DNA of 47,041 bases. It comes from Thermodesulfobacteriota bacterium (GTDB taxonomy: Bacteria; Thermosulfidibacterota; Thermosulfidibacteria; Thermosulfidibacterales; B14-G1). The stretch covers positions 1 to 47,041 of the forward strand of contig JAJSAC010000010.1 of assembly GCA_024274915.1 (NCBI GenBank). The letters are read 5' to 3'. This document shows, one piece after another, positions 1-47,041 of the stretch (position 1 is its first letter; every line of letters begins with the position of its first letter). The translations under genes and the position numbers were made by a program. The notes under the pieces were generated by a model. That model was not told the DNA's origin. It saw nothing but the letters and a program-made list of their open reading frames with translations, and did no database searches.

Positions 1-210
1 AGGGCGGGGCGTTCCGAGCGCAGAGATGATAGCTCATAGTTCATAGCTCGTAGTTCATGGTTCATAGCTCACAGTTGCTATCAGCCATGAGCCATCAGCT
101 ATCAGCCATGGGCAAGGGAGGAATGCCCCGCCCTTTCACTTGTTGGAAAGAAAAAATCCAGGATTCTGAACATGATGCCTTTACCAGGAAGGGATTTTTG
201 GGGGAAGTCC
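1..210 (+). repeat. Dispersed inverted repeat, copy A (cut by left edge)
   Basis: This stretch is nearly identical to the reverse complement of 33870-34090. The two copies differ by a few substitutions, one extra 7-bp unit and one extra 4-bp step in the other copy, which accounts exactly for the 210 versus 221 bp lengths. Homology stops abruptly after position 210, where the flanks become unrelated. The left end coincides with the window edge, so the repeat may continue outside. It contains the mirrored heptamer array at 29-112 and a conserved unique tail at about 113-210. A small open frame across it (57-254) is repeated in copy B, but I see no ribosome-binding site or protein family and do not call it a gene. 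No transposase is present. Confidence 0.9.
29..112. repeat. Degenerate 7-bp tandem array, mirrored at its centre
   Basis: Twelve consecutive 7-base units can be read without a gap: ATAGCTC, ATAGTTC, ATAGCTC, GTAGTTC, ATGGTTC, ATAGCTC, ACAGTTG, CTATCAG, CCATGAG, CCATCAG, CTATCAG, CCATGGG. The first six follow ATAGYTC. The last five follow the reverse complement of that unit. The polarity therefore flips at the central unit (71-77), so the whole array can fold as one long imperfect hairpin. Period-7 arrays of this type are known low-complexity elements in bacterial genomes; their function is unknown to me. Confidence 0.85.
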
Positions 211-228
211 AGAAGCCCATTTTACCTA

Positions 229-257
229 TTGACAAGACCCGTCAAGGTGTTTAATTA
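229..257 (+). promoter_or_regulatory. Putative promoter of the regulator-polyamine operon
   Basis: A consensus -35 box TTGACA (229-234) is followed after 17 bases by TAATTA (252-257), a weak -10 box. The -10 element lies inside the palindrome at 249-260, so a bound regulator would block RNA polymerase. TTGAC and GTCAA (229-245) also form a small inverted repeat around the -35 box. Confidence 0.5.
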
Positions 258-293
258 AACTCCGCTTCGGAGTATGGTTAAACTTAAAGTTTA
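249..293. promoter_or_regulatory. Two palindromic operators flanking a small hairpin
   Basis: Three perfect palindromes are packed in 45 bases just upstream of the XRE-cupin regulator gene. They are GTTTAATTAAAC (249-260), ACTCCG-CTT-CGGAGT (259-273) and TAAACTTAAAGTTTA (279-293). The first and third share the half-site GTTTA/TAAAC and are spaced about three helical turns apart centre to centre (254.5 to 286). They are good candidates for dimer sites of the adjacent regulator, giving autoregulation and control of the polyamine genes. The assignment is inferred from position and symmetry. Confidence 0.6.
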
Positions 294-312
294 GTGAAAA
301 ACGGGTTGTTTA

Positions 313-855
313 ATGGCTGGCAAAATGGAAATAGGAAGAAAACTGCGGAGACTGAGGAAATCCAGGTCCCTCACATTGGAAGAGGTAGCCCAGAGGGCCA
401 ACCTCACCAAGGGCTTCCTTTCCCAGATCGAAAGGGACAAGGCTTCCCCCTCGGTGGCGGCCTTGAAACAGATCCTGGACGTACTGGGGGAGGACCTATC
501 CACCTTCTTCCAGGACGCGGGAGAACCCGAAAAAAACGTGTTCCGCCTGGAGGAGAGAGAGCCCCTGGATGAGGAGATCCCTGGGGTGATCATGGAATCC
601 CTGGTCCCCGACATTCAGTACCGGGAGATGGACCCCATCCTCATCACCATGGAAAAGGGAGCAAAGATCACTGACGAGGACCTGGATGAGGAAGAGGCCT
701 TCGGCTACCTCCTGGAGGGAGAAGCCTGGATCACCATAGAGGGGGAGAGTTACCAGCTCAAAAAGGGCGACACCTTCTACCTCTTCCCGGAAACGGAGTT
801 CGTCATAGAAAACAGGGGCAAAGATCGGGCCCAGATCCTTGTAGTGGCCTATTGA
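313..855 (+). CDS. XRE-family regulator with C-terminal cupin domain
   Basis: A 180-residue transcription factor. Residues 6-65 form an XRE/HTH_3 helix-turn-helix ([19 protein letters not shown], then the recognition region [16 protein letters not shown]). Residues of about 105-180 form a small cupin barrel, visible in the [18 protein letters not shown] strand pattern. This architecture is shared with PuuR, which senses polyamines, and with many small-ligand sensors. It lies 28 bp upstream of speH in the same direction, so it is probably the local polyamine-operon regulator, acting at the palindromes at 249-293. The start at 313 has no clear Shine-Dalgarno sequence; an in-frame ATG at 325 is an alternative. 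The ligand is not provable from sequence. Confidence 0.88.
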
Positions 856-883
856 CATAAATTAGGAAGAAAGGAGGGGAAAG

Positions 884-1264
884 ATGAAGGCACTGGGTCG
901 TCACGTTCTGGTGGAGTTTTACGGCTGCGATTCCGAGGCGCTGAACAATAAAGAAAAGTTAGAAGAAGTGATGCAGGAAGCGGCCGTAGAGAGCGGGGCC
1001 ACAGTAGTGAGCAGCGTCTTTCACCTCTTCAATCCCCACGGAGTGAGCGGCGTGGTGGTCATAGCCGAGTCCCATCTCACCATCCACACATGGCCGGAAT
1101 ACGGATACGCCGCCGTGGATCTCTTCACCTGCGGCGACTCAGTGGACCCATGGATCGCTTTCGAACGTATGAAGGAGTACCTTCAGGCAGAACAGATGTT
1201 CACTATGGAAATTAAGAGGGGACAGCTCCATTCCGTGGAATCACTCCAGTACAAACCCTTCTGA
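884..1264 (+). CDS. speH: S-adenosylmethionine decarboxylase proenzyme, SpeH type
   Basis: Decarboxylates S-adenosylmethionine to give the aminopropyl donor for polyamine synthesis. The 126-residue length matches the short, Thermotoga-type class. The self-cleavage motif [11 protein letters not shown] is present, with Ser63 as the residue that becomes the pyruvoyl group. A strong Shine-Dalgarno sequence (AAGGAGGGG) precedes the ATG. It is the first of three polyamine enzymes in a row (speH-pdaD-speE), with 15 bp to the next gene, and all four genes starting with the regulator read as one operon. The cupin regulator upstream is the likely controller. Confidence 0.96.
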
Positions 1265-1279
1265 GAGGAGGGAAGAACT

Positions 1280-1747
1280 ATGGTGATCAAGACCCCTACA
1301 AAATTCTTCTTTGTGAAAGGCAAATCCGAGGGCTTCATGCCCCTTAACGCCTTCGACGGCGCCCTGCTGGATGCGGGTGTAGGCGACACCAACCTGGTCA
1401 AAATGAGCTCCATCATCCCACCCCGGTGCCAGGAGGTGGACCCCATCCCCCTACCCCAGGGAGCCCTGGTGCCGGTGGCCTATGCCAGCATCACCTCCCA
1501 GGAGCCTGGAGAAGTGATTGCCGCTGCCGTAGCCGCCGCCATCCCCGAGGATGAGGACCACGCTGCCCTCATCATGGAGTATGCCGCCAAGGGCACCAGG
1601 GACGAGGTGGAGGCCACCGTTCGGAAGATGGCCGAAGAAGGAATGAAGATGAGGGGCAAGAAGATCCGGGAAATCAAAAGCGTAGCCATAGAACACCGGG
1701 TGGAGAGGTGCGGGGCTGCCTTCGCCGCTGTGGTTCTGTGGGACTAG
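1280..1747 (+). CDS. pdaD: Pyruvoyl-dependent arginine decarboxylase
   Basis: Converts arginine to agmatine and CO2 using a self-generated pyruvoyl group. The 155-residue length and the motifs [18 protein letters not shown] and [13 protein letters not shown] match the PdaD family known from archaea and some bacteria. Cleavage is expected between the two serines of KMSS (Ser43-Ser44). The C-terminal half contains the conserved E(H)[15 protein letters not shown] segment. The GAGGAGGGA Shine-Dalgarno sequence supports the ATG at 1280. It is flanked by speH and speE, so the agmatine is probably used for aminopropyl-polyamine synthesis. No agmatinase or agmatine deiminase is encoded in this window. 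Confidence 0.95.
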
Positions 1748-1757
1748 GAGAAGAGAG

Positions 1758-2660
1758 ATGGCACCCAATTCTAAAGAAACGGGGTCCCCAAAAAGTCCTG
1801 AGACTTTTTGGGGCGAAAAAGTAGAACCCCTGGACCTGTGGTACATGGAGAAGTTCTCAGAGAACTGGGGACTCTCCTTCAGAATAAAGCGGGGGATCTA
1901 TTCGGCCTGCAGCAACTACCAACGGATAGACGTCTTGGAGACAGAGGAGTTCGGCAAGCTCCTCATCCTGGACGCCGCCATCATGCTCACCGAGAGGGAT
2001 GAGTTCGCCTACCACGAGATGTTGGTCCACGTCCCCCTCCTCACCCACCCTGCCCCCAAAAAGGTCCTGGTTATCGGGGGAGGCGACGGAGGCACCCTCC
2101 GGGAGGTCACCCGCCACCCCGAAGTGGAGGAGGTGGTCCAGGTAGAGATAGACCAGGAAGTGATCCGTGTCTCTAAGGAGTTCTTCCCCCAGCTGGCCAC
2201 GGGCTTCGACGACCCCCGGGTGAAAATCGAGGTGGCCGACGGCATCAAGTACATGGCCCAGTGTCCCCCAGACACCTACGATGTGATCCTGGTGGACTCC
2301 ACCGACCCTAAAGGCCCCGCCGAGGGTCTCTTCACTCACCAGTTCTACGCCCACTGCCACAAAGCACTAAAACAAGACGGCATCCTCACCGTCCAATCGG
2401 GCTCCCCCTATTTCCAGCAAGATCTCCTGTCCCGGGTCCACCGGGCCTTCAAAGACCTCTTCCCCGTGGCCAAGATCTACCTCTCGGGAGTCATCAGCTA
2501 CGGCGGCCTTTGGGCCTTCTCCCTGGGCTCCAAAATGTACAACCCCATCCATGGCCCCATCAGAGACTTCCCCCTAGGCAACCTCAAGTACTATACCCCC
2601 CAGGTCCATAAAGGGGCCTTTATCCTTCCCAAATACCTGGAAGAACTCCTGGACCTCTGA
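1758..2660 (+). CDS. speE: Polyamine aminopropyltransferase (spermidine synthase family)
   Basis: Transfers the aminopropyl group of decarboxylated SAM to an amine acceptor. The 300-residue protein has the SpeE N-terminal beta domain (YSACSNYQRIDVLETEEFGKL) and a Rossmann methyltransferase-like domain with GGGDGGTLREV, VEIDQEVI and the catalytic-loop DSTDPKGPAEGLF. The context (speH for the donor, pdaD for agmatine) suggests it may act on agmatine, as in Thermus, instead of or besides putrescine. Acceptor choice cannot be read from sequence. The first 25 or so residues extend beyond the usual start near LWYMEKFSENWG and contain a perfect hairpin in the DNA (1786-1813). AGGAG before 1758 supports the long form; an internal ATG at 1845 is an alternative. 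Confidence 0.93.
   Translation: MAPNSKETGSPKSPETFWGEKVEPLDLWYMEKFSENWGLSFRIKRGIYSACSNYQRIDVLETEEFGKLLILDAAIMLTERDEFAYHEMLVHVPLLTHPAPKKVLVIGGGDGGTLREVTRHPEVEEVVQVEIDQEVIRVSKEFFPQLATGFDDPRVKIEVADGIKYMAQCPPDTYDVILVDSTDPKGPAEGLFTHQFYAHCHKALKQDGILTVQSGSPYFQQDLLSRVHRAFKDLFPVAKIYLSGVISYGGLWAFSLGSKMYNPIHGPIRDFPLGNLKYYTPQVHKGAFILPKYLEELLDL
1786..1813. repeat. Perfect 12-bp hairpin inside the 5' end of speE
   Basis: CCCCAAAAAGTC (1786-1797), loop CTGA, and GACTTTTTGGGG (1802-1813) form an uninterrupted stem of 12 pairs. It begins 29 bases after the speE start codon, within the part of the gene that encodes the non-conserved N-terminal extension. It could be a small palindromic insertion or an mRNA structure affecting speE expression. 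Confidence 0.8.
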
Positions 2661-2683
2661 TAAAGGAGAGGTCAGGGGGTGGT

Positions 2684-3271
2684 ATGATATCCAACAAGTT
2701 CAGAGACAGGTTTTCCTTCCTCCTGACCCCACTGGGAGAACGGGTGGCTAAAACGGGCATCTCCCCCAACCAGCTCACCCTTCTTGGCATGGTGCTAAGT
2801 ATAGGAGCAGGAGTCCTCATAGCCCTGGGGTTACTGGAGTGGGGAGCCTTCCTGGTTATAGTGAGCGGCCTATGTGATGCCTTGGACGGTACCATAGCCA
2901 GAAACACCCATCGAGTCACCAGCTTCGGCGCCTTCCTGGACTCAAGTCTGGACCGGTACTCCGATTTGGCTCTCTACTTGGGGGTCATGACTTTGGCCTT
3001 CACCCAGAAAAACCTTCCCCTATTCCTCTGGACGGCCTTCGCCCTTACGGGAGCCATCATGGTGAGTTACACCCGGGCCCGAGCCGAATGCCTCATCGAA
3101 AGGTGCCAGGTAGGAATCATGGAAAGGCCCGAACGGGTCATCCTCCTTTTAATAGGCCTTATCTTCAACTGGCTGGAATGGGCCATGATTCTAACGGCCA
3201 TCCTGGCCAACGCCACAGCCCTCCATCGCATCCACTACACCCACCAGCAACTCAAAAACCGGCAAGACTGA
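2684..3271 (+). CDS. CDP-alcohol phosphatidyltransferase, membrane phospholipid synthase
   Basis: An integral membrane enzyme that transfers a phosphatidyl group from CDP-diacylglycerol to an alcohol. The family signature D-A-L-D-G-T-I-A-R followed by GAFLDSSLDRYSD is intact, giving all four catalytic aspartates (DxxDG..AR..G..D...D). Several hydrophobic helices fill the 195 residues. The size and sequence fit PgsA-like or inositol-phosphate/archaetidylinositol-type synthases, and the alcohol acceptor is not determined here. GGGGGTGG precedes the ATG. It lies 23 bp after speE and 12 bp before rsmG, so it may be cotranscribed with them. Confidence 0.87.
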   Translation: MISNKFRDRFSFLLTPLGERVAKTGISPNQLTLLGMVLSIGAGVLIALGLLEWGAFLVIVSGLCDALDGTIARNTHRVTSFGAFLDSSLDRYSDLALYLGVMTLAFTQKNLPLFLWTAFALTGAIMVSYTRARAECLIERCQVGIMERPERVILLLIGLIFNWLEWAMILTAILANATALHRIHYTHQQLKNRQD

Positions 3272-3283
3272 ACCAATGGAAAC

Positions 3284-3940
3284 ATGGCTCCGGACAAACC
3301 TTCCCCCCTCATTCCAACCCTGGATAGAGCCCTTGGCACTCCTCCGTGGAACAACCTGGACCTCCCTCGGGAGCCAAGGGAAAACCTCGTCCTCCTCCTA
3401 GAAGAACTCAACCGATGGAACCAGACCTTCAGCTTCACCTCCCTCACCCACCCCCGAGACCTGGTGGAGGTTTTTGTCCTGGACTCCCTGGCCCCCCTGG
3501 CCTTGGGCATACCCCTGGCCTCACCCCTCCTGGACGCCGGCTGTGGAGTGGGCTTTCCCTCCCTGCCCCTCAAAATAGCCCAGCCCCATCTCGAAGTGGT
3601 GGCCGTAGACTCCTCCAGGAAGAAGATGAACTTCGTCCGCCATGCCATCCGCCTCCTGAAGCTCAAGGGATACACGCCTCGCCGGGATCGACTGGAGAAC
3701 TTGGCAAGGGAAGGGGTCGTCTTTCCCACAGTGACGGTCCGGGCTTTGACGGGAGGAGAAAAGAACCAAAAGCTTGTAGCGTCCCTGGTCTCCCCCGGGG
3801 GAAGGGTCATCTTCTACGTGGGCAGGGAATGGCAACATTCCCTCCTCCCCAGGAGCCTAAATTTAGAAAAACACCTCTTCTATACCCTTCCCCTCTCCGG
3901 CAAAGTCCGGGGCCTTGTCACAGCCACCAGGGTGGTCTAA
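3284..3940 (+). CDS. rsmG: 16S rRNA (guanine-N7) methyltransferase RsmG
   Basis: Methylates G527 of 16S rRNA with SAM. The 218-residue protein has the RsmG N-terminal helix with LLEELNRWNQTFSFTSL, the family's D-S-L region (FVLDSLAPL), and the SAM-binding loop LLDAGCGVGFPSLPLKI, followed by VVAVDSSRKKMNFV. The Shine-Dalgarno sequence is weak at ATG 3284. It sits between a phospholipid synthase and yebC, in the same direction and with short spacing. rsmG is more often beside gidA/parA, so this setting is slightly unusual. Confidence 0.92.
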   Translation: MAPDKPSPLIPTLDRALGTPPWNNLDLPREPRENLVLLLEELNRWNQTFSFTSLTHPRDLVEVFVLDSLAPLALGIPLASPLLDAGCGVGFPSLPLKIAQPHLEVVAVDSSRKKMNFVRHAIRLLKLKGYTPRRDRLENLAREGVVFPTVTVRALTGGEKNQKLVASLVSPGGRVIFYVGREWQHSLLPRSLNLEKHLFYTLPLSGKVRGLVTATRVV

Positions 3941-3975
3941 AAGGGAATTAAGCCAAGAAAAAGGGGAGGTTGTTC

Positions 3976-4728
3976 ATGGCCGGCCATTCCAAGTGGGCCA
4001 ATATCAAATACAGAAAGATGAGGGAAGATGCCAAGCGGGGGCGCATATTCACCCGCCTCACCCGCGAGATCATCATAGCGGCCAGGGAAGGAGGAGGCGA
4101 TCCCGAGACCAATCCCCGCTTGAGAACGGCTATCGCCGCCGCCAAGGCAGCCAACATGCCCAAGGAGAACATCGAAAGAGCTATTAAAAGGGGGACGGGG
4201 GAACTGCCGGGGGTGAACTACGAAGAGGTGACCTACGAGGGCTACGGTCCCGGAGGAGTGGCCGTCATCGTGGAGGCCATCACCGACAACAAGAACCGCA
4301 CCGTCTCCGAGGTAAGGTACATCTTCTCCAAACACGGGGGTTCCCTGGGGGAAACGGGGTGCGTCTCCTGGCTCTTCGATAAGAAAGGGGTGATCACTGT
4401 AAACGCTCAAGGGTTCTCGGAGGACGATGTCCTCATGGTGGCCCTGGACGCCGGGGCCGAGGACCTGAAAACAGAAGAGGAAGGCACCTTCCAAATCATC
4501 ACCGCCCCTGAGGACTTCGAAAAGGTGAAAGAGGCCCTGGAGAAGGAGGGCCTACCCATAGAAGAGGCGGAGGTGACTCTGGTACCCAAGAACGTGGTGA
4601 AGGTGGAAGGGGAGAAGGCCGAGAAGGTTCTAAAACTCATGGACGCCTTGGAGTCCCTGGACGAGGTCCAGAAGACCTACGCCAACTTTGAGATCCCCGA
4701 AGAGATCATGGCCGCCATGGGGGCGTAA
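3976..4728 (+). CDS. yebC: YebC/TACO1 family protein
   Basis: Universally conserved YebC family member; members have been described as DNA-binding regulators and as translation factors that relieve stalling at proline runs. The N-terminus [19 protein letters not shown] is diagnostic, and the family motifs [14 protein letters not shown] and [13 protein letters not shown] follow. The start is ATG 3976, with GGGAGG six bases upstream; a TTG at 3970 is too close to that site. It is 250 residues long, the normal size. It directly precedes ruvC with one base between stop and start, the classic yebC-ruvCAB arrangement. Confidence 0.96.
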
Positions 4729-4729
4729 C

Positions 4730-5212
4730 TTGGTTTTGGGCATAGACCCCGGCTCCATATGCATGGGATACGCTGTCCTCTCCCCCCAACAGGTTAGGCT
4801 GGCCTCTGGAACCCTGAAGCTGGGAAGGAAAGGGTCCCTGGCTGAAAAAACGGGAGCCGTCTTCACCCTGGTGAAGGCCCTCATACAGGAACACGGGGTC
4901 AAGGAGGTGGCCATGGAGCAATTCTTCTACCACAAAGACCCCCGAGCCCTGGCCCGCATCTCCCACTGCCGTGGCGCGGCCATGGCTGCCGCCACCCTGG
5001 AGGGTATACCTGTCTTTGAGTACTCTCCTATGGAGGTGAAGAAGGCAGTGGTAGGCTACGGACACGCCACCAAGGAGCAGGTGGCATGGATGCTGAGACA
5101 GACCCTCTCCCTGCCTGACAAGATCTCCTCTGACGAGACAGACGCCCTGGCAGTGGCCTTGTGCCACCTCGGCCAACAACGCAGGTTGGAACTCCTGGAA
5201 CAGGGGCGCTGA
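4730..5212 (+). CDS. ruvC: Holliday junction resolvase RuvC
   Basis: Cuts Holliday junctions during recombinational repair with RuvAB. The product is about 160 residues. The acidic catalytic residues are visible: Asp in LGIDPGS near the N-terminus, Glu in AMEQFFYHKD, and two Asp in SSDETDALAVALCH near the C-terminus. The start is probably TTG 4730, one base after the yebC stop, with GGGGGC just upstream. It is thus coupled to yebC translation. ruvA begins one base after its stop codon. Confidence 0.95.
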   Translation: MVLGIDPGSICMGYAVLSPQQVRLASGTLKLGRKGSLAEKTGAVFTLVKALIQEHGVKEVAMEQFFYHKDPRALARISHCRGAAMAAATLEGIPVFEYSPMEVKKAVVGYGHATKEQVAWMLRQTLSLPDKISSDETDALAVALCHLGQQRRLELLEQGR

Positions 5213-5213
5213 G

Positions 5214-5798
5214 GTGCTGGAGTTCCTTAGGGGCACCCTGGTGGAGAAAGAGGAGGGCTGGGCCATAGTGGAAGTCATGGGGTTAGGTTTCAAGCTGGCC
5301 ATACCCCTATCCACCCATTATCGCCTTCCACCACCTGGAACAGAGTGCCGCCTTTGGACCCACCTCCACCAGGGAGACCGAACCCTTTCCCTATTCGGTT
5401 TTGCCACCCCCCAAGAGAGGGAGCTCTTCACCCTCCTTCTGAGAATTCCCCGCCTGGGCCCCAAGACGGCCCTTGCAGTGGTCTCCCACTTCACCCTGGG
5501 AGACTTGTGGCAGGCCGTAAAAGAGGGAGATCTGGAACGGCTGAAAAAGGTGCCGGGTATAGGAGAAAAGACGGCCCAGCGCCTCCTGGTGGAACTCAAA
5601 AGTGACCTACCCCAAAAAGCCAAGGTCACCCCCCCGTCCTCCCCGTGGGAAGCCACCCTCTTTTCAGCCCTTGGCAATTTAGGATACACCAAAGTAGAGA
5701 TAAAGAAAGCCATGGAAAAGGCAGGAATCACCCCGGAGATGGAGGAAGAAGAGATGCTTCGACGCTGTCTGAAAGCCCTAGGAGGCCACCTTGGATAG
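5214..5798 (+). CDS. ruvA: Holliday junction DNA helicase subunit RuvA
   Basis: The 194-residue tetramer subunit that binds four-way junctions and loads RuvB. The N-terminal OB-fold begins [20 protein letters not shown]. Two helix-hairpin-helix motifs follow ([18 protein letters not shown] and [20 protein letters not shown]), and the C-terminal RuvB-interacting domain ends [10 protein letters not shown]. It starts with GTG, one base after the ruvC stop, and its last 8 bases overlap ruvB. Confidence 0.96.
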
Positions 5799-6819
5799 AT
5801 TCCTTTCCCCCCAACCTACCCCGGAAGAGGTAAGCCTGGAAAAGAGCCTGCGCCCCGAGAGGCTGGAGGACTACATCGGCCAGGAGAGCGTCAAGGAGAA
5901 CCTCAGGGTCTCCATCGAGGCCGCCATAGCCCGGGGAGAAGCCCTGGACCACGTCCTGCTCTATGGTCCCCCGGGATTGGGAAAGACCTCCCTGGCCTGG
6001 GTCATCTCCCGGGAGATGGGAGTGGGCATCCGGACCACTTCGGGTCCCGTCCTGGAGCGCACGGGGGACCTGGCGGCCATCCTCACCGGCCTCAGGGACG
6101 GGGACATTTTGTTCATAGACGAGATCCACCGCCTCAACCCCTCAGTGGAAGAGATGCTCTACCCCGCCATGGAGGAGTTTAAGCTGGACATCATCGTAGG
6201 CCAGGGACCGGGAGCCCGAACCCTGAGACTGGACGTACCCCGGTTCACCCTCATCGGGGCCACCACCCGCTTGGGCCTCCTCACCTCTCCCCTGAGAAAC
6301 CGGTTCGGGGTGGTCCTGCGCCTGGACTTCTACAAGGTGGAAGAACTCAAGGCCATTGTCCTACGCTCGGCCCGGATCCTAGGCGTCGAAGTAGACCCCA
6401 AAGGGGCAGCAGAGATCGCCCGAAGGGCCCGGGGCACCCCACGCATCGCCAACCGTCTCCTCAAAAGGGTGAGGGATTACGCCCAGGCCCGGGCCGACGG
6501 GGTCATCACCCTGAAGGTGGCCAGGGCCGCCCTGGAGCTCCTGGAGATAGATGAGGCGGGCTTCGACGCCCTGGACCGCAAGTTCCTTCTCACCATAATC
6601 CAGAAGTTCAGTGGAGGCCCTGTAGGTATAGATACTTTGGCTGCCTCCCTGGGGGAGGAGAGACACACCCTGGAAGAGGTCTACGAACCCTTCCTCATCC
6701 AGGAGGGCTACATCCAGCGCACCCCCAGGGGAAGAATGGCCACGGAAAGGGCATACCGCCACTTCGGCCTGCCCCTGCCCCCCCATGTCTGCCAAAGGGG
6801 TCTGCCCCTGGAGGAGTGA
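5791..6819 (+). CDS. ruvB: Holliday junction branch migration ATPase RuvB
   Basis: AAA+ motor that drives branch migration with RuvA. The 342 residues contain Walker [13 protein letters not shown] near residue 60, Walker [10 protein letters not shown], sensor 1 GATTRLG, the arginine-finger region LRNRFG, sensor 2 [11 protein letters not shown] and the C-terminal winged helix ending [18 protein letters not shown]. The start is TTG 5791 with AGGAGG six bases upstream; it overlaps ruvA by 8 bp, so translation is coupled. Confidence 0.97.
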
Positions 6820-6820
6820 C

Positions 6821-7354
6821 GTGGAAAGTATCCTCATCCACGCCTGCTGCGCCAATTGCCTTCTCTACCCCCTGAAGGCCCTGGAAGGCCATTTTCAGCA
6901 GGTCATGGCCTTCTGGTACAACCCCAACATCCATCCCTACCAGGAATACCGTCGCCGCCTGGAAGCCATGAAGGAGCTGGAGGCCAGGGAGAACATCAGG
7001 GTCATCTACCAGAACGAGTACCCCCTGGAAGAGTGGCTCCAGGCCGTAGTCTTCCGGGAGGAGAACCGGTGCCTCCACTGTTACCACCACAGGCTTCTTG
7101 CCACGCTCCGGGTGGCTAGGCGGGGCAACTTCACCCACTTCACCACCACCCTCCTTTACAGCAAGCACCAGAAGCATGAAATTATAAAGGAAATGGGCCA
7201 AAGCCTGGGTAGAAAACACGGGGTCAAGTTTTTCTACCAGGACTTCAGGGAAGGCTGGAGAGAGGGCATCCAGCGGTCCCTGGACCTGGGCCTGTATAGA
7301 CAGCAGTACTGCGGCTGCATCTATTCAGAAAAGGAGAGGTTCTGCCATGAATGA
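6821..7354 (+). CDS. queH: Epoxyqueuosine reductase QueH
   Basis: Last step of queuosine tRNA modification: reduction of epoxyqueuosine to queuosine, the non-orthologous replacement of QueG. The cysteine pattern of the QueH (DUF208) family is present: HACCANC at the N-terminus, RCLHCYHHR in the middle and QQYCGCIYS near the C-terminus, which together bind Fe-S and metal. The conserved [13 protein letters not shown] and [13 protein letters not shown] segments are also clear. I chose GTG 6821, one base after ruvB, with GGAGGAG in front; an upstream ATG at 6785 would overlap ruvB by 35 bp. Confidence 0.93.
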
Positions 7355-7577
7355 CCTGGGTCCCCTGGGCAAAATGCTCATCGTTATGGGCTTCTTCCTG
7401 GTAGCCCTGGGAGGGGTGCTTTTGTTGGCCACAAAGATTCCCCACCTGGGATTAGGGCGACTGCCGGGAGATATCTACATCAAGCGGGGCAACTTCACCT
7501 TCTACTTCCCCATCGTCACCTGCATCGTCCTGAGCATAGTCCTTACTCTACTCCTGAACCTGTTCTTCAGGAGATAG
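7347..7577 (+). CDS. Small two-helix membrane protein, DUF2905 family
   Basis: A 76-residue inner-membrane protein with two hydrophobic helices (about residues 8-27 and 52-72) separated by a conserved loop with the family pattern [20 protein letters not shown]. This is the DUF2905 family, often found beside ruvCAB and queA/queH genes; its function is unknown. Its start overlaps queH by 8 bp, so it is the last gene of the yebC-ruv-queH run. No convincing terminator follows in the 108-bp gap to the convergent lipoprotein gene. Confidence 0.88.
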
Positions 7578-7685
7578 AAGAGCCAGCATCGACGGGAAAG
7601 TCGCCGAAGCGTGACACACCAAAAGCCCCTCCAGCACATATCCTATCCTACGGGAACCCATGAAAAAGCTTTCTAGATGGGGGGG

Positions 7686-8096
7686 TCACTTTCCCTCTTT
7701 TTCCACCGCGGGCTCCACCCCCATATTCTTCTCAATTGCCCTCATGATTTGAAGAGATACGTCTTTGTTGCCGAACCACCCCACCTTGATGCGCAAGACG
7801 GTGATCTTGGGCGACTGGCTGTCCACCTTGAGCTTCACCTTGGTACCGTCGGCCATTTTCGCGTCAATACGGCACCGGATGGCGTCTCTCTCCTCTTTCA
7901 CCAGAGCGAAACCCAGGTCCCTGACAGCCTGCTCTGCAGCAGCAACCACCTTCTGGTAGGAGACAGGATAGGTCACCTTCAACTCACCCTTCAAATAGCT
8001 GTAGGTACCCACACCCACTCCCGCCCCCGCTCCCACCAGGGCAGCGGTACATCCCGTCAATGCCAGGGCCAACCAGCACAAAAGGAGCTTTCTCAT
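7686..8096 (-). CDS. Small lipoprotein of the DUF3568 type
   Basis: A 136-residue exported lipoprotein. The N-terminus MRKLLLCWLALALTGC is a signal peptide ending in a lipobox. After a glycine-rich hydrophobic patch (residues 17-30) comes a single domain with an alternating strand/helix pattern (VTYPVSYQKVVAAAEQAV, then KITVLRIKVGWFGNKDVS) that resembles DUF3568. The start was chosen at 8096 because the signal peptide begins there; GGAGGG lies upstream. It overlaps the TPR gene by 4 bp and is the last gene of the dapL transcript. The function is unknown. Confidence 0.8.
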   Translation of the reverse strand: MRKLLLCWLALALTGCTAALVGAGAGVGVGTYSYLKGELKVTYPVSYQKVVAAAEQAVRDLGFALVKEERDAIRCRIDAKMADGTKVKLKVDSQSPKITVLRIKVGWFGNKDVSLQIMRAIEKNMGVEPAVEKEGK

Positions 8097-8758
8097 GGCT
8101 TTCCCTCCCTGGGCAGAATGATTTTGGGAGCCCCACTCTCCTGCCCCTCCAGCTTCTTTATCCTCTCCTTGGCCCAAAAGCCCCCTACCGTTTGGGGATA
8201 CTCCTCCACCAGCCTCCTATAGTATTCCAGGGCCTCATCCTTCCGGTCCATCTTTTCCAGGAGATACCCTTTGTTAAAGAGATAAGGGGCCATGTCTCCT
8301 GGAGGCACCTTGTCCTCGGGGATCATCTCCAGGTACCCCCAGGCTCTGTTCAGATCGTGGAGGGCCACTTCTGCCATGGCCGCCATACGCATCAACATCT
8401 GGACCCTGTCCCGGGCCCAGGGGAAACGCTTGATGAAGTCCCCGTACTCCTCCAATGCCTTAGAGATATTACCCAACCTCTCATAAAGCTGGCAAATGTG
8501 CCTCTGAACGGCCAGGGGCCTGTATCTGGGAGACTGCTCACGAAGCTGAAGGAAAAGGTCCAGTCCATGGCGGAGATTCCCCTTATCCATCAGGAGCTTG
8601 GCCCTCCTGTAAATCTCCTGAGGATCCAAGTTCTCTCCCTGCACCGTCTCCTGAGCCTGGGCCCCGAGAAGGGCGCCCTCCCGGGTTTGGGCCATCAAGG
8701 GAGAAAAGGCCCAGATCAGGAGAAAGGCCAGAAACCCCAAAAAGAGAAGCCTTCTCAT
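8093..8758 (-). CDS. Secreted or periplasmic TPR-repeat protein
   Basis: A 221-residue protein with a signal peptide (MRRLLFLGFLAFLLIWAFSP, with likely cleavage after a following AQ) and helical repeats with TPR character, clearest at AKLLMDKGNLRHGLDLFLQL, ICQLYERLGNISKALEEYGD and NKGYLLEKMDRKDEALEYYR. Such proteins scaffold envelope complexes, for example BamD- or YbgF/CpoB-like. No specific family can be assigned. Its ATG overlaps the dapL stop (ATGA), so it is co-translated with dapL; the biochemical link is not obvious. Confidence 0.82.
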   Translation of the reverse strand: MRRLLFLGFLAFLLIWAFSPLMAQTREGALLGAQAQETVQGENLDPQEIYRRAKLLMDKGNLRHGLDLFLQLREQSPRYRPLAVQRHICQLYERLGNISKALEEYGDFIKRFPWARDRVQMLMRMAAMAEVALHDLNRAWGYLEMIPEDKVPPGDMAPYLFNKGYLLEKMDRKDEALEYYRRLVEEYPQTVGGFWAKERIKKLEGQESGAPKIILPREGKP

Positions 8759-9915
8759 GCCATAAGCCCGGCCAGCCTCTGGGCCGCCTCCTCCAGCCGC
8801 TCCTTGGAAACGGTGAGGGCAGCCCTCACATAACCTTCGCCATAACCTCCAAAACCCACCCCGGGGGTGATGACCACCCCCGCTTCCTCCAGGGCCCTGG
8901 TGGCAAAGGCCATGGAGTTGAAACCTTGGGGCACGGGGAACCAGACATAAAAGGTGGCCTGGGGTGCCTCCACCTGGAAACCCGCCTTTTTGAGACCCCC
9001 TACCAGCACGTCCCTCCGCTCCCTATAAACCCTTCTCATCTCCTCCACCCCGTGCTGTCCGTCCAGGGCCTCGATTCCAGCTTCCTGGACAGCCTGGAAG
9101 GCCCCTGAGTCTATATTGGTCTTCACCTTTTTGAGACCCTGGACAATAGCGGCATTGCCCACGGCCATGCCGATACGCCACCCTGTCATGTTGAAGGTCT
9201 TGGAGAGGGAGTGGAACTCTATGGCCACATCCCTGGCCCCCTCCACCTCCAGGAGGGAATGAGGGGGCTCCCCGTAGTACATCTCGCTGTAGGCAGCATC
9301 ATGACACAGGATAATGTCGTGCTCCCGGGCAAAGTCCACGGCCTCCCTGAAAAAGTCCAGAGAAGCCACGGCGGCCGTGGGATTGTTGGGATAGTTCAAG
9401 AACATGAGCCTAGCCCGGGCCAGCACGTCACCGGGAATGGCTGAAAGATCAGGCAGGAAGCCCCTGTCCGCCAACAGGGGCACGTTGTAAGGCTCTCCCC
9501 CCGCCAGGATGGTGGCCCCGCCATAGACGGGATAGCCAGGATCGGAGACCAGGACCACATCCCCGGGATTAACAAAGGCCAGGGGTATGTGGCCTATCCC
9601 CTCCTTAGATCCGATGAGGGTGATCACCTCGCTGGCAGGATCCAGCTCCACCCCGAAGCGGTTCTGATACCAACGGGCCACGGCCTCCCTGAAAGAGAGC
9701 ATTCCCTCGTAGGAGGGATAACGGTGATGCTCTGGGTTCTCCACAGCCCTTTTCATTCGCTCTATGATGGGGTTAGGGGTAGGCAGATCGGGATCCCCCA
9801 CACCCAGGTCTATCACATCCACGCCTTTAGCCAGCTGCCGGGCCTTGGCCTCGTCCAACTGGGCAAAAAGATAGGGTGGTAATTTCTTCAGCCTATCCGC
9901 CAACTCCACCGCCAC
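8755..9915 (-). CDS. dapL: LL-diaminopimelate aminotransferase-type PLP enzyme
   Basis: A fold-type I PLP aminotransferase of 386 residues. It shows the segments typical of DapL, which makes LL-diaminopimelate for lysine and peptidoglycan: LPPYLFAQLDEAK, DLGVGDPDLPTP, GSKEGIGHIPLAFVNPGD, MFLNYPNNPTAA, and the PLP lysine in HSLSKTFNMTGWRIG. The close relative alanine/aspartate aminotransferase group cannot be fully excluded. The start is GTG 9915 with AGGAGGT five bases upstream; the frame continues upstream without a ribosome site. A promoter at 9964-9992 serves it. Confidence 0.85.
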   Translation of the reverse strand: MAVELADRLKKLPPYLFAQLDEAKARQLAKGVDVIDLGVGDPDLPTPNPIIERMKRAVENPEHHRYPSYEGMLSFREAVARWYQNRFGVELDPASEVITLIGSKEGIGHIPLAFVNPGDVVLVSDPGYPVYGGATILAGGEPYNVPLLADRGFLPDLSAIPGDVLARARLMFLNYPNNPTAAVASLDFFREAVDFAREHDIILCHDAAYSEMYYGEPPHSLLEVEGARDVAIEFHSLSKTFNMTGWRIGMAVGNAAIVQGLKKVKTNIDSGAFQAVQEAGIEALDGQHGVEEMRRVYRERRDVLVGGLKKAGFQVEAPQATFYVWFPVPQGFNSMAFATRALEEAGVVITPGVGFGGYGEGYVRAALTVSKERLEEAAQRLAGLMA

Positions 9916-9963
9916 TTGCCACCTCCTAAAAAGATTTCTGTCTGTCCAATTCCCATGGGCCCT

Positions 9964-9992
9964 TGGATACCAAGGAAGCACCAGGGGGTCAA
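9964..9992 (-). promoter_or_regulatory. Putative promoter of the dapL-TPR-lipoprotein operon
   Basis: Read on the minus strand, TTGACC (9992-9987) is followed after exactly 17 bases by TATCCA (9969-9964). It lies between the terminator of the upstream flavoprotein pair and the dapL ribosome-binding site, which is where a promoter is needed. Confidence 0.5.
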
Positions 9993-10012
9993 ACGAGAAA
10001 GACCTGGCCAAC

Positions 10013-10041
10013 AAAAAGCGGGGGCCCTGCAGGGCCCCCGC
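10013..10041 (-). terminator. Rho-independent terminator of the Nfn/Sud-type flavoprotein operon
   Basis: Bases 10018-10041 form a perfect 24-base palindrome of G and C, with TGCA at the centre. On the minus strand it is followed directly by TTTTTG. It lies 26 bp past the stop codon of the minus-strand flavoprotein gene and separates it from the dapL promoter. Confidence 0.9.
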
Positions 10042-10066
10042 CCGGATTTTGGCGGATTGGACTCTC

Positions 10067-11491
10067 TTACCACTCTCCCGTTCTCAGGTAGTGGTCTATG
10101 GAGCGGGCTGCCTTCTTGCCATCTCCCACGGCCAGGATCACCGTAGCAGCACCCCTAATGATGTCCCCACCGGCAAAGACCCCCCTCTTGGTAGTCTTAC
10201 AGGTCTCGGGGTCTGCCACGATGTAGCCCCGGCGATTGATCTCCATGTCGGGGGTGGTAGAGGGCACCAGGGGATTGGCTCCCGTTCCAATGGCCATGAC
10301 CACCATGTCCACGTCCATGATGAACTCGGAGCCCTCAATGGGCACGGGCCGGCGGCGGCCCGACTCATCAGGCTCGCCCAACTCCATGCGGATGCACTTC
10401 ATACCCTTCACCCAGCCACTCTCGTCCCCCAAAACCTCCACGGGGTTCACCAATAGATTGAAGATGACACCCTCAGCCTCGGCGTTCTCGATCTCTTCCT
10501 CCCTGGCAGGCATCTCAGCCCGGCTCCGCCGATAGACAATGTGGGCCTCCTCGGCCCCCAAGCGCAGGGCCGTTCTCACGGCATCCATGGCCACGTTGCC
10601 GCCTCCCACTACCGCCACCCTGCGGCCCACCTTAATGGGGGTATCGTACTCTGGAAACAGGTAGGCCTTCATAAGGTTGTTCCGGGTAAGAAACTCATTA
10701 GCAGAATAGACCCCGTTGAGGTTCTCACCGGGGATATCCATGAACCAAGGCAGCCCTGCTCCCACCCCAAGGAATACGGCGTCGAAACCCTCCTCGTTCA
10801 ATAGGTCGTCCACGGTGAAGGTTTTGCCCACCACCACATCACAGACCACCCTGGCACCCAACTTCTCAATGTAGTCCACTTCCCGCTGAACGATAGCCTT
10901 GGGAAGCCTGAACTCGGGTATACCGTAAACCAACACGCCTCCTGCCTTGTGGAGGGCCTCAAAGACCACCACCTCATGGCCCATGAGGGCCAGGTCTGCA
11001 GCCACAGTGAGACCGGCAGGCCCTGATCCCACAACCGCTACCTTCTTGCCCGTCCTGGGAGGCAACTCAGGAACTTCTACGGCCCCCACCTCGGCCTCAT
11101 AATCGGCCACGAAACGCTCCAGCCTACCGATGGCCACGGGAGCCCCCTTCTTGTGGAGAACGCAGAGAACCTCGCACTGCTCCTCCTGGGGACACACCCG
11201 GCCACACACTGCAGGCAGGGCGTTGGTCTCCTTGATCTTACGGCTGGCCTCCACAAATTTACCCTCGGTGATCAGCTCGATAAACTCCGGTATCTTCACT
11301 TCCGCGGGACATCCGTCAATGCAGACGGGCTTTTTGCATTGGAGACACCGCTCGGCCTCGGCCACGGCCATCTCGGCAGTATACCCCAGAGCCACCTCGT
11401 TGAAGTTTTTGATCCTCTCCTTGGGATCTTGACGGGGCATCTCCATCCGGTTCAGATTGAGACCCTTTTTAGGCTTCTTCTCGTCGGCCAT
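10067..11491 (-). CDS. NADPH-binding flavoprotein, NfnB/SudA/GltD-like
   Basis: A 474-residue iron-sulfur flavoprotein of the glutamate synthase small-subunit family. The N-terminal Fe-S domain has RCLQCKKPVCIDGCPAEV and VCGRVCPQEEQCEVLC. The first FAD/NADPH site is VAVVGSGPAGLTVAADLALMGH, the second VAVVGGGNVAMDAVRTALRLGA, and the end has VFAGGDIIRGAATVILAVGDGKKAA. Beside the FNR-like partner it forms the NfnAB (electron-bifurcating NADH-dependent ferredoxin:NADP oxidoreductase) or sulfide dehydrogenase SudAB pair. Sequence does not separate these roles. ATG 11491 overlaps the partner's stop (TGATG), giving coupled translation. Confidence 0.9.
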   Translation of the reverse strand: MADEKKPKKGLNLNRMEMPRQDPKERIKNFNEVALGYTAEMAVAEAERCLQCKKPVCIDGCPAEVKIPEFIELITEGKFVEASRKIKETNALPAVCGRVCPQEEQCEVLCVLHKKGAPVAIGRLERFVADYEAEVGAVEVPELPPRTGKKVAVVGSGPAGLTVAADLALMGHEVVVFEALHKAGGVLVYGIPEFRLPKAIVQREVDYIEKLGARVVCDVVVGKTFTVDDLLNEEGFDAVFLGVGAGLPWFMDIPGENLNGVYSANEFLTRNNLMKAYLFPEYDTPIKVGRRVAVVGGGNVAMDAVRTALRLGAEEAHIVYRRSRAEMPAREEEIENAEAEGVIFNLLVNPVEVLGDESGWVKGMKCIRMELGEPDESGRRRPVPIEGSEFIMDVDMVVMAIGTGANPLVPSTTPDMEINRRGYIVADPETCKTTKRGVFAGGDIIRGAATVILAVGDGKKAARSIDHYLRTGEW

Positions 11492-12342
11492 CAGCACACC
11501 CCCTGAAAGGCCTCGGGATGCTCTTCCCTGAACTTTTCCAAGGCCCGTTTCTCTTCATCAAGGTACATCTGCTGCCTCTTCATGAGCTCGTCGTAATCCA
11601 CCTGGTAGCCATCGAACTCGGGACCATCCACACACACGAAACGGGTTACGCCGCCCACGGACACCCGACAGGCACCGCACATCCCCGTAGCGTCCACCAT
11701 AATAGAGTTGAGACTCACTACCAGGGGTACCTGGTAAGGTTCACACGTCTTGGTCACAAACTTCATCATGATGACAGGACCAATGGCCACCACCATATCC
11801 ACCTTCTCGTCTCCATCCAACACCATTTTCAAAGCATCGGTGACAAAGCCATGCATCCCATAGGTACCATCGTCGGTGGTGATGATGAGCTCGTCGGATA
11901 TGGCATTCATCTTCTCTTCCAGAATCAGAAGTTCTTTTGTTCGAGCGCCTATAATGGAGATAAGTCTGTTTCCAGCCTCCTTCATGCCCTTGGCGATGGG
12001 GTAGAGGGGAGCCACACCTACCCCACCTCCTACACAGACCACGGTGCCGAAGTTCTCAATATGGGTGGGCCGGCCTAAGGGTCCCACTACATCGGCAAAG
12101 GCATCTCCCGGGTTGAGAAGGCCCATGTGGAAAGTGCTCTTACCCACCTTCTGGAAAACCAAACATACGGTTCCCTCTTCCTTATCTATATCCACTACAG
12201 TCAGGGGAACCCTCTCACCCTTCTCATCCACCCTTACGATCACAAATTGCCCTGGACGGTGCTTCTTGGCCACCCACGGGGCCTCTACCCACAGCTCCGT
12301 AATGGTAGGATGCCACTCTTTCTTTCTCACCACTTTGAACAT
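11491..12342 (-). CDS. FNR-like flavoprotein subunit, NfnA/SudB type
   Basis: A 283-residue ferredoxin-NADP reductase-like subunit with an FAD domain (RPGQFVIVRVDEKGERVPLTV), an NAD domain (TVVCVGGGVGVAPLYPIAKG) and a C-terminal [2Fe-2S] binding region (DATGMCGACRVSV, VCVDGPEFDG). This matches the small subunit of NfnAB or SudAB, which transfers electrons between NAD(H), NADP(H) and ferredoxin in anaerobes. The start is ATG 12342, with AAGGAG 8 bases upstream. It is the first gene of a two-gene minus-strand operon and is divergent from the LysM transglycosylase gene. Confidence 0.9.
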   Translation of the reverse strand: MFKVVRKKEWHPTITELWVEAPWVAKKHRPGQFVIVRVDEKGERVPLTVVDIDKEEGTVCLVFQKVGKSTFHMGLLNPGDAFADVVGPLGRPTHIENFGTVVCVGGGVGVAPLYPIAKGMKEAGNRLISIIGARTKELLILEEKMNAISDELIITTDDGTYGMHGFVTDALKMVLDGDEKVDMVVAIGPVIMMKFVTKTCEPYQVPLVVSLNSIMVDATGMCGACRVSVGGVTRFVCVDGPEFDGYQVDYDELMKRQQMYLDEEKRALEKFREEHPEAFQGVC

Positions 12343-12415
12343 AGGTCCACTCCTTTCCTCCACCTTCTACTCAAAACCGACCCTCTTCCGGAATACCGAG
12401 GCACTACTTATCTTA

Positions 12416-12483
12416 TGAGACCCCTAGAAATCAAGAGTTTCACATTGAACACCGTTTTTTATTTACCCCTTGCTAGGGTCTCA
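12416..12483. promoter_or_regulatory. Inverted repeat in a divergent intergenic region
   Basis: TGAGACCCCTAG (12416-12427) and CTAGGGTCTCA (12473-12483) are reverse complements apart from one extra C. They bracket 45 bases in the 192-bp gap between two divergent genes. The site could be a bipartite operator for either promoter or the ends of a small lost element. I could not place a convincing promoter for either gene here. Confidence 0.5.
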
Positions 12484-12534
12484 GGCCATGGACTAGACTG
12501 AGCGAAAATGCAAAGCAGAATTTAGGAGGAACCC

Positions 12535-14268
12535 ATGAGGAGTGTGATCTTCACCTTCTTCATCATATCAACGGCTATGCTGATAACAGGCTGCAGCCTC
12601 CTTCAATTCACCGCCCGCCCTTCACCCCTTCAGACTGGAAACAACCCAAATTCTAAGCAAACCGCCCTTTCCCGAAAGGCTTCTCCCTCCCCGGAATCCA
12701 CAAAAACAGAAGTAAAGGTGGCCACCACCAAATCCCAGAACCAGCCCAAGGCCTTATCCTCCAACCTGGAAGAAGAACTCTACTGGGAACGCCTCTCCAA
12801 CGAAGAGCTTATTGAGAAGGTGGAGAAGGGAAGTGACATGGGCATCTCCATCAACAGCCAGGTAGAAGCCTTCCTGAACTACTACTCGGGACCGGGAAAG
12901 AAGGTATTTATCAGGTATTGGCAGCGAGGTGAGAAATACATCCCCCTGGTCAAGAAGATTTTGCGGGAAGAAGGGCTTCCCGAAGACCTGGCTTACTTAC
13001 CCATCCTGGAGAGTGGCTACTGGGCCACAGCCCTCTCTCCCTCCCGGGCCCTGGGCTACTGGCAATTCATCAAGTCTACGGCCCGGCTTTACGGCCTGAG
13101 GATAACCCCCTGGGTGGACGAAAGGATGGACATAGAAAAGTCCACCAGGGCCGCCGCCCGATACCTCAAAGACCTTTACAACCGATTTGGCAGCTGGGAA
13201 CTGGCCATAGCCGCCTATAACGCTGGGCCTGGCAAAGTCGAAAGGGCCATGAACAGGATGGGTAGCCGGAACTTTTGGGTGATGGCCCGCTCCCGACACC
13301 TTAAAAAGGAGACCAGGGAATATGTGCCCCGGTTCATGGCCATACTCCTTCTGGTCCACAACCCCGACCTTTACAAACTGACCACCGCAGACCCTCCACC
13401 ACCCCTGGTATATGAAAAGGTGAAAGTGAAGGGCATGGTGAACCTCAAAAGGCTGGCCCGCCTGGCGGGAATAAGATACCGCACCCTCAAGAAGCTGAAT
13501 CCTGCCTTAAAGAAATGGGTCACGCCCCCCGGTCCCCCTTACCTCCTGAAGGTACCAAAAGGATACGGGCAAAAGGTGGCCAGTATCCTATCCAATTCCA
13601 GGTACGCCGGTTCCCTCTACCCCGTGCCCGACGCCCACGGCAACAAATGGATACGGCATCGTCTGACCAGAGGGGAATCCCTCTATGTCCTGGCCAGATT
13701 TTACGGGGTCCCCCTCTCCACGTTGGTAGCCGTCAACGGCATCACCAACCCCCGGCTGATCAGGGCAGGAAAGACCATCCTCATTCCCGCCACGCCGCGG
13801 AAGATATGGCTGGCCAGGAAAACCAGAAATAGAAGACCCAAAAAGCTAATAAAGACGGCTCAAGGCGAGAAAGTTTACAGGGTTCAAGAGGGAGACAGCC
13901 TATGGAAGGTCGCCCGATCCTTCTCCGTCAGTATCCAAGACATAAAAAGGAAAAACGGTCTAAAAGGCACAAAAATAAAACCTGGAGACCTCCTCATCAT
14001 ACCCAGGCCCACCCAAACCGCCCGGAAGAAGTCCAGATTCGCCGGTAAAAGGGCCCCTACGCACCCAAAAAGGAGAGGGGTCATCACCTACCGGGTGAAG
14101 AAAGGGGACAATCTGTGGAAGATTGCCCGATCCTTCTCCGTAGAGGTGAGAGACCTCAAGAGGTGGAATGGCCTCAAGAAAAACCTTCTACACCCCGGAA
14201 AGACCTTGGTCATTTACGCATCGAGCAAGGAGAGAAGAAAAAATAGAGCCGACCGGGATAGAAGCTGA
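12535..14268 (+). CDS. mltD: Lytic transglycosylase lipoprotein with three LysM domains (MltD-like)
   Basis: Cleaves peptidoglycan glycan strands in the periplasm. The 577-residue protein starts with a lipoprotein signal (MRSVIFTFFIISTAMLITGC). Residues of about 140-300 hold a goose-type/SLT catalytic domain: YLPILESGYWATALSPSRALGYWQF with the catalytic Glu, then AIAAYNAGPGKV. Three LysM peptidoglycan-binding repeats follow at about residues 365-415, 445-490 and 520-565, each with a G(E/D)(S/N)L core. GGAGG precedes the ATG. The gene leads a run with a coiled-coil protein and zapA, linking wall turnover with cell division. Confidence 0.94.
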   Translation: MRSVIFTFFIISTAMLITGCSLLQFTARPSPLQTGNNPNSKQTALSRKASPSPESTKTEVKVATTKSQNQPKALSSNLEEELYWERLSNEELIEKVEKGSDMGISINSQVEAFLNYYSGPGKKVFIRYWQRGEKYIPLVKKILREEGLPEDLAYLPILESGYWATALSPSRALGYWQFIKSTARLYGLRITPWVDERMDIEKSTRAAARYLKDLYNRFGSWELAIAAYNAGPGKVERAMNRMGSRNFWVMARSRHLKKETREYVPRFMAILLLVHNPDLYKLTTADPPPPLVYEKVKVKGMVNLKRLARLAGIRYRTLKKLNPALKKWVTPPGPPYLLKVPKGYGQKVASILSNSRYAGSLYPVPDAHGNKWIRHRLTRGESLYVLARFYGVPLSTLVAVNGITNPRLIRAGKTILIPATPRKIWLARKTRNRRPKKLIKTAQGEKVYRVQEGDSLWKVARSFSVSIQDIKRKNGLKGTKIKPGDLLIIPRPTQTARKKSRFAGKRAPTHPKRRGVITYRVKKGDNLWKIARSFSVEVRDLKRWNGLKKNLLHPGKTLVIYASSKERRKNRADRDRS

Positions 14269-14269
14269 C

Positions 14270-14530
14270 ATGGAATTTAAAGCCCTTGAAACCCTGGAAG
14301 AAAAAGTTGTGGACCTGGTATCCAAACTGGCCCAGGTGAGGGAGGAAAACACCCGCCTTAAAGAAAGGCTCCTCACCCTGGAGAATGAGTTGAAAGAAAA
14401 GAACGAGGCTATTCAGATACTCTCGGCCCAAAGGGAGGCCATTCAAATAAAGATAGATCGCCTCATCAGAAGAATTGAGGAGTACCAGGAGGTCCTCTCC
14501 AAAGAGGAAGAAGGCCATGGCCAAAGCTGA
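14270..14530 (+). CDS. Short coiled-coil protein, possibly ZapB-like
   Basis: An 86-residue protein that is nearly all heptad-patterned helix (EEKVVDLVSKLAQVREENTR, LKERLLTLENELKEKNEAIQ). It has no signal or membrane segment. Its position directly before zapA and its size fit a ZapB-like division-ring coiled coil, but coiled coils are weak evidence of homology. It begins one base after the mltD stop and overlaps zapA by 14 bp. Confidence 0.7.
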   Translation: MEFKALETLEEKVVDLVSKLAQVREENTRLKERLLTLENELKEKNEAIQILSAQREAIQIKIDRLIRRIEEYQEVLSKEEEGHGQS

Positions 14531-14810
14531 GGTACGCATCTTCAACAAGAACTACGCCCTGAAGGCCTCTTCCGAAAGCATGGACGACCTTCTTAAGTAC
14601 GCTGCATACGTGGACGAGAAGATGAAAGAAGTGGCCCAGGAGGGTCGTCTGGTCTCCACAGAGAAAATTGCTTTGGTAGCTGCCTTGAACATCGCGGCCG
14701 AGTATTTTAAGGTAAAAAAAGAATTGGAGGACCTAGAAAAAGAGATAGAGAGAAAGATAGGCCAGCTCATTCACCTATTGGAGCAGGCTGGAGGAGAAGG
14801 AGGTCAGTGA
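14517..14810 (+). CDS. zapA: Cell division protein ZapA
   Basis: A cytosolic protein that bundles FtsZ filaments at the division ring. The 97 residues show the ZapA N-terminal strand pattern (EVRIFNKNYALKASSESMDDL), the conserved central AYVDEKMKEV helix and the C-terminal dimer coiled coil beginning NIAAEYFKVKKELEDLEKEI. The start is ATG 14517. It is followed immediately by 6S RNA, as in many Proteobacteria. Confidence 0.93.
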   Translation: MAKAEVRIFNKNYALKASSESMDDLLKYAAYVDEKMKEVAQEGRLVSTEKIALVAALNIAAEYFKVKKELEDLEKEIERKIGQLIHLLEQAGGEGGQ

Positions 14811-15010
14811 AAGTGGAGTGGGTCCCCTGCTTTGCGCGTCAGGGGTGGCAACAACTTGAGCCCAACTTAGAACCAAAGGGGATCCTATATTCGGGGCGGA
14901 TGGGTATGCCTCCAGGAGGGGAAACCCGGAAACCCTGTGCGGAACCCCACCTGGCTGGAGCCAGGTTCAAGTTCGCCCACCCGCAACGGCAAAGTGGGGG
15001 ACCCTTATAC
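14811..15010 (+). ncRNA. ssrS: 6S RNA
   Basis: Regulatory RNA that mimics an open promoter and sequesters sigma-70 RNA polymerase. It starts right after the zapA stop. GGGTCCCC (14820-14827) pairs with GGGGACCC (14997-15004) to close the molecule. Inside are a 5' hairpin (CCCCTG...CAGGGG), the segment TTGAGCCCAACTT, and the 3'-side hairpin ACCTGGCT-GG-AGCCAGGT followed by TCAAG, which parallels E. coli 6S. The location between zapA and a 5-formyl-THF cyclo-ligase gene, with rarA inserted, is the classical ssrS context. The ends are approximate. A covariance-model search with the Rfam 6S family would settle it. Confidence 0.85.
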
Positions 15011-15111
15011 ATAAGGAAACCCAGGGGAGAGGCTTTGGAAAATAGAGGGTTAAAAGAAAAAGGCAAGGAGACCCAACCCCTGAAGGTATCCATCCCCTGA
15101 GCAACTGACCC

Positions 15112-15141
15112 CCTTCTCCACGGAGGATGTCGTGGAGAAGG
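15112..15141 (+). promoter_or_regulatory. Hairpin enclosing the rarA ribosome-binding site
   Basis: CCTTCTCCACG (15112-15122) and CGTGGAGAAGG (15131-15141) form an 11-pair stem. The loop GAGGATGT (15123-15130) holds most of the Shine-Dalgarno GGAGG, and the GTG start codon (15132-15134) lies in the 3' arm. In the folded RNA, initiation would be hindered, which suggests translational or thermal control of rarA. Confidence 0.65.
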
Positions 15142-16367
15142 CCCCTTTAGCCTGGAGGCTGAGGCCCCGTAACTTGGAGGAGCTTCTTGGACAGAGGCAC
15201 CTCCTCTCTCCGGGTAAACCCCTCCGGGTCATGATAGAAGAAGACATGGTAAGGTCCGTGATTTTTTACGGACCTCCGGGCACGGGAAAAACGTGCCTGG
15301 CCCATATCATTGCCTCCAGAACCCAAGCCCTCTTCATTGGCCTCTCAGCCGTCACCGCTGGCAAGAAAGACCTGATAGAAATCCTGGAAAGGGCGGACAA
15401 ACGCTGGAGAGAAAAGGCCCGCACCCTCCTATTCATCGACGAGATCCACCGCTTCAACAGGGTCCAACAGGAAACCCTCCTGCCAGCCGTGGAGAAGGGC
15501 CAAATCATCCTCATAGGAGCCTCCACTGAGAATCCCTACTTCGCCCTGGTGCCAGGGCTTCGGTCCCGGGCCCAGGTCTTCCCCTTCCATCCCCTATCGG
15601 AGGAAGACCTGGTGACCCTCATGAAGAGGGCCATAGAAAAGTTCTACCAGGACCTCACGGTGGACGAGGAGGCCTTGAACCTTCTGGCCCGCCTCTCCTC
15701 GGGAGACGCACGTAAGGCTCTTAACTGCCTAGAGCTAGGCATCACCATGGCCTCCAAAACCCATCCCCCAAAGCTCATCCCCCAGATGGTTACGGAAGTG
15801 CTCCAGAAAGCCATTCCCTACGATACCCAGCTCCACTACGACGCCATATCCGCCTTCATAAAGAGCATGAGAGGATCCGATCCCGACGCCACCCTCTTCT
15901 GGCTGGCATTCATGCTGGAAGGGGGAGAAGATCCCCTCTACATAGCCAGAAGGATCCTGATAGCAGCCTCAGAAGAGGTTGGGCTGGCCGATCCAGCAGC
16001 CCTTATCCTAGCCTCTGCCGCTTATCAGGGAGTGAAAGAGATCGGCCTGCCGGAAGGGGCCCTTCTCCTGGCCGAGGCCGCTCTATATGTGGCCACTGCC
16101 CCCAAGAGCAACCGCTCCTACCTGGCCCTAAAAAAGGCCCAAGAAGAGGTGAGAAAGAGGGGCGATATCCGGGTTCCTCCCCATCTCCAAGACTCCAGCT
16201 CTTACCTGAAGAAGGGCGGTTACCTCTATCCCCACGATTTTCCCCAGCACTTCGTCTACCAGGAGTACATGCCCCGGCTCCGCCTTTTTTACCAACCCAG
16301 CAGCCAAGGCAGGGAAGCCAAGATAAAGGAAAGGCTCAAGAAACTCTGGAAGGAACGCTATGGATAA
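15132..16367 (+). CDS. rarA: Replication-associated recombination protein RarA/MgsA
   Basis: AAA+ clamp-loader-like ATPase acting at stalled replication forks. The 411 residues have the N-terminal RPRNLEELLGQRHLL, Walker A FYGPPGTGKTCLA near residue 46, Walker [12 protein letters not shown], the characteristic sensor GASTENPYF, and the C-terminal tetramerisation domain with YDAISAFIKSMRGSDPDAT and LPEGALLLAEAALYVATAPKS. The start is GTG 15132 with GGAGG five bases before; both are in a hairpin (15112-15141). It overlaps fau by 8 bp. Confidence 0.95.
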   Translation: MEKAPLAWRLRPRNLEELLGQRHLLSPGKPLRVMIEEDMVRSVIFYGPPGTGKTCLAHIIASRTQALFIGLSAVTAGKKDLIEILERADKRWREKARTLLFIDEIHRFNRVQQETLLPAVEKGQIILIGASTENPYFALVPGLRSRAQVFPFHPLSEEDLVTLMKRAIEKFYQDLTVDEEALNLLARLSSGDARKALNCLELGITMASKTHPPKLIPQMVTEVLQKAIPYDTQLHYDAISAFIKSMRGSDPDATLFWLAFMLEGGEDPLYIARRILIAASEEVGLADPAALILASAAYQGVKEIGLPEGALLLAEAALYVATAPKSNRSYLALKKAQEEVRKRGDIRVPPHLQDSSSYLKKGGYLYPHDFPQHFVYQEYMPRLRLFYQPSSQGREAKIKERLKKLWKERYG

Positions 16368-16944
16368 GACCACCATAAGAAGGGAAATGGTGAAAAGGCG
16401 AAAGGGGCTTTCCCCCCAGGAGCGGGAAACCCTATCCTCAGCCATAAGGGACAAGGTGAAAGTTCGCCCTGAGTTAAAAGAGGCTACCCGGGTGGCCTTC
16501 TATCACCCTTCCTCAGGGGAAGTGGACATCCTACCCCTGGCCTGGGAATTCCTAGAGATGGGGAAGGTTATCCTCTTCCCCCGGGTAGAGGGAGAAGGAC
16601 TGGTCTTCTGCCCCGTGGAAAGCCCCCGGGAATTGAGCCCTGGCTACATGGGTATATTGGAACCCCTTACCCCTCCCCTCGCCCAAGAAGAAATAGACAT
16701 CTTTTTGGTTCCCGGAGTGGCCTACGATCTCCAGGGATACCGTCTGGGCATGGGAAGGGGTTTTTACGACAGGGTCTTATCTCAAAAAGGGGGATGGCAA
16801 CTGGCCCTGGGGGTGGCCTACGACTTCCAGCTGGTGGAAGCCCTCCCCAGGGACTGGTGGGACAGGCAGGTAGACTTGATCGTAACTGAAAGACGGATGC
16901 TCACACCAACGACAATCTGGCATCTGAAAAGGAGGATAAAATGA
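16360..16944 (+). CDS. fau: 5-formyltetrahydrofolate cyclo-ligase
   Basis: Converts 5-formyl-THF to 5,10-methenyl-THF with ATP. The 194-residue protein has the N-terminal [19 protein letters not shown], the substrate-site GEVDILPL and the C-terminal family motif [23 protein letters not shown]. With folD, encoded in the same gene run, it links to the one-carbon folate pool. It overlaps rarA by 8 bp and rny by 4 bp (ATGA), so these are one translationally coupled operon. Confidence 0.94.
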
Positions 16945-18500
16945 GTACAACAGCCCTACTTCTCATTTTCATAGCCCTGGCTCTTGGAGGAGCAGGGGGC
17001 TACCTTTTGAGGAACAAACTACTTGAGATGAAGGTGAAATCAGCTGAGGACGAAGCCCAACGCATCATGAAAGAAGCCAAAAGAGAAGCGGAGAGGATCA
17101 AAAAGGAAGCGATCCTGGAGGCCAAAGAGACCATCTACAAAGAGAAGGCCACCATAGAGGAAGAAGTGGCCCAGAAAAGAAAGGAACTGGAAAAGGTAGA
17201 GAGCCGTCTCATCCAGAAAGAAGAGCACCTAGAAAAGCGCCAACGCCAAATGGAGGAGAAGGAACAAGAACTGAAGAGCCTGGCAGACAAGCTCAAGAAC
17301 CTGGAAAACGAGCTGGCCATCCAGGAAGTCCAGCTCAAAGACAAGCTAGAAGAAGCCATCAAGCGCTTGGAGTACGTTGCCCAGCTCACCAGGGAAGAGG
17401 CCAAAGAAGAGCTCCTCCGCATGATGGAAAAGGAGGCCAAAAAGGATGCCTACGAGCTTATCAAAAAGATCGAAGACAGGGCCAAAGAAGAAGCCGACAG
17501 AAAAGCCAGGGCCATCATAGCACAGGCCATTCAGCGCTATGCAGCCGAGGAAGTGACGGAACATACCGTTTCGGTGGTGCCCCTACCCTCCGATGAGATG
17601 AAGGGCCGCATCATCGGCCGGGAGGGCAGGAACATCCGAGCCTTTGAGTCTGCCACCGGGGTAGACCTCATCATAGACGACACACCTGAAGCGGTGGTTC
17701 TCTCCTGTCACGATCCAGTAAGGAGAGAAATTGCCAGGAGGGCCTTGGAGAAACTGGTAAAAGATGGAAGGATCCACCCCGCTCGAATAGAGGAGGTGGT
17801 AAACAAGGTGGGCAGAGAGCTGGAAACCACCATGAAAGAGGAGGCGGAAGCTGCTGCTTTCGAACTGGGCATCCACAACCTCCATCCGGAACTGGTAAAG
17901 CTCCTGGGTCGTCTGAAATACAGGACCAGCTATACCCAGAACATGTTGGCCCATTCCAAAGAGGTAGCCTACTTCTGCTCCATCATGGGTGCAGAGGTAG
18001 GTCTCAACGTTCCCCTATTGAAGCGCATGGGGCTCCTTCATGACATAGGTAAGGCAGTGGACCACGAAGTGGAAGGATCCCACGCCCAAATAGGAGCCGA
18101 GTTGGCCAGGAGGTACGGCGAAAGTTCTGAAGTGGTGAACGCCATAGCATCCCACCACGGCGAGGCGGAACCCATCACCCCCGAAGCCGTCATCCTGGCT
18201 GCTGCTGATGCCCTTTCCGCCGCCAGACCAGGAGCCAGACGGGAGATGGTAGAGGCTTACTTAAAACGCATCGAAAAGCTGGAGGAGATATCCCAGTCCT
18301 TCCCCGGGGTGGAGAAGGCCTTCGCCATCCAAGCCGGCAGAGAGGTGAGGGTCATTGTCAAGCCCCAGGAAATGGGAGACGAAGAGATATACATGTTGGC
18401 CAGGGACATAGCCAAGCGTTTAGAAGACGAACTCACCTATCCCGGCCAGATAAAGGTCCACGTAATTCGAGAGACCAGGGCGGTGGAATATGCAAAATGA
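16941..18500 (+). CDS. rny: Ribonuclease Y
   Basis: Membrane-anchored endoribonuclease of mRNA decay. The 519 residues comprise one N-terminal membrane helix (residues 4-24), a long charged coiled coil (about 25-200, with repeats such as [20 protein letters not shown]), a KH RNA-binding domain ([20 protein letters not shown]) and an HD phosphohydrolase domain with the metal pair in [12 protein letters not shown] near residue 365, followed by [10 protein letters not shown]. It starts with ATG 16941 overlapping fau. The next gene is ymdB, as in many bacteria. Confidence 0.96.
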
Positions 18501-19290
18501 CAGGGTAAAGGTTCTCTTCGTTGGCGACATCGTGGGCAAACCTGGGAGGCGAGCATTGAGGATGTGGCTTCCCCAGCTCATGGAAAAACACCAGATAGAC
18601 CTGGTGATTGCCAATGGGGAGAACGGGGCCGGAGGATTTGGCCTTACCCGGGCAATCGCTCTGGAAATCCTCAACACCGGCGTAGACGTCATCACCAGTG
18701 GGAACCACATCTGGGACAAGAAAGAGTTCCTGCCCGTATTAGATCAGATGGAGCGGGTGATAAGACCGGCAAACTATCCCCCGGGGGTACCGGGCAAGGG
18801 CTGGCTAAAAGTGAGAACCCCCTCGGGCATCCCCGTAGTAGTCCTTAATCTGGAGGGGCGCATATTCATGGAGCCTCTGGACTGCCCATTCAGGAAAGCC
18901 GACGAGGTGGTCAGGACCTATCCGGACACCATTGTGGTGGTGGATTTCCACGCCGAGGCCTCTTCGGAAAAGATGGCTATGGCCTGGCACCTGGACGGCA
19001 GGGTCTCAGCCCTGGTGGGCACCCACACCCATGTTCAAACAGCCGATGAACAAATCCTTCCTTCCGGGACAGGCTACATCACGGACGTGGGAATGACGGG
19101 ACCCTCCCTCTCCATCATCGGCATGAAGCCCCAAGACCCCCTAAAGCGGTTCCTCACCCACCTGCCCAGCCGTTTCGAGGTGGCCAAGGGCCCCGTTCAG
19201 ATCAATGCCCTGCTGGTGGAAATCAACTCCCTTACCCGCAAGACTGTAGCCCTAAAACGGATCTTTTTGAGGGAGGAAGATGGAAACTAG
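18490..19290 (+). CDS. ymdB: YmdB-family metallophosphoesterase (TIGR00282)
   Basis: A 266-residue cytosolic metallophosphoesterase; the Bacillus homologue hydrolyses 2',3'-cyclic nucleotides and affects RNase Y-dependent mRNA levels. The metal-binding motifs are clear: [44 protein letters not shown] and [15 protein letters not shown]. It overlaps rny by 11 bp. The rny-ymdB pairing is conserved widely and supports a shared role. Confidence 0.94.
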
Positions 19291-20140
19291 AATCCTTTGG
19301 GGCAAAGAACTGGCTCAAGCCACCATCCAAAAGGTGGCCCAGGAAGTGGAAAACTCCAGAAACCAGGGGAAAAGGCCCCCGGGACTGGCAGTGATACTGG
19401 TGGGGAAGGACCCCGCCTCCCAGATATATGTTTCACACAAAGAACAGGCCTGTAAACGGGCAGGGATCCGGTCCATGGGATTCCGCCTGCCGCCCTCCAC
19501 CTCCATGGACGAAATGCTAAACCTAATAAAGGATCTCAACAGAAAGGAAGAAGTGGACGGCATCCTAGTTCAGCTTCCCCTCCCCCCCCATCTGGATGCT
19601 TCTCCCATCATCGAGGCCATAGACCCCATTAAAGACGTGGACGGATTCCACCCCATCAATATGGGCAAACTGGCCCTGGGAGATGAAGGAATGGTACCGT
19701 GCACCCCCAAAGGGGTCATGGCCCTTCTGGACCACTATGGTATAGAAGTGGAGGGCCAGGAAGTGGTGGTGGTGGGAGCCAGCAATATAGTGGGCAAACC
19801 CCTCGCCCTCCTTTTGGTGAACCGCATGGCCACCGTGACAGTGTGCCACATAAAAACCAGAGACCTGGCCTCACATACACAAAAGGCCCAGATCATCTTC
19901 ACTGCCACGGGAGTAACCCATCTTATCAAAAAGGAGATGGTGCCCCGAGGCGCTATCATTTTTGACATTGGCATCTCTCGAGTGAGAGACAAGATTCTGG
20001 GGGACGCTGACTTCGAGGGACTCCAGGGATGGGCCCAAGCTATAACCCCTGTGCCCGGAGGTGTAGGCCCCATGACGGTGGCCATGCTCATGGTGAACAC
20101 CCTGGAGGCCTACAAAAAAAGGGTGGGACTGGAAAGATGA
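19280..20140 (+). CDS. folD: Bifunctional methylene-THF dehydrogenase/methenyl-THF cyclohydrolase
   Basis: Interconverts 5,10-methylene-THF and 10-formyl-THF. The 286 residues contain the catalytic lysine in YVSHKEQACKRAGI, the DGILVQLPLPPH motif, IDPIKDVDGFHPIN, and the NAD(P)-binding GASNIVGKPLALLL. It overlaps ymdB by 11 bp and xseA by 4 bp. Together with fau upstream it belongs to one-carbon metabolism and may support metH further downstream. Confidence 0.97.
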   Translation: METRILWGKELAQATIQKVAQEVENSRNQGKRPPGLAVILVGKDPASQIYVSHKEQACKRAGIRSMGFRLPPSTSMDEMLNLIKDLNRKEEVDGILVQLPLPPHLDASPIIEAIDPIKDVDGFHPINMGKLALGDEGMVPCTPKGVMALLDHYGIEVEGQEVVVVGASNIVGKPLALLLVNRMATVTVCHIKTRDLASHTQKAQIIFTATGVTHLIKKEMVPRGAIIFDIGISRVRDKILGDADFEGLQGWAQAITPVPGGVGPMTVAMLMVNTLEAYKKRVGLER

Positions 20141-21519
20141 AAGTAGGGCTGGCCTTTCTCACCGTGTCTCAGCTCACAGAGCTTATAAAACAGGACCTGG
20201 AAAGGAACTATTGCGATATATGGGTGGAAGGAGAAATCTCCACCCTGAGGGCATCACCTTCGGGCCACTTCTACTTCACCTTGAAAGACTCCAGGGCCCA
20301 GATAAAGGCCGTCTTCTTCAAGGGCAAGGCCCGCTTCTTCCTACGCCATCTCAAAGAGGGGAACAAGGTGATCTGCCACGGTGACCTCTCCCTCTATCAA
20401 GAACGGGGAGAGTTTCAAATCATGGTGGACTTCCTGGAACCCCGAGGCAAAGGGGAACATTTCCTCCGCCTAGAGTTTCTGAAGAAGAAGCTAGCCGCCG
20501 AAGGCGTCTTCGACCCTCAGCACAAAAGGGCCCTCCCCATCCTTCCCAAAAGGATAGGAGTGGTCACCTCTCCCCGGGGAGCAGCCATCAGGGACATCAT
20601 AAAAGTGATAAAAGAGCTCTTTCCCAAAGTCGACATCCTCCTCTACCCTGTTACAGTCCAAGGGGAAAGGGCCTCCCAAGAGATGACCATGGCCCTGGAG
20701 ACCTTCAATCTACTGGGGAATGTGGACGTCATTATCCTGGCCAGGGGAGGTGGAGCCAAAGAGGACTTGGCTCCTTTCAACACTGAAGAGGTAGCCAGGG
20801 CCGTGGCCTCTTCCTCCATCCCTGTGGTGTCAGCCGTAGGCCACGAGATAGACACCACCTTGGCCGACCTGGCCGCTGATACCAGAGCCCCCACGCCCTC
20901 GGCAGCAGCCCAGATGGTAGTGGCAAAGGCGTTGGAACTGGAGAAAAGGCTCCTGGACCTGAAAAAGAAACTGGCCAACGCCACTGTCACCCCCCTCATC
21001 CTCCATACCACACAACTCCGGAACCTGGGAATACGGCTGGAAAGATCCAACCCTCAGAAAGCCCTAAGAGAACAAGGGCTCAGGCTAGAAGAACTCAGGA
21101 ACAGACTCACTCGGGCCATCACCAGAATCTGTAACACTGAAAGGGAAAGGATGAGGCAGTTCTCTTTACGCCTCTCCCTCCAGTCCCCCGCCAGAATTCT
21201 CCAGGACAAAGAGGAAGAGCTAGAGGCCAAAAGGGAAAAACTGATCAGGGCCACGCGGCAAAATATCAGCGGAAAAAGGGAGAGTTTCATGCCCATGGCA
21301 AAAGCCTTGGACGCATTGTCTCCCCTGGCCATCCTCAAAAGGGGCTACTCCATAACCCTCACTGGCCAGGGCACCCCTATAACCACCATCCACCAAGTGA
21401 AAGAGGGAGAACGGGTAAAGGTGATCCTCCACAGGGGACTGCTTTCGTGCACAGTAGAGAAAAAAAAGGAGACCTTTTCACTCCCTTTTCCACTCCATTC
21501 ACCCCCTCCAAAGCCCTAA
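20137..21519 (+). CDS. xseA: Exodeoxyribonuclease VII large subunit
   Basis: Catalytic subunit of the single-strand exonuclease VII. The 460-residue protein has an N-terminal OB-fold (FLTVSQLTELIKQDLERNY, SGHFYFTLKD), the catalytic core with GVVTSPRGAAIRDII, ARGGGAKEDLAPFN and VSAVGHEIDTTLADLAADTRAPTPSAAA, and a long helical C-terminus. ATG 20137 overlaps the folD stop (ATGA). The small subunit gene xseB normally follows; here the next gene is unrelated, so xseB must lie elsewhere or be missing. Confidence 0.95.
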   Translation: MKVGLAFLTVSQLTELIKQDLERNYCDIWVEGEISTLRASPSGHFYFTLKDSRAQIKAVFFKGKARFFLRHLKEGNKVICHGDLSLYQERGEFQIMVDFLEPRGKGEHFLRLEFLKKKLAAEGVFDPQHKRALPILPKRIGVVTSPRGAAIRDIIKVIKELFPKVDILLYPVTVQGERASQEMTMALETFNLLGNVDVIILARGGGAKEDLAPFNTEEVARAVASSSIPVVSAVGHEIDTTLADLAADTRAPTPSAAAQMVVAKALELEKRLLDLKKKLANATVTPLILHTTQLRNLGIRLERSNPQKALREQGLRLEELRNRLTRAITRICNTERERMRQFSLRLSLQSPARILQDKEEELEAKREKLIRATRQNISGKRESFMPMAKALDALSPLAILKRGYSITLTGQGTPITTIHQVKEGERVKVILHRGLLSCTVEKKKETFSLPFPLHSPPPKP

Positions 21520-21563
21520 ACGGACAGAAAGCGGGAAGAAGCTCTGGCAAATTTTATCCTTTT

Positions 21564-21593
21564 TTGTTAGTTTAAATCCAAGAATACTAGAAT
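21564..21593 (+). promoter_or_regulatory. Putative promoter of the receiver-PUA gene pair
   Basis: TTGTTA (21564-21569) and TAGAAT (21588-21593) are spaced by 18 bases in an AT-rich stretch after xseA. This leaves a leader of about 170 bases before the start codon at 21771. The leader contains a possible stem, CCATTGTG (21664-21671) with CACAGTGG (21696-21703), one pair being G-U. Confidence 0.4.
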
Positions 21594-21770
21594 TATAGGC
21601 TCCCTGGGCAGGGAACCAAAGAACATATTTAACCCCATTGGGTGGAGGATGGGACTCGGTGGACCATTGTGGGCAGTTAGAACATCCAGCCATGGCACAG
21701 TGGAGGGGGGAAGTCGCTCTGCGGCGTGGTTTACAGCGCTTTTGAACCTAACGGAGAAGGAGAGTCGTCT

Positions 21771-22160
21771 GTGAACAGTGGGAAAACCAGCAAGGGAAAG
21801 GTCCTCTTAATAGACGATAACGAGCTCCTCCAGGATCTGGGCAAGGACATTCTTGAACACCTGGGTTACATCCCTGTGATCGCCTCCGATGGAGAGGAGG
21901 GAGTGAGAATCTACTCAAACGAACGTAAAGAGATCAAAGCGGTTCTTTTGGACGTGGTGATGCCAGGCTTGGGAGGCCTGGAGGTCTTCAGAAGGTTGAA
22001 AGAGATCGATCCCAAGGTGAAAGTGCTGGTCATTAGCGGCTACAGCGAAGAGAAGCGGGCCGGAGAACTCATGAAAGAAGGGGCCCTGGGATTTATACAA
22101 AAACCCTTCAAGATCCACCAGCTTTCCCAAAAACTCCAAGAGGTTCTCGAAGAGGGATGA
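21771..22160 (+). CDS. Stand-alone response-regulator receiver protein
   Basis: A 129-residue single-domain CheY-like receiver. The acidic pocket (LIDDNE), the phosphorylated Asp in KAVLLDVVMPGLGG, the conserved Ser in VLVISGYSEE and the Lys in FIQKPFK are all present. There is no output domain, so it would act by protein contact. The start is GTG 21771 with GGAGAAGGAG upstream; the frame is open further up to 21726 without better evidence. It overlaps the next gene by 4 bp. No histidine kinase is nearby. Confidence 0.85.
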   Translation: MNSGKTSKGKVLLIDDNELLQDLGKDILEHLGYIPVIASDGEEGVRIYSNERKEIKAVLLDVVMPGLGGLEVFRRLKEIDPKVKVLVISGYSEEKRAGELMKEGALGFIQKPFKIHQLSQKLQEVLEEG

Positions 22161-22684
22161 AACCCCTACCCCTCCACGAAAAGAGGACACTCCTCAACTG
22201 GATTGAGGAAACCTTCGGAATACCCACGGAAAGGCTAGAACCCTTCTTTCTCTTTAAGAGGGGCAGAGACGTTTGGATGGCTTCTCCACAGCTGGAGGTG
22301 GTCTTGAAGGGGACAGAGGAAAGACCGGGAACTGGAAATCGAGGTTCCCCAACTTTCCGCCACCCGTCCCCTGCCCCCTGCCCCCTACCCATCACCCGAG
22401 CAGGCCTCAGGCTAGCCCGTCAAGACCGCCAGAGCTACCGTTTGACCACCCCAGCCGTCCAGTTCCTGGGGCGCTGGGCCACAAAAAGGGTGATAGACAT
22501 CACCCCCCAAGAAGGGGAGAGATACATCCGGGGAGAAGATCTTCCCTTAACCTCCACTCTCCCCATCCCCCGGGGGCAAGTGATAGTGAGGGTCCAGGGC
22601 CGCCCTCTGGGCTCTGGGTTGCTGGAGGGAGAGAGAATAAAAAACCAGATCCCCGTGGCCCAAAGGGTACGCAAGGCCCTTTGA
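22157..22684 (+). CDS. PUA-like RNA-binding protein resembling the RsmF C-terminal domain
   Basis: A 175-residue protein without a methyltransferase domain. Its C-terminal half has the signature of the PUA-like domain at the end of RsmF-type rRNA m5C methyltransferases: FLGRWATKRVIDI, ERYIRGEDLPL, GQVIVRVQGRPLGSGL and RIKNQIPVAQRV. A free-standing protein of this type probably binds rRNA or tRNA. Residues of about 54-80 (TEERPGTGNRGSP, then PSPAPCPLP) do not look like the family and coincide with the repeat at 22327-22395, an in-frame insertion. The gene overlaps the receiver gene by 4 bp. The role is otherwise unknown. Confidence 0.7.
   Translation: MKPLPLHEKRTLLNWIEETFGIPTERLEPFFLFKRGRDVWMASPQLEVVLKGTEERPGTGNRGSPTFRHPSPAPCPLPITRAGLRLARQDRQSYRLTTPAVQFLGRWATKRVIDITPQEGERYIRGEDLPLTSTLPIPRGQVIVRVQGRPLGSGLLEGERIKNQIPVAQRVRKAL
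22327..22395. repeat. Heptamer-type repeat inserted in frame within a gene
   Basis: A hairpin GGGAAC...GTTCCC (22327-22332 and 22344-22349) is followed by a C-rich period-7 array: CACCCGT, CCCCTGC, CCCCTGC, CCCCTAC, CCATCAC (22361-22395). It is different in sequence from the arrays at 29-112 and 33972-34064 but has the same 7-base period. It keeps the host frame open and adds a proline-rich stretch to the protein. Confidence 0.7.
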
Positions 22685-22700
22685 ACTACCACAAATGTGT

Positions 22701-22729
22701 TTGCACCTGGCAAACCATGATACTATAAA
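22701..22729 (+). promoter_or_regulatory. Putative metH promoter
   Basis: TTGCAC (22701-22706), a 17-base spacer and TATAAA (22724-22729) form a good sigma-70-type promoter 48 bases upstream of the metH start. The short leader leaves no room for a cobalamin or SAM riboswitch. Confidence 0.6.
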
Positions 22730-22776
22730 AGGCCCTACACAAAACCATCACACTGAAAAAGGGGGACCAGAAACCT

Positions 22777-25200
22777 ATGAATCTCCAAGAAGTGTGGGGT
22801 ACCAGGATCCTCTGCTTGGATGGCGCCATGGGCACCATGATTCAGGAGGCAGGAATAACTTTCACCACAGCCCCGGAGTACCTCAACGTCAGCCATTCCC
22901 AACTCATATATGAGATCCACAAGGCCTACGTGGATGCAGGAGCCGACATCATAGAGACCAACACCTTTGGGGGAAACCGCGCCAAACTGGCCAACTACCA
23001 CTTAGAAGGAGAGGTCTACCGTCTCAACAAAGCAGCCGTGGAATTGGCCAGGAAAGCCGCCGAAGACAGGGCCCTGGTGGCTGCCTCCATGGGTCCCACA
23101 GGCAAGTTCCTGGAACCCGTAGGGGATCTCTCCTTCAGCCAGGCTGTGGAGATATTCAAGGAGCAGGCCTTGGCCTTCCAAGAGGGGGGAGCTGACCTGG
23201 TCATGGTGGAGACCATGTCCGACATCAAGGAGGCCAAGGCTGCTATAATTGCGGTGAAAGAGGTCACCCGACTACCCGTCTTTGCCCTGGCCACCTTCCA
23301 AGAAGACATGCACACCCTCCTGGGCATGTCTCCCGAAACCGTAGCCGTCACCCTAGAGGCCATGGGGGTCATGGCCCTAGGGGCCAACTGCAGCCTGGGA
23401 CCCGAAGGTCTCCTGGAAGTGGCCAAGAGGATGGTCGGCGTTACCTCCATGCCTTTGGTTTTCATGCCCAACGCCGGGCTACCACGCCTTGAAGATAACA
23501 AAACCGTCTTTCCCGCCACCCCCCAGGAGATGGCCCACTACGCCCGAAAGCTCGTGGAATTAGGGGCTTGGGTGGTGGGGGGCTGCTGCGGCTCCACCCC
23601 TACCCACATAAAAGAGATGGTCCAGGCCCTCCAAGACCAACCTCTAGTGAAGAGGGAGACACCCCCAGGGATGAAACTGGCTGGCAGACGCCAGGTGGTC
23701 TTCATAGGAGAAGGCCATTTCCCGGTGGTCATAGGGGAACGCATCAACCCCACCGGGAAAAAGGACTTCCAGGCCGAGCTGAGGTCAGGAAAAACGGCCT
23801 GGGCACGGGAGATGGCCAGAAGACAGGTAGAGGCCGGGGCCCACCTCCTGGATGTGAACGTGGGTATGCCCGGGGTAGACGAAGAGAGGGTCCTTCCCAT
23901 GGTGGCCACCGCTGTTCAGACCCAGGTGGACTGTCCCTTGGTCTTGGACTCCACAAATCCCCAGGCCATAGAGAAAGCACTCCAGCAGATAGATGGCAAA
24001 GTCCTCATCAACTCTGTATCGGGAGACGAGAGGTCCATGGAGGCCTTCCTCTCCCTGGCCCACCGCTACGGAGCCGCCCTCCTCATCCTTCCCCTGGATA
24101 AAAAGGGCATCCCCTCCACCCCCCAGGGGCGCGTGGCGATAGCCAAAAGGGTGACGGAAAAGGCCCTGGAAGTAGGAGTAACTGGGAACGATCTCATAGT
24201 GGACGGCCTTACCATGACTGTCAGCGCCCAAGCCCAGGGACCAAAAATCACCCTGGAAACAGTGCGCACCATAAAAAGGAAACTGGGACTTCCCACGGTC
24301 TTGGGAGTTAGCAATGTCTCCTTTGGTTTGCCCGACCGAGAGGTGGTGAACGCCACCTTCCTAGCCATGGCCATCGAGGCAGGACTGGACGCCGCCATCA
24401 TCAACCCCAACAGCAAGAGGATGATGGAAACCCTCTACGCAGGGGCCCTCTTAGCGGGACGAGATCCCCAAGCCGCCAAGTACCTGGAGGTTTCCCACAA
24501 GGGAGAAGGTAAGAGGGAAGAAAAAGACCAAGGGATTCACGATCCCAAAAAGGTTCTCTTCAACGCCGTTCTCCACGGCGACGAAGACCTGGCCCGGGAG
24601 AAAACCCAGGAGCTGCTCAGGGAAACGGTACCTTTGGAGATCAGCAACACCATCCTCATCCCTGCCATGGAAGAGGTAGGTAGACGGTTTGAAAGCAACC
24701 AGTACTTCCTCCCCCAAGTCATGGCTTCAGCCGCCGCCATGCAAGCCGCCTTCGCCGTGGTAAAAGAAGCCATGAAGGGCAAAGAAGGTCCTGTCAGGGG
24801 CACTGTCATTATGGCCACCGTAGAAGGAGACATCCACGACATTGGCAAAAACATTGTTTGCACCCTCTTGGAGAACCATGGCTTCCATGTCATTGACCTG
24901 GGCAAAAATGTGCCCAGGGAGAAGATAGTGACCAAGGCTAAGGAACTTTTGGAAGAGGGCCATCCCCCCGAGAAGTTGGCCGTGGGCCTTTCAGCCCTCA
25001 TGACCACAACCATGACTGAGATGAAGAAGGTGATAGAAACGTTGAAAGATGAAGGCCTTCAGGTCTTCACCTTGATAGGCGGTGCCGTGGTCACCCCCGA
25101 GTATGCCAGGGAGATCGGTGCTCACTACGCTAAAGACGCCATAGAAGCGATAAAGGTAGTAGAATCACTGATGAAAAATGAATCAAACGAAAAACACTAG
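22777..25200 (+). CDS. metH: Cobalamin-dependent methionine synthase lacking the reactivation domain
   Basis: Methylates homocysteine with methyl-THF through cobalamin. At 807 residues it has the homocysteine domain (DGAMGTMIQ; zinc cysteines in GANCSLGPEG and GGCCGSTP), the pterin domain (VIGERINPTGKKDF, LLDVNVGMPGVDE), a cap domain and the B12 domain with EGDIHDIGKNIV (the cobalt-ligand His near residue 687). The C-terminal SAM-binding activation domain of roughly 350 residues found in E. coli MetH is absent. This short form occurs in many anaerobes, which need a separate reactivation protein such as RamA-like ones. The last codons are AT-rich and overlap the next gene by 23 bp. Confidence 0.95.
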   Translation: MNLQEVWGTRILCLDGAMGTMIQEAGITFTTAPEYLNVSHSQLIYEIHKAYVDAGADIIETNTFGGNRAKLANYHLEGEVYRLNKAAVELARKAAEDRALVAASMGPTGKFLEPVGDLSFSQAVEIFKEQALAFQEGGADLVMVETMSDIKEAKAAIIAVKEVTRLPVFALATFQEDMHTLLGMSPETVAVTLEAMGVMALGANCSLGPEGLLEVAKRMVGVTSMPLVFMPNAGLPRLEDNKTVFPATPQEMAHYARKLVELGAWVVGGCCGSTPTHIKEMVQALQDQPLVKRETPPGMKLAGRRQVVFIGEGHFPVVIGERINPTGKKDFQAELRSGKTAWAREMARRQVEAGAHLLDVNVGMPGVDEERVLPMVATAVQTQVDCPLVLDSTNPQAIEKALQQIDGKVLINSVSGDERSMEAFLSLAHRYGAALLILPLDKKGIPSTPQGRVAIAKRVTEKALEVGVTGNDLIVDGLTMTVSAQAQGPKITLETVRTIKRKLGLPTVLGVSNVSFGLPDREVVNATFLAMAIEAGLDAAIINPNSKRMMETLYAGALLAGRDPQAAKYLEVSHKGEGKREEKDQGIHDPKKVLFNAVLHGDEDLAREKTQELLRETVPLEISNTILIPAMEEVGRRFESNQYFLPQVMASAAAMQAAFAVVKEAMKGKEGPVRGTVIMATVEGDIHDIGKNIVCTLLENHGFHVIDLGKNVPREKIVTKAKELLEEGHPPEKLAVGLSALMTTTMTEMKKVIETLKDEGLQVFTLIGGAVVTPEYAREIGAHYAKDAIEAIKVVESLMKNESNEKH

Positions 25201-25927
25201 AAAAAAGTTGCATAAGAACTCAAAAAACTATCAGCAAAGCACACTGCAGCTACTCTTGCAGAAAAGCATATTCTTTGAAAAGGATCTCCGTAACCTAGGC
25301 GAAAGACTGTTAGGTACAATAAAGGAAGGGATACTGTTACACAAAAGCGGACTCAAGAAGGAGGCCGTTCTATTCCTCAAAGAAAAGACTTTAAACTTCA
25401 TATTCTCAAAACAAACATTCCTATTGTACAAAGAAAGATTAAAACCTCAGCCACTAATGCCTCCATATTGTGGCATAAGAATTAGACAAGGAAACGCGCG
25501 AGATATAGAATATATAAATGCGAGTCCAACACAAAAAAGACAATTTGTCAAAGCACTAAATAGAGGGGACACCATCATAGTAGCCGAACATAAAGGAAAA
25601 ATAATTGCCTATTCTTGGGTATCTACACGGATATGGACCGATTTAAGCAAATTCTATGAACTCAAAACCGACGAGGTTTATGCCTGGGGAGCATACACGG
25701 ATAATGAATATAGAAGGAAGAGGATCATGAAAAGAATAGCCATCTTTAGAAGCAATTTCTTGCTAAAAGCAGGAAAACAATCTAAAATCAGCCTGGTGAA
25801 AACCGACAATGAAAAGGCCATAAAACTGTCAGAAGCGATTGGAGCAAAAAGAATAGGAACCTTTACTTCAATAAGAATACTAGGAATCGTAAAAAAGATA
25901 AATTTTGAAGAATCAGAAAGGAATTGA
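25178..25927 (+). CDS. GNAT-family N-acetyltransferase in an AT-rich island
   Basis: A 249-residue protein whose C-terminal part (about 97-235) has a GNAT fold: IRIRQGNARDIEYI, DTIIVAEHKGKIIAYSWVS, EVYAWGAYTDNEYRRKRIM (the acetyl-CoA loop) and LVKTDNEKAIKLSEAIGAKRIG. The first 95 residues are helical and of unknown family. Base composition is markedly AT-rich with many AAA, ATA and AAC codons, unlike all neighbours except the next gene. The only in-frame ATG near the beginning overlaps metH by 23 bp and lacks a clear Shine-Dalgarno sequence, so a TTG at 25208 is possible. The substrate is unknown; such enzymes are common in polysaccharide loci. Confidence 0.75.
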   Translation: MNQTKNTRKKLHKNSKNYQQSTLQLLLQKSIFFEKDLRNLGERLLGTIKEGILLHKSGLKKEAVLFLKEKTLNFIFSKQTFLLYKERLKPQPLMPPYCGIRIRQGNARDIEYINASPTQKRQFVKALNRGDTIIVAEHKGKIIAYSWVSTRIWTDLSKFYELKTDEVYAWGAYTDNEYRRKRIMKRIAIFRSNFLLKAGKQSKISLVKTDNEKAIKLSEAIGAKRIGTFTSIRILGIVKKINFEESERN

Positions 25928-25930
25928 TAA

Positions 25931-27247
25931 ATGATGCCCAGCATATACAGAAAGCTCTACTTCTGGAATCAGCTCCACAACCACCAGTACTGGGAAAAAG
26001 AGAAACAGGAAGCTTTACAGAAACAAAGGCTAGAGTTTATAGTAAAGTACGCTTATAAGAAGGTGCCATTCTACAAAAGAATAGCAAGGGAATACGACAT
26101 CAACATAGATGAGATAAAGCTACCCCAAGATATAACCAACTTGCCACAGGTGACGAGGAAAGATATACAGGACAACCCTGAAAGCTTCATATCACAAGAT
26201 ACCGATATGAAAAAACTCATAAAAAACCGCACTTCAGGATCAACTGGATCACCATTAATTGTTCACATGGATCAAAAAGCATTAGATTATAACCACGCAC
26301 TTTTACTTTACTATTTCTGGGAACTGGGCTTTAGACCATGGCACAAATGCGCCAATATCAGGGGGGCTGAAACCAAGAAACAGCTATGGTGGAAAGCCAT
26401 GCTCTCAACAATAAGAAAGGACATATCAACAAGAGCCGATCTGGAATCTAATACGACAAGTTTGATCAATATCCAACCCAACGTCATTTATGGATTTCCA
26501 TCGTACATAACACTGATAGCCCAGCAGCTAATAGAAAAGAACCATAGATTGACCAACACTACGGTGATCAATCATGGAGAAACCTTATATGGCTGGCAAA
26601 GGGAGATAATGACCAGGGCATTTAGTGAAAGGATATTCAATATGTATGGATCGACAGAGATTTACGTAATATCTTTCGAATGTGAGAAACATCAAGGTAT
26701 GCACTTGATAACAGATGCGGTGTTCTTAGAACTGGAGACAGAAGCTGGGGAACCAGCCAAGCCCGGCGAGGAAGGGAATATTACAATAACCATTTTGAAT
26801 AACCACTCTATGCCCCTCATAAGATATAAGATCGGAGATAAAGCAATCAGATCTGAAGAAGAAGATTGTTGGTGCGGCAGGAGTTGGCCTATCCTAATAA
26901 AAGAAATCGTGGGGAGAGAAGATGACTATTTTGTCAGCGCAGAGGGACAAAAGGTATCTTCCAAAAGCCTGGACTATGACGTTTTTTACAGCACAAAGAT
27001 AAAGCAGTTCCAGATCGTCCAAAAGGAAATAAACCGTCTAGAAATCTTGATCGTTAAAGCGAGAGGCTTCGACTCTGAAACCGAAAAAGCCCTAGAAATC
27101 ACCAAAGAACAAATGAAAAAGGCTCTCCACAATGATAAATTAGAAGTGCAAATAACTTACGTAGACACCATCCTAGGGGAAAAATCAGGGAAACAAAAAG
27201 CATTCATATCCAAGGTCGCCTCTCCATATATTGACACCTACCTCTAG
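25931..27247 (+). CDS. CapK/phenylacetate-CoA ligase-like adenylate-forming enzyme
   Basis: A 438-residue member of the CapK/PaaK-like adenylation family, seen in the ATP loop NRTSGSTGSPLIVHMD, FNMYGSTE and a C-terminal GEEGNITITILNNHSMPLIRYKIGD. It should activate a carboxylic acid as an acyl-AMP. Relatives with a GNAT gene occur in capsule or exopolysaccharide clusters, and the strong AT bias shared with the preceding gene (3 bp away) marks both as one recently acquired pair. A Cys-Gly pair near the C-terminus (CWCGRSWP) may bind metal. The substrate is unknown. Confidence 0.78.
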   Translation: MMPSIYRKLYFWNQLHNHQYWEKEKQEALQKQRLEFIVKYAYKKVPFYKRIAREYDINIDEIKLPQDITNLPQVTRKDIQDNPESFISQDTDMKKLIKNRTSGSTGSPLIVHMDQKALDYNHALLLYYFWELGFRPWHKCANIRGAETKKQLWWKAMLSTIRKDISTRADLESNTTSLINIQPNVIYGFPSYITLIAQQLIEKNHRLTNTTVINHGETLYGWQREIMTRAFSERIFNMYGSTEIYVISFECEKHQGMHLITDAVFLELETEAGEPAKPGEEGNITITILNNHSMPLIRYKIGDKAIRSEEEDCWCGRSWPILIKEIVGREDDYFVSAEGQKVSSKSLDYDVFYSTKIKQFQIVQKEINRLEILIVKARGFDSETEKALEITKEQMKKALHNDKLEVQITYVDTILGEKSGKQKAFISKVASPYIDTYL

Positions 27248-27287
27248 AGTTCTATAAATAAGCCCCGGCCCAAAAAGGAGGTAAGGC

Positions 27288-28476
27288 ATGTGGGAAGAAA
27301 AAAGAAGTGAAATTAAGACATTGAAAGACAGGCTAGAAAAGCTCGGGAGGCATCTTTGACATCCCCGGCAAGAAGGCCAGGATAGAAGAACTGGAGCAGA
27401 AAACCTACAAGCCCAATTTCTGGGACAATCCTGAGGAGGCCAAAAACATCCTGAAGGAGAAGAGCCACCTTGAGGAGATATTGGAGTCTTATCAGGAGTT
27501 ACAGCAGGGTCTAGAGGACGCTGAAACCCTGGTGGAGCTGGGAGAAGAAGCCCAGGATCTCTCCCTCCTCACAGAAATAGAAGAACAGATAGAGCACCTT
27601 TCTAAAAAGATCGCCAAAGCCGAGTTGAAGACCCTCCTCTCGGGCGAGCAGGACAGGAACAATGCCATAGTCTCCATCAACCCAGGAGCGGGAGGAACCG
27701 AGTCCCAAGACTGGGCAGCCATGCTCTTTCGCATGTACACCCGATGGGCCCAGGATAAGGGCTACAAAGTGAAACTCCTGGACTACCAGAGCGCCGACGA
27801 CGCTGGCATCAAAGGGGCTACCTTCATTATAGAAGGACCCTACGCGTACGGCTATCTCAAAGGTGAGACAGGGGTCCATCGCCTGGTTCGCATCTCCCCC
27901 TTCGACGCCGCCCGCCGACGTCACACCTCCTTTGCCTCGGTCTTCGTGTATCCCGAGGTTGAAGAAGACATGGAGGTGGAAATCAACGAAAAAGACCTAA
28001 GAATAGAGACATACCGAGCCAGCGGACCTGGGGGCCAGCACGTAAACGTAACAGATTCAGCAGTGCGCATCACCCACATCCCCACAGGTATCGCAGTCCA
28101 ATGCCAGAACGAGCGTTCCCAGCACAAGAACAGAGAGATGGCCATGAAAATCCTCAAGGCCCGCCTTTACGAATTAAAAAAGCGGGAAAAAGAGAAGGAA
28201 AAAGAGGAACTGGAAAAGAGCAAGAAAAACATTGCCTGGGGCTCCCAGATCAGGTCCTATGTCCTCCACCCCTACCGGCTGGCAAAAGATCACCGCACAG
28301 GGGTTGAAAGGGGTAATGTAGATGGGGTATTGGATGGTGACCTGGACCCTTTTATAGAAGGTTACCTTCTGTGGGCCAGGAAAGAGCAAGAGTCCTCGAA
28401 AGGTGGGGAAACCACCCTTCGGGGTAGAAAGGAAGGAGAGAACACACGTCCTTCTAAGTCCCAGGGTGCCTCGTAA
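27288..28476 (+). CDS. prfB: Peptide chain release factor 2, programmed +1 frameshift
   Basis: Recognises UGA and UAA. The 5' frame starts at ATG 27288 (AAGGAGG upstream) and reads 23 codons to an in-frame TGA at 27357; a +1 shift at CTT-TGA-C (27354-27360) joins the main frame. Residues then run [15 protein letters not shown]. The SPF anticodon-like motif ([18 protein letters not shown]) and GGQ motif ([19 protein letters not shown]) are intact. The shifted product is 395 residues, about 30 longer than E. coli RF2, due to a polar C-terminal tail after YLLWARKEQ. That tail overlaps the region just upstream of rpsB. Confidence 0.95.
27345..27360 (+). promoter_or_regulatory. RF2 autoregulatory frameshift site
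   Basis: GGGAGG (27345-27350), CAT, CTT and then TGAC form the canonical RF2 signal: an internal Shine-Dalgarno-like element, a slippery CTT codon, and a UGA followed by C. When RF2 is scarce, ribosomes slip +1 and make full-length RF2. This proves that the TGA is functional and not a mutation. Confidence 0.93.
28330..28358 (+). promoter_or_regulatory. Putative internal promoter for the rpsB operon
   Basis: TTGGAT (28330-28335), a 17-base spacer and TATAGA (28353-28358) lie inside the 3' end of prfB. The transcript would have a leader of about 160 bases before rpsB, with a small hairpin (GGTGG-GGAAA-CCACC, 28402-28416). An S2 leader-type element is possible but not recognised. Confidence 0.45.
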
Positions 28477-28522
28477 GGGGTGGGAAGTGAGGGGCGGAGG
28501 AAAAAACCCAAGGGAGGTAGAA

Positions 28523-29386
28523 ATGGCAGTACTCACCATGAAGCAACTCCTGGAAGCCGGTGTACACTTTGGGCACCAAACCCGTCGATGGGATCCCAAA
28601 ATGAAACCCTACATCTTCACCGCTCGAAACGGCATTTACATCATCGACCTACAGAAAACCCTTCAGATGTTCGAGGTGGCCTACAACTTCGTTAGAGACC
28701 AGGTAGCCGAAGGGGCCAAGGTCCTCTTTGTAGGCACCAAAAAACAAGCCAAGGAGACCATCGAGCAAGAAGCCACCCGCTGCGGCATGTTCTACGTGAG
28801 CCACAGATGGTTGGGCGGTACCCTCACCAACTTCGCCACCATCAGGCGTAGTGTGGAAAAGCTGAGAGAGTTAGAGACCATGAGAGACGGAGGATTCTTC
28901 CAAAACCTCACCAAAAAAGAGGCCATCAAGCTGAACCGCAAGATAGAAAAACTGGACAGAAACCTCAGAGGCATCAAAGACATGGACGAGTTGCCCAACA
29001 TCCTATGGGTGGTAGATCCCAGAAAGGAGTATATCGCTGTGAGGGAAGCTCGGAAAATGGGCATTCCCATTGTGGCCATTGTAGACACCAACTGCGACCC
29101 CGATGAGATAGACTACATCATTCCCGGCAACGACGATGCCATCAGGGCCGTGAGGCTTCTCACCTCCAAAATAGCCGATGCCATCATAGAAGGTCAGCAC
29201 CTCTATATGGAAAAAGTGGGTCTGGAAATGGCCGCCCAGGAAGAGGTAGCTACAGAAGTCCCCGAAGAGACTGCAGTGGCTGAATCCAGCGATGTCGGGG
29301 AAATAGAAACCCAGGAAGGGACCGCCGTGGAAGTTCCAGAAGAAGAGGAAAAGTTCGAAGAATACGAAGAAGACTGGGAGGAATAG
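28523..29386 (+). CDS. rpsB: 30S ribosomal protein S2
   Basis: A 287-residue S2. The N-terminus [22 protein letters not shown] and the segments [30 protein letters not shown] and [29 protein letters not shown] are all family signatures. The end, from about residue 238, is a long acidic tail rich in Glu. The start is ATG 28523, with GGGAGG seven bases before. The rpsB-tsf-pyrH-frr order is the standard bacterial operon. Confidence 0.97.
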
Positions 29387-29389
29387 GGC

Positions 29390-30710
<1,321 letters not shown>

Positions 30711-30714
30711 AGAA

Positions 30715-31272
30715 ATGCTGGACGACGTGTATGAAGAGATAAAAACCAGGATGAAGAAATCTTTGAAAAAGCTCGAAAGGGAGCTGGCAGGGATAAGGAC
30801 GGGAAGGGCTTCCACGGCCCTACTGGAGGACATCAGGGTGACCTACTATGGCACTCCCACCCCCCTCAATCAGCTAGCCACCATCTCCGTCCCTGAGGCC
30901 CGACTCATAACCATTCAGCCCTGGGACAAGTCCATAATAAAGGAGATAGAAAAGGCCATCACCCACTCAGACCTGGGACTCACTCCCTCATCCGACGGAA
31001 ACGTCATACGCATCACCTTCCCCCCCCTCACAGAGGAGAGGCGCAAAGAGCTGGTGAAAGTGGTGAGAAAAATCGGTGAAGAGTACAAAATAGCCATCAG
31101 GAATATCCGCCGGGAGGGCAACGAAGAAGTGAAGGAAATGGAGAAGGAAAAGCTCATCTCCGAAGACGACAGCAAAAGGGCTTTAAAAGAGATTCAAAAG
31201 ATCACCGATGAGTTCATCAGGAAAGTGGACGAAATCTTGGCCGTCAAAGAAAAAGAGATCATGGAGTTTTAG
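30715..31272 (+). CDS. frr: Ribosome recycling factor
   Basis: Splits post-termination ribosomes with EF-G. The 185-residue protein has the expected L-shaped architecture signals: KTRMKKSLKKLERELAGIRTGRAS at the N-terminus, YYGTPTPLNQLATISVPEARLI in domain II, and the C-terminal helices with NIRREGNEEVKEMEKE and SEDDSKRALKEIQKITDEFI. Start ATG 30715; GAGGTAGAG lies ahead. Confidence 0.97.
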   Translation: MLDDVYEEIKTRMKKSLKKLERELAGIRTGRASTALLEDIRVTYYGTPTPLNQLATISVPEARLITIQPWDKSIIKEIEKAITHSDLGLTPSSDGNVIRITFPPLTEERRKELVKVVRKIGEEYKIAIRNIRREGNEEVKEMEKEKLISEDDSKRALKEIQKITDEFIRKVDEILAVKEKEIMEF

Positions 31273-31301
31273 CCCCATACCAATCAAGGAGGTGATACAC
31301 C

Positions 31302-31472
31302 ATGGCTTACGTTGTTACCGATGACTGTGTGGCTTGCGGGACCTGCTTGGACGTGTGTCCTGCCGAGGCCATTATGGAAGGTGAGGAGAAATACTCCATT
31401 GATCAGGAAAAGTGCACCGAGTGTGGCGCCTGCGTGGAGGTATGCCCCACGGAAGCCATTGTGGAGCAGTAA
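31302..31472 (+). CDS. Small 2[4Fe-4S] ferredoxin
   Basis: A 56-residue bacterial ferredoxin. Two cluster motifs, [12 protein letters not shown] and [12 protein letters not shown], each supply CxxCxxCxxxCP. It carries low-potential electrons in the cytosol and could partner the Nfn/Sud-type flavoprotein pair elsewhere in the window, though no partner is adjacent. AAGGAGGTGATA precedes ATG 31302, an ideal ribosome-binding site. A strong terminator follows directly (31480-31513), so it is the last gene of the frr transcript or its own unit. Confidence 0.97.
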
Positions 31473-31479
31473 ACGACAA

Positions 31480-31513
31480 GGGGGCAGGAACCCTCCCTGC
31501 CCCCGCCTTTTTT
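31480..31513 (+). terminator. Rho-independent terminator after the ferredoxin gene
   Basis: GGGGGCAGG and CCTGCCCCC form a nine-pair GC stem around the loop AACCCTC, followed by GCC and six T residues (31508-31513). It lies eight bases past the ferredoxin stop and immediately before uppS. Confidence 0.95.
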
Positions 31514-31517
31514 CCCT

Positions 31518-32240
31518 ATGGATCTAAAGGATATGGGCATAGAAAAAATTCCCCGCCACGTGGCCATCATCATGGACGGCAACGGCAGGTGGGCTAAACT
31601 CAGAGAGAAGCCCCGTATCTTTGGCCACAGGAAAGGGGTGGAACGGGCCAAGGAGGCATCAGAATTTGCCCTAGAAGTGGGCATAGAAGTTCTCTCACTC
31701 TACGCCTTCTCCACGGAAAACTGGGCCAGACCCAAAGACGAAGTGGAGTTTCTCATGACCCTTCTGGAAAACTACTTGGACAAAGAGCTTCCCACCATGG
31801 TGGAGAAAGGCATCCGCTTTCACCCCATAGGAAGGATCCACCAACTCCCCGAGAGCACCCGGAAAAAGGTCCTAGAAACGGTCAAGGCAACGGAGAAGAA
31901 TGACAAACTCACCCTCAACCTAGCCTTGAACTATGGAGGTCAGGCAGAGTTGGTGGATGCCTTCAAAAGCCTGGCCCAAATGGTCCTAGAAGGGCACCTG
32001 CAACCCCGGGAAATCCAGGAGAAACTGGTAGAAGAGTACCTTTACACCCGGGGACAACCCCCTCCCGACCTCCTCATTCGCACCAGCGGAGAGCGCCGCA
32101 TCAGCAACTTCCTCCTGTGGCAAATGGCTTACACCGAATTCTACTTCACCTCCACTCTTTGGCCTGACTTCGACCGGGCCGAGTTCCTCAAGGCCCTCTT
32201 AGACTACCAAAAAAGGGAGAGACGTTTCGGAGGCGTTTAG
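31518..32240 (+). CDS. uppS: Undecaprenyl (polyprenyl) diphosphate synthase
   Basis: Cis-prenyltransferase that makes the C55 lipid carrier for peptidoglycan and glycan export. The 240 residues have IPRHVAIIMDGNGRWA (catalytic Asp), GHRKGVERAK, SLYAFSTENWARP, LNLALNYGG and DLLIRTSGERRISNFLLWQ. The usual followers cdsA and dxr are absent. The start ATG 31518 sits directly after the terminator T-run without a Shine-Dalgarno sequence; ATG 31533 is an alternative. How it gets transcribed is unclear, perhaps by read-through. Confidence 0.94.
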   Translation: MDLKDMGIEKIPRHVAIIMDGNGRWAKLREKPRIFGHRKGVERAKEASEFALEVGIEVLSLYAFSTENWARPKDEVEFLMTLLENYLDKELPTMVEKGIRFHPIGRIHQLPESTRKKVLETVKATEKNDKLTLNLALNYGGQAELVDAFKSLAQMVLEGHLQPREIQEKLVEEYLYTRGQPPPDLLIRTSGERRISNFLLWQMAYTEFYFTSTLWPDFDRAEFLKALLDYQKRERRFGGV

Positions 32241-32242
32241 GT

Positions 32243-33598
32243 TCAAACCACCCCCGACACCAGATCCAGCACCATTCGGGCTTTCTCCACCACGTTAAGG
32301 GCGTTTCTACCCAACACCCGAATCATGGGTTCTTTGCCCACGTCCCCCTCATCGTATATGATGTCAGGCACCCGCCCCAGGGATCTACACACTGTGTCCA
32401 CACCCCACTCCAGGGTAGCCCCCTCCCTCTCCTTCACCCCAGGAGGCTCTTCCTTCCGAGAAAAGGAAGCCACCTCCAAGGGAGAAGACTCCAGAACGGG
32501 AATCCAATCCCTTCTGAACTTCACATTCATGGCCGCCCTTACGGCAGGGTCGAACCTCATGGCCGTGAGAACGATGTTGGCCACATGGCGAGAAGCCCCG
32601 AAGGCAGGGCATCCCACCGCCCTCATCCTATCGCCCCACCTCACTATCCGCCCCCTAATACCCGCCACGTCTCCGTAATCCCGGGGCAGGGGGATGGCCT
32701 CACAGAGGTTTATCTGCACCTCCGGCACCAGTATCCCTCCCCCCTCCAGGGACTCCAAAACCTCCACGGCTTGGGTCAAACGAGCCAACACCTCTCCCCT
32801 GGCCTTATCCCGCTCACCCACCACCAGGGGATTGGCAGGGATCCCCCCACCACCCAAAGGCACAGCTCCCATCAGGTAGAGCTCCACCAGCTTCAACGTC
32901 TCTCGGTAGGCCTGTACCACATCCAGCCCCATTGCCAGATAGACGGCCAGGGTGGAAGCGAAGGCACAGCCCGTTCCATGGCTCTTTTTACCTAAAGGAA
33001 CCCTGGCATGGGCAAAATGGTGGAAACCTTCCCCATCATAAAGGAGGTCCACCACCTCTTCCCCATCCAGGTCCCCCCCCTTCACCAAGACCCACCGGGG
33101 TCCCAAATCCTTGAGGCGCCGGGCTGCTTCCTTCATATCCTCCAAGGTCTTAACCTCCATCCCCGCCAGGGCCCCTGCTTCGTGGATATTGGGGGTGACC
33201 ACCGTGGCCAAGGGAAAGAGATGCTCCAAAAAAGCCTCCCGAGCCCCCTGGAAGAGGGGATCACCACTGGTAGATACCAGTACAGGGTCCACCACCAGGG
33301 GCCAATCCCTCCCTTGGAAACACTGGGCCACCACCTCTATATTTCCCACGCTGCCCAACATCCCCGTTTTCACCCCTTGGGGCTCCACATCCTGGAGGAG
33401 AAACTCTATCTGGTCCCTGAGAAACTGGGGCTCAACAGATACAAAACCCTTCACCCCCGTGGTGTTTTGAACAGTAAGGGCAGCTATAGCAGCCATGCCA
33501 TAGCATCCCAACTGGGCAAAAACCCGAAGATCCTGTTGGATACCCGCCCCACCTGAAGGGTCAGATCCTGCAATGGTAAGCAAAATCAACGGCTTCAA
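32243..33598 (-). CDS. thiD: Fused HMP-P kinase and ThiN-type thiamine phosphate synthase
   Basis: Two thiamine-biosynthesis enzymes in one 451-residue chain. Residues 1 to about 265 are ThiD (hydroxymethylpyrimidine/HMP-phosphate kinase: TIAGSDPSGGAGIQQDLR, VDPVLVSTSGD, GTGCAFASTLAVYLA). Residues of about 275-451 are the ThiN domain (NLCEAIPLPRDYGDVAGIRG, AFGASRHVANIVLTAMRF), which in archaea and some bacteria replaces ThiE to join the pyrimidine and thiazole moieties. The start is TTG 33598 with TAGGAGG upstream. It ends 2 bp from the convergent uppS stop. No TPP riboswitch is visible upstream. Confidence 0.93.
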   Translation of the reverse strand: MKPLILLTIAGSDPSGGAGIQQDLRVFAQLGCYGMAAIAALTVQNTTGVKGFVSVEPQFLRDQIEFLLQDVEPQGVKTGMLGSVGNIEVVAQCFQGRDWPLVVDPVLVSTSGDPLFQGAREAFLEHLFPLATVVTPNIHEAGALAGMEVKTLEDMKEAARRLKDLGPRWVLVKGGDLDGEEVVDLLYDGEGFHHFAHARVPLGKKSHGTGCAFASTLAVYLAMGLDVVQAYRETLKLVELYLMGAVPLGGGGIPANPLVVGERDKARGEVLARLTQAVEVLESLEGGGILVPEVQINLCEAIPLPRDYGDVAGIRGRIVRWGDRMRAVGCPAFGASRHVANIVLTAMRFDPAVRAAMNVKFRRDWIPVLESSPLEVASFSRKEEPPGVKEREGATLEWGVDTVCRSLGRVPDIIYDEGDVGKEPMIRVLGRNALNVVEKARMVLDLVSGVV

Positions 33599-33869
33599 AT
33601 GCCACCTCCTATAATCCAGCTGTGATGGACCAGAAAATACCACACAAACCCAGGCACCGCCAAAGTTTTCCACCGTCCCATGAAAAACCCAACAAAACAC
33701 GGAAACCACGTTACAAAATACCCCATGCAAACCGCCCACAAGACTGCACAAAAATTGCTCCTTCAAACCAAAGAAAAAGGCACTTCACACAATCCCATCC
33801 ATACCTAACCAACTGGCAAACAAAAGATTCACTACAAAAGCTCTGCCCAATGGGGCATCCGAGCCCCCA
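33599..33869. other. Intergenic region upstream of thiD-thiN, no gene seen
   Basis: The plus strand is rich in C and A and the minus strand in G and T. A minus-strand frame stays open across much of it but has no ribosome-binding site and no family resemblance. It must contain the thiD-thiN promoter, which I could not place. A short hairpin GCCC-AATG-GGGC occurs at 33845-33856. No TPP-riboswitch core was found. Confidence 0.6.
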
Positions 33870-34090
33870 GGACTTCCCCCAAAATTCCCTTCCTGGTAAA
33901 GGCATCATGTTCAGAATCCTGGATTTTTTCTTTCCAACAAGTGAAAGGGCGGGGCATTCCTCCCTTCCTTGCCCATGGCTGATAGCTGATGGCTCATGGC
34001 TCATGGCTGATAGCAACTGTGAGCTATGAACCATGAACTACGAGCTATGAACTATGAGCTATCATCTCTGCGGTCGGAACGCCTCGCCCT
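33870..34090 (-). repeat. Dispersed inverted repeat, copy B
   Basis: Reverse-complement copy of positions 1-210. Read on the minus strand it starts at 34090 and ends at 33870. It contains the same mirrored heptamer array (about 33972-34064), with one additional 7-bp unit, plus the same flanking tail. Both copies abut unrelated DNA just past the conserved GAAGTCC end. It lies in the intergenic region between the thiD-thiN gene and the liv operon. Confidence 0.9.
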
Positions 34091-34220
34091 TATCCCCAAG
34101 GGTAAAACTGGGGGAAGTCCTGCGAGCCCCACCTTGAATACTATGCAAACTCTCTGGTACAAACCCTTTGAGTGGCCTAAAAGACCACCCACATCAAAAC
34201 CTTTCAAAGGAGGGTGAGCC

Positions 34221-35465
34221 ATGAAGAGATTGATTGGGGTGTTAGTGGGCGTCCTTTTCCTGGCAGTCTCCATGGGCCCCGCCTGGGCAGGCATGAATAA
34301 GCTGGTCATAGGCTTCACCATGTCCCAGACGGGCAAGTTCAATTCCGAGTCCAAAGAACAGTTCCAGGGCTTAAAGCTATGGGCTGACCAGGTAAACGCC
34401 AAGGGCGGCATTTACGTGAAGATGGTGGGCAAAAAACTGCCCGTCGTCTTCAAGTACTACGACGATGAAAGTAGCAAAGACAGAGTTCAGCAGCTCTACA
34501 CCAGGCTCATCAGCCAAGACAAAGCCGACTTCCTCATCAGCCCCTACTCCAGCGGCTTGACGGCCTCCGCTGCCATCATCGCCGAGCAATACGGCAAGGT
34601 GATGATGGCCACCGGCGCCGCATCCGACAGCATCTTTAACAAAGGCTACACCCACGTCTTCCAGATCTATACCCCTGCCAGCCGCTATCTCACCGATGCC
34701 ATGGACATCCTGACAAAGGTAGACCCTAAGGCCAAGAAGATCGCCATCGTCTACGAAAACTCCAAGTTCGCCAAGGCCGTGTGCACCTCTGCCAAAAAAT
34801 ACGCCGAAGAGAAGGGGTTCAAGGTGGTCCTCTTCGAAGCCTATGACTCCGGGACCACCGACTTCACCAGTTTTATCAACAAAATCAAGGCCACCAACCC
34901 CGACGCCATCATTGGTGGCGGCCACTTCGCCGACGGCGAGACCTTCACCAAACAGCTCTTCGAGCAAAAGGTGAAGGTTAAGCTGGTATCCTTGCTGGTA
35001 GCCCCTGCCGTGCCCGAGTTTAGCGAACTGGGCAAGGCCGCCCTCTACGTCACCGGCCCCTCCCAGTGGGAACCCCTGGCCAAGTTCAGCAAGACGTCAG
35101 CCAAGAGTGCCTGGTTCGGCCTGTCCTCCAAGGAGTTCGTCAAGGCCTACAAAAAAGCCTACGGCTACGTTCCCGGCTATCACGCCGCCGGTGGCTATGC
35201 CGCAGGCCTGGTGCTCCAGAAGGCCATCGAAGATGCCGGCTGCATCATGACCAACATGGTGAAGAAGGCTCTGGAGAAAATGGACATCACCACCTTTTAC
35301 GGCAGGATCAAGTTCGACACCGGCAACTACTACGGCCGCCAGGTCGGCCACTCCATGGTCTATCTCCAGTGGCAGAAGAAGGACGGCAAGATGGTGAAAG
35401 AGGTGGTTTGGCCTTTGGAGGCCAAATCCGCCAATCTCGTCTATCCCTTCTACAAGAAGTACTAA
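34221..35465 (+). CDS. livK: Periplasmic amino-acid-binding protein of a LIV-type ABC transporter
   Basis: A 414-residue periplasmic binding protein with a cleavable signal peptide (residues 1-23, ending AWA). The first strand LVIGFTMSQTGKFNSESKEQ and the conserved KLPVVFKYYDDESSKDRVQ, DFLISPYSSGLTASAAIIAEQYG and KKIAIVYENSKFAKAV mark the type-I binding fold of the LivK/LIV-HAAT group. Bound ligand may be branched-chain or other amino acids or related compounds. AAAGGAGGGTGA precedes the ATG. It heads the livK-livH-livM-livG-livF operon. A weak promoter may lie near 34135. Confidence 0.9.
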   Translation: MKRLIGVLVGVLFLAVSMGPAWAGMNKLVIGFTMSQTGKFNSESKEQFQGLKLWADQVNAKGGIYVKMVGKKLPVVFKYYDDESSKDRVQQLYTRLISQDKADFLISPYSSGLTASAAIIAEQYGKVMMATGAASDSIFNKGYTHVFQIYTPASRYLTDAMDILTKVDPKAKKIAIVYENSKFAKAVCTSAKKYAEEKGFKVVLFEAYDSGTTDFTSFINKIKATNPDAIIGGGHFADGETFTKQLFEQKVKVKLVSLLVAPAVPEFSELGKAALYVTGPSQWEPLAKFSKTSAKSAWFGLSSKEFVKAYKKAYGYVPGYHAAGGYAAGLVLQKAIEDAGCIMTNMVKKALEKMDITTFYGRIKFDTGNYYGRQVGHSMVYLQWQKKDGKMVKEVVWPLEAKSANLVYPFYKKY

Positions 35466-35488
35466 AAATTTAAGGAAAAGGTGCAAGG

Positions 35489-36346
35489 GTGCTTTCTGCC
35501 TGGCTTGGTGCGACCCTGAGCGGCATCCTACTGGGCCTCCTCTACGGGCTGGCCGCCATCGGTCTGAACCTGATATGGGGCGTGATGAACGTCATCAACC
35601 TGTCCCACGGTGCCTTCATCGCCGTGGGCATGTTCGCCTCCTACTTCATGGCTAACTACCTCCACCTCTCCCCTTTCCTGGGGGTCTTCCTGGTCCTGGC
35701 CACGGGCGTGGTCCTGGGCATGATCACCTACTTCATCTCCCTTCACCGCATCATTTCCGCCCCCGAGCTCTCCACCTTGCTGGCCACCTACTCGGTCAGC
35801 CTCATCATCATCGGCTTGGGAACATTCATTTTCACCACCAACCCCAGGGCCATAGACATCACCATGGGCTCGGTTAGCGTGGGAGGAACGGTGCTACCCA
35901 TGACCCGAATCCTAACCGGGGCCTTCTCCGTCATCTTCACCCTGTGGCTCTACTACTTCCTCTATAAAACCTGGTCTGGCAAAGCCATCAGGGCCGTTTC
36001 CATGAACCGGGACGCAGCAGAACTCATGGGCGTCAACACCACCATGAGTTTAGCCCTTGCCTTTGGAATCGGTGTGGCCCTGGCCATGACAGCCGGGGCC
36101 CTCACCGCCACCATATTCCCCTTTACCATCCTGTCCGGCGGCGGTTACGAATTGAAGAGCTTCGTCATATGCGTTCTGGGAGGCTTAGGAAGTCCCCTAG
36201 GCGCTCTGTTGGGAGGTCTCATCCTGGGGCTCATCTAAAACCTGGTCACCCTTAAGATACCCACCAGCTATGTACCCTTTCTGGAATTCGCCATACTGGT
36301 CTTCATCCTCATCGTAAAACCCACGGGCTTGCTGGCCAGGAGATAA
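35489..36346 (+). pseudogene. livH: LivH permease with an in-frame premature stop
   Basis: Integral membrane permease of the LIV-type ABC importer. Translation from GTG 35489 gives a good LivH (LLYGLAAIGLNLIWGVMNVINLSHG, then several membrane helices) until TAA at 36236-36238, where relatives have a Glu or similar residue (GLIxNLVT). The same frame continues without interruption for 35 codons, NLVTLKIPTSYVPFLEFAIL and FILIVKPTGLLARR, to a natural stop at 36344-36346, two bases before livM. A single G-to-T change (GAA to TAA) explains it. The truncated 249-residue form lacks the last helix. It may be inactive, partly active, or rescued by read-through; a sequencing error is also possible. Confidence 0.85.
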
Positions 36347-36348
36347 CC

Positions 36349-37311
36349 ATGGGCAAGGGGAAAACTCTCTTCTGGCTTATCCCCGCTCTCCTAATCATCA
36401 TCCTTATTCCTCCAGTGACCGGTTCTGTCACCACCAGGGAAGGTGTCTTTCTCATCCTTATGTACGTCACCCTGGCCGTCAGCCTGAACATCATCCTGGG
36501 ATACACGGGGTACGTGAGCTTCGGACACATCGTCTTCTACGGCATAGGGGGATACGTGGCTTTCTACCTCATGAAATTCCACGGAATCCACCTCATCCCG
36601 GCCATGATCATGGGAGGCATAGGGGCAGCCATAGCCGCCTTTGCCCTGGGTGAAGCCGTCCTAAGGCTTCGAGGGGCCTTCTTCGCCATCGCCACCATAG
36701 GCGTCAATGAAGCGGTGAAAGCCCTGGTGAACAATCTTAACTTCATCGGAGGAGCGGAAGGCCTCTTCTTCAACTTCAGGATCTATAACACCTATGGAGG
36801 AGCAACCAAAGCCATTTGGTTCTCCTACTACACCATGGCTGCCCTCACCATCACCACGGTAATCGCCGCATACCTCATTAAAAAATCTAAGTTCGGACTG
36901 GGACTCATGGCCATCCGGGAAGACGAGGACGCCGCCATCATCCTTGGAGTCAACGCCAAAAGGTACAAGAGCCTGGCCTACGCTGCGTCCGCCCTGTTCC
37001 CGGGAATGGTGGGTGCTGTCTTCTTTTTTAAAGCGGGAAACATCGAGCCCCACGACGCCTTCCACCTCATCAAGTCCATCGAGATGATCTTCATGGTGAT
37101 GCTGGGAGGCTACGGCAGCGTGACGGGGGCCGTAACCGGTGCCCTGGTCTACGAAAGACTGAAGGGATTCCTCCTGGTGAACCCCCTCTTCAAAAACCTC
37201 CACATGGCCATCTCAGGGGTGATCCTCCTCCTCATCGTCCTCTTCATGCCCCAAGGCATCGTCGGATTTATCAGGGAAAAGTCCAAGAAACTCAGGGAGA
37301 TGTTAGAATGA
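36349..37311 (+). CDS. livM: LivM permease of a LIV-type ABC transporter
   Basis: The second membrane subunit, 320 residues with about ten hydrophobic helices. The family motifs are clear: SLNIILGYTGYVSFGHIVFYGIGGY, the EAA-like cytosolic loop SKFGLGLMAIREDEDAAIILGVNAKRYKSLAY, and VMLGGYGSVTGAVTGAL. It starts with ATG 36349, two bases after the original end of the livH frame. It overlaps livG by 4 bp. Confidence 0.94.
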   Translation: MGKGKTLFWLIPALLIIILIPPVTGSVTTREGVFLILMYVTLAVSLNIILGYTGYVSFGHIVFYGIGGYVAFYLMKFHGIHLIPAMIMGGIGAAIAAFALGEAVLRLRGAFFAIATIGVNEAVKALVNNLNFIGGAEGLFFNFRIYNTYGGATKAIWFSYYTMAALTITTVIAAYLIKKSKFGLGLMAIREDEDAAIILGVNAKRYKSLAYAASALFPGMVGAVFFFKAGNIEPHDAFHLIKSIEMIFMVMLGGYGSVTGAVTGALVYERLKGFLLVNPLFKNLHMAISGVILLLIVLFMPQGIVGFIREKSKKLREMLE

Positions 37312-38066
37312 TTCTCCAAGTAGAAGACGTGACCAAAACCTTTGGAGGCCTGGTCGCCCTAAGCGACGTCGCCTTCCAGGTGGAAGAGGGGGAGATCCTG
37401 GGGATCATCGGGCCCAACGGCGCTGGCAAGACCACCCTGTTCAATGCCATCAGCGGGGTTTTCAAAATTGATAAGGGACGGGTAAAGTTCCAAGACAGGG
37501 ATATCACTTCTCTCCCTCCCAATGCCCGGGCCAGACTGGGCATCGCCCGGACCCATCAGATCGTTAAGCCCCTCAACGACCTCACAGTGGTGGAGAACGT
37601 CATGGTAGGGGCCTGCTTCGGCAAGGGCAACGCCAGCCTGCCCGCAGCCCGGAAGAAGGCCCAAGAGGTTCTGGAGTTCGTAGGGCTGAAAGAAAAGGGG
37701 GAAGTTTTGGCAGGCAAACTGAACGTGCCCGAAAAGAAGCGCCTGGAGATGGCCCGAGCCCTGGCCTCGGACCCTGCCATCATCCTCCTGGACGAGGTAC
37801 TTGCAGGACTCAACCCCATAGAGGTTTCCAGCATGCTAAAAGTGATCAAGGCCATAAGGGACAAGGGAATCACCATCCTCATGATAGAACATCTCATGCA
37901 CGCCATCATGAACGTATCAGATAGGGTCATGGCTCTAGTCTACGGACGGAAGGTCTCCGAAGGAACCCCAGGAGAGGTGGCCAACGACCCCCAGGTGATA
38001 GAGGCCTACCTGGGAGATCCCGACCTGGCCCTGAAACTCTTGAAAGACAAGAGGAGGAGAGGGTAA
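37308..38066 (+). CDS. livG: LivG ATPase of the LIV-type ABC transporter
   Basis: The 252-residue nucleotide-binding subunit. Walker A is GPNGAGKTTLFN and Walker B AIILLDEVLAGLNP, followed by the conserved switch His of IEHLMHAIM. The signature motif reads LNVPEKKRLEMARAL in place of LSGGQ; related LivG proteins often have degenerate signatures of this kind. It overlaps livM and shares one base with livF. Confidence 0.94.
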   Translation: MILQVEDVTKTFGGLVALSDVAFQVEEGEILGIIGPNGAGKTTLFNAISGVFKIDKGRVKFQDRDITSLPPNARARLGIARTHQIVKPLNDLTVVENVMVGACFGKGNASLPAARKKAQEVLEFVGLKEKGEVLAGKLNVPEKKRLEMARALASDPAIILLDEVLAGLNPIEVSSMLKVIKAIRDKGITILMIEHLMHAIMNVSDRVMALVYGRKVSEGTPGEVANDPQVIEAYLGDPDLALKLLKDKRRRG

Positions 38067-38782
38067 TGGATCAGCCAACTTTAAGAGTGGAAAGCCTGGA
38101 AACGGGATACGGAGAAGTCCAGATCTTATGGGGCATCAACCTGGAAGTCCCAATGGGAAACCTCACCTCCATCCTGGGCGCCAATGGGGCAGGCAAAACC
38201 ACCCTCCTCCGGGCCATAACGGGCATACTACCCGTTTGGAAGGGCAAGATCACTTTCCAGGAGGAAGACATCACCCGCCTTTCTCCCCACGAAAGGGCTA
38301 TCAAAGGGCTCATCATGATACCCGAAGGCAGGATGATCTTCCCCGAGATGACGGTGCTGGAAAACCTTGAAATGGGGGCATTCAACAAAAAGGCCCGGGC
38401 TAACTTGAAGAAAAACATGGAGCATGCCTTAGCCCTCTTTCCCCGGCTGGAGGAACGCTTATCCCAGAAGGCGGGCACCCTCAGCGGCGGCGAACAACAG
38501 ATGCTGGCTATCGCCAGGGGTCTCATGGCCGAGCCTCAAGTACTAATTTTTGACGAACCCAGTCTGGGACTGGCTCCAAAGCTGGTAATAGAGGTCTTCG
38601 AGATCATCCAAAAACTCAAGGAAGAAGGCATCACCATGCTTCTAGTGGAGCAGAATGTCCACCTCTCCCTGGCCATCACTGACTATGCCTATGTCCTGGC
38701 CGAAGGGAAAGTGGTCATGGAAGGCAAAGGGGAAGATCTGGAAGAATCGGAAGAGGTGAAAAGGGCCTACCTGGGGGTCTAA
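38066..38782 (+). CDS. livF: LivF ATPase of the LIV-type ABC transporter
   Basis: The second ATPase, 238 residues. Walker A GANGAGKTTLLRAI, an intact signature TLSGGEQQMLAIARGLM, Walker B VLIFDEPSLGLAP and the LLVEQNVHLSL switch region are all present. The ATG overlaps the livG stop by one base (TAATG). The next gene, a second binding protein, starts about 80 bp further on. Confidence 0.95.
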   Translation: MDQPTLRVESLETGYGEVQILWGINLEVPMGNLTSILGANGAGKTTLLRAITGILPVWKGKITFQEEDITRLSPHERAIKGLIMIPEGRMIFPEMTVLENLEMGAFNKKARANLKKNMEHALALFPRLEERLSQKAGTLSGGEQQMLAIARGLMAEPQVLIFDEPSLGLAPKLVIEVFEIIQKLKEEGITMLLVEQNVHLSLAITDYAYVLAEGKVVMEGKGEDLEESEEVKRAYLGV

Positions 38783-38860
38783 TTGGGTCTGCCATCGAAC
38801 TTTGGCGCCTCCCTCCCCTCTCAAAACAAAAAACAAATCTCTCCGAGAGGGAGCCTTAGG

Positions 38861-40075
38861 ATGAGAAACCCAAAATGTGCCAAAATTCAAGACCTAACCC
38901 CACTGGTTTTGGTCCTGGTCATCTTGCTCACTCCCTGGACCAAGGCTCAATCACAGGCTTCAGCCTGGAAGGTAGCCATTGTCCTGCCCATCACGGGCCC
39001 CCTGAGCCCCATTGGTGAGAAACTCAAAAAAGGGTATCAACTGGCCCTGAAGAAAGCTGAGAAAGAGGGGCAAAGCCTGGAGGTCCTATGGGTGGACGAA
39101 AGGCTCCTAAACCAGGAAGAAAGCCGAAAGACCCTCGCCGAAACCCTCCGGGACCCCCACACCGTAGCCCTCTTAGGAGCCTATTCCAGCCACGCCACCT
39201 TCAACCTGGCAGGAATGGCCGAGAGACTCCGAGTCCCCCTGATCATTCCCTCTTCCATGGCTGACCGCCTCACCCGCCAGGGCTACCAGTGGGTCTTCAG
39301 GGTATGCCCATCCAGTAGCCAATACCTGAGGGGGTTCGTCTCCTACCTCATCACCCTCTTCCCCTCCCCCCCCACCACCGCCATTCTCTACGAAAACACG
39401 CCATGGGGGCAGGAACTTCAGAGAAAGCTGACCAAAATCCTGGGGGACGCTGGACCCGTTAAAACCCTGACCTTGGCCTACACCCCGGGAGCCAACCACT
39501 ACCCCAAAATCATGAAAGAGACAGAAAAAAAGAGGCCTTCCCTGGTCATCCTCGTTTCCTCTGCTGCTGACACCTTGGCCCTGTACAAGAACCTGCAGAC
39601 CCTGAAAATTCGGTGCTTGGTTGCTGGTGCCGGCATGGGCCTTTCATCCCCACGCCTCATGGAAAAGACCCTCCCCTCCGTACCCGGTCTCCTCTTTCCA
39701 TCCCCCTGGGTTCCCCAGGCCAACTGGCCTGGGGCCCGGAACTTCGCCCAAAGGTACGAAAAAGCCTACGGAGAGCCGGCAGACTACCACTCGGCAGAGG
39801 CCTACTCCGCCCTCTCAATCCTTTCTCGGGTCCTGAAAAAGGTGGGATGCAACCCTGAAGAGCCACGTTGCCGAAGCAGAATAAGGAAGACCTTGGAACA
39901 GACCCCCTTCTCCACACCTCTGGGCCCGGTGAAATTCATCAGTAACGAGGGCCACACCCACCAAAATCGGCTCTTACCCCTCATGGTCCAGATCCAAGGA
40001 GGCAAGGCCGTGGTAGTCCATCCCCAGAAAGCGGCGGAAGGAAAGGTTCACCTACCATTCCCCAAGGGAAATTGA
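38861..40075 (+). CDS. Second LIV-type periplasmic binding protein
   Basis: A 404-residue secreted binding protein of the same fold as livK (KVAIVLPITGPLSPIGEKLKKG, VALLGAYSSHATFNLAGMAERLRVPLIIPSSMADRLT, WVFRVCPSSSQYLRGFV) but clearly divergent. A signal peptide occupies the first 35 or so residues. ATG 38861 was chosen because GAGGGAG lies upstream and the signal begins there. It leads a three-gene module with its own livG/livF pair but no permeases. It may bind a different ligand and feed the same LivHM channel. Confidence 0.85.
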   Translation: MRNPKCAKIQDLTPLVLVLVILLTPWTKAQSQASAWKVAIVLPITGPLSPIGEKLKKGYQLALKKAEKEGQSLEVLWVDERLLNQEESRKTLAETLRDPHTVALLGAYSSHATFNLAGMAERLRVPLIIPSSMADRLTRQGYQWVFRVCPSSSQYLRGFVSYLITLFPSPPTTAILYENTPWGQELQRKLTKILGDAGPVKTLTLAYTPGANHYPKIMKETEKKRPSLVILVSSAADTLALYKNLQTLKIRCLVAGAGMGLSSPRLMEKTLPSVPGLLFPSPWVPQANWPGARNFAQRYEKAYGEPADYHSAEAYSALSILSRVLKKVGCNPEEPRCRSRIRKTLEQTPFSTPLGPVKFISNEGHTHQNRLLPLMVQIQGGKAVVVHPQKAAEGKVHLPFPKGN

Positions 40076-40079
40076 AGCC

Positions 40080-40814
40080 ATGCCTCCCCCCATTTTAGAA
40101 CTCTCCAGGGTAACCAAACACTTTGGGGGACTTACCGCTGTGAATCAGGTTGATCTCGTCCTTTACCGAGGAGAAATACTGGGACTCATTGGCCCCAATG
40201 GAGCAGGTAAGACCACCCTGTTCAACATGATAGCAGGGTTCCACAAACCCTCCAAAGGGCGCATCCTTTTCAAAGGTATGGACATTACAGGGATGAAACC
40301 CCACAAAATCTGTAAACTGGGCATAGCCAGAACCTTCCAGATCACGAAGCCCCTCAAAAAACTCACAACCCTGGAAAACGTCATGGTGGGAGCCCTGCCA
40401 AAAGAGAAAACCGTCCCTGGGGCCAGGGAAAGGGCTTTGAATATTCTAAAACTCATGGGTCTGGACCACAGGGCGTCCCTTCCAGCAGGGACCCTCACCC
40501 CAGGGGAGAAAAAGAGACTGGAAATGGCCAGGGCTCTGGCCACAGATCCATCCCTTCTCCTGCTGGACGAAGTCATGGCAGGCCTCACTCCCACCGAGAC
40601 CCAGGATATGCTGGAACTGTTGAGAAAGATTGAGGCCCAAGGCATCAGCATGGTGGTGGTGGAACACAACGTGAAGGGAGTCATCCGGATCGCCCACAGA
40701 ATGGTGGCCCTAAATTATGGTCAAAAGATAGCCGAAGGTCCCCCCCACGAGGTCATCACCCATCCGGAAGTGATAAAGGCCTACATGGGAGAAGAAGGCC
40801 CATGCTTCGAGTGA
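40080..40814 (+). CDS. Second LivG-like ATPase
   Basis: A 244-residue ABC ATPase with Walker A GPNGAGKTTLFNMI, signature LTPGEKKRLEMARALAT and Walker B LLLLDEVMAGLTPTE, and a switch VVVEHNVKGVI. The signature variation mirrors that of the first LivG, so both belong to the same subfamily. It starts 4 bp after the binding-protein stop and overlaps the next gene by 13 bp. Confidence 0.93.
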   Translation: MPPPILELSRVTKHFGGLTAVNQVDLVLYRGEILGLIGPNGAGKTTLFNMIAGFHKPSKGRILFKGMDITGMKPHKICKLGIARTFQITKPLKKLTTLENVMVGALPKEKTVPGARERALNILKLMGLDHRASLPAGTLTPGEKKRLEMARALATDPSLLLLDEVMAGLTPTETQDMLELLRKIEAQGISMVVVEHNVKGVIRIAHRMVALNYGQKIAEGPPHEVITHPEVIKAYMGEEGPCFE

Positions 40815-41512
40815 GAAACCTCCAGGTGGCCTATGGCGACAGCCAGGTGCTATGGGATATCTCTTTTTCCGTGGAAGAAGGGGAAATAGTGGCCATCGTG
40901 GGACCCAACGGAGCGGGAAAATCTACCCTCTTGAAGACCATTGCCGGCCTTCTGTCTCCCCTCTCGGGGGAGATAGTTTTTCGGGGAGAGACCGTCCACG
41001 GGCTTCCTCCCCACAAAGTGGCCGAGAAAGGGATAATCCTGGTACCCGAAGGCAAGAGGGTCTTCCCCCTCCTGACGGTCCAGGAGAATCTCAAGATAGG
41101 GGCCTACTTGCCAAGGGCCAGGAGCCGGACCCGAGAAAACATGGAGAAGGTCTTCCATCTCTTTCCCTTCTTAAGGGACCGGAGAAGCCAGCGGGCGGGC
41201 ACCCTCAGCGGCGGCGAACAACAGATGCTGACCATAGCCAGGGGCCTCATGGCCCAGCCATCACTCCTCCTCCTGGACGAACCCAGCCTGGGTTTAGCCC
41301 CCAAAACGGCGAAAGAGATCTTCTCCATCATAAAGAAAGCCAGAAAGGAGGGAACCACTGTGCTCCTGATAGAACAGAACATCCATCTCTCCCTCCGGGT
41401 GGCCGACCATGCCTACGTTATGGAGAAGGGACGAATAATCCTTCAGGGCCCCGGCCATCAACTCCTGGAAGACCCCCACTTGAAGGAAACCTACCTGGGG
41501 ATCTCCCCTTAA
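40802..41512 (+). CDS. Second LivF-like ATPase
   Basis: A 236-residue ATPase with Walker A GPNGAGKSTLLKTI, the full signature TLSGGEQQMLTIARGLM, Walker B LLLLDEPSLGLAP and LLIEQNIHLSLRV. It closely matches the first LivF. A stretch around the signature is identical in DNA as well (ACCCTCAGCGGCGGCGAACA in both), so the copies may have exchanged sequence by gene conversion. It ends the liv region. Confidence 0.94.
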   Translation: MLRVRNLQVAYGDSQVLWDISFSVEEGEIVAIVGPNGAGKSTLLKTIAGLLSPLSGEIVFRGETVHGLPPHKVAEKGIILVPEGKRVFPLLTVQENLKIGAYLPRARSRTRENMEKVFHLFPFLRDRRSQRAGTLSGGEQQMLTIARGLMAQPSLLLLDEPSLGLAPKTAKEIFSIIKKARKEGTTVLLIEQNIHLSLRVADHAYVMEKGRIILQGPGHQLLEDPHLKETYLGISP

Positions 41513-41513
41513 A

Positions 41514-41597
41514 GGCCAAAAGGCCCTATCTCTACCTCAGCCTTTCAGGGCCGGGTTCCTACGGCCCTTTACCCCAGGCCCGCACAGGAGACCCTGT
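41514..41597. other. Clustered hairpins after the liv region, unexplained
   Basis: Three stems occur within 84 bases: GGCC-AAAA-GGCC (41514-41525), GGGCCG...CGGCCC with loop GGTTCCTA (41548-41567), and ACAGG-AGAC-CCTGT (41584-41597). None has a T run on the plus strand, so none is a standard terminator. The arrangement looks like a structured RNA leader or 3' end. I compared it by eye with c-di-GMP, TPP and fluoride riboswitch cores and did not see a match. Confidence 0.4.
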
Positions 41598-41678
41598 CGT
41601 AAAAACAAGTCTTGGAAATGGTGAATTAAAACTATGTTAATAATATGCAGGAAGAAACCGATGAACAAAGGAACATCG

Positions 41679-41706
41679 TTGACATTTTGAAGCTACTCTT
41701 GATAAC
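41679..41706 (+). promoter_or_regulatory. Putative promoter of the barrel-CARDB genes
   Basis: TTGACA (41679-41684), a 16-base spacer and GATAAC (41701-41706). Transcription would begin only a few bases before ATG 41718, so a nearly leaderless message or use of the second ATG (41733) would follow. Confidence 0.45.
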
Positions 41707-41717
41707 AAAAAAACACC

Positions 41718-43358
41718 ATGAAAGTAAAAGGTATGAGCATAACTCTAGTATTATTTTTGGCTTTAATAGCCCTCATCACGACTACAGAAAGGGGAGGAGC
41801 CATAGACTACGAAGGAGGAAACTTGGTTATAGATTATTACACCAAAATCTACACCAACAGGATCACGGGAAACAAAGAAAGATCCCCTTTAGAACCAGGT
41901 TTCCAAGGATACAACGAGCTGATGATAAGCCTTGAGCATCACCTGTCCCAAAAAGGCACCATCAATGGATACCTAGAAGGCATTCAAACGTCAGACAAGA
42001 ACGAAAACGACAAGGAGTTTGCTATCAGGAGCTTCTACATCAAATTCCTCCAAGAAGAAAAGGTGGACATCACCCTGGGAGATTTCGCCGCCAACTTCAG
42101 CCAGTACACCCTAGGCACAGGACTTCTAGGCTTCAAGGCCATGGTAAGCCCGGTAAAATACCTCAAGATATGGGCCATCGCAGCCAAAAACAGGGAAAGA
42201 ACCACCTACGGTGTTGGAGACGAATACAGGAGATACTCCCAGGGGGGCAGGCTAGAGGCAAACTTCCTCCGAAAGAACTGTAAAGTGGGGTTCAATTTCA
42301 TCAACACAGAGGTGGACCCCAGTTCCCTTCACACCAATACCGGGGTCCTTCCTTACTCCAACCAGGTAGCCAGCATAGACGCCGACCTGCGCCTCTTTTC
42401 AGACGCCCTCCAAATCCGAGGGGAAATTGCCCGAAGCCGGTACGACCCCGACAGAGACAACCCCACCGCAGTGGCACTATACGACAACGCCTACAGGGCC
42501 AGGTTGGAAATAATACCCTGGCAGCCTGTCTCTTTTTACATCTCCTGGGAACGGGTGGAGCCCTACTTCAACAGCGTCCTGGGCTCAGCCTACGTGGACA
42601 ACGACCAAACCCAGGTGGGGTTCACCATCACCCCCACCCAGTGGCTGGAGATCTCCGGCTACTATCTCCGACAGTACGATGACATAGACAACAACCTGGA
42701 TTATAGAACCCTCTCGTGGACAGAGGACCTGTCCATCACCCTCTCCCCCCTCTTCTTCCTCAAAAACTTCCTGCAACAGATGAGCCTCACCATCCACGGG
42801 TCCAGGGAAGATTCATACTCCAGGGACCATCCCCGGTCCACAGACACCCGGGACAAGGCCATCGATATCACCCTGTCCCAGCCCATTTGGAAGCTGAATT
42901 TCTCGTTGAGCATGGAAAACAGGTGGTTCAAGGACCATACCGACTCCAGCCAAGACACCAGAACAGAGGCGTATACCGCCTCTGCCAGTACCAACTTCGA
43001 CCTTCTGGGGATTTCTTGGGGCCTCAGCATGGAAGAGCGGTACCAAGTGGATGAAACCAACTACGAAAACGGAGGCACCGAAGATTTCAACACCAGCCTG
43101 GCTCTAAGCGCCCTGTACCAGAAAACAGACACGGCCCTGAGCATATCCTGGTCCCAGGAAGACTCCGACATGGGAGACCCCTCGGCCAACACCCTCACCA
43201 CAGCCTTCACCGCTTCCCTGAGACAGGGACTGAAAAGACTCATCAAAATCGATGGAGAGTTGGAACTCAGATACAACTATGTGAACCACAACGTAGAAGA
43301 AGACACGTACGACTATAAAGAGCAGACCCTTTTCATGGGTCTAAAAGTGAGTTTCTGA
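41718..43358 (+). CDS. Outer-membrane beta-barrel protein of unknown function
   Basis: A 546-residue exported protein. A hydrophobic N-terminus (MSITLVLFLALIALITTTERGGA) acts as signal peptide. The remainder is made of alternating polar/aromatic strands (LVIDYYTKIYTN, ITLGDFAANFSQYTLGTGLLG, LELRYNYVNHN) and ends with Phe (LFMGLKVSF), the classic C-terminal BAM signal. It probably forms a porin-like barrel. No specific family could be named. It is followed 11 bp later by a secreted CARDB protein, and both precede the adhesin, suggesting a common surface system. Confidence 0.8.
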   Translation: MKVKGMSITLVLFLALIALITTTERGGAIDYEGGNLVIDYYTKIYTNRITGNKERSPLEPGFQGYNELMISLEHHLSQKGTINGYLEGIQTSDKNENDKEFAIRSFYIKFLQEEKVDITLGDFAANFSQYTLGTGLLGFKAMVSPVKYLKIWAIAAKNRERTTYGVGDEYRRYSQGGRLEANFLRKNCKVGFNFINTEVDPSSLHTNTGVLPYSNQVASIDADLRLFSDALQIRGEIARSRYDPDRDNPTAVALYDNAYRARLEIIPWQPVSFYISWERVEPYFNSVLGSAYVDNDQTQVGFTITPTQWLEISGYYLRQYDDIDNNLDYRTLSWTEDLSITLSPLFFLKNFLQQMSLTIHGSREDSYSRDHPRSTDTRDKAIDITLSQPIWKLNFSLSMENRWFKDHTDSSQDTRTEAYTASASTNFDLLGISWGLSMEERYQVDETNYENGGTEDFNTSLALSALYQKTDTALSISWSQEDSDMGDPSANTLTTAFTASLRQGLKRLIKIDGELELRYNYVNHNVEEDTYDYKEQTLFMGLKVSF

Positions 43359-43369
43359 AGGAGGCTTAA

Positions 43370-44479
43370 ATGAAAAAGGGCACCTTGGTAGCACTGGCCT
43401 TGTTCTCCCTAATGGCCATATCCGGCACATCCCGGGGTGAGAAAGAAACTCCTTGCACCATCACCGAGATGTATATTGCAGGGGTCCCTGCAAAGGAGGT
43501 AAGGCACACCCTGGTGGTACCTCGAGACTGGCTGGAAGGGGGAAAACTGATCATAGAGGGAGAGGCCTCCCAGGCCGCAGAAAAGATAGAAGTCACTTTG
43601 GATGGGGGCAAAACCTGGCAGACGGCCCAGGGCACCACCTCGTGGTACTGTTCATTCCAACCCCTCCCCGGGGAAAAACTCAAAATAGGAGCCAGGGCAT
43701 GGTGTGGAGGCAAACCCGCTCCCCTCTACAGGAGGAAGCTCTACAGGGCCTCCTTCACTGGTAAAACCGCCAAAGAAATCGTGGTGGAGAAGCTCCGGGC
43801 CATGGAACTCCTCTATCAAGGTGAAAACCGCCTCCAGTTCATGAAACTCTTCTCCAAAAGGCTGAGGTCCCCCTTGTACTCCAACTACCGGGATCTGGAA
43901 GTCCAGGTGAGAAACGATTTCCAATGGGGCGGGGCCATCCAGTATCGGTTCTACACAGACCAGGTGCTCAGGAGTAATGGCATCCACATGGTTCAAACCC
44001 ACTGGAACCTAACCTACCTGGGGCTTATGGAACCCAAGGAGGGGTACACCGAATTCCACTTCGACCCCGGAGACAGCTGGAAAGTGGTGGACATCAGGGG
44101 AGACAAACCCTTTGGCATCATCGAAGAACCCAAGCCCGATCTGTACATCGTTGAAGACGAGATAGATGGTAAGTTCATTGCCTTCGCGCCAGTGGGCATG
44201 GTGTTGGTGGTCGTCCACAACGGCGGGAGGATAGCCGCCAGGAAAGTGCTGGTCAAAGTCCACTGCAGAGACATAGGCCCTGTAGGTGCGTTTCCTCCCT
44301 CCGAAGCCACCGCCACCGCCACCATAAAAGTGGTACCCATAAACGGAGTGGCCGTGGTCAACCTCCTGCTCCAGGCCCCCGAATGGCATCCACCAGTCAC
44401 CTGCATTATCACCGTGGATCCCAAAAACCGGATCTCGGAGATAGACGAGAGCAACAACCGGGCTCAAAAACTTTTTTAG
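43370..44479 (+). CDS. Secreted protein with Ig-like and C-terminal CARDB domains
   Basis: A 369-residue secreted protein. Residues 1-22 are a signal peptide (LVALALFSLMAISGTSRG). An N-terminal all-beta domain follows (ITEMYIAGVPAKEVRHTLVV, IEVTLDGGKTWQTAQG), similar in pattern to the Ig-like sulfite-oxidase C-terminal fold. Residues of about 130-240 form a helical-plus-sheet region. From residue 258 a CARDB-type adhesion domain begins (PDLYIVEDEI, VVVHNGGRIAARKV) and ends VDPKNRISEIDESNNRAQKLF. The protein could be a periplasmic or extracellular partner for the barrel or adhesin. GGAGG precedes the ATG. Confidence 0.75.
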   Translation: MKKGTLVALALFSLMAISGTSRGEKETPCTITEMYIAGVPAKEVRHTLVVPRDWLEGGKLIIEGEASQAAEKIEVTLDGGKTWQTAQGTTSWYCSFQPLPGEKLKIGARAWCGGKPAPLYRRKLYRASFTGKTAKEIVVEKLRAMELLYQGENRLQFMKLFSKRLRSPLYSNYRDLEVQVRNDFQWGGAIQYRFYTDQVLRSNGIHMVQTHWNLTYLGLMEPKEGYTEFHFDPGDSWKVVDIRGDKPFGIIEEPKPDLYIVEDEIDGKFIAFAPVGMVLVVVHNGGRIAARKVLVKVHCRDIGPVGAFPPSEATATATIKVVPINGVAVVNLLLQAPEWHPPVTCIITVDPKNRISEIDESNNRAQKLF

Positions 44480-44615
44480 GCAATATGGTATAAGCTACTC
44501 GGATTCCTGGAATCCAGAGAAAACCGTTCCTTGACTTAAGGTAGGCACAAGCCAAATTCCCTCAAGACCTGCAGAAAATCCCTAAATTTAAGGCGTTTTT
44601 TGGAAATATTTCCAC

Positions 44616-44643
44616 TTGACATTAGGAGACCCTTCAATGTACT
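44616..44643 (+). promoter_or_regulatory. Putative promoter of the YadA-like adhesin gene
   Basis: TTGACA (44616-44621), a 16-base spacer and TGTACT (44638-44643) lie in the AT-rich 258-bp gap before the adhesin. An alternative -35 (TTGACT) lies near 44532. The gap otherwise holds a short hairpin (GGATTC-CTG-GAATCC, near 44501) and no gene. Confidence 0.5.
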
Positions 44644-44737
44644 GAAAAACAAAAAAACCAAGGATGGGAGGTGGTATTTGAGAAATCGTTTTAAGGCAAA
44701 GCATAGGGTAAAAAATTAAGGGAAAGGAGGTAGGAAT

Positions 44738-47041
44738 ATGGGTGTTAAATTACGAAGGGGGTTCTTGGCATTATTTATCTCCCTGTTATTGGCCCTCCCA
44801 GCGGTGTTGTTCACCTCGCCTCGAACGACCAAGGCTGCTGACTACGCAGCTCCCTCTCCAAACGCTACAGCCAGTAGTTCAAGCGGCACTGCCACCGCCG
44901 TGGGAGACTATGCCTCCGCCAACAACAGTTCAGCCGACTACATGTCGGCCTTCGGCTATCGTGCTTCCGCCAACTATGGCTACGGCACAGCTATCGGAGC
45001 CTACTCCACCGCCTACTATCAAGGCACAGCCAATGGTTATAACGCTACGGCTCACTCCTATGGCACAGCCACGGGCTACAACGCCTACGCCTGGTTGTAT
45101 GCCACGGCTACAGGCTACAATGCCACTGCTTCCGGCGACTACAGCTCGGCATATGGCTACAACGCCACTGCTTCCGGCGACTACAGCTCAGCATTCGGAT
45201 ATGATACCAGTGTTTCCGGAGACTACAACTCGGCTTTCGGGTACAATTCTGACATCTCAACCTCGGGTACTCAGAACTCCACCTTTGGTTACAACTCCAC
45301 AATATCCAATTCGGGGAACGCCAACTACGCTGCAGGCCATCAGGTATACGTAACCAGCTCAGGAAGCGGAAATGTGGCAACGGGAAACGGTTCTAATGTT
45401 TCCAGCTCCGGAAACTACAACTACGCATCAGGGATATTTTCCGACATCACATCCTCGGGAAGCTATAACACAGCAGTGGGCTACGGCTCAGATGTTTCCT
45501 CTGCAGGTGATAGCAACTCGGCCTTCGGGTACAACTCCGATATCTCTAACTCGGGGAATTACAATACAACTTCAGGCTACCAGTCTACGATCACCAGTTC
45601 CGGTAATTATAACTATGCCGCTGGCAGCCTCTCCGATGTATCTTCCTCCCAAGGTAGGAACCTGGCATTAGGTTACGAGTCCAATGTAACAAGCTCCGGC
45701 TACAGCAACTTCGCCATCGGCAGCCTCTCCGATGTATCTTCCTCCCAAAACCGTAACCTGGCCCTGGGCTATGACGCCAATGTATCCAGCTCGGGATCCA
45801 GCAACTACGTCATAGGCAGCGAGAGCAACATCTCCTCTTCGGGAGATGGAAATGTGGCCATGGGCTACAGCAACGACATCACTAACTCCCAAGATGGCAA
45901 CTCCTTATTCGGGTATGACTCCAGCATCACATCCGGCAGCTACAGCACCTCTATAGGATACGACAACGCCTTGACCAGCGTCACAACAACCGACGTGTTT
46001 GGACACAGCAACGCTGTCTCCAGTACCACAGACAGCACGGTTGTGGGCCACGACAACACCATGGCTACTGGTGGTCAGGGTACCGTAATAGGCGAATACA
46101 ACACCGTAGACACATCCAGCTCCGGCTATGTGGCAGGAGTCAGCAACCAACTCCACAACCAGAGTACTGGAACGGTAACGGGAACCAGTAATGTGTTGAA
46201 CTCCAGCACTGGCTACATTTACGGAGCATCAAACAGCCTTGCTTCAAGCACCGCCCAAGTCTTCGGAACCGGGAACACCTTCAATAGCAGCATCGGTCGG
46301 GTATTCGGAGACAACAACACTTTCACCCCAGGTACCAACGGATTGGCTGTGGGCGACGGCAACCAGTTCCTCAATAACAGTTCGGGAGAGGCTTTCGGAG
46401 ACGGAAATACCTTTGACAACTCTTCCGGAGCAATCTACGGGGCCGGCAATACCTTAACAGGTAGCATCGGCGCCCTGGCCGTTGGTGGAGCAAATACCCT
46501 TACTAACAGTTCCTACAGCGCCGCCGTGGGTATGTATACCCAGGTGAACGGCAATTACAACCTGGCCTTTGGAACGGGAAACGGCTCCACAGACTTCACC
46601 TCCATCACGGGCAACTACAGCACTGCCATTGGATATAACGCCTCCGTCACAGGCGACAACGGCATCGCCTTTGGTACCGGGGCACAGGCCCAGACCAACG
46701 ACGTGGCCATCGGCAATAACGCCGTAGTTAGCGCCGACTCCAGTGTGGCCATCGGTGACAACTCCAGCATCGGTTCAGGTTCCACCAACAGCGTCGCCAT
46801 CGGCTACTACGCCGCAGTTGCCGCATCTTCCCCCAACAGCGTGGCCATTGGTCAGTACTCCAGCGCCTCTGGCACCAGCAGCACTGCTGTGGGCGACAAT
46901 GCTTCCGCCTCCGATACCGACACCACCGCCATCGGCCATGACGCTAGTGCCTCCGCTGAAGGTGCTCTCGCCGCTGGCTACAGCACCGACGCCTCCGGAC
47001 TCTACTCCATGGCTGCCGGCTACGATTCAACAGCCTCCGGG
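44738..47041 (+). CDS. Trimeric autotransporter adhesin, YadA-like head (partial)
   Basis: The frame is open from ATG 44738 (GGAAAGGAGG before it) to the window edge, 768 codons with no stop. A signal peptide (residues 9-33) is followed by repeat after repeat of the YadA-head type, such as TAIGYNASVTGDNGIAFGTG and NSVAIGQYSSASGTSSTAVG. Each of about 14 residues forms one turn of a left-handed beta-roll. The N-terminal portion uses longer units rich in Tyr and Ser, such as SAFGYNSDISNSGNYN. The middle has units like VFGDNNTFTPGTNG. The last third is regular YadA type. The coiled-coil stalk and membrane anchor must lie beyond the window. Confidence 0.92.
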   Translation, partial: MGVKLRRGFLALFISLLLALPAVLFTSPRTTKAADYAAPSPNATASSSSGTATAVGDYASANNSSADYMSAFGYRASANYGYGTAIGAYSTAYYQGTANGYNATAHSYGTATGYNAYAWLYATATGYNATASGDYSSAYGYNATASGDYSSAFGYDTSVSGDYNSAFGYNSDISTSGTQNSTFGYNSTISNSGNANYAAGHQVYVTSSGSGNVATGNGSNVSSSGNYNYASGIFSDITSSGSYNTAVGYGSDVSSAGDSNSAFGYNSDISNSGNYNTTSGYQSTITSSGNYNYAAGSLSDVSSSQGRNLALGYESNVTSSGYSNFAIGSLSDVSSSQNRNLALGYDANVSSSGSSNYVIGSESNISSSGDGNVAMGYSNDITNSQDGNSLFGYDSSITSGSYSTSIGYDNALTSVTTTDVFGHSNAVSSTTDSTVVGHDNTMATGGQGTVIGEYNTVDTSSSGYVAGVSNQLHNQSTGTVTGTSNVLNSSTGYIYGASNSLASSTAQVFGTGNTFNSSIGRVFGDNNTFTPGTNGLAVGDGNQFLNNSSGEAFGDGNTFDNSSGAIYGAGNTLTGSIGALAVGGANTLTNSSYSAAVGMYTQVNGNYNLAFGTGNGSTDFTSITGNYSTAIGYNASVTGDNGIAFGTGAQAQTNDVAIGNNAVVSADSSVAIGDNSSIGSGSTNSVAIGYYAAVAASSPNSVAIGQYSSASGTSSTAVGDNASASDTDTTAIGHDASASAEGALAAGYSTDASGLYSMAAGYDSTASG

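Follow-up and report, generated by a model that had tools for sequence, protein, structure and literature searches.

The liv operon in the window, by which we mean the whole 47,041-nucleotide stretch of DNA analysed here, raises one question: why does the reading frame of its permease gene livH end at an in-frame TAA when the conserved C-terminal part of the protein is still encoded directly behind it? Our answer, to which we assign a probability of roughly 60%, is a recent nonsense mutation of a glutamate codon (GAA, Glu250) to TAA in an otherwise intact operon, either fixed or present in part of the population. The features concerned are listed below.

34221..35465, + strand: periplasmic substrate-binding protein (SBP), intact (Peripla_BP_6, Pfam PF13458; colinear in relatives)
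35489..36238, + strand: first 249 codons of livH, ending in the premature stop; BPD_transp_2 (only 3-242 of the 269 Pfam profile positions)
36236..36238, + strand: premature TAA, codon 250 (Glu in relatives)
36239..36346, + strand: remnant of the frame, with 35 codons for the LivH C-terminus (last transmembrane helix) and the natural TAA
36349..37311, + strand: livM, intact (Pfam PF02653; 92% identical to sister species G002)
37308..38066, + strand: livG, intact (profile scan and relatives)
38066..38782, + strand: livF, intact (relatives)

The livH gene starts with GTG at 35489 and, including the remnant, spans 35489-36346. Behind the premature stop, 35 sense codons (36239-36343) lead to a TAA at 36344-36346, and the early stop thus shortens the frame by 36 codons compared to its natural end. 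A 2-base spacer (CC) separates this natural stop from the ATG of livM at 36349, and the last codons of the remnant contain an undamaged AGGAGA (36338-36343), the likely ribosome-binding site of livM. A preliminary description had reported a lone in-frame TAA at 36236 with an intact C-terminus, a natural stop two bases before livM and no damage to the rest of the operon. These coordinates and this description are right, and the genes for the SBP, LivM, LivG and LivF are all uninterrupted. The combination of a stop and a conserved tail is far beyond chance. The sequence of the site is present once in the assembly, so this livH has no additional intact copy there. Viral contigs, scanned for the pattern, gave no match.

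When read through the stop, LivH matches the whole BPD_transp_2 domain (PF02653, profile 3-269), and up to the stop it matches profile positions 3-242 of 269 with 108 bits. It shares its sequence family, the SBP-H-M-G-F gene order and the predicted fold with LivH/UrtB-type permeases, from which it differs by the interruption at codon 250, and the genes for the SBP, LivM, LivG and LivF lie alongside it. The 249-residue truncated form, which was the form scanned, scores 55 bits against a cut-off of 379 for the LivH equivalog (NF008011) and 123 against 250 for UrtB (TIGR03409). Because these scores are well under the curated cut-offs, no substrate is assigned and the assignment is limited to a LIV-type (HAA) permease. 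The AlphaFold2 model of the read-through protein (pLDDT 89, pTM 0.88) places the final helices at residues 236-253 and 259-276, and the stop is predicted to cut the former near its end and to remove the latter entirely. No relative in the PDB was found by sequence, and the predicted fold is weakly and distantly like that of type II importer permeases, e.g. PsaC and BhuU.

Directly after the operon, the window holds a second set of genes for SBP2, LivG2 and LivF2 (38783-41512, + strand) without permeases. This set is also present in the congeneric genome G001 (L184), and G002 has SBP2 and no LivG2 in the remaining 680 bases of its contig. The preliminary description had this set depend on the LivH permease of the operon. 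Sharing of this LivHM by the second ATPase set is plausible, but the genome also encodes further intact permease pairs. A 546-residue open reading frame (ORF) without a Pfam match (41718-43358, + strand) lies directly downstream of it.

For the comparison with relatives, 60 related genomes (one per species, just three from this genus) and 80 public-genome loci were used. Codon 250 is GAA or GAG, and hence Glu, in every scored homologue that reaches the site, with the sole exception of a distant homologue (31% identical) that has CAG. The sister species (94% identical) has GAG, as does G003, and G004 has GAA. Glu250 is among the 24 invariant columns of a 42-sequence alignment in which the row of the window is read as Glu. 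In all complete homologues of the same type the alignment runs past the stop and the protein has the same end point as the remnant, and none in the 60 genomes and 80 loci ends at codon 249. The gene thus carries a premature stop where its relatives have a sense codon, as expected of a nonsense pseudogene. Since close relatives have GAA or GAG, a change of GAA to TAA is the simplest account, in line with the single G-to-T substitution at a Glu codon that had been proposed from the sequence of the window. In G001, codons 230-253 of livH are missing between two contigs and the site is unreadable.

The tail behind the stop indicates the age of the lesion. Compared to the sister species, codons 251-285 have a pS of 0.43 and a pN of 0.026, similar to the values for codons 1-249 (0.44 and 0.043). 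The single amino acid difference in the tail, P258A, is assigned to the branch of the sister species, as all outgroups have Pro, and no amino acid change in the tail falls on the lineage of the window. Under neutrality, about 24 changes would be expected on this branch (a rough figure, from half of a dS of 0.63 and 77 nonsynonymous sites) and none is seen. As a rough estimate from a Poisson bound, constraint on the tail would have been absent for less than about 12% of the window branch. The preliminary description had noted a remnant frame without further damage, and the absence of amino acid changes on the lineage of the window bears this out and supports a recent origin. An undecayed tail therefore implies either that the lesion is recent or that the consensus of the metagenome assembly is wrong here. 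Of the three explanations offered earlier (a recent mutation, read-through or suppression, an assembly error), the first and the last stand, whereas the second is disfavoured by the presence of both RF1 and RF2, the absence of a UUA tRNA among those found and the lack of a downstream RNA fold better than that of shuffled sequences.

The alternative that survives best is that the base is wrong in the consensus, or that the assembler picked a minority or chimeric variant, and that livH is intact in the living population. We consider this a realistic possibility, though clearly the less probable one. The genome is a draft of 77 contigs with 93% completeness, and the lesion is a single substitution without other decay; an isolated lesion of this kind is as compatible with one error as with one mutation. 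The contigs of G001 break within livH (end of C237 and start of C76; L119, L118) at the very stretch in which the window has its stop. Assembly of this region may therefore be difficult, although the break is in a different genome. On the other hand, the assembly is not visibly rich in errors. ORFs of the sister species were compared with the window (45 ORFs) and with three other stretches of 20 kb (50 ORFs), approximately 95 ORFs in total with about 60 kb outside the window, and no other clear stop-interrupted conserved gene was found. The other stops that were flagged precede gene starts or apparently fall within antisense or alternative-frame ORFs, and one match is in two separate pieces (L170, about 15848-16502). 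A search of the genome with the PF02653 profile gave 12 matches, of which this livH alone has an internal stop; none of the 11 other BPD_transp_2 permease matches of the assembly does. A literature search on nonsense or assembly errors in genomes assembled from metagenomes yielded nothing directly useful.

Far less probable is that read-through or suppression of the UAA yields enough full-length LivH. The reading frame of the tail is conserved, as it would be if it were translated, but recency explains this conservation. Both RF1 and RF2 are encoded (the genome has two genes with an RF-1 domain, prfB being the copy in the window), and the 36 tRNA genes found include none with the anticodon UUA, though at 93% completeness a tRNA gene may be missing; a suppressor tRNA is accordingly considered unlikely. 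livH itself naturally ends in TAA, as do 6 of the 20 window genes sampled. These natural stops, the two release factors and the stop-free other permeases exclude a genome-wide recoding of TAA. Downstream RNA structure is likewise rejected, as the fold of the RNA 3' of the stop is not better than those of shuffled sequences (z +1.75). No relative has the stop, which leaves no sign of conserved recoding, and neither the relatives nor many genes show read-through of the codon. Read-through of the livH UAA is thus unlikely beyond a weak background level, which may occur, and we give next to no credence to a site-specific read-through that would set the dose of full-length permease in this species.

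The window copy of prfB (release factor 2; 27288-28476, + strand) has a canonical programmed +1 frameshift site, with ATG at 27288, AGG CAT CTT TGA C at 27348-27360 and an in-frame continuation thereafter. Upstream of it lie genes for a GNAT-like acetyltransferase and for a protein whose AMP-binding match is below threshold (25178-27247, + strand), neither of which occurs at the colinear position in the sister genome. At 44738-47041 (+ strand), a long ORF with YadA head repeats (Pfam PF05658) runs off the contig.

As improbable as functional read-through is a functional short permease of 249 residues, or one completed by a tail made separately through reinitiation: with a match to profile positions 3-242 of 269, these residues account for the greater part of the Pfam domain, but no homologue ends there, the last helix of the model would be lost, and the tail offers CTG, ATA and a late TTG but neither ATG nor GTG in frame.

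Under a recent nonsense mutation, translation would end at residue 249, giving a product without the end of the penultimate helix and without the whole last transmembrane helix. Such a truncated LivH would most likely fail to assemble with LivM, LivG and LivF, leaving the importer inactive. Based on the model, loss of the last helix is expected to make the permease unstable or inactive, and the truncation thus probably inactivates this LivHMGF system. As livM keeps its own likely ribosome-binding site, its translation may continue, perhaps at reduced efficiency. The loss may be covered by other LIV-type importers of the genome. At least three intact LivH/LivM pairs (contigs C48, C14 and C28; about 30% identical to this one) are found elsewhere, and compensation by these pairs is possible because they adjoin their own LivG/LivF-like ATPases. 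The sequence directly shows the stop, its occurrence in this permease alone, the conserved tail and the undamaged remainder of the operon, and from these we infer the loss of function, its compensation and the reality of the base, as opposed to a consensus error.

The stop is a real but ordinary feature of the assembled sequence and not a new mechanism. Prematurely stopped genes in ABC importer operons that are otherwise intact are known. In Brucella melitensis, the pseudogene BMEII0099 contains premature stops, while the four remaining genes of its ABC system are predicted to be functional (PMC2821768). Both cases have one prematurely stopped gene among intact partner genes of an importer operon, whereas BMEII0099 has multiple stops and livH a single one without further decay. 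If the stop is an error, it shows once again that a single stop in a draft metagenome assembly should be backed by reads. If it is real, an uncultured lineage would have lost one of its several LIV-type importers, which bears on no general question, and livH should be flagged as disrupted in the genome annotation.
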